Source: a virus
Reading direction: 5' to 3' (one strand)
IMG/VR virus record: IMGVR_UViG_3300024966_000002
Location: 1 to 41,797 of that record
Length of the DNA: 41,797 nt
Below the pieces are notes generated by a model. That model ran no database searches and was not told the DNA's origin. It saw nothing but the letters and a program-made list of their open reading frames with translations. Below are positions 1 through 41,797 of this stretch, in pieces. Positions within the stretch are counted from its first letter, which is position 1; each line of letters begins with the position of its first letter. Made by a program: the position numbers and the translations under genes.

Positions 1-16
1 ATATGTCAGTGTTTGT

Positions 17-22
17 TATAAT
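17..22 (+). promoter_or_regulatory. -10 box of the tRNA-Leu promoter
   Basis: A perfect TATAAT lies 12 bases before the mature tRNA 5' end, the usual distance for a stable-RNA promoter. The -35 box would lie at or beyond the left edge of the window and cannot be judged. This is host sequence and is not altered by the integration. Confidence 0.5.
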
Positions 23-33
23 CTCGGTCCTGC

Positions 34-120
34 GCCGGGGTGGCGGAATTGGTAGACGCACTGGACTCAAAATCCAGCGAGGGCAACTTCATGGGGGTTC
101 GATTCCCCCCCCCGGCACCA
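34..120 (+). tRNA. tRNA-Leu (anticodon CAA), prophage attachment site
   Basis: The acceptor stem GCCGGGG pairs with CCCCGGC, followed by discriminator A and an encoded CCA. The anticodon stem CTGGA/TCCAG holds the loop CTCAAAA, giving anticodon CAA (codon UUG). A long variable arm follows, typical of class II tRNA-Leu, and the T arm is GGGGG-TTCGATT-CCCCC. The gene is intact because the phage carries an identical copy of the last 21 bases and rebuilds the 3' end at attL. Confidence 0.95.
100..120 (+). repeat. attL core (21-bp direct repeat)
   Basis: The last 21 bases of the tRNA (from the C of the T loop, through a run of nine C, to CCA) recur exactly at 41584-41604. The flanks differ on both sides. 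This is the expected crossover identity for a tyrosine recombinase using a tRNA 3' end, and it defines the left prophage border. Confidence 0.9.
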
Positions 121-190
121 CGATTTACATATCAAATTAGCCTGTAAAGCCGCAGTAATAAGCCTTTCAGCGCATCTAACTAGCCATTTA

Positions 191-269
191 GTGTAAATAA
201 AACTTTGCGATTCTTTGCGGTTCTTCGTGGTATATTGCGAAACCTTTACACACTTTTTTACACACTTTT
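191..269. repeat. Probable integrase arm-site region upstream of int
   Basis: TTTACACACTTTT occurs at 245-257 and again at 257-269, a 12-base period ending at the int start codon, and the inverse GTGTAAA lies at 191-197. A second tandem repeat, CTTTGCGATT/CTTTGCGGTT, lies at 203-222. The 9-mer TTACACACT is also found near the other end at 41543-41551. Matching short motifs on both arms of the attachment site are typical of integrase arm-type binding sites. No clear Shine-Dalgarno precedes int here. Confidence 0.5.
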
Positions 270-1235
270 ATGGCTTCGTTTGAGCAAACCCCTAGCGGCA
301 AGTGGCGAGTGTTCGTTACCGTCAATTATAAGCGAAAATCAGCTACTAGGCGCACTAAGGGTGAAGCGGTAAAGTGGGCGCAAGAAATGGAGAATCAGCT
401 AGCCGAAGGTGTAACGCATGACGTTACACTGAGAAAACTGTTAGAGGATTACCGCGATAAGGTAACTGCTAAAAAGCCATCTGAGCGATGGGAAACGCTC
501 CGCATTAATGCTTTCCTGCGAGACTATGCCGATATGTGCGATATGTACTTAGAGAGCATGACTAAGCGGCATTGGAATGAGTGGCGTGATGCTAGGATGC
601 TTAAAGTTGCGCCATCAACCGTAGCGCGTGAGATGACTATTTATATCTCGATGTTTAATCATGCGATCAACGAATGGCAAATAATCAAAGCTAGTCCCAT
701 GATGGGAGTTCGCAAGCCATCTGAGCCGCCACCTAGAGACAGGCTATTCTCTAATGATGAAATAGACGGCCTTAAATCTGCGCTAGGCTATGGTAAGCCT
801 ACTGTATCTGGCAGGGTAGCATCAGCCCTGCTATTTGCATTTGAAACGGCTATGAGGGCGCAGGAGATATGCAATCTAACTTGGGCTGATATATCAGGTA
901 GGGTGGCATCAATTCGCAAGTCTAAGACGCGCACAGGCATAAGGAATGTGCCTTTGTCGCCTAGAGCATTAGAGATAATATCCGAGCTTAAAGGCGTGGA
1001 TAAGGATATGGTGTTTAACCTGAAAACGGGACAGGTTGACAGTTTATTCAGGAAAGCTAAGAACAAGATAGGGATTAAGGATTTAACATTTCATGATAGC
1101 CGTCATGAGGGGATAACCAGGCTATCTAAAAAACTAGGAGTGCTTGAGCTTGCAAGGGCGGTAGGGCATAAGAATATTAATGAATTGCTGACTTACTATA
1201 ACGAGACAGCCGAGAACTTAGCGGATAAGCTCTAG
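270..1235 (+). CDS. int: Tyrosine recombinase, phage integrase
   Basis: This 321-residue protein catalyses site-specific recombination between attP and the tRNA-Leu gene. The N-terminal part (about 1-60) is an arm-binding-like domain, the middle (60-150) a SAM-like core-binding domain, and the C-terminal part the catalytic domain. Visible catalytic residues are Arg196 (TAMRAQEI), His275-x-x-Arg278 (FHDSRH), His300 (VGHKN) and a Tyr at 309/310 (LTYYNE). It sits next to attL and reads inward. The ATG at 270 lacks a clear ribosome binding site and abuts 12-bp repeats, so expression may be autoregulated. Its stop codon shares bases with that of the opposing gene. Confidence 0.95.
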   Translation: MASFEQTPSGKWRVFVTVNYKRKSATRRTKGEAVKWAQEMENQLAEGVTHDVTLRKLLEDYRDKVTAKKPSERWETLRINAFLRDYADMCDMYLESMTKRHWNEWRDARMLKVAPSTVAREMTIYISMFNHAINEWQIIKASPMMGVRKPSEPPPRDRLFSNDEIDGLKSALGYGKPTVSGRVASALLFAFETAMRAQEICNLTWADISGRVASIRKSKTRTGIRNVPLSPRALEIISELKGVDKDMVFNLKTGQVDSLFRKAKNKIGIKDLTFHDSRHEGITRLSKKLGVLELARAVGHKNINELLTYYNETAENLADKL

Positions 1236-1429
1236 GCTGCGATTCGCTTGTTATTGTTGAACCATGTATCCAGATCGCGCTTGTCATATTTAGCGTGTCC
1301 GAACCCTTTAGGCGTTCTAGTCCGTGAAGGCACAGGAAACCCTTGCTGAGTTTTAATCTCGCGCATAAAGTGAAAGTAGCTGTAGCCTAGATACTTGGCT
1401 GCTTCTTCGCTGGTTAATCTCTCGTTCAT
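1232..1429 (-). CDS. Excisionase-like small DNA-binding protein (MerR/AlpA-type helix-turn-helix)
   Basis: A 65-residue protein with the pattern LTSEEAAKYLGYS, then a basic wing and a terminal KYDKRDLDTWF, as in AlpA/excisionase-type winged helices that bend DNA at att sites. I chose the ATG at 1429 because GGAGAG lies about seven bases upstream; the frame extends further but overlaps the upstream gene. It is the last gene of the leftward early operon and ends tail-to-tail with int, which suits a directionality factor expressed from PL on induction. The family fold is reasonably clear; the excisionase role is inferred from position and size. Confidence 0.7.
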   Translation of the reverse strand: MNERLTSEEAAKYLGYSYFHFMREIKTQQGFPVPSRTRTPKGFGHAKYDKRDLDTWFNNNKRIAA

Positions 1430-1514
1430 ATCACTCTCCAACGGGTAGCGCCTATCACGAGAGCGCTCGACAAAATGTACATGATGGGTTTGCGTTCTGA
1501 TATCTGCTGTATGG

Positions 1515-2654
1515 TCATGATGGCTCACCTTTAGCTTTAGGGGCTTCTTTCATACTTTCCCACTGATAGGTTAATTTAGCGTAGCATCTGACGATCTTAG
1601 ATAGCGCGTCAACCGCTTTTGTGTCTAGCTCACCGTCGACAGCAGCCGTATTTAAGAAGGAGATAACAAGCATGCTGAATGCAAACGCACTCATAGGCTC
1701 GCGCGTCTTGCAGGCGTCACACTCTACCCCACGCCCTCGGAAACCAGTCCCTTTGCAGAACGGGCATGGATCAATCTCTGTTAACCATTTATGCTTTTGT
1801 AAAAAATTATCCATATCAACCACGTCCACCTTAACAATATCATTCTGTTTGCTAGGGTAGTCAGTTCTAGGCTCCATATCTGACCTTTTTCTATGCTCCC
1901 AAGTGAGCGCATCCGTATCGCTCATAGCATTAAGGGCTGCACCTGCTTGGAAGCGGATGTTCCACATAGCTACTTTTTCCGACTTGGCAGCTTTGTCGTT
2001 ATGAAAGCAGCATGTATTAAAGTCAGCATGCGCACATTTATGTTCGAGAATGTCTAATTCACGCCTAGGCCATCGCCGCCATACCGGAGGCTTTCCACAA
2101 AACGGGCACGGTAATAACTTCTCAAACTCCGCCCTCTCATCCACCTCTTTACTCGGTGTGGTGGCTGGCGGGACTATCAGGGCGCGGATAGCATTCTTTA
2201 GGTATCGGCATTGCTCGGCTTGAGGCGCACTGTCTGGATACTCTGCCATAATCTTTTCTTGCGCTTCACATATCTTCGCAGCCATCTCAAGCGCCATCCT
2301 CGCATCTGGTGGTGTGGGTGGGGTGGTGTAAAGCAGTGCACCTTCCCGTAATTGTATTTTTGGCTGTGTGAAGTCTATAAATAATTCACGGTGCTTCTTT
2401 CCAAATGAGTTTGGTAAAGACCATTGCCCGCGTACTTGAGCTACAGGCTGCCTTGGCTCCGCTGGCTGCTGGCGTAGTGCGATTAGCGCATCAATAAGCG
2501 CAATAATATTTTCAGGAGTGCAATACTGATTAAACTGTCTTTTAGCCAAATTAACTTGGTCAAGCACTTCACCTATTGAAGTCATATTACCAATTGGGGC
2601 GTTTACTTGAAGGCAAGCAGCTCGCATTTCTTCTAGCAATTTGTTATCACTCAT
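1515..2654 (-). CDS. Composite phage early accessory protein with two zinc motifs (Ead/Lar-like)
   Basis: This 379-residue protein looks assembled from pieces common in phage early regions. Residues 1-60 resemble the N-terminus of Ead/Ea22-type proteins, and 100-116 holds the LLYTTPPTPP linker typical of them. Residues 179-240 have LLPCPFCGKPPVW with Cys183, Cys186, Cys207 and Cys215/216 and a later W-N, as in Lar restriction-alleviation zinc fingers. Residues 296-316 form a second CPFC...CDAC knuckle like a DnaJ zinc ribbon. Lar modulates type I restriction; whether this protein does so is unknown. The ribosome binding site is weak. It precedes the excisionase-like gene in the leftward operon. 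Confidence 0.65.
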   Translation of the reverse strand: MSDNKLLEEMRAACLQVNAPIGNMTSIGEVLDQVNLAKRQFNQYCTPENIIALIDALIALRQQPAEPRQPVAQVRGQWSLPNSFGKKHRELFIDFTQPKIQLREGALLYTTPPTPPDARMALEMAAKICEAQEKIMAEYPDSAPQAEQCRYLKNAIRALIVPPATTPSKEVDERAEFEKLLPCPFCGKPPVWRRWPRRELDILEHKCAHADFNTCCFHNDKAAKSEKVAMWNIRFQAGAALNAMSDTDALTWEHRKRSDMEPRTDYPSKQNDIVKVDVVDMDNFLQKHKWLTEIDPCPFCKGTGFRGRGVECDACKTREPMSAFAFSMLVISFLNTAAVDGELDTKAVDALSKIVRCYAKLTYQWESMKEAPKAKGEPS

Positions 2655-2677
2655 TTTTGGTTACTCTCTATGTGGGG

Positions 2678-2872
2678 TTAGTCAACGATAATTTCAGCGG
2701 TATCGCATGGTGGTCTGTTAGCTTTGCGTGTTTCTGCAATTCGCGCTTCAATGCCTGCTGACAGATTATTGCGAATCTTGATGGCTGATTCTTCATCCAG
2801 CGTGTTTACCTTGTCTTGGCTGGCGGCAGCTAACAATATGAACTCACCTAAGTTATTGGCTTTGATAATCAT
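2678..2872 (-). CDS. Small early protein of unknown function
   Basis: A 64-residue, mostly helical protein (MIIKANNLGEF start, acidic end AEIIVD). I do not recognise a family. Its start codon overlaps the stop of the gene upstream (ATGA arrangement at 2869-2872), so the two are translationally coupled and the frame is probably real. It belongs to the PL operon of accessory genes. Confidence 0.6.
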   Translation of the reverse strand: MIIKANNLGEFILLAAASQDKVNTLDEESAIKIRNNLSAGIEARIAETRKANRPPCDTAEIIVD

Positions 2873-3045
2873 GCTTCAAACTCAGGCAGGTTTTTAAATT
2901 CTTCCTCGGACATTTCCACTTCTTCATAGGTGATAAGCTCTGGAGATTCAGTAAAGTAGAAATCGGCTGCAACATGCTTTTCTTCTGGCCTTAAAGCTAG
3001 GTATGTTGAAGTTGATGGATGCCTGCATTTAATAATGTTCATCAT
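2869..3045 (-). CDS. Small acidic early protein of unknown function
   Basis: A 58-residue frame beginning MMNIIKCRHP and ending in a strongly acidic tail (EEVEMSEEEF). Two ATG codons are adjacent at 3045 and 3042; AAAGGG lies upstream and favours the second. Its stop overlaps the next start in an ATGA junction. No recognised domain. Its tight packing between two other small genes supports it as coding. Confidence 0.6.
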   Translation of the reverse strand: MMNIIKCRHPSTSTYLALRPEEKHVAADFYFTESPELITYEEVEMSEEEFKNLPEFEA

Positions 3046-3053
3046 TTCCCTTT

Positions 3054-3512
3054 CTATTGTCCGAGTGAGGAACGAATAAGATGTAACGCGTCATGCATGG
3101 CATTTTTTCTCTCATAATTAGTTTTCGCAATATCCATTCCCCACACTAGTAATTTTTCAGCTTTGTTAATCGCTTCTAACTTTTCATCGTCAGATGGCTC
3201 TGTTTGGGCTGGGTGTTCGTCGTAAATGTTAACAAATGGAATACCAGCCCAATCATCGGATGGTTGGGGTGAGGTGAATAGCTTTTCTCCTAATGCTAAT
3301 TTAGCTGCATTCTTTTTCGTGATATAGCCAAACACTTCACCGTTACGACATCTAACTTCTGCAACAGCCTCACTCTCACTCTTGCGGGATAGCAGGGCTT
3401 TGGCGAATGAAATAATGTCATTTTTATACACTCCACCAATGCAGAACTCTCTAGCCATCTCCAATATCGCATCATCGGTAAGCTCAGTGGGTGGTGTAAT
3501 CTGTTTGTTCAT
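3054..3512 (-). CDS. Phage early accessory protein of unknown function
   Basis: This 152-residue protein starts with LTDDAILEMAREF and FAKALLSR, a helical leader shared by many short phage early proteins, and carries a LFTSPQPSDDW linker like those in Ead-type proteins. The remainder is helical and unremarkable. GGAGG sits four bases before the ATG. It is transcribed leftward just after the TnpB gene, with only 24 bases between them, so any TnpB guide RNA reaching past the tnpB stop would overlap its start. Confidence 0.6.
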   Translation of the reverse strand: MNKQITPPTELTDDAILEMAREFCIGGVYKNDIISFAKALLSRKSESEAVAEVRCRNGEVFGYITKKNAAKLALGEKLFTSPQPSDDWAGIPFVNIYDEHPAQTEPSDDEKLEAINKAEKLLVWGMDIAKTNYERKNAMHDALHLIRSSLGQ

Positions 3513-3536
3513 AAAACCTCCATTTATTAGTTAAGC

Positions 3537-4607
3537 TCACCCTCTATATTGACTACTGCCGATACACTGGCTTCCTGCTTCCAGACGCGATAGCCCTCGC
3601 GCGAGAATAATGGCAGCACTATTTATGTCTCTGTCATGCGTAACGCCACAGACACAAGTCCACTCTCTCTCATTCAAACCTGCAAGACCTTTCGGGCCAG
3701 CTATGCAGCCACATGCACTGCAAGTTTGGGTGCTCCAAGCTTCATTAACTTCCTCAAAAAATACCTGCGCCCTAATGGACTTATACTCAAGCATTTTTTT
3801 AAACATGTACCAGCCAGCATCATTAACCGACTTGCCCATATTTGTTCTTGCTAACTTACTGCTGCTTACATTTCCTACAAATATTGCTGCGTTATCACCC
3901 ACCAACTTAGTGCTTAATTTATGCAGCATGTCGGCTCTACGGTTCTTTATCTTGGCGTGAATAGCACGTACCCTGTTTTTCTTATTAGCGCGTTGTGCTG
4001 TCGCTAAATCATTCTCAGACTTACGATAAATTTGCTCTGCTTTTACCTTTAATCCGTCAGAGGTTGTCAAAAACTCTTTTAATCCCAAGTCAATTCCTAT
4101 TGCCTTAGTTCCATCGCTCATGACATCAGCAACTTCAACCGCTATATTTATATACCAGCGCCCACGTCCGTCCTGGCTAAAATTACCAGACCTCAATTCA
4201 TATTTACTTAGCCCATAGCTATCCCATATTCCAAAATTGCTACCGTAAAAAAATATCTTGCCATTTCGATACTTGGCGCTTCCTTTCTTTATTGGTATCC
4301 ATCCAAGTGACTTGCGACTTCCGAACGAGGTGCGCCAACTAAGTTTGGTTTTCTTTGCCTGATTACGTTTATAAGCATATTCATTGCATATAGAGTTGAT
4401 AGTCTCCTGAGGTATGCATAGTCCGGCTTGACTTGATCCGGTTACATATTTTTGAAGTTCATACCCACTTAACCATTTGTAACGCTCGTTTATGCTTCTA
4501 TGAGAAAGTTCGTTAGTAAAGTTCCATACCATGTTTACTTCCATTGCCATACGATTCAATATATTTGAATGTTTATCCTTTACTCGTATGTGCAATGTTT
4601 TAATCAT
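3537..4607 (-). CDS. tnpB: TnpB-family RNA-guided nuclease-like protein (IS200/IS605 OrfB), without TnpA
   Basis: A 356-residue protein with the OrfB N-terminus (KTLHIRVKDKHSNIL, VWNFTNEL) and a RuvC-like half. RuvC-I is GIDLG (Asp173). Zinc-ribbon cysteines lie at 296, 299, 318 and 320 (CSACG...CVCG). RuvC-III is HDRDINSAA (Asp327). At the RuvC-II position the usual VxxEDLN is IFVGNVSSS, so the standard Glu is replaced by Gly; Glu residues at 285-289 (FFEEVNEAW) could act instead. The ATG at 4607 has AGAGGGG upstream and matches the conserved family start, so a longer frame was trimmed. No Y1 transposase gene is present. The 8-mer CCCTCTAT flanks the gene (3540-3547 and 4614-4621). Cleavage competence is uncertain. 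Confidence 0.9.
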   Translation of the reverse strand: MIKTLHIRVKDKHSNILNRMAMEVNMVWNFTNELSHRSINERYKWLSGYELQKYVTGSSQAGLCIPQETINSICNEYAYKRNQAKKTKLSWRTSFGSRKSLGWIPIKKGSAKYRNGKIFFYGSNFGIWDSYGLSKYELRSGNFSQDGRGRWYINIAVEVADVMSDGTKAIGIDLGLKEFLTTSDGLKVKAEQIYRKSENDLATAQRANKKNRVRAIHAKIKNRRADMLHKLSTKLVGDNAAIFVGNVSSSKLARTNMGKSVNDAGWYMFKKMLEYKSIRAQVFFEEVNEAWSTQTCSACGCIAGPKGLAGLNEREWTCVCGVTHDRDINSAAIILARGLSRLEAGSQCIGSSQYRG

Positions 4608-4657
4608 ATATTCCCCTCTATGGGATAAAAAATCATCATGGTCATTCGGTCTGTGCT

Positions 4658-5017
4658 TCACTCGGGATGCGCTACCGACTTGGCGAGTGCAGCAACTTCC
4701 TCTGGATTCTCATCACGCCACTGCTGCCATGATTCATCGGTAAGCTTCCAGTTAATCCACTCGGCTGTATCTGGTTTTGGCTTGTATGTAGTGCCGCGGT
4801 AACCTGAACATTTTTTGCAGCGTTGTGGATAGCCATGTAAGTGATCTCCGCAGAAATACAGGCCGCACCCCTTGTCTCCACCATACGGTTCTCCACCGCA
4901 CACATGGCTTAATCCTCTGTCAATATCAGCGTTACATTTTGGATGGTCACACTTGGCAGGTACGCCATAGCCAATGTCGCGCTTCCAATTACTGTCATAT
5001 CCAATAGACCAGCCCAT
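4658..5017 (-). CDS. Cysteine-rich phage early protein, probable zinc binder
   Basis: A 119-residue protein with a conserved-looking start (MGWSIGYDSNWKRDIGYGVP) and a dense set of metal ligands: C-DHPKC, HVCGG, CGLYFCGDHLH and RCKKC. The pattern suggests two zinc clusters in the first 70 residues, with a Trp/acidic helical tail. I have seen this type in phage early regions but know of no assigned function. The start is taken at ATG 5017; GTG at 5020 is also possible, with GGAG upstream. Its 3' end (4648-4677) contains a copy of the boundary repeat found elsewhere in the operon. Confidence 0.7.
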   Translation of the reverse strand: MGWSIGYDSNWKRDIGYGVPAKCDHPKCNADIDRGLSHVCGGEPYGGDKGCGLYFCGDHLHGYPQRCKKCSGYRGTTYKPKPDTAEWINWKLTDESWQQWRDENPEEVAALAKSVAHPE

Positions 5018-5125
5018 CACGATTCTCCTTTACGCCACGCCCCGTTAACGCCAAGACCACTGAGGCCAATTGAACAAAATGCTGCTGTTTTATTAATCAA
5101 TCCCTACTAATAGATGCAATGCCTA

Positions 5126-5431
5126 TTACTTAGCCTGTTGGTTTGTGATGGCAGGCTCTAGCAGTAAGTCCACGTGTTCATCGAAATGCTGCGCCACACT
5201 GCCTTTTAATATGCACTTTTTAGTAATCATGCTGGGCAATTGAAATTCGAAATATTGCTGATTGCTTGCGAGTTGTTTCTGTAAGGCTATCCCGCCAACT
5301 CTAAAACGTATGCTTTGGTAACGCACTGCATCCTTCCTCGCATCTTCAAGCTCTTGCCTGAGTGATGTGATGGTGGATTGCTGAGATTCGATAGTTTGCA
5401 TTTTCTCTCTCAGTATTTCATGCATGTCCAT
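5126..5431 (-). CDS. Coiled-coil early protein of unknown function
   Basis: A 101-residue protein. Residues 1-40 form a heptad-rich helix (LREKMQTIESQQSTITSLRQ), and the rest is a compact domain with no recognised motif. AAGGGG precedes the ATG by about eight bases. Phages often carry such coiled-coil plus short-domain proteins between recombination genes. Function unknown. Confidence 0.6.
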   Translation of the reverse strand: MDMHEILREKMQTIESQQSTITSLRQELEDARKDAVRYQSIRFRVGGIALQKQLASNQQYFEFQLPSMITKKCILKGSVAQHFDEHVDLLLEPAITNQQAK

Positions 5432-5511
5432 TTTTGCGCCCCTTGGTATGTGCTTCTGTAGTCATGGTATTAATCCTAAAATCATTAAAGCATTATGTTC
5501 ATTAGTGAGTG

Positions 5512-5538
5512 GGTCTTGACGTTGCGTCCTACCCGTTG
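5512..5538. repeat. Boundary repeat copy (27 bp) at the 3' end of a small early gene
   Basis: This segment matches 6012-6038 at 25 of 27 positions (GGTCTTGACGTTGCG...TACCCGTTG). Together with the preceding TTAGTGAGTG it also forms an inverted pair with 5888-5920, where CAACGGGTA and CACTCACTAA recur in reverse. The two inverted copies bracket the gene at 5529-5876. See the findings on dispersed boundary repeats. Confidence 0.6.
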
Positions 5539-5876
5539 GCTAGTGGGTAAAGTTCATAATGGCGCTTTAAATCATCAGGATCGCTAATTGGCAGCATTTC
5601 CTGTGGCTCTCCACATTTACCTTTTAAATACACAAAACATTCCATTCCGCAGCCGCCAGATATTCCTACGTTAAAGCATTCACTTGTTCCAACTGGGTAG
5701 TTGCCTGTGTTTGCTAGTGCATTCCCATGCTGTAAAGCTTCTTCTTCATTAGAGGGTGGCGCATCAAAAATTATCTTCATCTTGTCGGCGCTATTTAATT
5801 TTTCCGTTGAGTGCCAGCGCCCAAATTTTTCTATATTTTTATCAATCTCAATTTTTATAAATTCACGCTTATTCAT
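5529..5876 (-). CDS. Small early protein of unknown function, cysteine-containing
   Basis: A 115-residue protein (MNKREFIKIEI start). An N-terminal basic/acidic helix is followed by ALQHGNALANTGNYPVGTSE and a Gly/Cys-rich stretch (GGCGMECFVYLKGKC) that could form a small redox or metal site. ATG at 5876 is chosen because AAAGGA lies six bases upstream; a longer frame has no site. The gene is bracketed by inverted copies of a boundary repeat, hinting at acquisition as a unit. Confidence 0.55.
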   Translation of the reverse strand: MNKREFIKIEIDKNIEKFGRWHSTEKLNSADKMKIIFDAPPSNEEEALQHGNALANTGNYPVGTSECFNVGISGGCGMECFVYLKGKCGEPQEMLPISDPDDLKRHYELYPLANG

Positions 5877-5943
5877 CACTATCCTTTCAACGGGTAATCC
5901 GTACCGAATCACTCACTAACATAATTAACAAAGAGCTAGGCTG

Positions 5944-6375
5944 CTAGAATGGTGGCAAGTCATCGTCAAAGTCATCAAAACCAGAACTAGGCTTTTGTTC
6001 ATTAGGTTTGTGGTCTTGACGTTGCGCGCTACCCGTTGCACCGTCATTTTTCCCGCTAAGCATTTGCATCTGGTCGGCAATAACTTCTGTTGCATACCTA
6101 GTCACGCCGTCTTTCTCCCATTTGCGAGTTTGCAACTTGCCTTCCAGGTAAACACTTGAGCCTTTCTTTAGGTACTCGCCTGCAATCTCTGCCAACTTGC
6201 GATAGATAACGATGTTTACCCATTCTGTTTTTTCCTGCTTAACGCCTTGTTTGTCTTTCCAAGATTCATTGCAAGCAATTGAAAAGTTGCAGACTGCATC
6301 ACCTGCTGGCATATAGCGCATTTCAGGGTCTTTTCCGAGAGTTCCAACTAGGATTACTTTATTTACTGATGCCAT
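5944..6375 (-). CDS. ssb: Single-stranded DNA-binding protein
   Basis: A 143-residue OB-fold protein starting [20 protein letters not shown], with the SSB core [20 protein letters not shown] and [13 protein letters not shown] short polar linker leads to the acidic tip DDDLPPF, which in bacterial SSBs recruits partner proteins. It coats single strands during phage replication and recombination and lies directly after the Sak3-type annealing protein, its usual partner. The linker is encoded partly by a copy of the dispersed boundary repeat (6012-6038). Confidence 0.95.
6012..6038. repeat. Boundary repeat copy (27 bp) inside ssb linker
   Basis: Near-identical (25/27) to 5512-5538, but here it lies within the ssb reading frame, in the codons for the linker after the OB fold (around [10 protein letters not shown]). 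A repeat that is intergenic in one place and coding in another suggests either recombination at short homologies or an origin of the other copies from an ssb end. Confidence 0.55.
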
Positions 6376-6378
6376 GAT

Positions 6379-7062
6379 TTATGCCGCTTCCTGTAGTTGA
6401 GTTGGTTTTAAAAGTTCTGTTCTGTATTCTTTTACCGCCCTGCGTAGTGGTGGCATATCCTTAAGCCTTCCCCATGCCTCTAGCCTGTCCTCGTTGTTAT
6501 CAAGGTCGATATAGATGCAGTCGTGAGCTGACTTAACATCGCCTGCGTTATAGGCATCTATTGCGCTGGTCACTGCCAAATCAATCTTGCTCTCATGCTC
6601 TTTCTTTTCGTTTTGGCCAATGTCTGGAATATCCTCGCCAGCATAGATATATAGCCCAAGGCCAAACATTGCTAGGTTCTTAACCAGGCAGCGCATGATT
6701 GTTTTATTCACGTCAAACATATCAAAGGCCGCCACCTTCTTTTCAATCTCTTTGCTTTTGTACTTATCCCATACCGTGTAGGTGTAGGCTTCTCGCTTCA
6801 TGGCATTGTTTGCACCATCCATCACTGGTAGCCACATTTCGTGAGTTGTGCCGTTAGCTGTGACTTTGGTGTAAACCATCACGCCAGCCCAGCTTTCAAA
6901 ATATGGCAGCCCGTTAGCGTCTTTTACCACCTCGTAAGTCGCATCCTCGTGAGCCTGCTTGAAAGCATCCCAAGCCCATGCCCATGACAGGTAAGTCAGG
7001 CCGTTCTTTTTCTCTGTATGCTCGTTTACATTGATTGTGCGTAGCTGTTCGTACTTGCTCAT
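6379..7062 (-). CDS. Single-strand annealing protein, Sak3 type (DUF1071)
   Basis: A 227-residue protein with hallmark blocks of the DUF1071/Sak3 family: KKNGLTYLSWAWAWDAFKQ, YTKVTANGTTHEMWLPVMDG and the AFDMFDVNKTIMRCLVKNLA helix near the centre, then GLGLYIYAGEDIP. Proteins of this class are Rad52-like annealases used by phages for recombination. ATG 7062 (MSKYEQL) is preferred: GGAG is seven bases upstream, whereas the ATG six bases earlier is too close. It sits immediately before ssb, with which it should act on single-stranded ends. Confidence 0.8.
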   Translation of the reverse strand: MSKYEQLRTINVNEHTEKKNGLTYLSWAWAWDAFKQAHEDATYEVVKDANGLPYFESWAGVMVYTKVTANGTTHEMWLPVMDGANNAMKREAYTYTVWDKYKSKEIEKKVAAFDMFDVNKTIMRCLVKNLAMFGLGLYIYAGEDIPDIGQNEKKEHESKIDLAVTSAIDAYNAGDVKSAHDCIYIDLDNNEDRLEAWGRLKDMPPLRRAVKEYRTELLKPTQLQEAA

Positions 7063-7110
7063 TTTCATACTCCTGATGTAATGTAACTGTCTGATAAAAC
7101 TGATCGCCAC

Positions 7111-7263
7111 TCATGATTTACTCGGTGTTTCTTGTTGCTGCCTAACCTTCTGCTCTAGCAGCGCTGCAAATCTCATAATGCATTCTGTGTACAGTGGTAT
7201 GCGCTTGTTAAAGTATGGCCTGTTGGCTTCTTCCCAAATTTCCGCATATTGTTTGTTGTCCAT
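7111..7263 (-). CDS. Small early protein of unknown function
   Basis: A 50-residue protein (MDNKQYAEIWEEANRPYF start, Gln-rich end RQQQETPSKS), helical, with no recognised domain. It begins three bases after the stop of the upstream membrane-protein gene, with GGA seven bases ahead. Tight spacing on both sides supports it as coding. Confidence 0.6.
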   Translation of the reverse strand: MDNKQYAEIWEEANRPYFNKRIPLYTECIMRFAALLEQKVRQQQETPSKS

Positions 7264-7265
7264 AA

Positions 7266-7445
7266 TCAATCCACACTCACATAACGAGCCAGCTTGCCGC
7301 GAACCTCGAAAGTATTTCCTCCGCTATCCTTAATGCTGGCTACGCAATCAGTCGAATATGGCTCATCCTTAGCGCTCATCCATCCGCATATAAGCAGAAT
7401 TGCAGAAGCAAATATGACGGTGGCCACTATGTCTCCGAGTTTCAT
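7266..7445 (-). CDS. Small single-pass membrane protein
   Basis: A 59-residue protein: MKLGDIVATV is followed by a hydrophobic stretch (IFASAILLICGWM, residues 11-23) and a polar C-terminal domain of about 35 residues containing one Cys and several charged residues. One membrane segment with an external or periplasmic tail is likely. It overlaps the next gene upstream by four bases (ATGA). Function unknown; small inner-membrane proteins in early operons sometimes affect host physiology or superinfection, but nothing here shows that. Confidence 0.65.
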   Translation of the reverse strand: MKLGDIVATVIFASAILLICGWMSAKDEPYSTDCVASIKDSGGNTFEVRGKLARYVSVD

Positions 7446-7690
7446 GATTTACGAGCCTCTAGCATTGCGTCTGCTATTAAGTAAGCGACACTAGCTATGC
7501 CATGAGCAGAACCTGGACAAACGTGCTGATAACTTCCATCTAGAAATTCTTGTTGGATTAGAGCGTCCAAGGACTTAGCTGCAAAGTAATCGCGTAGTGT
7601 CATGCCATCAATCACATCGGAATAGACTTCACCATCCCTGTCTGTCTTTACCTGCGATATTGGAAATGCAGGGCCACTTGTATCAGTCAT
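7442..7690 (-). CDS. Conserved small phage protein (GMTLRDYFAAK type)
   Basis: An 82-residue protein with the motif GMTLRDYFAAKSL and an AYLIADAMLEAR end, a pattern very common in phage early regions of proteobacteria, where it is annotated only as hypothetical. I chose the ATG at 7690 (MTDTSGPAFP), which has GGAG six bases upstream, over one four codons earlier. It is coupled to the downstream membrane-protein gene. Confidence 0.75.
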   Translation of the reverse strand: MTDTSGPAFPISQVKTDRDGEVYSDVIDGMTLRDYFAAKSLDALIQQEFLDGSYQHVCPGSAHGIASVAYLIADAMLEARKS

Positions 7691-7749
7691 CTCTTTCTCC
7701 ATAACTTAAATAGAGCTAGTGTTAAAAGTAAAAGGCGTAAGGTCTTCAT
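7687..7749 (-). CDS. Possible 20-residue hydrophobic peptide
   Basis: A short frame MKTLRLLLLTLALFKLWRKR ends in a TGA that overlaps the start of the next gene (ATGA at 7687-7690). The leucine run flanked by basic residues is typical of a membrane micropeptide. No good ribosome binding site is visible, so this is tentative. Confidence 0.35.
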   Translation of the reverse strand: MKTLRLLLLTLALFKLWRKR

Positions 7750-7777
7750 GTTGATTAGGTCTGTGAAAGTAAGCTAT

Positions 7778-7792
7778 GCGCTACCGTATTCA
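7778..7792 (+). repeat. Left arm of a 15-bp inverted repeat flanking the nonapeptide-repeat gene
   Basis: GCGCTACCGTATTCA here is repeated exactly, in reverse orientation, at 8773-8787. AGGTCT lies further outside and CAGTTAA further inside on both sides, so the similarity extends beyond the 15 bases with gaps. GGTCTGTG...ATGCGCTACCG also recurs at 4648-4677. Confidence 0.7.
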
Positions 7793-7799
7793 CGGTCAG

Positions 7800-8747
7800 T
7801 TAAACTGCTACTAACTTGTTTTTTTCATTGAGCTTGTAAACAACATCAGCCTTGATGCCTTTTTCACCAACGTAACCCACTACTAAGCGGTATCTTTCTT
7901 TTTCTGAATCCCAATAAGAAAGCGCGATACACCCATATTCTCCGGCGCTTGCCGTGCTATTTAAGCCAACGCCTACAGCGATAGATTTTTTACCTGATGC
8001 TGCTAGTTGGCTGTAGTCACCTGATGCTGCTAGTCGGCTGTAGTGACCTGATGCTGCTAGTCGGCTGGAGTAACCTGATGCTGCTAGTCGGCTGTAGTGA
8101 CCTGATGCTGCTAGTCGGCTGTAGTGACCTGATGCTGCTAGTTGGCTGTAGTCACCTGATGCTGCTAGTCGGCTGTAGTGACCTGATGCTGCTAGTCGGC
8201 TGGAGTAACCTGATGCTGCTAGTTGGCTGGAGTAACCTGATGCTGCTAGTTGGCTGTAGTCACCTGATGCTGCTAGTTGGCTGTAGTCACCTGATGCTGC
8301 TAGTCGGCTGTAGTGACCTGATGCTGCTAGTTGGCTGGAGTAACCTGATGCTGCTAGTCGGCTGTAGTCACCTGATGCTGACTGAATTTTATCGCCGTTC
8401 GCAATATCTTTTAAAGCCAGCTTTATCCAGTTATCGGAAATCATGGTCATTGCGCCGCCCATGTTGCCGCTGTAGACAATCTTGCAGGTTTCAAACTTCA
8501 CCTTTTTGTCATCAATAATCACGCACTTTTCGCGGTCAACTTCGACGACTTGCCAGACAGCATCAACATCATTACTTAGCAAACCATAGTCGCCATTTCC
8601 ATCTAGTAAAGCGTGCAATCCATTCCCGCAACTTGCTTTAGCATCCCAATCAGTAGCGGTAACAGTTGCCCCAACCTCAAGGGGCCACTTAAAGCCGCCA
8701 TAAGTGCTTCCGTCTTTTGCACATGTTCTGATTGCTAATGCCTTCAT
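7800..8747 (-). CDS. Nonapeptide-repeat phage protein (DUF7666-like)
   Basis: A 315-residue protein. Residues 1-125 form a domain with MKALAIRTCAKDGSTYGGF and a GNGLHALLDGNGDYGLL block, resembling uncharacterised phage proteins I associate with DUF7666. Residues about 124-249 are 14 consecutive copies of ASG(D/H/Y)(Y/S)S(R/Q)LA. A degenerate copy (ASGKKSIAV) leads into a C-terminal cap (ASAGEYGCIALSYWD, then VGEKGIKADVVY). The repeat probably forms a regular beta-solenoid. AGGAG lies eight bases before the ATG. Function unknown. It is bracketed by a 15-bp inverted repeat. Repeat number is probably unstable because the DNA repeat is nearly perfect. Confidence 0.75.
   Translation of the reverse strand: MKALAIRTCAKDGSTYGGFKWPLEVGATVTATDWDAKASCGNGLHALLDGNGDYGLLSNDVDAVWQVVEVDREKCVIIDDKKVKFETCKIVYSGNMGGAMTMISDNWIKLALKDIANGDKIQSASGDYSRLAASGYSSQLAASGHYSRLAASGDYSQLAASGDYSQLAASGYSSQLAASGYSSRLAASGHYSRLAASGDYSQLAASGHYSRLAASGHYSRLAASGYSSRLAASGHYSRLAASGDYSQLAASGKKSIAVGVGLNSTASAGEYGCIALSYWDSEKERYRLVVGYVGEKGIKADVVYKLNEKNKLVAV
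8001..8378 (-). repeat. 14 tandem 27-bp repeats
   Basis: Fourteen in-frame 27-base units encode ASGxxSxLA. Differences fall almost only in the codons for residues 4 (GAC, CAC or TAC), 5 (TAC or TCC) and 7 (CGA or CAA). The units keep period and sequence without spacers, so this is a coding tandem repeat and not a CRISPR array. A fifteenth, diverged unit follows at 7974-8000. Confidence 0.95.
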
Positions 8748-8772
8748 TTATATTCTCCTAATTAACTGCACT

Positions 8773-8787
8773 TGAATACGGTAGCGC
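8773..8787 (-). repeat. Right arm of the 15-bp inverted repeat
   Basis: Exact reverse complement of 7778-7792, placed in the leader of the nonapeptide-repeat gene about 25 bases before its start codon. In an mRNA covering both arms the two could pair and close a loop around the whole gene. Alternatively they are recombination scars. Confidence 0.7.
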
Positions 8788-8815
8788 CTCGCATGAGACC
8801 TACAATCTAATCTTC

Positions 8816-8968
8816 CTAAAATGCCCTTATTGCTGCATCTACAAACCACCATAAGCACCCAACTACTCCTAACACTAAGAACACCAACCCCAAGAATGTC
8901 AGCTTGTAGCTATCACCTAGCTTTTCAGATACAGCGTAGTAATCTCGTACTATTGGGGATGAGTTCAT
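8816..8968 (-). CDS. Small single-pass membrane protein
   Basis: A 50-residue protein: a 22-residue polar N-terminus (MNSSPIVRDYYAVSEKLGDS) followed by one long hydrophobic helix (LTFLGLVFLVLGVVGCLWWF) and a short end. Its start overlaps the stop of the pentapeptide-repeat gene (ATGA at 8965-8968), showing translational coupling. Function unknown. Confidence 0.65.
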   Translation of the reverse strand: MNSSPIVRDYYAVSEKLGDSYKLTFLGLVFLVLGVVGCLWWFVDAAIRAF

Positions 8969-9537
8969 GCTGCTATCACTTCTGGTTCAGGATTAGCCTT
9001 ACGAAACGCCAGCGATTCTTTGCGGTGCGCTTTACATGCAGCTAGTAGCCACGACTTGTTTTGTGTCCAGAAAGCCGAGGCGCGTGATTCCATGCGCGAT
9101 ATTTCATTGTCATCAAACGCCTTCCACTTATCATGCTCATGGCGCTGGCATCCGATAGTCAGGAATGATTCAGTGATCGTAATATCCCAAGTCGTGCCAT
9201 TCATGAAGATAGGGCAGATGGCGAGTTTTTCACCCCGCAAGTAAGCACCCTGCAAGTCAGCACCCTGCAAGTAAGCACCCTGCAAGTCAGCACCCTGCAA
9301 GTAAGCACCCCGCAAGTCAGCACCCCGCAAGTAAGCACCCTGCAAGTCAGCACCCTGCAAGTAAGCACCCTGCAAGTAAGCACCCTGCAAGTAAGCACCC
9401 TGCAAGTAAGCACCCTGCAAGTCAGCACCCCGCAAGTAAGCACCCTGCGCCGCTGCTTTAACCAGTGCCGCCCTAATATCTGTAACTTCAAACTCACAAA
9501 GTGTTGTTCCTGTGAATCTATGTTTTATCGAAATCAT
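8965..9537 (-). CDS. Pentapeptide-repeat protein
   Basis: A 190-residue protein. After a 30-residue leader come about 15 pentapeptides of the A(Y/D)L(Q/R)G type (residues about 31-105), which fold into a right-handed quadrilateral beta-helix. The C-terminal 85 residues (LAICPIFMNGTTWDI, TIGCQRHEHDKW) form the cap domain seen in phage pentapeptide proteins. Some family members mimic DNA and inhibit gyrase (MfpA, Qnr), but nothing here establishes that activity. The gene overlaps both neighbours by four bases in ATGA junctions. Confidence 0.85.
   Translation of the reverse strand: MISIKHRFTGTTLCEFEVTDIRAALVKAAAQGAYLRGADLQGAYLQGAYLQGAYLQGAYLQGADLQGAYLRGADLRGAYLQGADLQGAYLQGADLQGAYLRGEKLAICPIFMNGTTWDITITESFLTIGCQRHEHDKWKAFDDNEISRMESRASAFWTQNKSWLLAACKAHRKESLAFRKANPEPEVIAA
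9223..9447 (-). repeat. Tandem 15-bp repeats encoding pentapeptides
   Basis: About fifteen 15-base units, alternating mainly CTGCAAGTAAGCACC and CTGCAAGTCAGCACC on the plus strand. Units are nearly identical at the DNA level, which indicates recent expansion or ongoing homogenisation and probable copy-number instability. Confidence 0.9.
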
Positions 9538-9827
9538 GCCTGAATCCTTTTCAAAGCACCCTGTTCAACCTCATATCCCAATGACTTAGCTAGTACCATG
9601 ACGCTCTCAACATTATTAAGCGCCGCTGCTCTACTTATTGAGCGTATCAATGTAGCTACAGCATCAAAGTTAGCCCAATCGGTAATGACTTCTGCCAGTA
9701 CATTCAAGTCATCCAAGCTGTCATCTGCATCACTGGCACGTTGTTCTTCATATGCATCAGTGGTGAAGTAGAGCGTTGGGCTGTCGCCCGTTCCATATGC
9801 GTCTGTAACTTTAAGTGGCTGGTTCAT
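9534..9827 (-). CDS. Early protein of unknown function
   Basis: A 97-residue acidic protein with helices rich in Ala/Val (LNVLAEVITDWANFDAVATL). No family recognised. Its stop overlaps the start of the pentapeptide-repeat gene, so the two are co-translated. Confidence 0.6.
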   Translation of the reverse strand: MNQPLKVTDAYGTGDSPTLYFTTDAYEEQRASDADDSLDDLNVLAEVITDWANFDAVATLIRSISRAAALNNVESVMVLAKSLGYEVEQGALKRIQA

Positions 9828-9830
9828 TGG

Positions 9831-10007
9831 TTAGTCCTGTTTGCAATATTTTTCGTATGCGCTGTGTGGGTAATCAGTAAGCTGAGTTACCGCATCTGAA
9901 CCTCCAAGCGCGTTTACTATTTCCCATAAAGCAGTTTCGTAGTCGCTGTTGTCATTGGAGTAGAGTGCTGACACTGCCGCCTTCAATGCTTCTTTTGTAT
10001 TAGCCAT
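9831..10007 (-). CDS. Small early protein of unknown function
   Basis: A 58-residue protein (MANTKEALKAAVSALYSN) with a helix-rich, mildly acidic composition. ATG 10007 is preferred because AGGAG is about eight bases upstream; an ATG two codons earlier is too close to it. No recognised domain. It is separated from the next gene by three bases. Confidence 0.6.
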   Translation of the reverse strand: MANTKEALKAAVSALYSNDNSDYETALWEIVNALGGSDAVTQLTDYPHSAYEKYCKQD

Positions 10008-10033
10008 CTTCATTCTCCTTATCTGCTTTACGT

Positions 10034-10264
10034 TTAACTCAGTGAGCCTAAAGCTGCCAACAATTCATCAGAAGTCAAATCGTCATTAGCATCCTCGATG
10101 CCTAAAAACTTCTTTTCATCAGCCACTTCTTTTTCTAGCTGAAGCACCCAAGCTGTACGCAATTCGATTTCATCTGAGCGCTTTGCAACTTCTAAGCGGC
10201 TACGCTCAAGAGATAAAGCCAGCATTAATGCGTCTAGGTGTGTCAATGCGTCTAGGTATGCCAT
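10034..10264 (-). CDS. Small coiled-coil early protein
   Basis: A 76-residue protein built almost entirely of charged heptad-like helix (LSLERSRLEVAKRSDEIELR), ending in an acidic LTSDELLAALGSLS. GAGG lies upstream of ATG 10264. The short N-terminal near-repeat YLDALTHLDAL is visible in DNA as a 12-base duplication. Function unknown. Confidence 0.55.
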   Translation of the reverse strand: MAYLDALTHLDALMLALSLERSRLEVAKRSDEIELRTAWVLQLEKEVADEKKFLGIEDANDDLTSDELLAALGSLS

Positions 10265-10308
10265 CACATATTCCTCAGTTAATTTACTCAGGGTAGAGAT
10301 TCATCATC

Positions 10309-10797
10309 CTAATAAGCTGAAAACTCTCCATGCAGTTCTAATGCCTTATTTCTTGCTGCATTAGCTGCATCTTTAATGTCACTAAACACTCCAAGGTGGT
10401 AATTAACCTTGTTTGCAACAATCTTCGCCTGCCACTTTCCTGCACACTTATTCCAAGTCACACCTTTAAACCCTGAGGTGTTTCTTGCGTTCATTCCTGC
10501 ATTCATGGCATTTTGAGAATCTGTTGCCAGCCTTAAATTCGAAATCCTGTTGTCCGATGGATTTCTATTTATATGGTCAACAAATAAAGTTGGAATTACT
10601 CCATGTACATATAGCCAAGCTAAAACATTCGCCTGGTATGTCACGCCACTAATCCTGATCCTTATATATCCACGGCTATTTAAAGACCCGGCAACTGTTC
10701 CCGCCTTTCTATTTGTTGACGAAGCAATCTTCCAAGTAAAGATTCCAGTGTCTGGGTTGTAGTCCAAATACTCTTTTAGCTTTTCCTGTGTCAGCAT
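10309..10797 (-). CDS. HNH endonuclease with AP2 DNA-binding domain
   Basis: This 162-residue protein resembles free-standing phage homing endonucleases. Residues 1-60 carry the YNPDTGIFTWK module common at their N-termini. The HNH core is VDHINRNPSDNRISNLR (about 73-90), with the following QNAMN. The C-terminal 55 residues match an AP2 domain (SGFKGVTWNKCAGKWQAKI, HLGVFSDIKDAANAARNKA). Such enzymes nick or cut DNA and help their genes spread between phages. It is the first gene downstream of PL, an unusual place for a likely selfish gene. Confidence 0.9.
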   Translation of the reverse strand: MLTQEKLKEYLDYNPDTGIFTWKIASSTNRKAGTVAGSLNSRGYIRIRISGVTYQANVLAWLYVHGVIPTLFVDHINRNPSDNRISNLRLATDSQNAMNAGMNARNTSGFKGVTWNKCAGKWQAKIVANKVNYHLGVFSDIKDAANAARNKALELHGEFSAY

Positions 10798-10862
10798 AAT
10801 TTTCCTCGCAGTACCTATTTCGCCCTGTAGAAGTAACTTGTTTCGTTACTGCATGGATAGAG

Positions 10863-10890
10863 ATTCTACACCTGTAGATATTAATGTCAA
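10863..10890 (-). promoter_or_regulatory. PL: early leftward promoter
   Basis: On the minus strand a perfect TTGACA (10885-10890) is followed after 16 bases by TAGAAT (10863-10868). The start would fall near 10855, giving a leader of roughly 60 bases before the HNH gene. Operators overlap both boxes, so repressor binding would block RNA polymerase. The leader contains AGTAAC...GTTACT (10832-10850), a hairpin with a 7-base loop. Confidence 0.85.
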
Positions 10891-10922
10891 CACTTGTAGC
10901 AAAATAAATCTATGATTGTAGA
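10865..10922. promoter_or_regulatory. Left operator cluster (three 14-bp sites)
   Basis: TCTACACCTGTAGA (10865-10878), TCAACACTTGTAGC (10887-10900) and TCTATGATTGTAGA (10909-10922) are spaced exactly 22 bases apart, about two helical turns. They share the palindromic consensus TCTACAnnTGTAGA, related to sites beside the repressor gene. The arrangement matches lambda OL1-OL3 and overlaps PL. Confidence 0.85.
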
Positions 10923-10933
10923 AAATTTAGACG

Positions 10934-10958
10934 AAAAAAAGCCAGCTCATTGGCTGGC
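10934..10958 (-). terminator. Intrinsic terminator of the repressor/lipoprotein transcript
   Basis: Read leftward: GCCAGC, a six-base loop, GCTGGC, then seven T. It lies after the lipoprotein gene and just before PL, insulating the lytic operon from the lysogenic transcript. Confidence 0.85.
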
Positions 10959-11014
10959 GATGGCTATTTATCTAGCTAATGAATAACTTTTATGGTTGTG
11001 CAAACATTGTGAAT

Positions 11015-11398
11015 TTATCTATTTCGTATCTCTAGTATTTGATCTGGCTCCCTAGGCCAATCGTGCGGTGCGCCGTACTGGACTAACTTATCGTTAAAGA
11101 AATAGAACCAGGTTATCTTGGTTTCAACGCCAGTTATTGTATTTCTTTGATAGCCAGCATCATTAGTTGCAAAAGGCGTGTATCTAGAAACCTTTTGCTC
11201 ATATACTTCGACTTGTCCTTTGGGGTACATTCTAGCGCCTCTAGGCTCTGCATCTGGGAATAGCTTGATAAACTCCTGCTTATCTGCTCCTAGCTTCATT
11301 GAGACAAGATTTTTGTTATACGTCGATTTGTCTATAGCCCCCTGTGACGCGCATCCAGTCAACGCCACAATTAGAATCAGTGCTCTAATCTTATTCAT
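11015..11398 (-). CDS. Small outer-membrane lipoprotein, probable lysogenic-conversion gene
   Basis: A 127-residue protein with a signal peptide and lipobox (MNKIRALILIVALTGC, lipidated Cys16). The mature part contains KLGADKQEFIKLFPDAEPRG, recalling the small SmpA/BamE-type fold of envelope lipoproteins. It follows the repressor gene by seven bases on the same strand and precedes a terminator, so it should be made in the lysogen. Known phage lipoproteins expressed from prophages can block superinfection at the outer membrane; that role is an inference here. Confidence 0.75.
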   Translation of the reverse strand: MNKIRALILIVALTGCASQGAIDKSTYNKNLVSMKLGADKQEFIKLFPDAEPRGARMYPKGQVEVYEQKVSRYTPFATNDAGYQRNTITGVETKITWFYFFNDKLVQYGAPHDWPREPDQILEIRNR

Positions 11399-11405
11399 AT
11401 ATCCC

Positions 11406-12053
11406 CTATGTCTTATGTTTACTTGGCGGAACTACAGCGGTGATTCCCAATATGTCGTATATGTCGTCTTGCATCACAGTCAGACGTTCGTTTCCATTTA
11501 CCGACATGACTACATAACAATCCGACTTTATTGATATCAGCTCTTTTACCATCTTGCGTTCATCCTTGAATTTAATCAGGACATACTCACCCATTACCGG
11601 CTGATGCTTTTCCTCAATAATAATAAACCATCCATCGCGGATCGCTGGAAACATGCTATCTCCGCGCACCTGGATAGCAATAGAGCTATGCTCAGTTTCG
11701 AACTCAACAAAGCCGTCTCCACCGTCTAAGTCAATGTAATACCCCTGATCGCCCATTCTTGCCGCCCCTACAACTCTCGGATAATGTTTATTTGGCTTAT
11801 CTGTTACAAATTGCTTATTAGTATTTTTTGTTGTTTCTAAAAACTCTTCAGGCGGTATTTCTAATTCATCTAGAGTTAATCCAAGCCCTGTAGCAATTTT
11901 CGCAAAGTACATAGAGCGTTTGCTGTCTCTGTTCTCTAAGGCGCTAATAGTCCCGACATCAACGCCGCAAGCCTCTGATAGCCGCTCTAGAGTCCATCCT
12001 AAACGAATGTCCCTATGAAATCTAATGTTTTTGCCTATCGCCATATTACACAT
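11406..12053 (-). CDS. cI: cI-type repressor with LexA-like self-cleavage domain
   Basis: A 215-residue repressor. Residues 5-65 are an HTH_3/Cro-CI domain (LGWTLERLSEACGVDVGTIS, SALENRD). Residues 95-210 are an S24/LexA-type peptidase with Ser133 (VRGDSMFPAIRDG) and Lys170 (KMVKEL), so RecA-stimulated self-cleavage and SOS induction are expected. The cleavage site probably lies in GAARMG, though the usual Ala-Gly pair is not exact. I place the start at ATG 12053; ATG 12044 is possible, and neither has a strong ribosome binding site. It faces the Cro-like gene across three operators. Confidence 0.9.
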   Translation of the reverse strand: MCNMAIGKNIRFHRDIRLGWTLERLSEACGVDVGTISALENRDSKRSMYFAKIATGLGLTLDELEIPPEEFLETTKNTNKQFVTDKPNKHYPRVVGAARMGDQGYYIDLDGGDGFVEFETEHSSIAIQVRGDSMFPAIRDGWFIIIEEKHQPVMGEYVLIKFKDERKMVKELISIKSDCYVVMSVNGNERLTVMQDDIYDILGITAVVPPSKHKT

Positions 12054-12055
12054 TT

Positions 12056-12116
12056 TATCCAAGTGTAGAAAATATCTTTAGTGCAAGTGTTGATTTATTT
12101 TATCTACAAGCGTAGA
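12056..12116. promoter_or_regulatory. Right operator cluster (three sites)
   Basis: The best site is TCTACAAGCGTAGA (12103-12116). Weaker related sites are AGTGCAAGTGTTGA (12080-12093, reverse orientation) and TATCCAAGTGTAGA (12056-12069). Spacing is 23-24 bases. They lie between the repressor and Cro-like starts and overlap PR, mirroring lambda OR. Confidence 0.75.
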
Positions 12117-12118
12117 AT
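12090..12118 (+). promoter_or_regulatory. PR: early rightward promoter
   Basis: TTGATT (12090-12095), a 17-base spacer, then TAGAAT (12113-12118), the same -10 sequence as PL. The strongest operator covers the end of the spacer and the -10 box. Transcription should begin near 12125, almost at the ATG of the Cro-like gene (12128). Confidence 0.8.
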
Positions 12119-12127
12119 TCTGTAATT

Positions 12128-12322
12128 ATGAATATCTACAAACAAGTTATTTCACATTTCGGCGGCATCAAAGCTACGGCAGATGCTTTGCAAAACTCTT
12201 ACAAAACTGTTTGGGCTTGGGATAAAGGAACTCGCAAACCAAGGCCAGAAACATGCAGCCTAATCGAAGAAAAGTCGAATGGCGCATTTACCTGCAAACA
12301 GTTATGTGACGGAAAACAGTAA
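12128..12322 (+). CDS. Cro-like helix-turn-helix regulator
   Basis: A 64-residue protein with a single HTH: FGGIKATADALQNSYKTVWAWDKG, the Cro/YdaS type. It is divergent from the repressor across the right operators, where Cro proteins act to shut off repressor synthesis. There is no Shine-Dalgarno and the predicted start of transcription is within about three bases of the ATG, so the mRNA is probably leaderless. A strong terminator follows the stop codon. Confidence 0.8.
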   Translation: MNIYKQVISHFGGIKATADALQNSYKTVWAWDKGTRKPRPETCSLIEEKSNGAFTCKQLCDGKQ

Positions 12323-12329
12323 CCCCCTT

Positions 12330-12366
12330 ATCGGGATGGTTCCCATAGTGCCATCCCGATTTTTTT
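12330..12366 (+). terminator. Strong intrinsic terminator after the Cro-like gene (tR1-like)
   Basis: ATCGGGATGG (12330-12339), an 11-base loop, CCATCCCGAT (12351-12360), then six T: a perfect 10-bp stem. It separates the regulator from the replication genes, so these need readthrough, antitermination or their own promoter. Confidence 0.9.
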
Positions 12367-12457
12367 ATTTAGCACAGAACGAACTATATTTTTTTCGCCT
12401 AAATTTGTCTTTACAAACGATTACAAAAAGCAAATTAGATTTTGGAAGGGTATGTAA

Positions 12458-12823
12458 ATGGATGAAATAAACTCAATAAATTCAATGCTTATAGAGTGTG
12501 TAAAGGCAGCAGGCGGCTCTAAAACAGTGGGGCCGCTACTATGGCCTGAAAAGCCTATAGCCGATGCGCAAAAGCTCTTGCTTGCATGCCTAAATGAAGA
12601 TCGTCCTGAGAAGTTATCGCCAGATCAAGCCTTCTTAATTGAGAAGCTAGCCAAAGATTCCGGCAGCAATGTAGCTATCGAATATCGCTGCAATGCTATG
12701 AGCTATTCAATCCCAACCCCAATTCATCCAGAAGATGAAAAAGCAATCCTGATGCGCCAGTTCATTGAAGCGCAAAAGGGATTATCCAGCCTCGCTACAA
12801 AACTTCAATCACTAGGAATTTAA
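12458..12823 (+). CDS. CII-like phage regulator (CP76-type)
   Basis: A 121-residue protein whose centre reads VGPLLWPEKPIADAQKLLLA and LNEDRPEKLSPDQAFLIEKL. This resembles the Phage_CP76 family of CII-like regulators, where a short helix-turn-helix is followed by a conserved EKLsPdq helix. It is placed just after the Cro-like gene and its terminator, where cII lies in lambdoid maps. DNA binding and a role in the lysogeny decision are inferred from family and location; no target repeat was identified. Confidence 0.65.
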   Translation: MDEINSINSMLIECVKAAGGSKTVGPLLWPEKPIADAQKLLLACLNEDRPEKLSPDQAFLIEKLAKDSGSNVAIEYRCNAMSYSIPTPIHPEDEKAILMRQFIEAQKGLSSLATKLQSLGI

Positions 12824-12833
12824 GGAGATAACC

Positions 12834-13016
12834 ATGGACGGACTTTTTGAATATGTCGGCACATCAGACAAGTTGCAGCATGCCATTGTTGAGATCGAGC
12901 GCGAGACTGATAAATCATATTTCGTGAAATATAGGCCAGAAGGCGGCAAGGAAGTTGAAGTGGCTAGAGTGGCCAAGACTAGCCTAAAGCCACATCACTC
13001 ATTAAGCGGGATTTAG
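12834..13016 (+). CDS. Small protein of unknown function
   Basis: A 60-residue protein (MDGLFEYVGTSDKLQHAIVE) with mixed strands and charged residues and no recognised domain. AAGGAG precedes the ATG by about seven bases and the gene follows the CII-like gene by ten bases, so they form one unit. Confidence 0.6.
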   Translation: MDGLFEYVGTSDKLQHAIVEIERETDKSYFVKYRPEGGKEVEVARVAKTSLKPHHSLSGI

Positions 13017-13024
13017 TCATTTAA

Positions 13025-13123
13025 ATGCTAAATCTCACTCCTACAAATGCCCTATCAATACCAAATCTACGCGCTTCTGTCGGGGCGGTATGTGCGGGTT
13101 CCAACATAAAGGATATTTCATAA
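13025..13123 (+). CDS. Possible 32-residue peptide
   Basis: A short frame (MLNLTPTNALSIPNLRASVG) fills the gap before the GIY-YIG gene and ends immediately before its start. No ribosome binding site is visible and the composition is not distinctive, so the gap may simply be non-coding leader. Confidence 0.25.
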   Translation: MLNLTPTNALSIPNLRASVGAVCAGSNIKDIS

Positions 13124-13537
13124 ATGGCTAGTTACGGTTTTATCTACATTCTTTCAAATCAATACATGGATGGTGTTTACAAGATTGGTTTTACCGACCG
13201 CGCACCTTTACAGCGAGTTCAAGAGTTATCTAATAGCACAAGCTGCCCATATCCATTTGAGATTGTTTGCTATGGCGAAACAGATCAAGCGCAAAGCAAG
13301 GAAAGGCAGATACACGACATATTTAAGGACGAAAGAATATCTGATGGGCGTGAGTTCTTTTATTTTGGCCTTGCCGAGGTAATGCGCGCTTGCAACTTAA
13401 TAGAGAACAATTGTGAAAACTTTACTACTACTCAGCAATATCAAGAGCTGAATGAGCAAAATATTAACCGTATTGAGTGGCTTGAAAATTCCAAGAAAAA
13501 TCTAAAAGTTATCGAATCTGATGAGGTTGCTGCATAG
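13124..13537 (+). CDS. GIY-YIG nuclease-family protein (T5orf172/MUG113 type)
   Basis: This 137-residue protein opens with GFIYILSNQYMDGVYKIGFT, matching the GIY-YIG variant seen in T5orf172/MUG113 proteins. Arg and Glu further on (LQRVQELSN, KERQIHDIF) are candidate catalytic residues, and REFFYFGLAEV closes the domain at about residue 90. The rest is a helical tail. Members occur in phages as stand-alone nucleases of unclear role. AAAGGA lies upstream. Confidence 0.75.
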   Translation: MASYGFIYILSNQYMDGVYKIGFTDRAPLQRVQELSNSTSCPYPFEIVCYGETDQAQSKERQIHDIFKDERISDGREFFYFGLAEVMRACNLIENNCENFTTTQQYQELNEQNINRIEWLENSKKNLKVIESDEVAA

Positions 13538-13544
13538 CCTAACT

Positions 13545-14318
13545 ATGCACTACTACCAATTCAATATAGGCGATTACAAGCGTGACACAAGTCACCTGAC
13601 ACTGCTTGAGCATGGCGTTTACAGGCAGTTAATAGACCTTTATTACCTTGAAGAAAAGCCACTTGATGCGAACGCATTGCGATTGATATGCGCCAGGACT
13701 GCGGAAGAGAAAGAATGCGCCCAAAACATGCTCGATGAATTTTTTACAAAGCTGCCAAATGGCACATATCAGCATGATCGTTGTAAAAAAGAAATGGAAA
13801 GAATTTACGAGAAGTCAGACAAGGCAAGGGTTTCAGCTGAAAAGAGATGGGGAAAACCTAATGATGCGAACGCATTGCCAACGCATAACGAAAGCAATGC
13901 GAACGGAATGCTACCCAATAACCCATTACCCAATAACCCATTACCCACTAAAAAAACAGCGCCGAAAAAATCATCGGCTTCTGATTTGCCAGTTCCAGAT
14001 TTTATACCTACTGAGCTTTGGGCTGACTTCATGGCTATGCGTAAAACCATAGGCGCTACAAATTCAGAAGCCGCGGTAAAGCTATTGATTACCGAACTTA
14101 AGAAAATTATTGCGGGTGGTAACGACCCTATCGCATCTATTGAAAACTCAATTAGAAATAGCTGGAAAGACGTTTACGCACCCAAGAAACAATCAGGCAA
14201 TGCTGGTAATCACCGCGAAGAAGCCCGCTCCGTAGCAGCTGCCTCAATATTCAAGCCAGAACACACGCAGCACCTAAACAGCAGCGTACAGGAAGCCAAC
14301 TATGAAAAGCTCAAATGA
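13545..14318 (+). CDS. DUF1376-type replication initiation protein
   Basis: A 257-residue protein beginning MHYYQFNIGDYKRDTSHLTL and continuing LEHGVYRQLIDLYY, the DUF1376 winged-helix domain of phage replication modules. Residues about 105-140 are a low-complexity linker in which the PNNPL unit repeats at DNA level. The C-terminal part (ELWADFMAMRKTIGA onward) is helical and may recruit partners. It precedes a lambda P-like gene, so the pair may act like O and P at the phage origin. The conserved start ATG 13545 lacks a good ribosome binding site; an ATG at 13521 is in frame. Confidence 0.75.
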   Translation: MHYYQFNIGDYKRDTSHLTLLEHGVYRQLIDLYYLEEKPLDANALRLICARTAEEKECAQNMLDEFFTKLPNGTYQHDRCKKEMERIYEKSDKARVSAEKRWGKPNDANALPTHNESNANGMLPNNPLPNNPLPTKKTAPKKSSASDLPVPDFIPTELWADFMAMRKTIGATNSEAAVKLLITELKKIIAGGNDPIASIENSIRNSWKDVYAPKKQSGNAGNHREEARSVAAASIFKPEHTQHLNSSVQEANYEKLK

Positions 14319-14784
14319 CCTGCCAATGGAATGGGTGGAGAAAATATTCATGCGATTACATGGTCGCTTTGGTAACGCTTTCTTTGACAAGTTCCGCATA
14401 GGCCAGCTTAACGACAATGGTGCTGACATTGGCATTGAGAATGCCAAGGTTACATGGGCAAGCGAACTGGCTGGCGTATCACCTGAACGCATTAAAAACG
14501 CCTTGCTGTCCCCATACGAATATGCGCCTTCATGCGACATGTTCAAGGCTAATTGCCGAACAACGCCTAATGAGCATAAAGACTTTTTGGCGCTATCCAA
14601 GCCAGTAATAAGCGATGAGCAACGCGCCGCCAACTTGAGGAAACTGGAAGCTATCACAGCACAGCTTAAACCTAAGACCGACTATCGCAAATGGGCTAAA
14701 GACATTATGCGCGATGTAGGGCAGGGGATGAAATATCCAGACATCGCGGTCAGGTTCGCTAAAGAGGCGCTGTCAGTTGAATAA
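14302..14784 (+). CDS. Replication protein P-like helicase loader
   Basis: A 160-residue protein with the block TWASELAGVSPERIKNALLS, then YAPSCDMFKANCR, resembling the lambda replication protein P family (W...G.t.e.v...GL...P....F...C). In lambda, P brings host DnaB to the O-bound origin. It overlaps the DUF1376 gene by 17 bases, consistent with a coupled O/P-like pair. The C-terminal half is basic and helical. Assignment is by pattern and context. Confidence 0.6.
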   Translation: MKSSNDLPMEWVEKIFMRLHGRFGNAFFDKFRIGQLNDNGADIGIENAKVTWASELAGVSPERIKNALLSPYEYAPSCDMFKANCRTTPNEHKDFLALSKPVISDEQRAANLRKLEAITAQLKPKTDYRKWAKDIMRDVGQGMKYPDIAVRFAKEALSVE

Positions 14785-14983
14785 CTGGAAACGAGTGGAC
14801 AACTACCACATGAGAAGCGGCAACTACACGATTACTAAAGCGTTTCCGCCAGAGCTGTACGTGAAGCCATATCAGCTTCACAAATGCACATTTGGCAGGG
14901 ATGGCGAAATGACTAGCGGAAAACTTTTGGGCAGCTATGTGACGGCTGATGAGGCGAAATTAAATGTGGAGATTCCAGCATGA
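14777..14983 (+). CDS. Small protein of unknown function
   Basis: A 68-residue protein probably starting at TTG 14777 (AGAGG lies about nine bases upstream), overlapping the previous gene by eight bases. It has aromatic residues and a GNYTITKAFPPELY segment but no recognised domain. It ends in an ATGA junction with the tiny gene at 14980. Confidence 0.55.
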   Translation: MNNWKRVDNYHMRSGNYTITKAFPPELYVKPYQLHKCTFGRDGEMTSGKLLGSYVTADEAKLNVEIPA

Positions 14984-15039
14984 ACCCCTATGACCAAGAA
15001 GAACGATTTAATTTCGATGAGGAGTTTGGCTATGAGTGA
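14980..15039 (+). CDS. 19-residue acidic micropeptide
   Basis: The frame reads MNPYDQEERFNFDEEFGYE: 19 residues, strongly acidic and aromatic. It starts in an ATGA overlap with the gene before, has GGAG eight bases upstream, and its end overlaps the start of the next gene by eight bases. This precise coupling on both sides suggests a real micropeptide or a translational relay. No homologue known to me. Confidence 0.5.
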   Translation: MNPYDQEERFNFDEEFGYE

Positions 15040-15277
15040 TTACGACTTCAAAAATTTAACTGAGAATCAGCAATGGCTGCTCACATATCAAGGCTGGCAT
15101 CTTCACTCAACAATTAGCGGACATAACCAGCCATCCAAACGAACAGTGAAAAAGCTGATTGATAGGGGCTTGCTAATTGAGAAGCCCGCTGAATGGGCAG
15201 GTATGCAATTTATGGAATATGAAGTGCCGCTTCCTGTGCATATGGCTTGGTGTCAATGGTGTGCGGAGCAGCCATGA
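15032..15277 (+). CDS. Small protein of unknown function
   Basis: An 81-residue protein (MSDYDFKNLTENQQWLL) with a helical, winged-helix-like middle (SKRTVKKLIDRGLLIEKP). ATG 15032 has GAGGAG seven bases upstream; the frame extends further left without a site. A transcription-factor-like fold is possible but unproven. It ends in an ATGA junction with the following gene. Confidence 0.6.
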   Translation: MSDYDFKNLTENQQWLLTYQGWHLHSTISGHNQPSKRTVKKLIDRGLLIEKPAEWAGMQFMEYEVPLPVHMAWCQWCAEQP

Positions 15278-15567
15278 GCAAATGCCCTACATGCCATCGT
15301 GAAAAGCCAAAGACGCACGATCAGCGCAAGAAGTTTCACGCCATGTGCCGAGACATAGGGCTACACATTGGAGAAACGCCAGGAAAGGTTAAGGAAGCGA
15401 TTAAGGCTGATTATTTTGGCTTGGATGAATACAAGATAGGAAACAAATGGTATCGCGCTGTAAAGCCATCAGAACAGGCCGAGCGTGCCGAGTATGCAGA
15501 CCTGATTACCTTCACGCTGCAATGGGCAGCAGAAAACTGCGATTTTTACATAGAGGACGCAGCCTAA
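15274..15567 (+). CDS. Small zinc-knuckle protein in the nin-like region
   Basis: A 97-residue protein with an N-terminal CPTCHREKP knuckle and the segment FHAMCRDIGLHIGE, then KPSEQAERAEYADLITFTLQ. The second half recalls the conserved helices of NinB-type recombination proteins, but similarity is weak and the length is short. ATG 15274 overlaps the previous stop. It precedes ninG, so a recombination or replication accessory role is plausible. Confidence 0.5.
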   Translation: MSKCPTCHREKPKTHDQRKKFHAMCRDIGLHIGETPGKVKEAIKADYFGLDEYKIGNKWYRAVKPSEQAERAEYADLITFTLQWAAENCDFYIEDAA

Positions 15568-15570
15568 AAA

Positions 15571-16131
15571 ATGAACGCTCCTCTCACTCTTAAAACTCGC
15601 AAATGCAAGTATTGCCCTGTTCGCTTCCCGCTATTCAGGTCAACACAAGTTGTATGCAGCCCTGCATGTGCACAGAAGCATGCAGAGGCGAAGAGAGTTA
15701 AGGATGAGAAGGCTGCAAGGCGTGAGACTAAAGCTAAGTTAGAGGCGATTAAGCCTAGATCAAAGTGGTTAAAGGAGGTGCAAAGTGTTTTCAACAATTA
15801 CATACGCCTACGTGATGAGCTTAAGCCCTGCATATCGTGCGGCCGTCATCACAGGGGCCAGTACCATGCCGGGCACTACTTATCCGTTGGCAGCACCCCT
15901 GAGTTACGTTTTGAAGAATCCAACGTACATAAACAATGCTCCGCCTGCAACAACTACAAGTCGGGGAATGCTGTTAGATACCGTGTACGGCTTATTAAGA
16001 AAATTGGGCTTGAAAAAGTCGAATGGCTAGAAGGCCCACACGAGCCAAAGCACTACAGCATAGACGACCTAAAGCAACTCAAAGCCCACTATCAACAGGA
16101 ATGTAAACGACTAATCAAGGAGCAGTCATGA
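15571..16131 (+). CDS. ninG: NinG/Rap recombination nuclease
   Basis: A 186-residue protein typical of NinG (Rap), a structure-specific nuclease that cuts branched recombination intermediates. It has an N-terminal CKYC...C..AC zinc knuckle (Cys12, 15, 29, 33), a basic helix, then CISCGRHHRGQYHAGHYLS and NVHKQCSACNNYKSGNAV, the conserved C-terminal metal and nuclease region. It overlaps the next gene by four bases. Confidence 0.9.
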   Translation: MNAPLTLKTRKCKYCPVRFPLFRSTQVVCSPACAQKHAEAKRVKDEKAARRETKAKLEAIKPRSKWLKEVQSVFNNYIRLRDELKPCISCGRHHRGQYHAGHYLSVGSTPELRFEESNVHKQCSACNNYKSGNAVRYRVRLIKKIGLEKVEWLEGPHEPKHYSIDDLKQLKAHYQQECKRLIKEQS

Positions 16132-16589
16132 AAATTACGCAAGAGAAGTTAATCAACATGCAGAAAATAGTAGACTTTTGTCAGCAGCCAAGACTGCGCA
16201 AAGAAGTAGCCGAGCATCTTGGCGTTAGTGAGCCAACAGTATCAGCCTACGTGAAGATACTAAAGCCGCTTGGCAATATCCGCATTGACTTGAAATACCA
16301 GAAGCACGAATCTGGCAACTGGATGTGCGCAATAGTCACTATCAATCCAGAGCTTAGCATCAAGGCTGTTATCTCTACATCAAGAGATGCACGCAAGCAT
16401 GCTCCTATCATCAACAAACCCCAGGATGCAGGTATTGCTAGTTGGCTCGGCTATACAGACTTTATCCCGCCACTAATCGGCGATATCTACGATGAAACCA
16501 CAGAGCATAAGCCATCGCCACAATCACGCAGCAATCAACGGGTATGGGTAAGCGGATCCACTTTAAGTTCGATATATATGGGAGCGTGA
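16128..16589 (+). CDS. Winged-helix DNA-binding protein
   Basis: A 153-residue protein with an N-terminal helix-turn-helix (LRKEVAEHLGVSEPTVSAYV, residues about 23-42) and a following wing (IRIDLKYQ). The C-terminal half (SWLGYTDFIPPLIGDIYDE) is unassigned. Its start overlaps ninG. It may regulate phage or host genes; no target is visible. Confidence 0.65.
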   Translation: MKITQEKLINMQKIVDFCQQPRLRKEVAEHLGVSEPTVSAYVKILKPLGNIRIDLKYQKHESGNWMCAIVTINPELSIKAVISTSRDARKHAPIINKPQDAGIASWLGYTDFIPPLIGDIYDETTEHKPSPQSRSNQRVWVSGSTLSSIYMGA

Positions 16590-16591
16590 AT

Positions 16592-16738
16592 ATGATTTAT
16601 TTGATATGCGGGATAGTCATTGGGTTTGTTATCGGCGCATTAGCTACTGGTGGAAGTATGCGCGATAACATCAAGAAGGATATCGAGCTAACAGGCCAAC
16701 TACGCATTGGCGACAAAGTTTATAAGCTGACTAAATGA
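16592..16738 (+). CDS. Small membrane-anchored protein
   Basis: A 48-residue protein: one N-terminal hydrophobic helix (MIYLICGIVIGFVIGALATGG) and a short basic tail ending KVYKLTK. ATG 16592 is chosen because GGAG lies eight bases upstream. Such single-helix proteins are common in the nin-like region. Function unknown. Confidence 0.6.
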   Translation: MIYLICGIVIGFVIGALATGGSMRDNIKKDIELTGQLRIGDKVYKLTK

Positions 16739-16932
16739 ACTCTTCAACCATCACTATAAACTCAACTAAATATTATGAGGCCGGTATGAAAATGACAATA
16801 TCAGGCTGCTGGAAAGAGCATGGATGCTGGGAGACATTATTTATGTGGATATTCCGCATAAACAGAAAGCCTCTTGTATATCGAATCATATCTATTGACA
16901 GCGAAACTCAAATGACTGTTGAGCCAGCATGA
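16735..16932 (+). CDS. Small protein of unknown function
   Basis: A 65-residue protein rich in aromatic residues (GCWKEHGCWETLFMWIFRIN). Its strand pattern (TITINSTKYYEAG, YRIISIDSETQMTVEP) suggests a compact beta-barrel. It overlaps its neighbours on both sides by four bases (ATGA). No family recognised. Confidence 0.6.
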   Translation: MNSSTITINSTKYYEAGMKMTISGCWKEHGCWETLFMWIFRINRKPLVYRIISIDSETQMTVEPA

Positions 16933-17120
16933 AATCATCACTAGCCAGCATCCAAACTCAACAACCAGCCGATAGCAAAGAGATGAAGCAGCTACGCATA
17001 CGCGCACTCAACGAGAACGCCTTAGCCATTATCGAGCTGCAAAAGGTTCCAGACATGGCTAAGCGCAAGACGATAGAGGATGAAGCTAAATTGCAATTAT
17101 TTGGAAAGGTGAAGGCATGA
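16929..17120 (+). CDS. Small helical protein of unknown function
   Basis: A 63-residue, charged helical protein (LRIRALNENALAIIELQKVP). It is coupled by ATGA overlaps to both neighbours. It immediately precedes the Q-like gene and could be an accessory to it. No domain recognised. Confidence 0.55.
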   Translation: MKSSLASIQTQQPADSKEMKQLRIRALNENALAIIELQKVPDMAKRKTIEDEAKLQLFGKVKA

Positions 17121-17497
17121 ACACAATAGCACCAGAGTTTGTTGATGACAGCCTAGCCACCATAGAGGAAAGATTACGCAACTGGTCTAACTGGGCAAGA
17201 GAGAAGCCTCACTATCGCGTTACAGCATCACTAGAGGGCAGGTATCGTGCGCCACCATCATGGCATCCACCACAGCCACGAGTATTCGTTGATATTAATG
17301 ACGCGCTAAAGCTGGAACGGGCGATTATTCATGTGCCTAATCCCTACAAAGCCATCATCATCTACAGCCTGATACATGCCTATATCCCGATACAGGTATT
17401 CTGCCGCAAGAACAGGGTAAACCAGAGGGACTATGATGCTATGGAGCGTAAAGCTAAGTTTATGGTGCAAAACAGAGTGAGAATGTTGGATAAATAG
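17117..17497 (+). CDS. Q-like late antiterminator candidate
   Basis: A 126-residue protein with an N-terminal RLRNWSNWAREKPHYRV block and a C-terminal sigma-region-4-like helical pair (ALKLERAIIHVP...VFCRKNRVNQRDYDAMERKA). This is the general layout of small phage late antiterminators. Position is the strongest argument: it lies at the end of the rightward early operon, about 160 bases before a strong promoter followed by a terminator, exactly where Q acts in lambdoid phages. It would load on RNA polymerase near that promoter. The family assignment is tentative. Confidence 0.6.
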   Translation: MNTIAPEFVDDSLATIEERLRNWSNWAREKPHYRVTASLEGRYRAPPSWHPPQPRVFVDINDALKLERAIIHVPNPYKAIIIYSLIHAYIPIQVFCRKNRVNQRDYDAMERKAKFMVQNRVRMLDK

Positions 17498-17504
17498 GAG
17501 GGTG

Positions 17505-17648
17505 ATGATGGGTAAGGAATTGTGGCTAGTTATACCATTTTGGATATGCTTTATAATTGCAGCATTAGCCATTTTATTTATATTGTCGATGACATTAGTG
17601 ATTTCATTCAAAATGCTAATGACCTCATTTGGTTTTTCATGCACATAA
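17505..17648 (+). CDS. Small hydrophobic membrane protein
   Basis: A 47-residue, very hydrophobic protein (WLVIPFWICFIIAALAILF, then a second stretch MTLVISFKMLMTSFGF), likely one or two membrane segments. AGGAGG lies just before two adjacent ATG codons (17505 and 17508). It is the last gene before the late promoter and could be a small holin-like or anti-holin protein, but the main lysis genes are elsewhere. Confidence 0.6.
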   Translation: MMGKELWLVIPFWICFIIAALAILFILSMTLVISFKMLMTSFGFSCT

Positions 17649-17655
17649 ATAAATG

Positions 17656-17684
17656 TTGACAAGTAGTTTTCATCGGCGTATAAG
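17656..17684 (+). promoter_or_regulatory. PR': late promoter
   Basis: TTGACA (17656-17661), a 17-base spacer and TATAAG (17679-17684): the best sigma70 match in the right half of the window. It lies directly after the Q-like gene and its neighbour and reads into the terminase and head genes. Start expected near 17691. Confidence 0.85.
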
Positions 17685-17766
17685 TAAGTTTGAAATAACT
17701 GATACCAACTTAAATGTTGAGAGCTGACGACCCTGATGGGTCGCTTAGCATCGGTGAAAGATATAG

Positions 17767-17794
17767 AGCTGCCACTAAACTGGCGGCTTTTTTT
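17767..17794 (+). terminator. tR': terminator in the late leader
   Basis: AGCTGCCA, six-base loop, TGGCGGCT, then seven T, about 80 bases after the expected start at PR'. Without antitermination the product would be an RNA of roughly 100 nt, the analogue of lambda 6S RNA. A further hairpin, CGACCC-TGAT-GGGTCG, lies inside this leader. Confidence 0.85.
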
Positions 17795-17795
17795 A

Positions 17796-18052
17796 CGCCC
17801 ATAGTCTGCATTAGTGCCGAGGCTGCCCGATGTGCTTCTAAGCGCAAACCTAGGTAAAGGGATGAAACAGTCTCCGCTCTAATGTGGATTAAGCTATCCG
17901 ATGCCAGTCGACATGTGGCTAGGTGGTTCGACAGTTGAAAAAGAACTGTCCGGCGATAACGACATAGTAGACGATAGTAGGCTCATCAGAACAGCGTGAG
18001 ATAGTCGAAAGTCCGTGGCGGCGCTGATTAATACCGCCATGCATTCACACAC
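17796..18052 (+). ncRNA. Structured untranslated region between two terminators (unknown RNA)
   Basis: These 257 bases have no convincing reading frame on either strand but many local stems: TGTGCT/AGCGCA (17831-17846), GGAT/ATCC near 17890, GACAGTT/AACTGTC (17930-17950), CTCA/TGAG (17982-18000) and TGGCGG/CCGCCA (18016-18039). CCGATGC at 17898-17904 is also complementary to GCATCGG at 17743-17749, upstream of the first terminator. I cannot assign it to a known RNA family. It might be a processed phage RNA, a long 5' leader or an antitermination structure. Confidence 0.4.
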
Positions 18053-18077
18053 AAGCACCTTAACGGGTGCTTTTTTT
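18053..18077 (+). terminator. Second intrinsic terminator of the late leader
   Basis: AAGCACC (18053-18059), six-base loop, GGTGCTT (18066-18072), then T to 18077. It closes the structured region and stands 15 bases before the first late gene, so late transcription must pass two terminators. Confidence 0.85.
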
Positions 18078-18092
18078 ATGCGCGGAGGTTTC

Positions 18093-18401
18093 ATGTATAG
18101 ATTACTGATACTCGCAGCACTAGCACTACCGGCTCACGCAACAGATTTAGCATGTTACTCAGATAAAGGCGCAACTATTGCTCTCACTGACGAGCCATGC
18201 AAGTTTAAGGTAAGCGACTTCCAAGACTCACAGGTAGCCGACACAAGGCAGCTTCATCGCGCCACTAGCTTATTCAAGGGCAAAGTATATGAGGCCTGCT
18301 GGACACCAGGCGAGCGTGGATTGCTTTACGTGATGCCACAAGACGATGATCGCGTATATGGCATGGAGCCTTCGATATTTAAACCATGCAGTACGCTGTA
18401 A
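18093..18401 (+). CDS. Small exported protein of unknown function
   Basis: A 102-residue protein with a clear signal peptide (MYRLLILAALALPAHA, cleavage before TDLACYS). The mature domain has four Cys (Cys21, 37, 70 and 99 by my count) that could form two disulfides in the periplasm. GGAGG lies five bases before ATG 18093; the frame extends left into the terminator hairpin and was trimmed. Being first in the late operon, before terminase, is unusual for an exported protein. No family recognised. Confidence 0.7.
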   Translation: MYRLLILAALALPAHATDLACYSDKGATIALTDEPCKFKVSDFQDSQVADTRQLHRATSLFKGKVYEACWTPGERGLLYVMPQDDDRVYGMEPSIFKPCSTL

Positions 18402-18417
18402 CAAATAAGGACACATC

Positions 18418-18480
18418 ATGCAGAAGAAAACAGTTCCAGCTAAGAAGATGCCAGGCAAGAAATCCGGGAAGAAGTGCTAA
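18418..18480 (+). CDS. 20-residue lysine-rich peptide
   Basis: MQKKTVPAKKMPGKKSGKKC: nine lysines in 20 residues and a terminal Cys. AAGGA lies seven bases before the ATG. Very small Lys-rich frames beside terminase or head genes occur in other phages, where they are usually unannotated. Nucleic-acid binding is plausible from charge only. Confidence 0.5.
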   Translation: MQKKTVPAKKMPGKKSGKKC

Positions 18481-18485
18481 CTCAT

Positions 18486-18520
18486 TCAATTAAATCAATT
18501 AAATAACATTCGATACGAAT
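18486..18520. repeat. Tandem 9-mer and palindrome before the small terminase gene
   Basis: TCAATTAAA is repeated at 18486-18494 and 18495-18503, and the 13-base palindrome ATTCGATACGAAT (18508-18520) abuts the ATG. There is no Shine-Dalgarno. The arrangement could be a protein-binding site such as pac or a translational control site for TerS. Confidence 0.45.
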
Positions 18521-18808
18521 ATGGCTACAAGAGGCGGGCAAGATGGTAACAACAATGCAACAAAGTCCAAGGTTTGGTCTGATGCATTGCGTAAGCACAT
18601 AGTGCAAAACCCAGAAGAGTTAGAGAAGGCAGCCAAGGCTATCTTTGCCAAGGCTAAAGACGGCGATGTCGCGGCCATGAAGGAGATTGGCGACAGGCTG
18701 GAGGGCAAGGTGGCCCAGCGTATTGAAGGTGCTGGCGAGAACGGAGAGCATCTATTCACTGGATTAACCATTGAGTTCGTCAACTCAAAAAATTCAACTT
18801 CCGAGTAA
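18521..18808 (+). CDS. Small terminase subunit candidate
   Basis: A 95-residue protein: a basic, Asn/Gly-rich start (MATRGGQDGNNNATKSKVW) then helices containing ALRKHIVQNPEELEKAAKA and DGDVAAMKEIGDRLEGK, a pattern often annotated as TerS-like or DNA-packaging in short phage proteins. TerS recognises the packaging site. It overlaps the large terminase gene by 38 bases, which strongly supports the role. It lacks a visible ribosome binding site. Confidence 0.65.
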   Translation: MATRGGQDGNNNATKSKVWSDALRKHIVQNPEELEKAAKAIFAKAKDGDVAAMKEIGDRLEGKVAQRIEGAGENGEHLFTGLTIEFVNSKNSTSE

Positions 18809-20036
18809 GCTTCAGTTCCTATTCGAGCCTAAGCGGGTAAAGGTTGCATACGGTGGGCGGGGTGGGGCAAAGTCTTGGGGATTTGCTGATGCGCTACTGA
18901 TACAAGGCGCTAACCGTAAGTTACGTATTTTATGCGGACGCGAGGTGCAGAAGTCCATCAAGGACTCAGTACACAAGCTGCTTGGTGATCGTATCGTCGC
19001 ATTGGGCCTTGAATCATTCTACGAAATATACGAAACAGAAATACGCGGGATGAATGGAACAGAGTTCACGTTCACCGGATTGGCCGCTCACACCGTTAAC
19101 ACCATTAAGTCATTTGAAGGCTGTGATATTTGTTGGGTAGAGGAAGCGCAAAACGTCAGCAAGAAGTCATGGGATATCTTAATCCCTACTATCCGCAAAG
19201 AATCATCCGAGATATGGGTATCGTTTAACCCTGACCTTGATACTGATGAAACCTATGTGCGCTTTGTTGAAAACAAGCGTCCCGATAGCATCGTCGTCAA
19301 GATTAACTACGATGACAATCCGTGGTTTCCGGACACGCTAGAGAATGAACGCTTGTTATGCATGCGTGCAGACCCTGGCAGCTACAAGAATATATGGGAA
19401 GGCGAGTGCAAATCCTCGGTTGATGGGGCGATATATGGCGACGAGCTGATCCGCACACTAGAGGAGGGAAGGGTGTGCAACGTACCTTATGACCCAATGC
19501 TGAAAGTTCACGTAATCTTTGACTTGGGCTGGAACGACTCAATGGCAATCATCTTGGCCCAGCGTATGGGTTCGGAAATGCGCATCATAGAGTACATCGA
19601 GGATTCGCATAAAACTCTGGATTGGTACTCGGAAGAGCTTAACGCCAAGCGGTATAACTGGGGGGCTTTGTGGTTGCCCCACGATGGGTCACACAAAGAC
19701 TACAAGTACGGCAAGAGCGCTCAGGAAATCTTGGAAGCAATGGGCTGGGATGTAAACATAATCCCTATTGCTGAGATAGAGCACGGCATCAGGCTAGTAC
19801 GTATGGCCTTTCACCGCTTCCTGTTCGATAAGAGCAAAACTGTGCGCCTCATTGAATGCGTGAAGCGATACAGACGCAACATCCCTATTAGCTCTGGTGA
19901 GCCTGGACGGCCATTGCACGATGAGTTCTCGCACGGCGCTGATGTACTGAGATACCTGGCAAGCGTAGCAGACCAGTTAAACAACGACATAGCGCCACAA
20001 GCGCCACTCAACATAAAGCGGCGATTCGTCGCATAG
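18771..20036 (+). CDS. terL: Large terminase subunit (ATPase-nuclease)
   Basis: A 421-residue packaging motor of the Terminase_3 (PBSX/P22-related) type. Walker A is AYGGRGGAKS (residues 26-35). Walker B is GCDICWVEEAQ (about 118-127) with the catalytic Glu. The RNase H-like nuclease has Asp251 (IFDLGWND), Asp305 (LPHDGS) and a late acidic site (HDEFSHGADVLRY). It cuts concatemers and pumps DNA into procapsids through the portal. The start is a TTG at 18771 inside the TerS gene, as no ATG or GTG lies before the Walker A motif. Confidence 0.95.
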   Translation: MSSSTQKIQLPSKLQFLFEPKRVKVAYGGRGGAKSWGFADALLIQGANRKLRILCGREVQKSIKDSVHKLLGDRIVALGLESFYEIYETEIRGMNGTEFTFTGLAAHTVNTIKSFEGCDICWVEEAQNVSKKSWDILIPTIRKESSEIWVSFNPDLDTDETYVRFVENKRPDSIVVKINYDDNPWFPDTLENERLLCMRADPGSYKNIWEGECKSSVDGAIYGDELIRTLEEGRVCNVPYDPMLKVHVIFDLGWNDSMAIILAQRMGSEMRIIEYIEDSHKTLDWYSEELNAKRYNWGALWLPHDGSHKDYKYGKSAQEILEAMGWDVNIIPIAEIEHGIRLVRMAFHRFLFDKSKTVRLIECVKRYRRNIPISSGEPGRPLHDEFSHGADVLRYLASVADQLNNDIAPQAPLNIKRRFVA

Positions 20037-20048
20037 GAGCATGGATAT

Positions 20049-20288
20049 GTGCCACATGTGCCAATGAAAATCGAGAAATTGAAACAATTTGCTATATACA
20101 AAGAGCCTGCGCACCGCCAGGGAATTATAGCTGCGCACAGGATGCGTGCTCCACTGTCAGAGCTAAAGCGGAAGGCTGATAAGTCTAGGTGTAGGGCGAT
20201 AGACATAACAGTTGAGCAGTTGGATTATGAAATAGCGCTATATAAAAGTAGAGAATATCAACACGGCATACGTATATTAAGCCACTGA
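20049..20288 (+). CDS. Small basic protein of unknown function
   Basis: A 79-residue basic, helical protein (APLSELKRKADKSRCRAI). The start is ambiguous. AGGAG at 20035-20039 best serves ATG 20047, which opens only a 6-codon frame (MCHMCQ) whose TGA overlaps an in-frame ATG at 20064. GTG 20049 is nine bases from the site and is used here. It is followed by a terminator. No domain recognised. Confidence 0.5.
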   Translation: MPHVPMKIEKLKQFAIYKEPAHRQGIIAAHRMRAPLSELKRKADKSRCRAIDITVEQLDYEIALYKSREYQHGIRILSH

Positions 20289-20307
20289 TTTAAATTCTTA
20301 ATAACTT

Positions 20308-20329
20308 AACCACCTTCGGGTGGTTTTTT
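20308..20329 (+). terminator. Intrinsic terminator with TTCG tetraloop
   Basis: AACCACC-TTCG-GGTGGTT followed by T. It separates the terminase segment from the portal segment. Confidence 0.85.
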
Positions 20330-20347
20330 CATTTCAGGAGACAGGAA

Positions 20348-20638
20348 ATGCCAAGAGGAATACCTAACAAGCTAGCAGAAGCTAAAGAAGCGCCTGACAT
20401 GGCTGACGTTGTAGAAGGCGCTGATGCAGTGGTGGAGGTGGTTGCTGAAGGCACATTAGCCATTCAAGAGGGCAATCAAGCGTCATACGCAGCACTGGAA
20501 GCCGACATTCAAGAGCTGTTGGTAGAAGCTGCTCCATTGCGTAAAGCAGATATCGATGATGTGGAATCTCAGGATGCCTTAGGCGACCTTGTAAATCAGA
20601 TCAATGCATTACGTGCGCAACAGGCCAAGCTCGTCTAA
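20348..20638 (+). CDS. Head-module protein of unknown function
   Basis: A 96-residue acidic, Ala-rich helical protein (DVVEGADAVVEVVAEGTL; LGDLVNQINALRAQQAKLV). GGAGA lies upstream. Its stop codon touches the portal start, so the two are co-translated. An assembly or portal-accessory role is possible from position; no family recognised. Confidence 0.55.
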   Translation: MPRGIPNKLAEAKEAPDMADVVEGADAVVEVVAEGTLAIQEGNQASYAALEADIQELLVEAAPLRKADIDDVESQDALGDLVNQINALRAQQAKLV

Positions 20639-22768
20639 ATGGCACAAATGGATGATATCCAGCTCATTGCCATTATTGAGCAACAGGAAAGTAACGCCAT
20701 TGGCTACTTCAACGGCGAGATTGCAGACGAACAGGCATTAGCGACTGACTATTACAACTCCAAGCCACTAGGTACTGAGGAAGAAGGTCGAAGCTCGGTC
20801 ATGTCGTCTGACGTGTTTGATGTGGTTGAGGGCATGACCCCGCAAATCCTTAAGCCATTTGTAAGCTCAGATGAAGTGATCAGATTCAACCCGCACGGCC
20901 CTGAAGACGTAGAGGCCGCAGAGCAAGAGTCGGATTACATCAACTATGTGGTCACGCAAAAGAACAACGTATTCGAGCAGCTCACTAATTGGGTAAAGAC
21001 AGGCCTGCTACAGAAGAACGGCATTGTTAAATACTGGTGGGATGAATCACGCAAAGCTGAGATTGAGCGTTACTACGGCCTGACGGACGATCAATTTGCA
21101 ATGATGATGCAAGAGATCGACGGCAACAAGGATATCACTGTCAAGGCTCACTCTGAAGAGATGGTAGAGATGGACGGCATGCAGATGATGATGCATGACG
21201 TTGAGCTGCGTATAACAAAGGTTGCTGGAGAAGCACGTTATGCTGTTGTTCCTCCTGAAGAATTCCTTATTAGTCGTGATGCCAAGAGTATAGACCCACA
21301 ACGTGCAACATTTGTAGAGCATCGCCAGAAGCTAACACTGTCAGCCATTCGTGAGATGGGCTATGAGGTTGACGATAAAGATATCGACCTGTCTGCAAAC
21401 GATACCGATTTGAGCCAGCAAGCCTTGGCCCGCTTAAATGCGGACGAGACTGAGACATTCAACGGCGAGTTCTCTGATATCTCCATGCGTGAAACGCTGT
21501 TCCGTGAAATTTATATGCAGACCGACTATGACGGTGACGGCATCGCTGAATTACGCAAGATATGCATGGTAGGCAAGCGCATCCTGGAGAACGAGGAGAC
21601 CGAAGAAATCCCGTTCTGCGCCTGGACTCCATATCTGCAAGCATTTAAGTTCTACGGAAAGTGTCCTGCCGATGAGACTGTCGAGATTCAGTTGGTTAAG
21701 ACCACGCTGATTCGTCAAAACATGGACAACATCTATACGATCAACAACAACCGCACGTTTGTCAGCAATGACGTAAATATTGACGACCTGCTTGATAACG
21801 CCATTGGCGGCGTGGTTCGCCTTAAAGACAAAGCGCAGGGCGGCGTATCAAATCACGTCATGAGTATGCCTGTTACCCCTATCGGCGGCATCATCCAGCC
21901 CATGATTGAGTATTGGGATACCGCCAAAGAGAACCGTACAGGCTTTACCCGTTATAACCAAGGCATGGATGCCAATAGCCTGAACAAGACAGCCACAGGC
22001 GTTCGCATCATCACCGAGCAATCCAACCTAAAAGCCGAGCTGGTATCGCGCACATTTGCTGAGTGCGGGCTAAAGCCGCTGATGCTTGGCATTCATGGTT
22101 TATGTCGCCGCCATTCCACACAGCAAGAGACTGTACGACTTCGTGGCAAGTGGGTGAATGTTGACCCTCGCCAGTGGAAAACGCGCACAGATATGACCAT
22201 CAGCGTAGGCCTTGGCAACTCTGACAACCAAATCAAGATGCAAGGCATACAAAGCATCATCAATACGCAGAAAGATCTGGCTGCTATCCCTCAATTGGGG
22301 CTAGTCAAGCCACAAAACGTATTCAATGCCGCCGCCGAGATGGCGAAGACGCAAGGATTTAAGGATGCGGAGAAATTCTTCACACGTCCACCTGAAGGCG
22401 AGCAGCCGCCTGCAATCCCGCCTGAAATGCAGCAACAAATGCAGGAAATGCAGCAACAACTTCAGCAATTGACGCAAGAAAACCACGACTTGAAGCAAGG
22501 ATTTGCGCTTAAACAGCAGGAAATCAGCCTTAAGAAAGAGGAATTAGACCTGAAGCACGCTGTTGCTGTTGATACCGCTGATCTTGAGCAGCAAAAGGTT
22601 GATATATCCAAGGTATCGCAAGAAAACGCCTTTCTAAAGGATGTGGTAAGCACATTGCAGGAACACCAAAACGACATGCTTGAGCATCAGTCAGCCCAGA
22701 GCGACCTATTGCAAAGCGTCATGAAAATCATAGTAGGCCAACCGGAGACAGAAGATGTCAACTCTTGA
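20639..22768 (+). CDS. Portal protein
   Basis: A 709-residue protein of the P22-like podovirus portal type. Recognisable portions are YYNSKPLGTEEEGRSSVMSS and DVFDVVEGMTPQILKPF near the N-terminus, VPPEEFLISRDAKSI in the middle, then the helical region with AKENRTGFTRYNQGMD. The last 170 residues form a long Gln/Glu-rich coiled coil (MQQQMQEMQQQLQQL), reminiscent of the P22 portal barrel. It forms the dodecameric vertex through which TerL packages DNA. It directly follows the small gene upstream (TAAATG). Confidence 0.85.
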   Translation: MAQMDDIQLIAIIEQQESNAIGYFNGEIADEQALATDYYNSKPLGTEEEGRSSVMSSDVFDVVEGMTPQILKPFVSSDEVIRFNPHGPEDVEAAEQESDYINYVVTQKNNVFEQLTNWVKTGLLQKNGIVKYWWDESRKAEIERYYGLTDDQFAMMMQEIDGNKDITVKAHSEEMVEMDGMQMMMHDVELRITKVAGEARYAVVPPEEFLISRDAKSIDPQRATFVEHRQKLTLSAIREMGYEVDDKDIDLSANDTDLSQQALARLNADETETFNGEFSDISMRETLFREIYMQTDYDGDGIAELRKICMVGKRILENEETEEIPFCAWTPYLQAFKFYGKCPADETVEIQLVKTTLIRQNMDNIYTINNNRTFVSNDVNIDDLLDNAIGGVVRLKDKAQGGVSNHVMSMPVTPIGGIIQPMIEYWDTAKENRTGFTRYNQGMDANSLNKTATGVRIITEQSNLKAELVSRTFAECGLKPLMLGIHGLCRRHSTQQETVRLRGKWVNVDPRQWKTRTDMTISVGLGNSDNQIKMQGIQSIINTQKDLAAIPQLGLVKPQNVFNAAAEMAKTQGFKDAEKFFTRPPEGEQPPAIPPEMQQQMQEMQQQLQQLTQENHDLKQGFALKQQEISLKKEELDLKHAVAVDTADLEQQKVDISKVSQENAFLKDVVSTLQEHQNDMLEHQSAQSDLLQSVMKIIVGQPETEDVNS

Positions 22769-23036
22769 AGTAACGCTAGCTATTGGGGTGACAAGCGACC
22801 CTATTTTAGCCATTAAGCCAGAAACTACCATTACCGCTGTTCCTGGTGGCGGCGGCTCTGTTTCAGTTGAATATTCAACCTCTACGGAAGGCAAAGTGAC
22901 CGCCGGGACTGCTAACTGGCAGACGTGGCCCGCAGGGTCGGTGACGGCTACTACTAGCGACACACTGATTGGAAAGATCACTGCCATCAGAGCTACTGCA
23001 TTGGTAGCAATAGGCTTGCTTGAGGTGCGTAACTGA
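22755..23036 (+). CDS. Small beta-rich virion-type protein of unknown function
   Basis: A 93-residue protein with strand-rich, Thr/Val/Gly-heavy composition (ITAVPGGGGSVSVEYSTST; SVTATTSDTLIGKITAIRAT). This suits a small capsid or tail decoration protein. It has GGAG upstream, overlaps the portal gene by 14 bases and shares one base with the next start. No family recognised. Confidence 0.6.
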   Translation: MSTLEVTLAIGVTSDPILAIKPETTITAVPGGGGSVSVEYSTSTEGKVTAGTANWQTWPAGSVTATTSDTLIGKITAIRATALVAIGLLEVRN

Positions 23037-25123
23037 TGGGCGGCCCGTGGAGAGGTGATACTGTTGGCGGCAGTAGCGGGTTAGGCTCATCTGCCGACAA
23101 TCCCTACGATGTAGTCGTTTACATGGCTAACTTCGCTGGCATATGCGCAGCCATAGCAGCCAAGCGTCAAGGCGCTAGAGTGCTGCTGATTAACCCGCGA
23201 GAAGATATAGGCGGCATGCCAGTATCAGGGGTAGCGTTTACCGATTCTCAAAGCGGTACGTTCATGCGCAGCACCATCACTGGAATCGTTGCCGAGATAT
23301 ACAACAACGCCGACAAGATTTACAACTTTGGCCTGCAGGATTACTACCGTGTAAATAACTACTCATGCGAAAACAAAGTGATGCAGGTCATCCTGAACCG
23401 CATGTTGCAGAAAGAAGATATCCAGGTACATAACTACGTCAAGATCACCGGACTCGCAAAGTCAGGTACGACTATCTCATCAGTCACTACTGACACGATG
23501 GGTACGATCTACGCCAAGCAGTACATTGATGCAACCTATTGGGGCGATCTGTTGCCACTGGCTGGATGCTCTTACACAGTAGGCCGCGAAGCGCTAGCTC
23601 AATACACCGAGACAGGGTATCAAGCAGGTACGATTACTGCAGCAGCCAATCAGCCTACCAATCCAGTAGACCCGTACATCATCGCTGGCGACTCTGCTTC
23701 TGGCCTGTTGCCTTACGTGCAAGCAGGTACATTGCAGGCTAATGGCAATGCCGAGACTACCGTGCAGGCAATGGGCATGCGTCTTGCAATGACCAATGAC
23801 GCAAGCAAGATTGCGTTCCCTGCGCCATCCAACTATAACCCCGCTAATTATGAGTTATTCCGCCGCCACTTAGTTGCTAATGGTTCAGGCTGGACTAATG
23901 CTACTGATGTATTGAACTTCCAGAATGGTTTCCCTGCTATCCCGCCTGCAACGATTAACAAGCGTGATGCGAATAACAAAGGCATCTTTTCATTAGATTA
24001 CATCCACCCAGACTCTACTAGGTACGCCACAGCCACATGGGATGAGCGAGCACAGATTAACGAAGATATCCTGCAATACACACTTGGCTGGTTCTACTTC
24101 CTGCAATACGACACTACACCTGCAACAGTAGCCGCAGTACCAGCAGCATTACGCACTAGCATGCTGACATGGGGGCTATGCCCTGACGAGTTCGTAGACA
24201 ACGCTGGCATGTCCTACTACCCATACCCACGAGAAGGCCGCCGCATGATCGGTGACTTCGTGGTTAAGGCCCAGAATATAGGGGCTTTGAATGCGTTTAC
24301 TGACCAAGTAGCCCAAGCCTATTACGCCTTTGATTCACATCCATGCCAGAACCTGGCCTCGGCTGGAATTCTCAAGCAAGAAGGCGCAATGACTGGTGCG
24401 CAAGTATCTATCGTCGGGAATCGTATTCCTCGCCGCATATACATGCCTAAGGTTTCAGAGTGCACCAACCTTGCAGTTGTATGTGCAGGCTCCATGACAC
24501 ACGCTGCTTACTGCGCTATCCGCTTGGAGCCTATCTTTGGCAACATAGCAGAAGGCGCTGGGATTAACGCCGCACTCGCTGCACAGAAAGGCACTACGCT
24601 GCAAGGCGTTACTGATGCTGATGTGCTGTACTACCAGGATATCTATGGATGGCGTAACTATGGTGGAGCTTCGCTATCTGCTGATGGCACATACAATCAA
24701 GGCACGGTAGTTACTGTTGGGACTTGGGGGACTAGCGCCACATACATTTGCGGCACTACTACCATCGCCACCTGCAACGCCACCTCGGCAACTAATACCA
24801 AAGAATTCCAGCCCACCTTGCAGGAAAGCACTTTGTATGACGTGTATGTCAGGTTTGTAGATACCAGCACCACTACACGCGGCACGCCAACATTCACTGT
24901 TAAGTCGCAAGGCTCTACTGTATTCACAACCACGCTGAATGAAACATACACGGCAGAAGGTGGCTATTGGCCTCATCTTGGACAGTTCTTCTTCAAGGCA
25001 GGGGATGCTACCAATAACAGCGTGATGATTACCCATGACAATACAGCAAACGCTACAAATATTGCTGGCATGATATTTATCCCAGCTCGGAATAATCCAA
25101 AGAATAAACGCACGATTCTTTAA
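23036..25123 (+). CDS. FAD-dependent oxidoreductase-like protein with golvesin-like C-terminal domain
   Basis: A 695-residue protein unexpected in a head operon. Residues 22-525 follow the FAD_oxidored (xanthan-lyase-associated) family closely: YDVVVYMANFAGICAAIAA, GARVLLINPREDIGGMP, YIDATYWGDLLPLAGCSYTV, MRLAMTNDASKIAFP, PYPREGRRMIGDFVV and AIRLEPIFGNIAEGAGINAA. Residues 550-683 resemble golvesin/Xly carbohydrate-binding domains (FQPTLQESTLYDVYVRF). The FAD-binding signature is abnormal: the usual GGxxAG is MANFAG, and Asn53 stands where a ribose-binding Glu is normal, so cofactor binding may be weakened or lost. No signal peptide. It sits between portal and scaffold genes with a terminator behind it, like a moron. 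A virion-associated glycan role is possible. Confidence 0.85.
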   Translation: MGGPWRGDTVGGSSGLGSSADNPYDVVVYMANFAGICAAIAAKRQGARVLLINPREDIGGMPVSGVAFTDSQSGTFMRSTITGIVAEIYNNADKIYNFGLQDYYRVNNYSCENKVMQVILNRMLQKEDIQVHNYVKITGLAKSGTTISSVTTDTMGTIYAKQYIDATYWGDLLPLAGCSYTVGREALAQYTETGYQAGTITAAANQPTNPVDPYIIAGDSASGLLPYVQAGTLQANGNAETTVQAMGMRLAMTNDASKIAFPAPSNYNPANYELFRRHLVANGSGWTNATDVLNFQNGFPAIPPATINKRDANNKGIFSLDYIHPDSTRYATATWDERAQINEDILQYTLGWFYFLQYDTTPATVAAVPAALRTSMLTWGLCPDEFVDNAGMSYYPYPREGRRMIGDFVVKAQNIGALNAFTDQVAQAYYAFDSHPCQNLASAGILKQEGAMTGAQVSIVGNRIPRRIYMPKVSECTNLAVVCAGSMTHAAYCAIRLEPIFGNIAEGAGINAALAAQKGTTLQGVTDADVLYYQDIYGWRNYGGASLSADGTYNQGTVVTVGTWGTSATYICGTTTIATCNATSATNTKEFQPTLQESTLYDVYVRFVDTSTTTRGTPTFTVKSQGSTVFTTTLNETYTAEGGYWPHLGQFFFKAGDATNNSVMITHDNTANATNIAGMIFIPARNNPKNKRTIL

Positions 25124-25129
25124 TTAATT

Positions 25130-25151
25130 AGCCGCCTTTTGGTGGTTTTTT
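25130..25151 (+). terminator. Intrinsic terminator after the FAD-oxidoreductase-like gene
   Basis: AGCCGCC-TTTT-GGTGGTT then T, a 7-bp stem with two G-U pairs. It isolates the upstream gene from the scaffold segment. Confidence 0.65.
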
Positions 25152-25169
25152 ACGTCATAAAGGTAACGC

Positions 25170-25448
25170 ATGGACAAAATAGAGCAAGCGATATTACGTG
25201 CAAGCCAAGCCGAGCAGCTATTAGCTAACCCGCTATTCGACTTAGCCTTCACAGATACTCGCTCCGCCGTATTGGAAGCGCTAGCAAGCCTCCCAGACGT
25301 GCGTAATGAGCATGCACAAGACCTGCACAGGATGATTAAGTGCTTGGATAAGGTAAAGCAAGTCATCGAGACGCATATTGACACCGGGAAGATCGCACAG
25401 AAGCAGCTTGAGCGACCTTCGACACTACGACGAATACTAGGAACCTAA
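25170..25448 (+). CDS. Small head-module protein of unknown function
   Basis: A 92-residue helical protein (QAILRASQAEQLLANPLFDL and VLEALASLPDVRNEHAQDL). Proteins of this length and pattern are found beside scaffold genes of several podoviruses, without a known role. AAAGG lies six bases before the ATG. It is enclosed by terminators on both sides. Confidence 0.6.
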   Translation: MDKIEQAILRASQAEQLLANPLFDLAFTDTRSAVLEALASLPDVRNEHAQDLHRMIKCLDKVKQVIETHIDTGKIAQKQLERPSTLRRILGT

Positions 25449-25456
25449 TTACAACC

Positions 25457-25478
25457 AACCCGCTACGGCGGGTTTTTT
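25457..25478 (+). terminator. Intrinsic terminator before the scaffold gene
   Basis: AACCCGC-TACG-GCGGGTT then T: a perfect 7-bp stem. Capsid and scaffold genes downstream need readthrough of it. Confidence 0.85.
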
Positions 25479-25511
25479 ATTGCCCATTTTTTCACAGTTG
25501 GAGTTTTAAAC

Positions 25512-26465
25512 ATGGAACAAGAGCAGAACCAAACTCAGGAACTCGAACAATCGAATACTCCTGACGCAGGAAGCTTAGACGAAGACCAGGCAGCAGAAGC
25601 GTTTGGCAAATTGGATGGTGAAGTAGAGGAAACAGCACAAGAACAGCAGGCAGAGGACGAGTCTACCGACGAGGAATCCACTGAGGAATCAGAGGAAGAA
25701 CCAGCCGAGGAAGATGATGAACCTGAACTGGTGAATGTGGAGTTTGACGGCAAGGAATACCAGGTGCCGCCTGAGCTTGAAAAAGCCCTTTTACGCCAAG
25801 CCGATTACAGCAAGAAGACTCAGGAACTTGCAAAAGTTCAGGAGCAAGCGGCAACCGTACAGAAGTCAGCAACAGAGATGTTCGAGGCTAGCCAGCAATA
25901 TGCTGAAAACCTCGCTGTCGTCCTGTTGCATGAAGACCGTGTCAAGCAATTAGAAGCTCTTGATTGGGCCGATTTGCGCACGAAAAACCCAGCTGAGTAC
26001 GCAGCATTAGCCGCCGACTTGATGACCGCCAAAACGCAATTGAACGAGCAAGTGGCATCCCTGCAAGGCATTAAGGGAAAGATCACCGCAGCACAGCAAG
26101 AACAACTCAACACCAAGCGTGCCGAACTTAACGATTACTTGAAAAAGAACGTGACTGGATGGGGAGAAAAGCTTGGCACTGAGTTGACAGCTTATGCGGT
26201 TGATAAAGGCTACAAGTTTGATGAAATAGCAACAATTACCGATCCGCGTTGGGCTGAATTGGCGATTAAAGCCATGAAGTACGACAAGTTGCAGGATTCC
26301 AAGCCTGGACTTAAAGACAAAGTTAAAGACGCTCCCAAGGTGCTTAAACCTGGCACCGTTCCAAAGAAGGTTAGCAACAAAGACACCGCATTTACCCATT
26401 TACGCAAGACAGGCTCAGACAGCGCCGCAGAGGCAGCTTTTGCAGCCATTGAACGAGGAAAATAA
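25512..26465 (+). CDS. Scaffolding protein
   Basis: A 317-residue, strongly acidic protein. The first 80 residues are mostly Glu/Asp/Gln/Ser (TDEESTEESEEEPAEEDDEP), then VEFDGKEYQVPPELEKAL and long charged helices with a basic C-terminal end. This is the typical composition of phage scaffolds that chaperone capsid assembly. It lies directly before the major capsid gene. GGAG precedes the ATG by eight bases. Confidence 0.8.
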   Translation: MEQEQNQTQELEQSNTPDAGSLDEDQAAEAFGKLDGEVEETAQEQQAEDESTDEESTEESEEEPAEEDDEPELVNVEFDGKEYQVPPELEKALLRQADYSKKTQELAKVQEQAATVQKSATEMFEASQQYAENLAVVLLHEDRVKQLEALDWADLRTKNPAEYAALAADLMTAKTQLNEQVASLQGIKGKITAAQQEQLNTKRAELNDYLKKNVTGWGEKLGTELTAYAVDKGYKFDEIATITDPRWAELAIKAMKYDKLQDSKPGLKDKVKDAPKVLKPGTVPKKVSNKDTAFTHLRKTGSDSAAEAAFAAIERGK

Positions 26466-26467
26466 TC

Positions 26468-27466
26468 ATGTTTAAGCATTTCAATCTATTACGGTTGATC
26501 GAGTCATTTACCCTGATGGCCGTACCAACCAACACGCTGCAAACTTACCAATCAACCTACAACGCTGAAGATGTTAGCAACATCATCATGAACGTTTCGC
26601 CTTTCGATACCCCATTACTGACAATGGCAAAGAACGGCAAAGCCGAAGCCACTTACACAGAATGGCCCGTTGAATCTCTGGCTGCTGTTGATACATCCAA
26701 TGCCAACATCGAAGGTGATGACGCAACGATTGATGTATCAGGCACTCCTGCTCGTGTTGGTAACTATTGCCAGTTGTTCGACAAGACTGCATCCGTTACT
26801 ACTACACAAAATGCCATCAAGAAATACGGCGCTACCAATGAAATGAATCGCCAGAAGGTGAAAAAGTCCAAAGAGCTGAAACGCGACATTGAGACTACCT
26901 TCTTCCTGAATCAGGCACGTGTTGTTGGTTTGGCTGGCACTGCCCAAAAGATGCGCTCACTTCCTTCATGGTATGTGACCAACGTTTCTCGCGGTGCAGG
27001 TGGCGCTAACGGTTCGGCAACTGCTGCTGCAACTGACGGCACACAACGCAATTTCACAGAAACATTGTTTAAAAACGTGATCGTATCGTGCGCTACCAAT
27101 GCTAACGATATGCCTACCACTGTATTTGCTGGCCCAGCTAACCGCGCCAACATCTCCAGCCAATTGTCCGGCAACAGCACACGTTTCTATGAGCTGAAAG
27201 ACGGTCAGTTGAATGCCTCTATTTCTGTGTATCGATCAGACTACGGCCCACTGAAGATTGTGATGGATCGTTTCCAGCGTGAGCGTGATATGCACTTCAT
27301 CAACCCTGACTACATCGAAGTCCGCACCTTGGAGCCAATGCAGTATCAAGACCTGGCTGTTACCGGCCTGTCACAAAAGGGTCAGTTCTGGACAAACCTT
27401 ACATTAGGCGTGTTGGCAGAATCGGCACATGGCGTATTGGCTGACTTGACCACGACAGTCCTTTAA
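26468..27466 (+). CDS. Major capsid protein (DUF5309, SU10-type)
   Basis: A 332-residue protein whose sequence from residue 17 (MAVPTNTLQTYQSTYNAEDV) matches the DUF5309 capsid family, an HK97-fold group. Conserved pieces are NVSPFDTPLLTMAKNGKAEA and MHFINPDYIEVRTLEPM. GAGG lies upstream of ATG 26468, which adds 16 residues; ATG 26516 would match the usual family start but has no ribosome binding site. It would form the icosahedral shell. A strong terminator follows, which may set a high level of capsid mRNA. Confidence 0.85.
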   Translation: MFKHFNLLRLIESFTLMAVPTNTLQTYQSTYNAEDVSNIIMNVSPFDTPLLTMAKNGKAEATYTEWPVESLAAVDTSNANIEGDDATIDVSGTPARVGNYCQLFDKTASVTTTQNAIKKYGATNEMNRQKVKKSKELKRDIETTFFLNQARVVGLAGTAQKMRSLPSWYVTNVSRGAGGANGSATAAATDGTQRNFTETLFKNVIVSCATNANDMPTTVFAGPANRANISSQLSGNSTRFYELKDGQLNASISVYRSDYGPLKIVMDRFQRERDMHFINPDYIEVRTLEPMQYQDLAVTGLSQKGQFWTNLTLGVLAESAHGVLADLTTTVL

Positions 27467-27484
27467 TCGGCAGTTAGCACAAAC

Positions 27485-27512
27485 AGGCTGGCCTTCGGGC
27501 TGGCCTTTTTTT
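27485..27512 (+). terminator. Intrinsic terminator after the major capsid gene
   Basis: AGGCTGGCC-TTCG-GGCTGGCCT then T: a 9-bp stem with two G-U pairs and a stable TTCG loop. It probably lowers expression of the genes beyond the capsid. Confidence 0.8.
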
Positions 27513-27525
27513 ATGAGGAAATATC

Positions 27526-27954
27526 ATGACAATCAACGTTAAACAAGACGGTGACGGTTCGGCTGGTTTGGTCGGCGTGGATGGCGGTTATGGCGAGTTT
27601 GTGAATGTGAATATTGAATACAACGCGGCATCTGTAGACAAAACAGCATTTATTGCAACCCGCTCATACATCGTTCGTTCAATCATCGGTCGGCCCACAG
27701 TAATAGGCTCTGACGGCGGCGCGGTCACTGCTGCCATCAAGAAAGCTGCATCCGGCACTGCAATCGCTTCAGGTACAGCAGTGCATAGCGGCACATACGA
27801 CCTAAAAGGCACGGCTTCCACTAACCAATCACTAACTCTATCAACCACAGCAGGCGATTTAATAATCCCGGCAGGCACAGCATTAGGCGTTGACTTTACT
27901 GGCACGCTTACCGCCGCTACTGGCGTTATTACCATCGGCCTAGTCCCTCTGTAA
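27526..27954 (+). CDS. Possible capsid decoration protein
   Basis: A 142-residue beta-rich protein with Gly/Ala/Thr-heavy composition (GDGSAGLVGVDGGYGEFVNV) and an end that looks like a small jelly-roll (DLIIPAGTALGVDFTGTL). Location right after the capsid gene is where head decoration or fibre proteins lie. Family not recognised; the role is inferred. GAGG precedes the ATG. Confidence 0.5.
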   Translation: MTINVKQDGDGSAGLVGVDGGYGEFVNVNIEYNAASVDKTAFIATRSYIVRSIIGRPTVIGSDGGAVTAAIKKAASGTAIASGTAVHSGTYDLKGTASTNQSLTLSTTAGDLIIPAGTALGVDFTGTLTAATGVITIGLVPL

Positions 27955-27989
27955 ACCAAATGCCCTTCGGGGCTTCATGGAGCTTGTAA

Positions 27990-28340
27990 ATGGCCGAAAG
28001 AATACACGTTGGCGGCATCACTGACACGGTAATGACATTCGAGAATGACGGCACTATCTTCGTCGAGGATAAGCAGGACGCAGCTGGAATCCTTGAATAT
28101 ACAAAGGCTTGCCGCGATAACCGCTATTCAGGCATGTCGTCTGATGGTGATATGACACACGTTGCCGAAATACCTATGACGCTGATGATGGAATGGTCGC
28201 GTCAGCACGGCAACATGAACATATTCAGCAATGAGTTCAGCATCATCATGGAAAAGAAGCTGCAAGACCCGCAATACGCCTATCTATTGGCGGCTCCTAA
28301 GCTCAATGACGCACATATCATCATGAAGGGCATCAAGTGA
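27990..28340 (+). CDS. Head-module protein of unknown function
   Basis: A 116-residue protein with the segments DGDMTHVAEIPMTLMMEWSR and LQDPQYAYLLAAPKLNDAHI, a pattern I associate with conserved unassigned head proteins. GGAG lies eight bases upstream. It overlaps the next gene at a GTGA junction. A GCCC-TTCG-GGGC hairpin without a T-tract lies just before it. Confidence 0.6.
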   Translation: MAERIHVGGITDTVMTFENDGTIFVEDKQDAAGILEYTKACRDNRYSGMSSDGDMTHVAEIPMTLMMEWSRQHGNMNIFSNEFSIIMEKKLQDPQYAYLLAAPKLNDAHIIMKGIK

Positions 28341-28969
28341 TTACCTCATTTGCTGGCTTTCTAAATCGCATAGTCCAACTTCTGGACGGTGAAGATGTTG
28401 CAGGGACGGTGCTTGACTCGGACACGCTCAGAACGATTGCCCGCATGGGTGAGTTGCGCGTGTATCGCGATGTGGAGTCGCGTTTCAACCAGAAAGCATT
28501 TTCCGCATTAACGAGCCTGAATAACGCAGTGTCTATTCCCGCTGACTTGTCCAAAGTTACCAAGATATGGACAGACGGCAAGCCACTGGAAGCCGTCACA
28601 GAAGAATTTTTACGCAATGAAAATGACTATCAGCGCTCAGGAGATTGCAAATACTTCGCCACGGCTGGCAATCAGTTGATTTTCTCGCCTCCATTGACGG
28701 ATGGCACTGCGATTAATGGCCGCTATCAGTATCGCATGGAGCCATTGGAAACCGCTTGGCCTAATGCCTTCTTTACTGCATACGAAGACCTGTTTGTTTA
28801 TGCCGCTTTAGTCGAAGGTGAGCCATTTTACGGGGCGTTGCCAGAAAAGTTGGCTTTATGGACGCAGCGCTACCTTGATATCAAGAATTCAATCGAGTAT
28901 GACGAGCGCAATATTGCTTATAACGCATCATCTATCCGCGTTCGGCCTAGCGTTAGGGTGCTGCGTTGA
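28337..28969 (+). CDS. Head-tail adaptor candidate (gp4/gp11-like)
   Basis: A 210-residue mostly helical protein (GELRVYRDVESRFNQKAFSA; YEDLFVYAALVEGEPFYGAL; LWTQRYLDIKNSIEYDERNI). The pattern of a basic start, a YxYRME strand and long C-terminal helices fits podovirus portal-adaptor proteins that join portal and tail hub. It starts at a GTG overlapping the previous stop and is coupled to the gp10-like gene. Assignment by pattern and location. Confidence 0.55.
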   Translation: MITSFAGFLNRIVQLLDGEDVAGTVLDSDTLRTIARMGELRVYRDVESRFNQKAFSALTSLNNAVSIPADLSKVTKIWTDGKPLEAVTEEFLRNENDYQRSGDCKYFATAGNQLIFSPPLTDGTAINGRYQYRMEPLETAWPNAFFTAYEDLFVYAALVEGEPFYGALPEKLALWTQRYLDIKNSIEYDERNIAYNASSIRVRPSVRVLR

Positions 28970-30591
28970 AAAAAGTATCTCTATGGGGCATTGGCGAGCA
29001 AGCGAAAAGCCCAAATGTCTCTAAAGTACATCGCTTGAACATGTACCTTGAGTTCACGCCACAGCTTAAAGAAGACAAGACGCTAGTTACCGCTTATGGA
29101 ACACCAGGCTTATCATCCCCATTCGTAAATTTTGGCGATACGCCTGTTCGTGGCAGCTATGAGAAGGGCGATTACGCCTATTTCGTTCATCGTGGAGTGC
29201 TGTGGCGTGTAGATAACGCCGGGAATAAAACCTCTCTAGGATTGCTGGAAACTTCAGTAGGCAATGTGTCTTTCAGTGATAACGGCGTACAGATAGCTAT
29301 TGTTGATGGCTATGGGCTTTATATATACAACACGTCACCCGCTGTTCCTGCTGTTATTAGTTCAAGCACGAACGTTGGAACTACGGCCACAGTAAACACT
29401 GCTACTGCATATAACCTGAATGACGGACAAAGCATCACCCGCACAGGGGCATCTCCTTCTGCCTATAACGGCACATTTAACATTGCTCAGGTTGATACAG
29501 ATACTTTCACCTACACGATGCTATCTGATCCTGGCGGCCCAGCTACGGTTCAAGGCACATACACAGTCAACGCATTCCAGAAGGTTGAATTAGGAACTGT
29601 AAGACCACAATCCATTACTTTCTTAGCTGGTTATTTTGTTGCATCGATACTCAACTCCGGGCGCTATTACATATCTGGAATTTATAACGGGCTATCTTGG
29701 CCTTCGCTTGATTTTGCTAACGCAGAATCAAACCCTGACGATTTGATTTCTGTCATAGCCGAGAACGGACAATTAAAGCTGTTCGGGCAAAAGACCACTG
29801 AATTCCACGGAGTATCAGGAGGGCAAGAGTTCCCATTTTCTGCTATTCAAGGTTCTGCTATCGAGTGGGGTCTAGCGGCTAGGTTCTCGCTATCAAAATC
29901 AGACAACTCGCTGATGTTCTTAGGCCGCAATCGTGAAGGCGAGGTGAAGGTAATCAGCTTGCAAGGCTATGCGCCTGTTGATGTGACTGGCACTGATATG
30001 GCGCACATATTCAACGATGGTAACGAAGTGAGCGATGCAACGGCCTTCAGCTACATGCAAGATGCGCACTCCATGTACCAGATCACATTCCCGACAATGG
30101 GGGAGACATGGCTTTATGACAGCTCAACAGGCGCATGGTCGCAGTTGCAAAGCAACGGTATCAGCCGCCATCGCGCAGAGACTTACACTCAATACATCAA
30201 TCGCCGCCTAGTAAGCGACTACGAGAACGGGAACGTCTATTTCCTTGATAAAAACGTTTCCACCGACAACGGAGAAATGATTGCCCGCAGATTGACAGGG
30301 AGGCATATCAACAACAGCGGCGAGATGTTGGCACTGAGCAAGTTGCAGATAGAGATGGAAACAGGTAAAGGGCTGGCGACGGGCCAAGGCTCCGACCCTG
30401 TAGCACTACTCAGAATCAGCCGCGATAACGGTCATACATGGGGCAATCAGCGCCGGATAGGGCTTGGGAAAATCGGGGAATACAGGACTCGTGCTATAGC
30501 AAATCGATTGGGCCGTGGGCGTGACTTTGTATTTGAGTTAACTATTACCGACCCTATTCAGGTAGCCATTACAGGAGCTTACCTGCAATGA
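28966..30591 (+). CDS. Tail hub / packaged-DNA stabilisation protein (P22 gp10-like)
   Basis: A 541-residue beta-rich protein with repeated propeller-like strands (DYAYFVHRGVLWRVDNAGNK; NGQLKLFGQKTTEFHGVSGG; DNSLMFLGRNREGEVKVISL; VSDYENGNVYFLDKN). These resemble the P22 gp10 family that plugs the portal-tail junction and retains packaged DNA. An inserted Ig-like stretch (about 125-200) with AYNLNDGQSITRTGAS is visible; the tail fibre has a related TWTAHGLVNDNPIAFST segment. Starts at TTG 28966, overlapping the previous stop. Confidence 0.6.
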   Translation: MKKVSLWGIGEQAKSPNVSKVHRLNMYLEFTPQLKEDKTLVTAYGTPGLSSPFVNFGDTPVRGSYEKGDYAYFVHRGVLWRVDNAGNKTSLGLLETSVGNVSFSDNGVQIAIVDGYGLYIYNTSPAVPAVISSSTNVGTTATVNTATAYNLNDGQSITRTGASPSAYNGTFNIAQVDTDTFTYTMLSDPGGPATVQGTYTVNAFQKVELGTVRPQSITFLAGYFVASILNSGRYYISGIYNGLSWPSLDFANAESNPDDLISVIAENGQLKLFGQKTTEFHGVSGGQEFPFSAIQGSAIEWGLAARFSLSKSDNSLMFLGRNREGEVKVISLQGYAPVDVTGTDMAHIFNDGNEVSDATAFSYMQDAHSMYQITFPTMGETWLYDSSTGAWSQLQSNGISRHRAETYTQYINRRLVSDYENGNVYFLDKNVSTDNGEMIARRLTGRHINNSGEMLALSKLQIEMETGKGLATGQGSDPVALLRISRDNGHTWGNQRRIGLGKIGEYRTRAIANRLGRGRDFVFELTITDPIQVAITGAYLQ

Positions 30592-30812
30592 GCATGATAG
30601 ACCCACCATCAACCAATATCGGGCTTGAATGGTGGAATAAAGCCTATGTGCTGTTATTCGCTATACAAGAATCTGGCTTGTCTGCTGATCGCCCGACAAG
30701 GAACCTTTATGTGGGGCGTACTTATTACGCAACCGACTTGGGATATCACATTAGCTTCCATGCATTAGGCACTCCCAATGTTTGGCATAAGCCTGATGGC
30801 ACTTCGGTATGA
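30588..30812 (+). CDS. Small tail-module protein of unknown function
   Basis: A 74-residue protein (GLEWWNKAYVLLFAIQESGL; LYVGRTYYATDLGYHISFHA) with aromatic-rich strands. It lies between the gp10-like and GNAT-like genes and overlaps both by four bases. It may be a minor virion protein; no family recognised. Confidence 0.6.
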   Translation: MSMIDPPSTNIGLEWWNKAYVLLFAIQESGLSADRPTRNLYVGRTYYATDLGYHISFHALGTPNVWHKPDGTSV

Positions 30813-31216
30813 AGACCGAGGCGCGTTTTGACAGGGATGCATTAGATGCAATGTATGAGGCATCCAATCAAGTGCCTTGCATAGCGGAGAAGCTTAAAGG
30901 CGTTAGTTTGGAGCAGTTCAAGGCCTCCCTATCAGGCCACGCAATACTAGGCTTCTATCGCGGTGAAAAGTGCATAGGCGGCTGCATATACAAGGACAGC
31001 CAAGGCCATATATCAATATTAGACGGATATAAGCGGCTGTGGTGCAACAAAGAGACCATGAAAGCTTTCTGGGAGCTATGGACGCGAGATGGGCCAAATG
31101 TATTTACATGGGCGGATATGAGAAACCACGAAGGTATTAACTTTTTAGAAAAACTCGGATTAAAGCCAACCGAACGCAAAGGCTTGTTAGTTAAGTACGA
31201 GGGCTACCATGTTTAA
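30809..31216 (+). CDS. GNAT-fold protein in the ejection module (T7 gp13-like)
   Basis: A 135-residue protein with a GNAT-like core: AILGFYRGEKCIGGCIYKDS (strand pair), HISILDGYKRLWCNKETMK, then a C-terminal GINFLEKLGLKPTERKGLLV resembling the acetyl-CoA-fold end. Podoviruses often carry such a protein before the internal virion proteins (T7 gp13 lies in the same place), where it is needed for assembly and acetylation is unproven. It overlaps the first ejection-protein gene. Confidence 0.6.
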   Translation: MKTEARFDRDALDAMYEASNQVPCIAEKLKGVSLEQFKASLSGHAILGFYRGEKCIGGCIYKDSQGHISILDGYKRLWCNKETMKAFWELWTRDGPNVFTWADMRNHEGINFLEKLGLKPTERKGLLVKYEGYHV

Positions 31217-32240
31217 CAATAAATTCAACCCATTAATTCAGCACCCAGGCTACAACGACATGGGGACGGCTGTCACCGCAGGCGTAAGCATCGTTGGCGG
31301 CATGATGGGCGATGATGCTGCTCAAGACTCGGGTGGGGCCGCTAATGCTGGGCTTGCAATGGGGATAGAAGAACTAAGAAACACTGACGCACGCACCCTT
31401 GGGCAAACTCAGCCATATCGAGACTTTGGCGCTGGGGCTGTCAACAAGCTGTCTTACCTATTGGGCATCACCGACCCTACATCGCAAGGCCAATATAACG
31501 CTAAATATGGAACATTGGTAGACACTACAACAGGAATACCAAAGCCAAACATGGCGCTATATTCATCCGACCCAGCCTACAAATCTGCATGGGATGAGTT
31601 CCAGCAGATGAACTATGACAAGTATAAATACACCCGTGCGGGTGGCGGCGCATACACCAAAGATTCGGACTCTACACAGATTGACAGATTCATTCGCTCA
31701 AAACTTCCTGGCGCTGACTCTTTCTCTCCATTAGATACCGCAGACAGTCAATACGGCTCATTAATGAAGAAGTTTGATCAAAGCGATTTGAATAATGATG
31801 TTGTATACCAATCTGGGCTTAAGTTTGGCTTAGATAACGGCAATAAAGCGATTAACAATCGCGCATTAGCTACTGGCAAGTTTGACTCTGGCGAATCAGA
31901 AAAGGCGCTAACAAAGTGGGGCAATGACTACGGAAGCACCAAAGCTAATGAGTCTTACGGCAGATTCATGAATGACAAGGCCAGCACCTACGGAATGCTA
32001 TCTGGTGGCGTTCAAACAGGGCAAAACGCCGTCAATACATCTGCTCAATCAGGACAGGCTATAGGGACAGCAATTGCAGGCGCACAGGGACAGATTGGCG
32101 CTAATAATGCAGCGGCAACTATGGGAAGTGCCAATGCATGGAGTGGTGCATTGGGTGGACTTGGCAATGCGTTCGGAGATTGGTGGAGCAAGGGCCAGCA
32201 AGCGCCTGGATATTCCAGCATCCCATCTTACACCTTCTAA
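31209..32240 (+). CDS. DNA ejection (internal virion) protein 1
   Basis: A 343-residue protein with a glycine-zipper-like hydrophobic segment near the start (GTAVTAGVSIVGGMMGDD). Long Ala/Gly/Gln helices at the end (GQAIGTAIAGAQGQIGANNA, WSGALGGLGNAFGDWW) could cross a membrane after ejection. This is the first of three consecutive genes that correspond by position to P22 gp7/gp20/gp16 or T7 gp14-16. The role is inferred from position and composition. Confidence 0.65.
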   Translation: MFNNKFNPLIQHPGYNDMGTAVTAGVSIVGGMMGDDAAQDSGGAANAGLAMGIEELRNTDARTLGQTQPYRDFGAGAVNKLSYLLGITDPTSQGQYNAKYGTLVDTTTGIPKPNMALYSSDPAYKSAWDEFQQMNYDKYKYTRAGGGAYTKDSDSTQIDRFIRSKLPGADSFSPLDTADSQYGSLMKKFDQSDLNNDVVYQSGLKFGLDNGNKAINNRALATGKFDSGESEKALTKWGNDYGSTKANESYGRFMNDKASTYGMLSGGVQTGQNAVNTSAQSGQAIGTAIAGAQGQIGANNAAATMGSANAWSGALGGLGNAFGDWWSKGQQAPGYSSIPSYTF

Positions 32241-32249
32241 GGATAAATC

Positions 32250-33647
32250 ATGGTAGACGCAACACAAGCAATCTTAGGGTTTCAAGCGCCGAAGGTTAAA
32301 TCCGCCTTTGAACGCAGCCAAGAGCAGCAACAAAACGCGCTAGGACAGATGCAGCTACAAAATGCATTCGAGTCACGACAAGCTAGTCAGCGCGCATTGC
32401 AGGAAGATACCGAAGCGAAAACGGCTTATCAGGAATCGGGAGGAGATTTAGCCAAGGCACGCGAGCTTTTATATGGCAAAGGGCTATACAAACAAGGGGC
32501 TGTAGTGGACAAGCAAATAGCTGATGGCACTAAAACTAAAGCAGAAACCTATAGCAAGCAACTAGAAAGCGCAAAGAAGCATAATGAGCTATTTGGGCAA
32601 GTATTTGGCTATGTTAGCCAAAACGCCACTCCAGAGAATGCAAAACAGCTAGCATTGCAAGGGCTGGAGCAGCTCCGCCAAAGTGGAGCATTGCCAGATG
32701 CGGATTACCAGAAAGCCATTCAGACTATGCCGGAAGACCCAGCACAGATAAAGGCATTGGCAACGCAATACTTCCAGTCCGCATTGGATGCTAAAGACCA
32801 GCTGTCGAAATATGAGACTCGCAACACTGGCGGCTCTACAGATACCGTTGCAATAAGCCCTGTAAGCGGCCAGGTCAAGGTAGTCAACAGCGTTAATAAT
32901 ACTCAAAGCCCAGATTCTGTTGCCTCTATTTCAAACAACAACACGCAGAAGCAGCTTGATCGCGATAACGCTATTACCGTAGCTGGAATCCGCAAATCAG
33001 GCGAAAGCACAGGCAGTAAAGCGCCATCAGGCTATCAATTCAATCCTGACGGCTCACTATCTCCTATTAAAGGTGGCCCAGCGGATAAAGCTTCTGGGGC
33101 TGGCGGGAAGCCATTGCCTACTGCTGCATTGAAACTTCAGCAGGAAGAGCTTGATGCTATTGGCACTGCGGCAAGTATTAATGCTGATTTGGGCGCAGTT
33201 CAGAAGCAGATAGATAGTGGAAAGCTAAAGTTTGGACTTGTTGACAATATCGTTAATGGGGTTCGCAACAAGGCCGGAATTTCTAGCGAAGAAAGCCGCA
33301 ATTTTGGCTCATTCAAAACCACTATGGAACGGCTTCGCAATGATTCACTTCGCTTAAACAAGGGCGTTCAGACTGATGGCGATGCACAAAGGGCATGGAA
33401 TGAGCTGTTCGACAACATCAACGATCAGGGCGTAGTCAAGCAGCGGTTACAGGAAATTCAGCGATTAAATTCGCGCGCGGTCAACCTCCGCAAAATGAAC
33501 ATCGACGGAATTCGCTCAAACTATGGCAAAGACCCAATAGACACAACTGGCTATGAGGATCAGCCATCGTCCCTTGGCACTACTTCTACAAAGCCAACTG
33601 GCAAAGTCAAATCTGCTGCTGATTTCCTTAAAAAGAATGGCCTATAA
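32250..33647 (+). CDS. DNA ejection (internal virion) protein 2
   Basis: A 465-residue, Gln/Ala-rich helical protein (FERSQEQQQNALGQMQLQNA; QALQGLEQLR-type helices) with a Ser/Asn-rich linker around residues 190-240 and a second helical domain. Composition and location between two other ejection candidates suggest a virion protein released into the cell with DNA. AAGGA precedes the ATG. No enzymatic motif (for example transglycosylase) is evident. Confidence 0.65.
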   Translation: MVDATQAILGFQAPKVKSAFERSQEQQQNALGQMQLQNAFESRQASQRALQEDTEAKTAYQESGGDLAKARELLYGKGLYKQGAVVDKQIADGTKTKAETYSKQLESAKKHNELFGQVFGYVSQNATPENAKQLALQGLEQLRQSGALPDADYQKAIQTMPEDPAQIKALATQYFQSALDAKDQLSKYETRNTGGSTDTVAISPVSGQVKVVNSVNNTQSPDSVASISNNNTQKQLDRDNAITVAGIRKSGESTGSKAPSGYQFNPDGSLSPIKGGPADKASGAGGKPLPTAALKLQQEELDAIGTAASINADLGAVQKQIDSGKLKFGLVDNIVNGVRNKAGISSEESRNFGSFKTTMERLRNDSLRLNKGVQTDGDAQRAWNELFDNINDQGVVKQRLQEIQRLNSRAVNLRKMNIDGIRSNYGKDPIDTTGYEDQPSSLGTTSTKPTGKVKSAADFLKKNGL

Positions 33648-35417
33648 ATGAAATTCTCCGACTTAGCTAATGACGGTGATTACCTTGGCTTGCCACAGGC
33701 TGAACGTGCAAAAGTTGTTGAGCATCTAGCCAGTAAAGACCAGGACTTCCAGGGTCTTCCAGAAGAAGAGAAGATAAAGGTTCTCAATCATGTCGTGAGT
33801 TACAAGCCGCCCGTATCGCAGGAAGTTGCGCAAGAGCATCCAGCGCCACAAAAAGAAGGGGGCTTTGTTCAAGGCGTGAAGGATTTGGCTTTAGGCCAAC
33901 TCACATCTGCACAGCGTATCTCTAGCACATTAATGACTCCAGTTAATAAGGCTATTGATTATTTTCAAGGTGACAATAGGGTAGGGATAGCCGAGCGCAA
34001 TAGGGCAGATTTTGATAAAGCAGTTGCCGAAAATGCAGACCCCAATAGCGCCATGTTCAAGACAGGCAAGATTACTGGCGACATAGGCTTCACTATGCCT
34101 TTGGGTGGCCTTGCTTCAAAGCCTGTCGCTGCCGTAGCGCCATATCTCGGAAGGTTGGCTCCTGCTGCTGGTCGTTTGGCAAGCTCAATCCAAAGCGGCG
34201 GGTTCTCATTAGGCAATACTGGCGGTAACGCGCTTGCCAATGCTGCTACGAGGGTATTAGGAGGCGCTGCTAATGGCTATGTTACTGCTGGAGCTGTTGA
34301 CCCAGAGCAAGCAAATACTGGAGCTGTAATTGGTGGCGCACTCCCAATGGTGACAAAGCTTGCTGGATCAACAGGTAATGCGTTCCGTAAAGTATTAGCC
34401 CCAAAAGATGAACAACTAGCATCAACCGCTATCAATAAGTACGAAATCCCCCTCGGTGTTTCAGACATAACAGATAACAAAATGGTGAAGTCAGCACGCT
34501 CAATTCTTAATGATATGCCATTCATTGGAAGCATTGGCGGGAAGCAGAAGAATGCAGTTCAGGAGGGCTTTAATAAGGCCGTTGGCAAGACTTTTGGGGC
34601 TGATGCTACCAAGCTAACCCCTGAGGTTCTTGATTCATCTAAACAGCGCATGGGGTCAGAGTTTGATCGCATATGGGGGCAAAACTCCATTAAGGTTGAT
34701 AGTAAGCTGACTAGCGAGATTGACGCATTGCGCAAACAGGCAGGAAAACTACCAAGAAACGAGGGTGACAGCTTATTAGCTGAGATTGCCGACTTTGAAA
34801 GCAAAGCCTCTAATGGCCTTGTGCCAGGTGATGTTGCAAACAAATTCCAACAATACCTACGCCGCCGCGCCGAAAGCTCATCTGGGCTGAAGAATGAGCT
34901 TAATGATATGCGCCAGAGCGTGATTTCAGCATTCAACAGAAGCATTGCGCCAGAGGATGCCGCCGCGCTAACACTTAACCGCGCTCAGTACAAAGCATAT
35001 AAGACGGTAGAGCCTTTATTGAGCAAGGGCGAGGCTGGAGTTGCAGGGAGGGAGGCTGGAGATATTCCCGCTTCATTATTGCCTAATCAGGTAGCTAAAA
35101 GTTATGGGAATTATGTTTCAAGCTCGCCATTTGCAGACTTGTCCCAAATAGGCAGCAAGTATGTTGCTGATCGTGTGGCCCAAACTGGCGGTAGCAACAG
35201 GGCATTATTGCAGAACAGTGCTATTGGCTCAGCTTTCGGGCTTGGTGCTTATGTCAACCCATTAACTGCTGCTGCTGGAGCTGGAAGTGCTGCATTAACA
35301 AATAAGGCGCTTGGCTCTCCCGCATTAGCTAGGAAGCTATTGGAAAGAAACCCTGGGTTCATGAAGCAATATTTGCAGAACGCAGGACGGACTATTCCTG
35401 TATTGGCTACCGAATAA
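33648..35417 (+). CDS. DNA ejection (internal virion) protein 3
   Basis: A 589-residue protein starting MKFSDLANDGDYLGLPQAER. A Gly/Ala-rich hydrophobic region at about 140-250 (FTMPLGGLASKPVAAVAPYL; TGAVIGGALPMVTKLAG) is followed by charged helices and a second Gly/Ala segment near the end (GSAFGLGAYVNPLTAAAGAG). The alternation suits a pore-forming ejection protein such as P22 gp16. Its start touches the previous stop (TAAATG). Last gene of the ejection set. Confidence 0.65.
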   Translation: MKFSDLANDGDYLGLPQAERAKVVEHLASKDQDFQGLPEEEKIKVLNHVVSYKPPVSQEVAQEHPAPQKEGGFVQGVKDLALGQLTSAQRISSTLMTPVNKAIDYFQGDNRVGIAERNRADFDKAVAENADPNSAMFKTGKITGDIGFTMPLGGLASKPVAAVAPYLGRLAPAAGRLASSIQSGGFSLGNTGGNALANAATRVLGGAANGYVTAGAVDPEQANTGAVIGGALPMVTKLAGSTGNAFRKVLAPKDEQLASTAINKYEIPLGVSDITDNKMVKSARSILNDMPFIGSIGGKQKNAVQEGFNKAVGKTFGADATKLTPEVLDSSKQRMGSEFDRIWGQNSIKVDSKLTSEIDALRKQAGKLPRNEGDSLLAEIADFESKASNGLVPGDVANKFQQYLRRRAESSSGLKNELNDMRQSVISAFNRSIAPEDAAALTLNRAQYKAYKTVEPLLSKGEAGVAGREAGDIPASLLPNQVAKSYGNYVSSSPFADLSQIGSKYVADRVAQTGGSNRALLQNSAIGSAFGLGAYVNPLTAAAGAGSAALTNKALGSPALARKLLERNPGFMKQYLQNAGRTIPVLATE

Positions 35418-35493
35418 ACCCGAATAGGCCAGCAAGGAATGCCGCAATAACTATCACCAAAGCCTTGATAAGTAAGTAATCAGTAAATTCCAT
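35407..35493 (-). CDS. Possible 28-residue membrane peptide on the opposite strand
   Basis: A short leftward frame, MEFTDYLLIKALVIVI followed by AAFLAGLFGFIR, encodes one membrane helix with an acidic start and basic end. It lies in the gap before the tail-fibre gene and overlaps the end of the upstream gene by 11 bases. Similar tiny proteins starting MEF(T/S)DYL occur in phages as far as I recall. TATACT lies nine bases upstream of the ATG, but no Shine-Dalgarno is visible. Confidence 0.4.
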   Translation of the reverse strand: MEFTDYLLIKALVIVIAAFLAGLFGFIR

Positions 35494-35507
35494 TTTTGTA
35501 AGTATAC

Positions 35508-35529
35508 ACCCGCTTAGAGCGGGTTTTTT
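35508..35529 (+). terminator. Intrinsic terminator before the tail-fibre gene
   Basis: ACCCGC, five-base loop, GCGGGT, then T. It separates the ejection segment from the tail-fibre segment. Confidence 0.8.
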
Positions 35530-35549
35530 CATTTCTAAGGGTCAATATT

Positions 35550-36923
35550 ATGGCTTTAGTAAAACTTTGCCCAATTCTGCAAGAGTCACAGTTCGACAAT
35601 AATGGTGATTTCCTTAGTGGCGGGCTAATCCAGACCGTTCTAGCAGGAACGTCTACCGATGCCGCAACATATACCGATTCTACTGGCATCCCAAATCATA
35701 CAAACCCAATTGAATTAAACCCTCGCGGAGAGCCGCCTTCAGAGATATGGCTAGCGAATGGCATTGCGTACGACCTTATATTAAAAGATGCCAACGGAAA
35801 CGTCATCAGGACTTTCCCAAACATAATCGGGGTTAACCAAGTTAATGTAACTATCAGCCAGTGGCAGGACTACGGAGATATTGCAACTTATATTGGCACA
35901 AATCAATTTAGCGTCCCAGGCGACAGGACTTCAGACTACACAATAAATCGCAGGGTGAAGGCCGCTGTTAGCGCTGGGGATAGGTATGGTTATATTTCGG
36001 CGTCAGTCTTTGGCGCTTCAACCCTGGTCACATTAGCTCTTGACAGCGGGGTTCTCGACGTTGGGCTGAATTCTGTAGAACTCGGCTTATTGACCCCAGA
36101 CAACACTTCATATCCCAATACAATTGCAGAATCTGGTGCTAACAGCGACATTACATCAATGAGCGCACTTCAAACGCTGACGGCTGCTACCGTTACGCTA
36201 GATCAGGCCAATGATCTGGTATATGTGCAAGATCAGAGTGACTCAAATAAGTTAAAAGTGGTATTGGCTTCAAGTCTTGGCGTACAGGTCGGAGATTTTG
36301 TATTCAACAGCGGAGTAGCTAATCGCACAGGCTGCTTACTAGTCCCTGTGGCGCAGACAAATATATCAAGAACGACTTATGCTGCATTATGGGCGGCATT
36401 ACACAAAGAGTCTGTGGCAACAATTACGATAGCCAGCCCCGGCGTTGTCACATGGACTGCCCATGGTCTTGTCAATGACAATCCAATTGCTTTTTCTACT
36501 ACCGGCGCACTGCCTACCGGACTGGTAGCGAATACCACTTATTACATCGTTAATGCTTTAACCAATACATTCCAGCTATCAGCAACCGTAGGCGGCGCGG
36601 CAATCAATACATCAGGTAGCCAATCTGGTGTGCATACCGCTTATTACGCGCCTTGGGGTGTTGGTGATGGATCAACCACGTTCGGAATGCCTTGGTTCCC
36701 TGCTGATTACACAATCTCTCACGGCACGTCTGCTACGTTGGGCGTTAACACTACTGGTACAGGTAAGAATCAGTCTGGCACTGCTGGAACTTTCACACTC
36801 TCAGGCGCAAATGGCGCTTCTGTTTATGTCGCTAACGGCCCAACTGAGGCTGTAAGCACCACGCCTTCGACTGGCACCAATTTGCCTGCTGCTGCCAGAG
36901 CCAATATATGGGTTAAATACTAG
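35550..36923 (+). CDS. Tail fibre / receptor-binding protein
   Basis: A 457-residue protein. Residues 1-100 form a conserved particle-binding head (VKLCPILQESQFDNNGDFLS; NPRGEPPSEIWLANGIAYDL; FPNIIGVNQVN), found in podovirus fibre and spike proteins. The middle is beta-rich and low in complexity, and GVGDGSTTFGMPWFP near 370 matches a tail-collar-type domain. The end is Thr/Gly/Ala-rich (TPSTGTNLPAAARANIWVKY). It would bind the host surface receptor. It is followed by an assembly-protein candidate. The tip determines host range. Confidence 0.8.
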   Translation: MALVKLCPILQESQFDNNGDFLSGGLIQTVLAGTSTDAATYTDSTGIPNHTNPIELNPRGEPPSEIWLANGIAYDLILKDANGNVIRTFPNIIGVNQVNVTISQWQDYGDIATYIGTNQFSVPGDRTSDYTINRRVKAAVSAGDRYGYISASVFGASTLVTLALDSGVLDVGLNSVELGLLTPDNTSYPNTIAESGANSDITSMSALQTLTAATVTLDQANDLVYVQDQSDSNKLKVVLASSLGVQVGDFVFNSGVANRTGCLLVPVAQTNISRTTYAALWAALHKESVATITIASPGVVTWTAHGLVNDNPIAFSTTGALPTGLVANTTYYIVNALTNTFQLSATVGGAAINTSGSQSGVHTAYYAPWGVGDGSTTFGMPWFPADYTISHGTSATLGVNTTGTGKNQSGTAGTFTLSGANGASVYVANGPTEAVSTTPSTGTNLPAAARANIWVKY

Positions 36924-36931
36924 GAATTATC

Positions 36932-37447
36932 ATGAAGACATTTTACTTGTTTGATGAAATAACCAAAGAGTGCTTAGGCACATATGACGCTCAGGAATCG
37001 CCGCTTGAAGATGGCGTGTATATCGCCCCGAACTGCTCAACTGATATTGAGCCAAATATCGTTGAAGAAGGTAAATACAACTACTGGAATGATAGTAATT
37101 GGGAATTGAAAGATGACACTCGCGGCATCTGGTATAAAGCTGACGGTTCAACAGTTAAAGTCGCAAGCCTTCTGGATGAAATAGATACATCTTGGTCAAG
37201 AGTAAAGCCTGAGCCTACTAATGAGCAGAAAATTTCACTTCTAAAGTCTCAGATATTGGATATTGAATACAGGGCCATCATGCCTCGTGGCGCTAGAGAA
37301 GCATTCATTGTGCTATGCCAACAACAAGGAGCTGCTGCCGGGCTTTCTGAGCCGCAGCTTTATGCTGCCAATCCATTCTATCGCGGGCTGAAAGATACAG
37401 ATGCAATTGCTGCTGATTTGCGTGCACAGATCAAGGCGCTGTCATGA
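36932..37447 (+). CDS. Tail fibre assembly protein candidate
   Basis: A 171-residue protein: the N-terminus has TFYLFDEITKECLGTYDAQ and GVYIAPNCSTDIEPN, resembling the substrate-like start of phage fibre-assembly proteins. A GIWYKADGS strand and a helical C-terminus (LDIEYRAIMPRGAREAFIVL) follow. Position directly after the fibre gene supports a chaperone role in folding or attaching the fibre. AGGA precedes the ATG. Confidence 0.7.
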   Translation: MKTFYLFDEITKECLGTYDAQESPLEDGVYIAPNCSTDIEPNIVEEGKYNYWNDSNWELKDDTRGIWYKADGSTVKVASLLDEIDTSWSRVKPEPTNEQKISLLKSQILDIEYRAIMPRGAREAFIVLCQQQGAAAGLSEPQLYAANPFYRGLKDTDAIAADLRAQIKALS

Positions 37448-37725
37448 TCTGGCTATTCAACCCCATTACCTTGCTTGTTGTTTACATCGCCTATACCAGG
37501 CTGCCGAAAAATAGCCTGTCTTATTACACAGTGATGGTGATCGGTGCTGTCATTGATTGTGTGGTCAACATAACTTGGTTCAGTTTGATCTATTGGGATA
37601 TCCCGAAAGAATGGCTACTGACTCAGCGCACAGAGAGACTAAAGTCTGCATCAGGATATCGCGGCAAGCTGGCTAACCTAATCTGCAAGCTGCTCAACTA
37701 CTTTGAGCCTGGACACTGCAAATGA
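37444..37725 (+). CDS. Small membrane protein with two predicted helices
   Basis: A 93-residue protein: NPITLLVVYIAYTRLP and VMVIGAVIDCVVNITWFSLI are hydrophobic segments, followed by a basic, soluble C-terminus. It overlaps the fibre-assembly gene by four bases and the next gene by four. Similar small membrane proteins precede lysis genes in other phages; role unknown. Confidence 0.6.
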   Translation: MIWLFNPITLLVVYIAYTRLPKNSLSYYTVMVIGAVIDCVVNITWFSLIYWDIPKEWLLTQRTERLKSASGYRGKLANLICKLLNYFEPGHCK

Positions 37726-37931
37726 TATGGCTATGGCTAGGTATGTGGTTCCCAACACTGATCGGCATTCTCACCATCATCCAATGGGTGCGCCCAGGCA
37801 AGCCGCCAACCGATGCAAGCAACATTATCAACCGCATCCGGCTATGGTGGTTTGCGCTGACAAGACAGGAAATGTTTGTGCCTGTATGCCCGTGGCTCAA
37901 TCATGACGAGTTAGACAACGTAAAGAAGTAA
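37722..37931 (+). CDS. Small membrane protein with one predicted helix
   Basis: A 69-residue protein with an N-terminal helix (MIWLWLGMWFPTLIGILTII) and an amphipathic, Trp-containing middle (IRLWWFALTRQE). It starts with the same MIW as its neighbour but is otherwise unrelated. It lies next to the lysis cassette; no function can be assigned. Confidence 0.55.
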   Translation: MIWLWLGMWFPTLIGILTIIQWVRPGKPPTDASNIINRIRLWWFALTRQEMFVPVCPWLNHDELDNVKK

Positions 37932-37933
37932 AA

Positions 37934-38011
37934 GAGAGCGACCAGCATCATGCTATCAACATGCTGCCAGCCGCTTACCCACAACCGTACTGTGAGCTTG
38001 CCGAGGCTCTC
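37934..38011 (+). other. Branched inverted repeats in the pre-lysis gap
   Basis: GAGAGC (37934-37939) can pair with GCTCTC (38006-38011) and enclose CAGCAT/ATGCTG (37943-37966) and CACA/TGTG, giving a possible three-way junction. A further CCGC/GCGG stem follows. There is no T-tract, so it is not a standard terminator; it could affect mRNA stability or holin timing. Confidence 0.3.
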
Positions 38012-38078
38012 CCGCCACTAGCGGCGATTGCACCTTAGCACCTATTTCCAAAGCTCGCAATTATTTGGAAACCAGCAA

Positions 38079-38279
38079 ATGAATAAATACGCCTCTCGCA
38101 GATTCCTGCTTGCGTCCCTATCCGTGATATTAAGCGCTGTTCTTCTTTGGTACGGGAAGATATCAGCAGATAACTTTACTGACCTAGCCAAGTGGTCCAT
38201 TGGATTATATCTAGCCGCTAACACAGCCCAGAAGGTCAAGGGAACCGCAACCACTTTCACGGAAATTCAAAATGGATAA
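38079..38279 (+). CDS. Small lysis-module membrane protein (holin-like)
   Basis: A 66-residue protein with a hydrophobic helix (FLLASLSVILSAVLLWYGKI) and a second weaker one (WSIGLYLAANTAQKV). The GKI...Y.AAN..QK pattern is common in small holin-associated phage proteins. I use ATG 38079; a TTG 17 codons earlier is in frame. It overlaps the next holin-like gene. One of the two may be holin and the other antiholin. Confidence 0.65.
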   Translation: MNKYASRRFLLASLSVILSAVLLWYGKISADNFTDLAKWSIGLYLAANTAQKVKGTATTFTEIQNG

Positions 38280-38559
38280 GTCAGAAGCCGCGCAAACTAT
38301 TGCAGACGTAGGCACTAAGATTCAGTACACAGGCTCTGGTATGGCTGTCGGGCTTGCCTTCCTCAATACCAATGCAGCCGCTTTAGGTGTGCTGATTGGC
38401 CTAGTCGGGCTATTGGTTAATATCTTCTTCAAGTTCAGGCGCGAAGCGATAGACCGCAAGGAGCGCCAAGACCTCATAGATAACCTTTCTATCCATCGCA
38501 AAGGTGACATTCCAGACGCATTAGAGAAGCTATCACATGAACAACGCGACGAAGATTAG
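38272..38559 (+). CDS. Holin (class II type)
   Basis: A 95-residue protein with DKSEAAQTIADVGTKIQYTG, then two hydrophobic segments (SGMAVGLAFLNTNAAALGVL; IGLVGLLVNIFFKF) and a charged tail. This matches the class II holin pattern (HP1/phi21-like) that forms inner-membrane holes at lysis. It overlaps both the preceding small membrane protein and the endolysin gene. Confidence 0.8.
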   Translation: MDKSEAAQTIADVGTKIQYTGSGMAVGLAFLNTNAAALGVLIGLVGLLVNIFFKFRREAIDRKERQDLIDNLSIHRKGDIPDALEKLSHEQRDED

Positions 38560-38980
38560 TTTATCCGCAGTCGGGCTTGTCATGATAGCCATGCTAGAGA
38601 GCTATTCGCCAACTCCTTATAAGGACGGTGGTGGCGTAGTCACTAATGGCTTTGGCAATACTCACAATGCCAATAAGCCAGTTACCGTTCCTCAAGCCCT
38701 AGACCAACTCCAACGCAACGCATCAGAAGCCGGACAAGCTGTAACGCGATGCATCACCTCACCACTTAACCAGAATGAATACGATGCTCTGGTGAGCTTC
38801 ACCTTTAACGTAGGCCAATCCGCTTTCTGCAAATCCACCCTAGTCAAGAAGTTTAATGCCGGCGATCACACAGCCGGATGCAATGAGCTATCCAAGTGGG
38901 TATATGACAATGGCACGAAGGTTAGAGGATTAGCGATACGACGAGAAAAGGAACGCGCTCTGTGCCTATCAAATACATAG
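38537..38980 (+). CDS. Endolysin, glycoside hydrolase family 24 (probable SAR type)
   Basis: A 147-residue T4/P22-type lysozyme. The catalytic triad E-x8-D-x5-T is Glu21 (LESYSPTPYKD), Asp30 and Thr36. The helical core NEYDALVSFTFNVGQSAFC is conserved. An uncharged N-terminal segment of about 14 residues (ISLSAVGLVMIAML) directly before Glu21 looks like a signal-anchor-release helix, allowing export without a holin hole. It cleaves peptidoglycan. It overlaps holin upstream and Rz downstream. Confidence 0.9.
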   Translation: MNNATKISLSAVGLVMIAMLESYSPTPYKDGGGVVTNGFGNTHNANKPVTVPQALDQLQRNASEAGQAVTRCITSPLNQNEYDALVSFTFNVGQSAFCKSTLVKKFNAGDHTAGCNELSKWVYDNGTKVRGLAIRREKERALCLSNT

Positions 38981-39309
38981 CCGCATTAGCGGCTTTTTTG
39001 TGCCTGATGTATGGAAGCTTCTATGTAGGACAGCGATTAGAGCGCACAAGCTGGCTAGAGCGCGATAAGTCAATAGCTGATGCTAAGGCCGCAATGGTAG
39101 ACGCTTTCCGTGAAGGGGAGGACAGGCAAGCCAAAACGCTCGAGGAAACTCTTAAAAAGCTCAAGGCCAACGAAAGGATTATCAACAATGAAACCATCAA
39201 GCTTATTGACCGCCCTGTTTATAACAATGTGTGCCTTGATGCTGACGGCCTGCGCCTCATTGAAGCAGCCAGAGCGGGTAGCACCGATACAAGCAAACCT
39301 ACTCACTAA
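38962..39309 (+). CDS. Rz: i-spanin (Rz)
   Basis: A 115-residue inner-membrane spanin: an N-terminal anchor (YIAALAAFLCLMYGSFYVG) and a periplasmic coiled coil rich in Lys/Glu/Ala (EDRQAKTLEETLKKLKANER). It starts at GTG 38962, with AAGGA nine bases upstream, and overlaps the endolysin gene by 19 bases. It pairs with the Rz1 lipoprotein to fuse the membranes at the end of lysis. Confidence 0.85.
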   Translation: MPIKYIAALAAFLCLMYGSFYVGQRLERTSWLERDKSIADAKAAMVDAFREGEDRQAKTLEETLKKLKANERIINNETIKLIDRPVYNNVCLDADGLRLIEAARAGSTDTSKPTH

Positions 39310-39463
39310 ATGTGACGAGCTACCAAAGCACGAAGGCACAACTGGCGGCATGTTGCTCATCACGCTAACCAGATGGGCTACGCAATACAACGAGTGCGCT
39401 GCAAGGCATAACGGGCTTGTTGATGCAGTACGGGAAGAAACCCCTCTTAAACTAAAGGACTAA
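39188..39463 (+). CDS. Rz1: o-spanin lipoprotein (Rz1), overlapping Rz
   Basis: A 91-residue lipoprotein read in the +1 frame relative to Rz and extending beyond it. The signal peptide ends in lipobox LTAC (MKPSSLLTALFITMCALMLTAC). AAAGGA precedes the ATG by about nine bases; the frame extends left without support and was trimmed. The mature part is longer than the very short lambda Rz1 but similar to other overlapping o-spanins. It anchors in the outer membrane. Confidence 0.85.
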   Translation: MKPSSLLTALFITMCALMLTACASLKQPERVAPIQANLLTKCDELPKHEGTTGGMLLITLTRWATQYNECAARHNGLVDAVREETPLKLKD

Positions 39464-39464
39464 C

Positions 39465-40628
39465 GTGCCTAAACTTGACGAAGGTTTAAAGCAGTTTGCA
39501 ACAGAGATTCAATGCTTATACATTGATGCGGTTAATAAGTACGGCTCTAACAACAAGGCGGCGAAAGCTCTCGGTAAAGGCAGGCGCACATTAGACCAGT
39601 CTATAGAGGCGCTAATGAGGGCAGCCGCTAAGAAAGGCTACTCGCCCAAGCATGACATGGTGCATACGGTTCCAGAGCCGTTCGTGGTTAAGGGAATATC
39701 AACTTACTATAATCGCGATGGGGTCGCCAGTGGGCAATGGGTCAAGACCACACTTGACGAGCAATTAAAAGCAGAGGCCATACGCGAATCATTCATTGCT
39801 ATGGCGGATGACTTGCCTAGACTTGAGCCAGTGCAGCGACCGCTAATCACTAATGACAAATTATGCAATCTGTTTACCATCACGGATTTCCACATGGGCA
39901 TGCTAGCCAATGAAAAAGAGAGCGGTGCAGATTGGGATCTGAAAATAGCAGAGGCAACATTAACAAGCTGCTTTGAGCAAATGATACTGTCCACGCCACA
40001 AGCTAAAACGGCGTTCGTTAATCAGCTAGGCGACTTTTTACACAGTGACGGCATCATGCCAGTGACACCGACAAGCGGTCATATTGTTGACCAAGATGGC
40101 AGGTTTGCCAAAATAGTCACGGTTGCATTGAGAGTATTACGCCGTGTCATCGACATAGCTTTAATGCGCCATGAGAATGTAGTAGTGCTAATGGCAGAAG
40201 GCAATCACGACATTACATCAAGTATCTGGTTAAGGGTAATGTTCAAGGCGCTGTACGAAAACGAGCCTAGAGTGCAGGTAATAGATTCTGAGCTACCTTA
40301 TTACCAATATCAGCACGGCAAGACTATGCTTGCTTTCCATCATGGGCATTTATCTAAAAACGATTCATTGCCGTTATTGTTTGCCTCGCAATTTCCTAAA
40401 GTATGGGGTGATACCACTAAGCGCTATTGCCACACAGGACATAGGCATCATGTAGAGGAAAAAGAGCATAGCGGCATGAAGGTTATCCAGCATTCAACAT
40501 TAGCGGCTAGGGATGCATATGCTTCAAGAGGCGGGTGGATTTCAGAACGCGAAGCTACCGCGATTACATATCACTCTGAATTTGGGCAAGTAGCCAGGAA
40601 CACAGTTACGCCGGAGATGTTGACATGA
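39465..40628 (+). CDS. Calcineurin-like metallophosphoesterase
   Basis: A 387-residue protein. Residues 1-70 hold a helix-turn-helix-like start (SNNKAAKALGKGRRTLDQSI). The rest is a metallophosphoesterase with DFH (TITDFHMGML), GDFLH, GNHD (LMAEGNHDITSS), HGH (FHHGHLSKND) and GHRHH (CHTGHRHHVEE) in the correct order for two metals. A DNA-binding segment fused to such a domain suggests action on nucleic acid, as in SbcD-type nucleases, but the substrate is unknown. It starts at GTG 39465 with AAAGGA upstream, directly after Rz1. Confidence 0.85.
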   Translation: MPKLDEGLKQFATEIQCLYIDAVNKYGSNNKAAKALGKGRRTLDQSIEALMRAAAKKGYSPKHDMVHTVPEPFVVKGISTYYNRDGVASGQWVKTTLDEQLKAEAIRESFIAMADDLPRLEPVQRPLITNDKLCNLFTITDFHMGMLANEKESGADWDLKIAEATLTSCFEQMILSTPQAKTAFVNQLGDFLHSDGIMPVTPTSGHIVDQDGRFAKIVTVALRVLRRVIDIALMRHENVVVLMAEGNHDITSSIWLRVMFKALYENEPRVQVIDSELPYYQYQHGKTMLAFHHGHLSKNDSLPLLFASQFPKVWGDTTKRYCHTGHRHHVEEKEHSGMKVIQHSTLAARDAYASRGGWISEREATAITYHSEFGQVARNTVTPEMLT

Positions 40629-40804
40629 GCATCATCAAAGACCCAGAGAAAGCCCTACAAGCACTCATAGGCCGCCGCATAGAAGGCATAGAGATAGATA
40701 CTGATGACGAGACTTGCACGCTAGTAGTTAGCGGTGGCAAGATACTGTTTGAAGGTGAGAGCTTAGAGCTGTACGTGGAAGTGGATGATGCTTTGGCGCA
40801 TTAA
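40625..40804 (+). CDS. Small acidic protein of unknown function
   Basis: A 59-residue acidic protein (MSIIKDPEKALQALIGRRIE; LYVEVDDALAH) with a strand-rich centre (CTLVVSGGKILFEG). It starts in an ATGA overlap with the phosphoesterase gene, so it is probably co-expressed and might interact with it. Its stop shares bases with the stop of the opposing gene. No family recognised. Confidence 0.6.
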   Translation: MSIIKDPEKALQALIGRRIEGIEIDTDDETCTLVVSGGKILFEGESLELYVEVDDALAH

Positions 40805-41106
40805 TCTGAAACAATTATACATATTCCAGTGCCATCATTATAAGTAGAAATTATAGGCACGGCATAAGAAACGTTGTCAGATGATTTTTTTGTTACGCTA
40901 ACTATCTTTGGGCCATTTCTAAAATACTCTTTACCCTCTAGATAATAATTTTCAGCTAATTTCAAGACATTTTCAGTTTCTTCTAACTTTCCCCTAAGCA
41001 TTAAAATCTCTGCAATAGCAGACTGCCTGAGCAAATAATCCTCTTCCGCCTTGCCCCCCAATGGAATAACTTTCCCATCGCCTTTTAACCTATCAACAAT
41101 ATCCAT
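40801..41106 (-). CDS. Opposite-strand protein of unknown function, possible moron
   Basis: A 101-residue protein: a helical first half (AEEDYLLRQSAIAEILMLRG; LEETENVLKLAENYY) and a strand-rich second half (PKIVSVTKKSSDNVSYAVPI). GGAGG lies seven bases before the ATG. It is the only leftward gene in the right half apart from the short candidate at 35407, and is more AT-rich than its neighbours, so it may be an independent accessory gene. A weak TATAAG-like box lies upstream near 41200. No known family. Confidence 0.6.
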   Translation of the reverse strand: MDIVDRLKGDGKVIPLGGKAEEDYLLRQSAIAEILMLRGKLEETENVLKLAENYYLEGKEYFRNGPKIVSVTKKSSDNVSYAVPIISTYNDGTGICIIVSD

Positions 41107-41145
41107 CCCAATCCTCCAATATCAATAAACTGATTCTTATCCGCC

Positions 41146-41175
41146 ACCCTGAAAAACATATCACTTTTTCAGGGT
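41146..41175. repeat. Perfect 11-bp inverted repeat
   Basis: ACCCTGAAAAA (41146-41156), an eight-base loop and TTTTTCAGGGT (41165-41175). It lies upstream of the opposite-strand gene. The A/T part is inside the stem, so it is not a classical terminator in either direction; it could be an operator or an RNA hairpin. Confidence 0.6.
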
Positions 41176-41583
41176 AATTAGTCGCCAAAGTTGCACTTAT
41201 ACGCATGTTTTAAGATTGTGAGTATAAGTTACCTATAAGTAATGATCGGCAGAATAATCGGCATATTTAGTAATATTATTACTGTTAGGTAAGTTGTGGT
41301 GGCAGGTGCTGATCTCCTGCTTCAAGGTTTCTCAAGGTTGGTGTTTTTAACGTGTGTCCGCTACACTGGCTTGATTTTTGGCATTGCCTTTTGCCTCTGT
41401 CAAAATCACCTTGATTTGTATTTGCGTATCAGCCTACGCATTCACCACAAGCAAGACTACTAGCGTTCAATTTCCGTCGAACTATCCTCATATCGTCGAG
41501 GGTCAGCAGCCTTGCTTCTAATGAATACCAATTACACGATAATTACACACTACTCCTATTTAAGCCTTATTTCAAGCCTTTCA
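41176..41583. other. Non-coding attachment arm next to attR
   Basis: About 400 bases without a supported gene, rich in short repeats. TATAAGT occurs twice (41223-41240), with an inverse at 41195-41202. ATCGGCA occurs at 41245-41251 and 41257-41263. The palindrome AGTAATATTATTACT lies at 41269-41283. TCAAGGTT occurs at 41322-41329 and 41332-41339, and AATTACAC at 41530-41537 and 41541-41548. TTACACACT matches the int-proximal arm. The region probably holds integrase, excisionase and host-factor sites. Confidence 0.5.
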
Positions 41584-41604
41584 CGATTCCCCCCCCCGGC
41601 ACCA
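41584..41604 (+). repeat. attR core (21-bp direct repeat)
   Basis: Exact copy of the last 21 bases of the tRNA-Leu gene at 100-120, including the run of nine C and the CCA end. No tRNA body precedes it. It marks the right prophage border. Confidence 0.9.
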
Positions 41605-41797
41605 GCAGTGATTTTATCATTAGTTGGCAGGCAATTTTCATTGCTACTTGATTCAGCTCAGGCGCCGTAGCGTACTACACGACTGATACTAAGTCGACCA
41701 GGCGTTGAGATTTTCCCTCATATGCGGCTACGTTGGCTGTTATATTCCGAAGTATTTTCCTAGCCATAATAATCAAAAAATATACCCATAATGGTTA
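41605..41797. other. Host sequence right of the prophage
   Basis: These 193 bases should be the original downstream flank of the tRNA-Leu gene. No convincing gene is visible. A 30-codon leftward frame starting MARKILRNITANVAAYEG ends within the segment and could be a decayed gene end, but it has no supporting feature. Confidence 0.5.

Follow-up and report, generated by a model that had tools for sequence, protein, structure and literature searches.

Module swapping among virion enzymes such as tailspikes and depolymerases is well known, as are the hydrolases, lyases and esterases with which phages attack the capsules and exopolysaccharide of bacteria. The known virion depolymerases belong to these same three classes, and in the open-access literature that we searched we found neither a flavoenzyme fold in such a role nor any report of a virion protein of the FAD_oxidored family (PF12831). 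Golvesin/Xly-like domains (IPR033803 modules), for their part, bind glycans in vitro in two Bacteroides lectins (PMC9166713). As to gene order, phage SU10, whose virion has been solved, encodes a portal (gp6), a scaffold (gp8) and a capsid protein (gp9) with room for one gene (gp7) between portal and scaffold; the description of the SU10 virion assigns no structural protein to gp7, which counts against the virion-module reading proposed below.

The stretch of DNA analysed here (the window, all 41,797 nucleotides of a viral record) begins with a tRNA-Leu (caa) and a tyrosine integrase (34-1235), an arrangement that fits a prophage attachment site at the left end of this 41.8-kb record, so that this short-tailed phage is probably temperate. 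Its early genes include one for a TnpB-type protein with an OrfB_IS605/Cas12f1-like TNB domain (3537-4661, minus strand), and at 7800-9537 (minus strand) a DUF7666 protein with many SxLAASGxY repeats adjoins a pentapeptide-repeat protein. The head genes follow the order terminase, SU10-type portal, 93-aa gene, 695-aa ORF, 92-aa gene, scaffold and SU10-type capsid protein. All from the portal onward lie on the plus strand: the portal at 20639-22768 (SU10_portal PF23899, E 2e-189), the 93-aa gene at 22755-23036, the 695-aa ORF from its ATG at 23036 to its stop at 25123, the 92-aa gene at 25170-25448, the scaffolding protein at 25512-26465 (phrog_3927, E 1.1e-43) and the major capsid protein at 26468-27466 (SU10_MCP PF17236, E 9e-79). 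The 93-aa gene overlaps the portal gene by 14 bases and the 695-aa ORF through a TGATG, and these end-to-end overlaps suggest a probable translational coupling of the three. A search for relatives of this 93-aa gene gave none that was informative; in related phages, too, the cargo gene follows a small gene of about this length, with no detectable homology to that of the window. An intrinsic-terminator-like hairpin follows the FAD gene (25130-25147, plus strand), with others at 20308, 25457 and 27485, and the region holds 14 such sites against 6.3 expected from shuffling. The original prediction, which placed the ORF between portal and scaffold and before a terminator, had the position right while leaving out the 93-aa and 92-aa genes, and its terminator corresponds to the hairpin just described. 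A recent acquisition of the ORF is unsupported, its GC (0.50) and GC3 (0.52) matching those of its neighbours.

Residues 25-526 of the protein (23108-24613) form a FAD_oxidored domain of the GR2-type Rossmann class, matched by PF12831 over profile positions 1-408 of 416 with 226.7 bits (cut-off 27; E 8.3e-67), and residues 555-673 (24698-25054) form a Golvesin_C (Xly CBD-like) domain, matched by PF25275 (IPR033803) with 43.3 bits against a curated cut-off of 31.6 (E 4.8e-11). The E-values of these two independent Pfam profiles rule out chance similarity, and the homology of both domains is directly established; the family assignments first made from the letters of the DNA were open to refutation by such profile searches and came through them. 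PHROGs holds no family matching the protein. Its first 24 residues (23036-23107) are Gly/Ser-rich, resemble no N-terminus among the other cargo proteins compared and have an AF2 pLDDT of 33-40 across residues 1-20; by analogy with the swap pattern of Rhizobium phages they are a candidate anchoring tag and linker. No hydrophobic stretch or signal peptide was found there, in agreement with the earlier call. The AF2 model, built from 21 sequences, reaches a pLDDT of 74.5 and a pTM of 0.75. A structural comparison, proposed at the outset as a check, gave FAD proteins as best Foldseek matches (2i0z, 3v76 and flavocytochrome c3, the HI0933-like/flavocytochrome c3 class; probability 1.00, with E-values near 1e-8 for 2i0z and flavocytochrome c3); the TM-scores to the query are only 0.2-0.3, which may reflect the partial confidence of the model.

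The same two domains in the same order make up a bacterial protein of Spirosoma oryzicola (WP_232563097; 667 aa vs 695 aa), whose N-terminus looks by eye like a secretion signal and which has a GGTSAG motif and the ribose-binding Glu and adjoins RagB/SusD. In contrast, the window protein has no signal, carries MANFAG and an Asn at these positions, and is encoded in a head operon.

Relatives of the window phage, found through the capsid protein, show that in those of its close kin whose records cover this stretch the portal and a conserved gene of ~95 aa, the 92-aa gene of the window, frame a variable slot. Among phages with capsid proteins 69-82% identical to that of the window (L037-L040), the slot is empty in L037 and L039, as it is in the more distant L043-L045, and holds a 93-aa gene, a ~480-aa protein and a ~140-aa protein in L038 and L040. 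In L046 and L047, whose capsid protein is 85% identical to that of L040, it holds a fibre-like protein of 407-418 aa. More distant phages carry at this place a 977-aa G8-like protein (L083), a 323-aa protein whose N-terminal ~50 residues are common to the L046 protein (54%; L084), an ART-PolyVal protein (L076) or a glycosyltransferase-8 (GT8)-like gene (L062 and L077). The large genes that fill the slot in this clade include fibre-like, beta-rich and G8-like ones. Judged by sequence, most occupants in the close relatives look like particle proteins, and the GT8-like and ART-PolyVal genes show that proteins of other kinds than surface proteins can fill the slot too. Past an SU10-adaptor-like gene there is a second variable slot, with large fibre-type genes in L040 (11001-16956), L037 (7479-11005) and L039 (11684-13447); it sits near the site of the SU10 long tail fibre genes, and the window has no such gene there.

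The protein does not stand alone. Relatives occur in other phages, three of them in isolates, although a virion role for them was not found in the literature. The three matching records of the phage collection are all Rhizobium phages (N3_19 gp110, Y55 gp23 and I72 gp36), annotated as FAD-dependent oxidoreductase or hypothetical protein, and IMG/VR yields 16 more contigs besides a copy of the window's own phage. In the Rhizobium phages, which represent three groups, the FAD gene adjoins the portal gene or lies one gene away, so that the search for the same gene beside the portal elsewhere succeeded, albeit in other phage types. Their proteins share with that of the window the FAD domain (~30% identical), the portal-adjacent place and a small preceding gene; they differ in that a ~290-aa N-terminal module (phrog_18498/26223-like) replaces the golvesin domain. 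The AF2 pLDDT of this module in the related phage proteins is 34, and we claim no fold for it. For the FAD domain of Y55-type proteins, dN/dS is 0.05-0.10 with dS near saturation, which suggests purifying selection. The FAD-plus-golvesin architecture itself recurs in four of the 16 IMG/VR contigs (L015-L018), whose proteins, like that of the window, have no evident signal peptide and carry the same Asn; unlike it, they keep a GATASG/GATCSG motif, and their phages measure ~93 kb, apart from a single 61-kb contig. Tail-fibre genes lie near the FAD gene in L015 and L018 and also in L021, L022 and L029, and in L023 it has a tape-measure gene on one side and a gpJ-like tail gene on the other. Upstream of the FAD-plus-golvesin gene of L015 is a 976-aa gene (4134-7064) whose N-terminal part weakly matches carbohydrate esterase 2 (phrog_37372). 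In a tree, the window protein sits on a long branch and groups with none of these.

It is in the Rhizobium phages that the exchange of the FAD gene at a fixed position is directly observed. The FAD gene of N3_19 is replaced by a BNR_4 (sialidase-like) protein in N3_13 and I3_11 (portal 99.7% identical) and by an SGNH/GDSL-type esterase in phiM6 (portal 72%). That of Y55 gives way to an esterase in Y17 (phrog_8480, E 4.5e-166; portal 98.4%) and to a BNR_4 protein in N17 (portal 87.3%), and that of I72 to a 575-aa protein of no known family in I65 (portal 98.7%); at the same place, I36 and RHEph04 have a gene that matches the Y17 esterase in size, the only property compared. The proteins flanking the swapped gene in close relatives are mostly 87-100% identical; for the small gene that precedes the cargo, identity is 100% (N3_19/N3_13), 94.8% (Y55/Y17) or 94.0% (I72/I65). 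Within these cargo proteins the N-terminal ~30 residues go with the locus and the body goes with the module. Thus, the I72 and I65 proteins share only residues 3-31 (76%), with nothing significant in the remainder, whereas the BNR_4 proteins of N3_13 and N17 (L130, 4513-6636, and L135, 10137-12260), although their phages, a podovirus and a Kleczkowskavirus, belong to unrelated types, have bodies that are 72% identical from residue 32 behind different N-terminal tags. Likewise, from residue 28 the FAD proteins of Y55 and I72 have bodies with 88% identity to each other, and the bodies in L021, L022 and L029, contigs with tail-fibre genes, match them at 73-75% identity behind other N-termini. A segment of the phage module at the N-terminus of the FAD proteins has a weak counterpart within the BNR proteins. 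A locus-specific N-terminus joined to a swapped body is also the build of virion polysaccharide depolymerases and esterases such as tailspikes, and the swap partners are themselves BNR_4 and SGNH-type proteins. Near-identical Rhizobium phages therefore carry alternative glycan-directed proteins at one locus. These clean swaps involve FAD proteins ~30% identical to that of the window, with another N-terminal module and no golvesin domain, which counts against a direct transfer of the argument; in the window's own clade the variability of the slot is seen directly, its occupants are mostly without assigned identity, and the glycan-directed partners come from the Rhizobium phages.

Based on the above data, we propose that the FAD gene is one among the exchangeable occupants of a slot in the late head operon and that its product is a virion-borne, glycan-directed module, a reading that we consider probable. 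It is drawn from the swap pattern, the glycan binding of golvesin-class domains and the bacterial relative beside RagB/SusD. Particle proteins directed at receptors or glycans would be expected to swap in this way, and metabolic genes would not; the extension of the argument from the Rhizobium phages to the window, across distant sequences, rests on the shared domain, the portal-adjacent place and the variability of the slot. The product would be carried on the particle, with its short N-terminus as the probable anchor, perhaps aided by the 93-aa protein encoded just before it. Its target would be a polysaccharide on or around the host cell, to which the golvesin domain would bind, and the FAD_oxidored domain would also bind the sugar and might oxidise it. 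A glycan-active or glycan-binding virion protein, one of the options raised by the original prediction, is hence the best-supported alternative in view of the swap partners and of the golvesin-bearing lectins (PMC9166713); its presence on the virion, its surface exposure, its sugar binding and any catalysis are what we infer from sequence comparison. The broader idea is that phage virions bear flavoenzymes which modify polysaccharides by oxidation, a redox equivalent of the depolymerases of sialidase and esterase type, and that these derive from bacterial enzymes of polysaccharide utilisation; we hold it only tentatively and are inclined to doubt it.

Were the product instead an auxiliary metabolic enzyme, made late and acting in the host cytoplasm on a small-metabolite substrate, outside the particle, then its membership of an enzyme family, its missing signal peptide and the GT8-like gene found at the same place in distant relatives would all find a ready explanation. 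However, its golvesin domain is of a kind that occurs in secreted proteins, the gene sits amid head genes, and its relatives are fused to phage modules and swapped for sialidase-like and esterase proteins at a fixed position; we regard such an enzyme as unlikely.

The state of the dinucleotide-binding site bears on whether the FAD_oxidored domain of the window copy still works as one. The motif MANFAG (residues 30-35; 23123-23140, plus strand) and the Asn at residue 53 are as originally reported. The degeneracy and altered cofactor use read from them are borne out in part: Met30 and Asn32 are indeed peculiar to this protein, but Asn53 is shared and part of the family lacks the canonical Glu. 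Where this protein has Met30, 28/28 other sequences from bacteria, archaea and phages have the first Gly of the motif, and the second glycine position, Asn32 here, is Thr in most of the subfamily. The ribose-binding Glu itself is present in some of the bacterial and phage sequences; at its position most of the Bacteroidota sequences compared have Ser, most phage sequences of the Rhizobium type have Gly, and the window protein and its four golvesin-bearing phage relatives have Asn. Two further changes peculiar to the window protein, Glu169 to Trp and Gln395 to Tyr, affect near-invariant residues. In a leave-one-out test with 15 clusters, the window protein departs at 13/71 near-invariant columns, G30M, T32N, E169W and Q395Y included; this is high and not the highest, since vL020 departs at 18/76, Halocatena at 13/70 and Y55 at 12/70. 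Y55-type phage proteins have lost the last motif glycine instead, and from such sequences it seems that cofactor use may have been altered in more than one phage lineage.

These losses, and Met30 above all, keep alive for the window copy the other option of the original prediction, a redox fold turned capsid decoration, taken here as a decorating or stabilising protein whose two domains bind neither flavin nor sugar, and the empty slots, which show the gene to be dispensable across the clade, would suit it too. Yet the copy has retained its golvesin domain and most of the near-invariant polar residues of the family (R184, E185, R249, R399, E400, R403, D433, H435, H489, R496 and E498), and we consider such a structural exaptation decidedly unlikely. 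If the virion glycan-module reading holds, the window copy could still be an active flavoenzyme, although we lean somewhat against this, Met30 and the loss of Glu169 and Gln395 being counted against catalysis; judged by the motif, oxidation is more likely in relatives that keep its first glycine. An internal head protein, injected with the DNA to act inside the cell, for instance on host redox or defence, would accord with a gene between portal and scaffold and with the ART-PolyVal protein in the slot of L076, but it is very improbable given that the golvesin-type domain and the swap partners indicate extracellular sugars and that the neighbours in other phages are tail fibres.

For a PF12831 protein, service as a glycan-directed module on a virion would be a new use of the enzyme family within an ordinary swapping logic. 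If a flavoenzyme fold does fill this exchangeable role, phages may also breach surface sugars by redox chemistry or with a converted redox fold, and the locus would provide a first concrete setting for the PF12831 proteins of polysaccharide loci, among which we found no characterised member. The Rhizobium isolates, whose head genes around the locus are near-identical except for the swapped gene, make the question testable through adsorption and host range.
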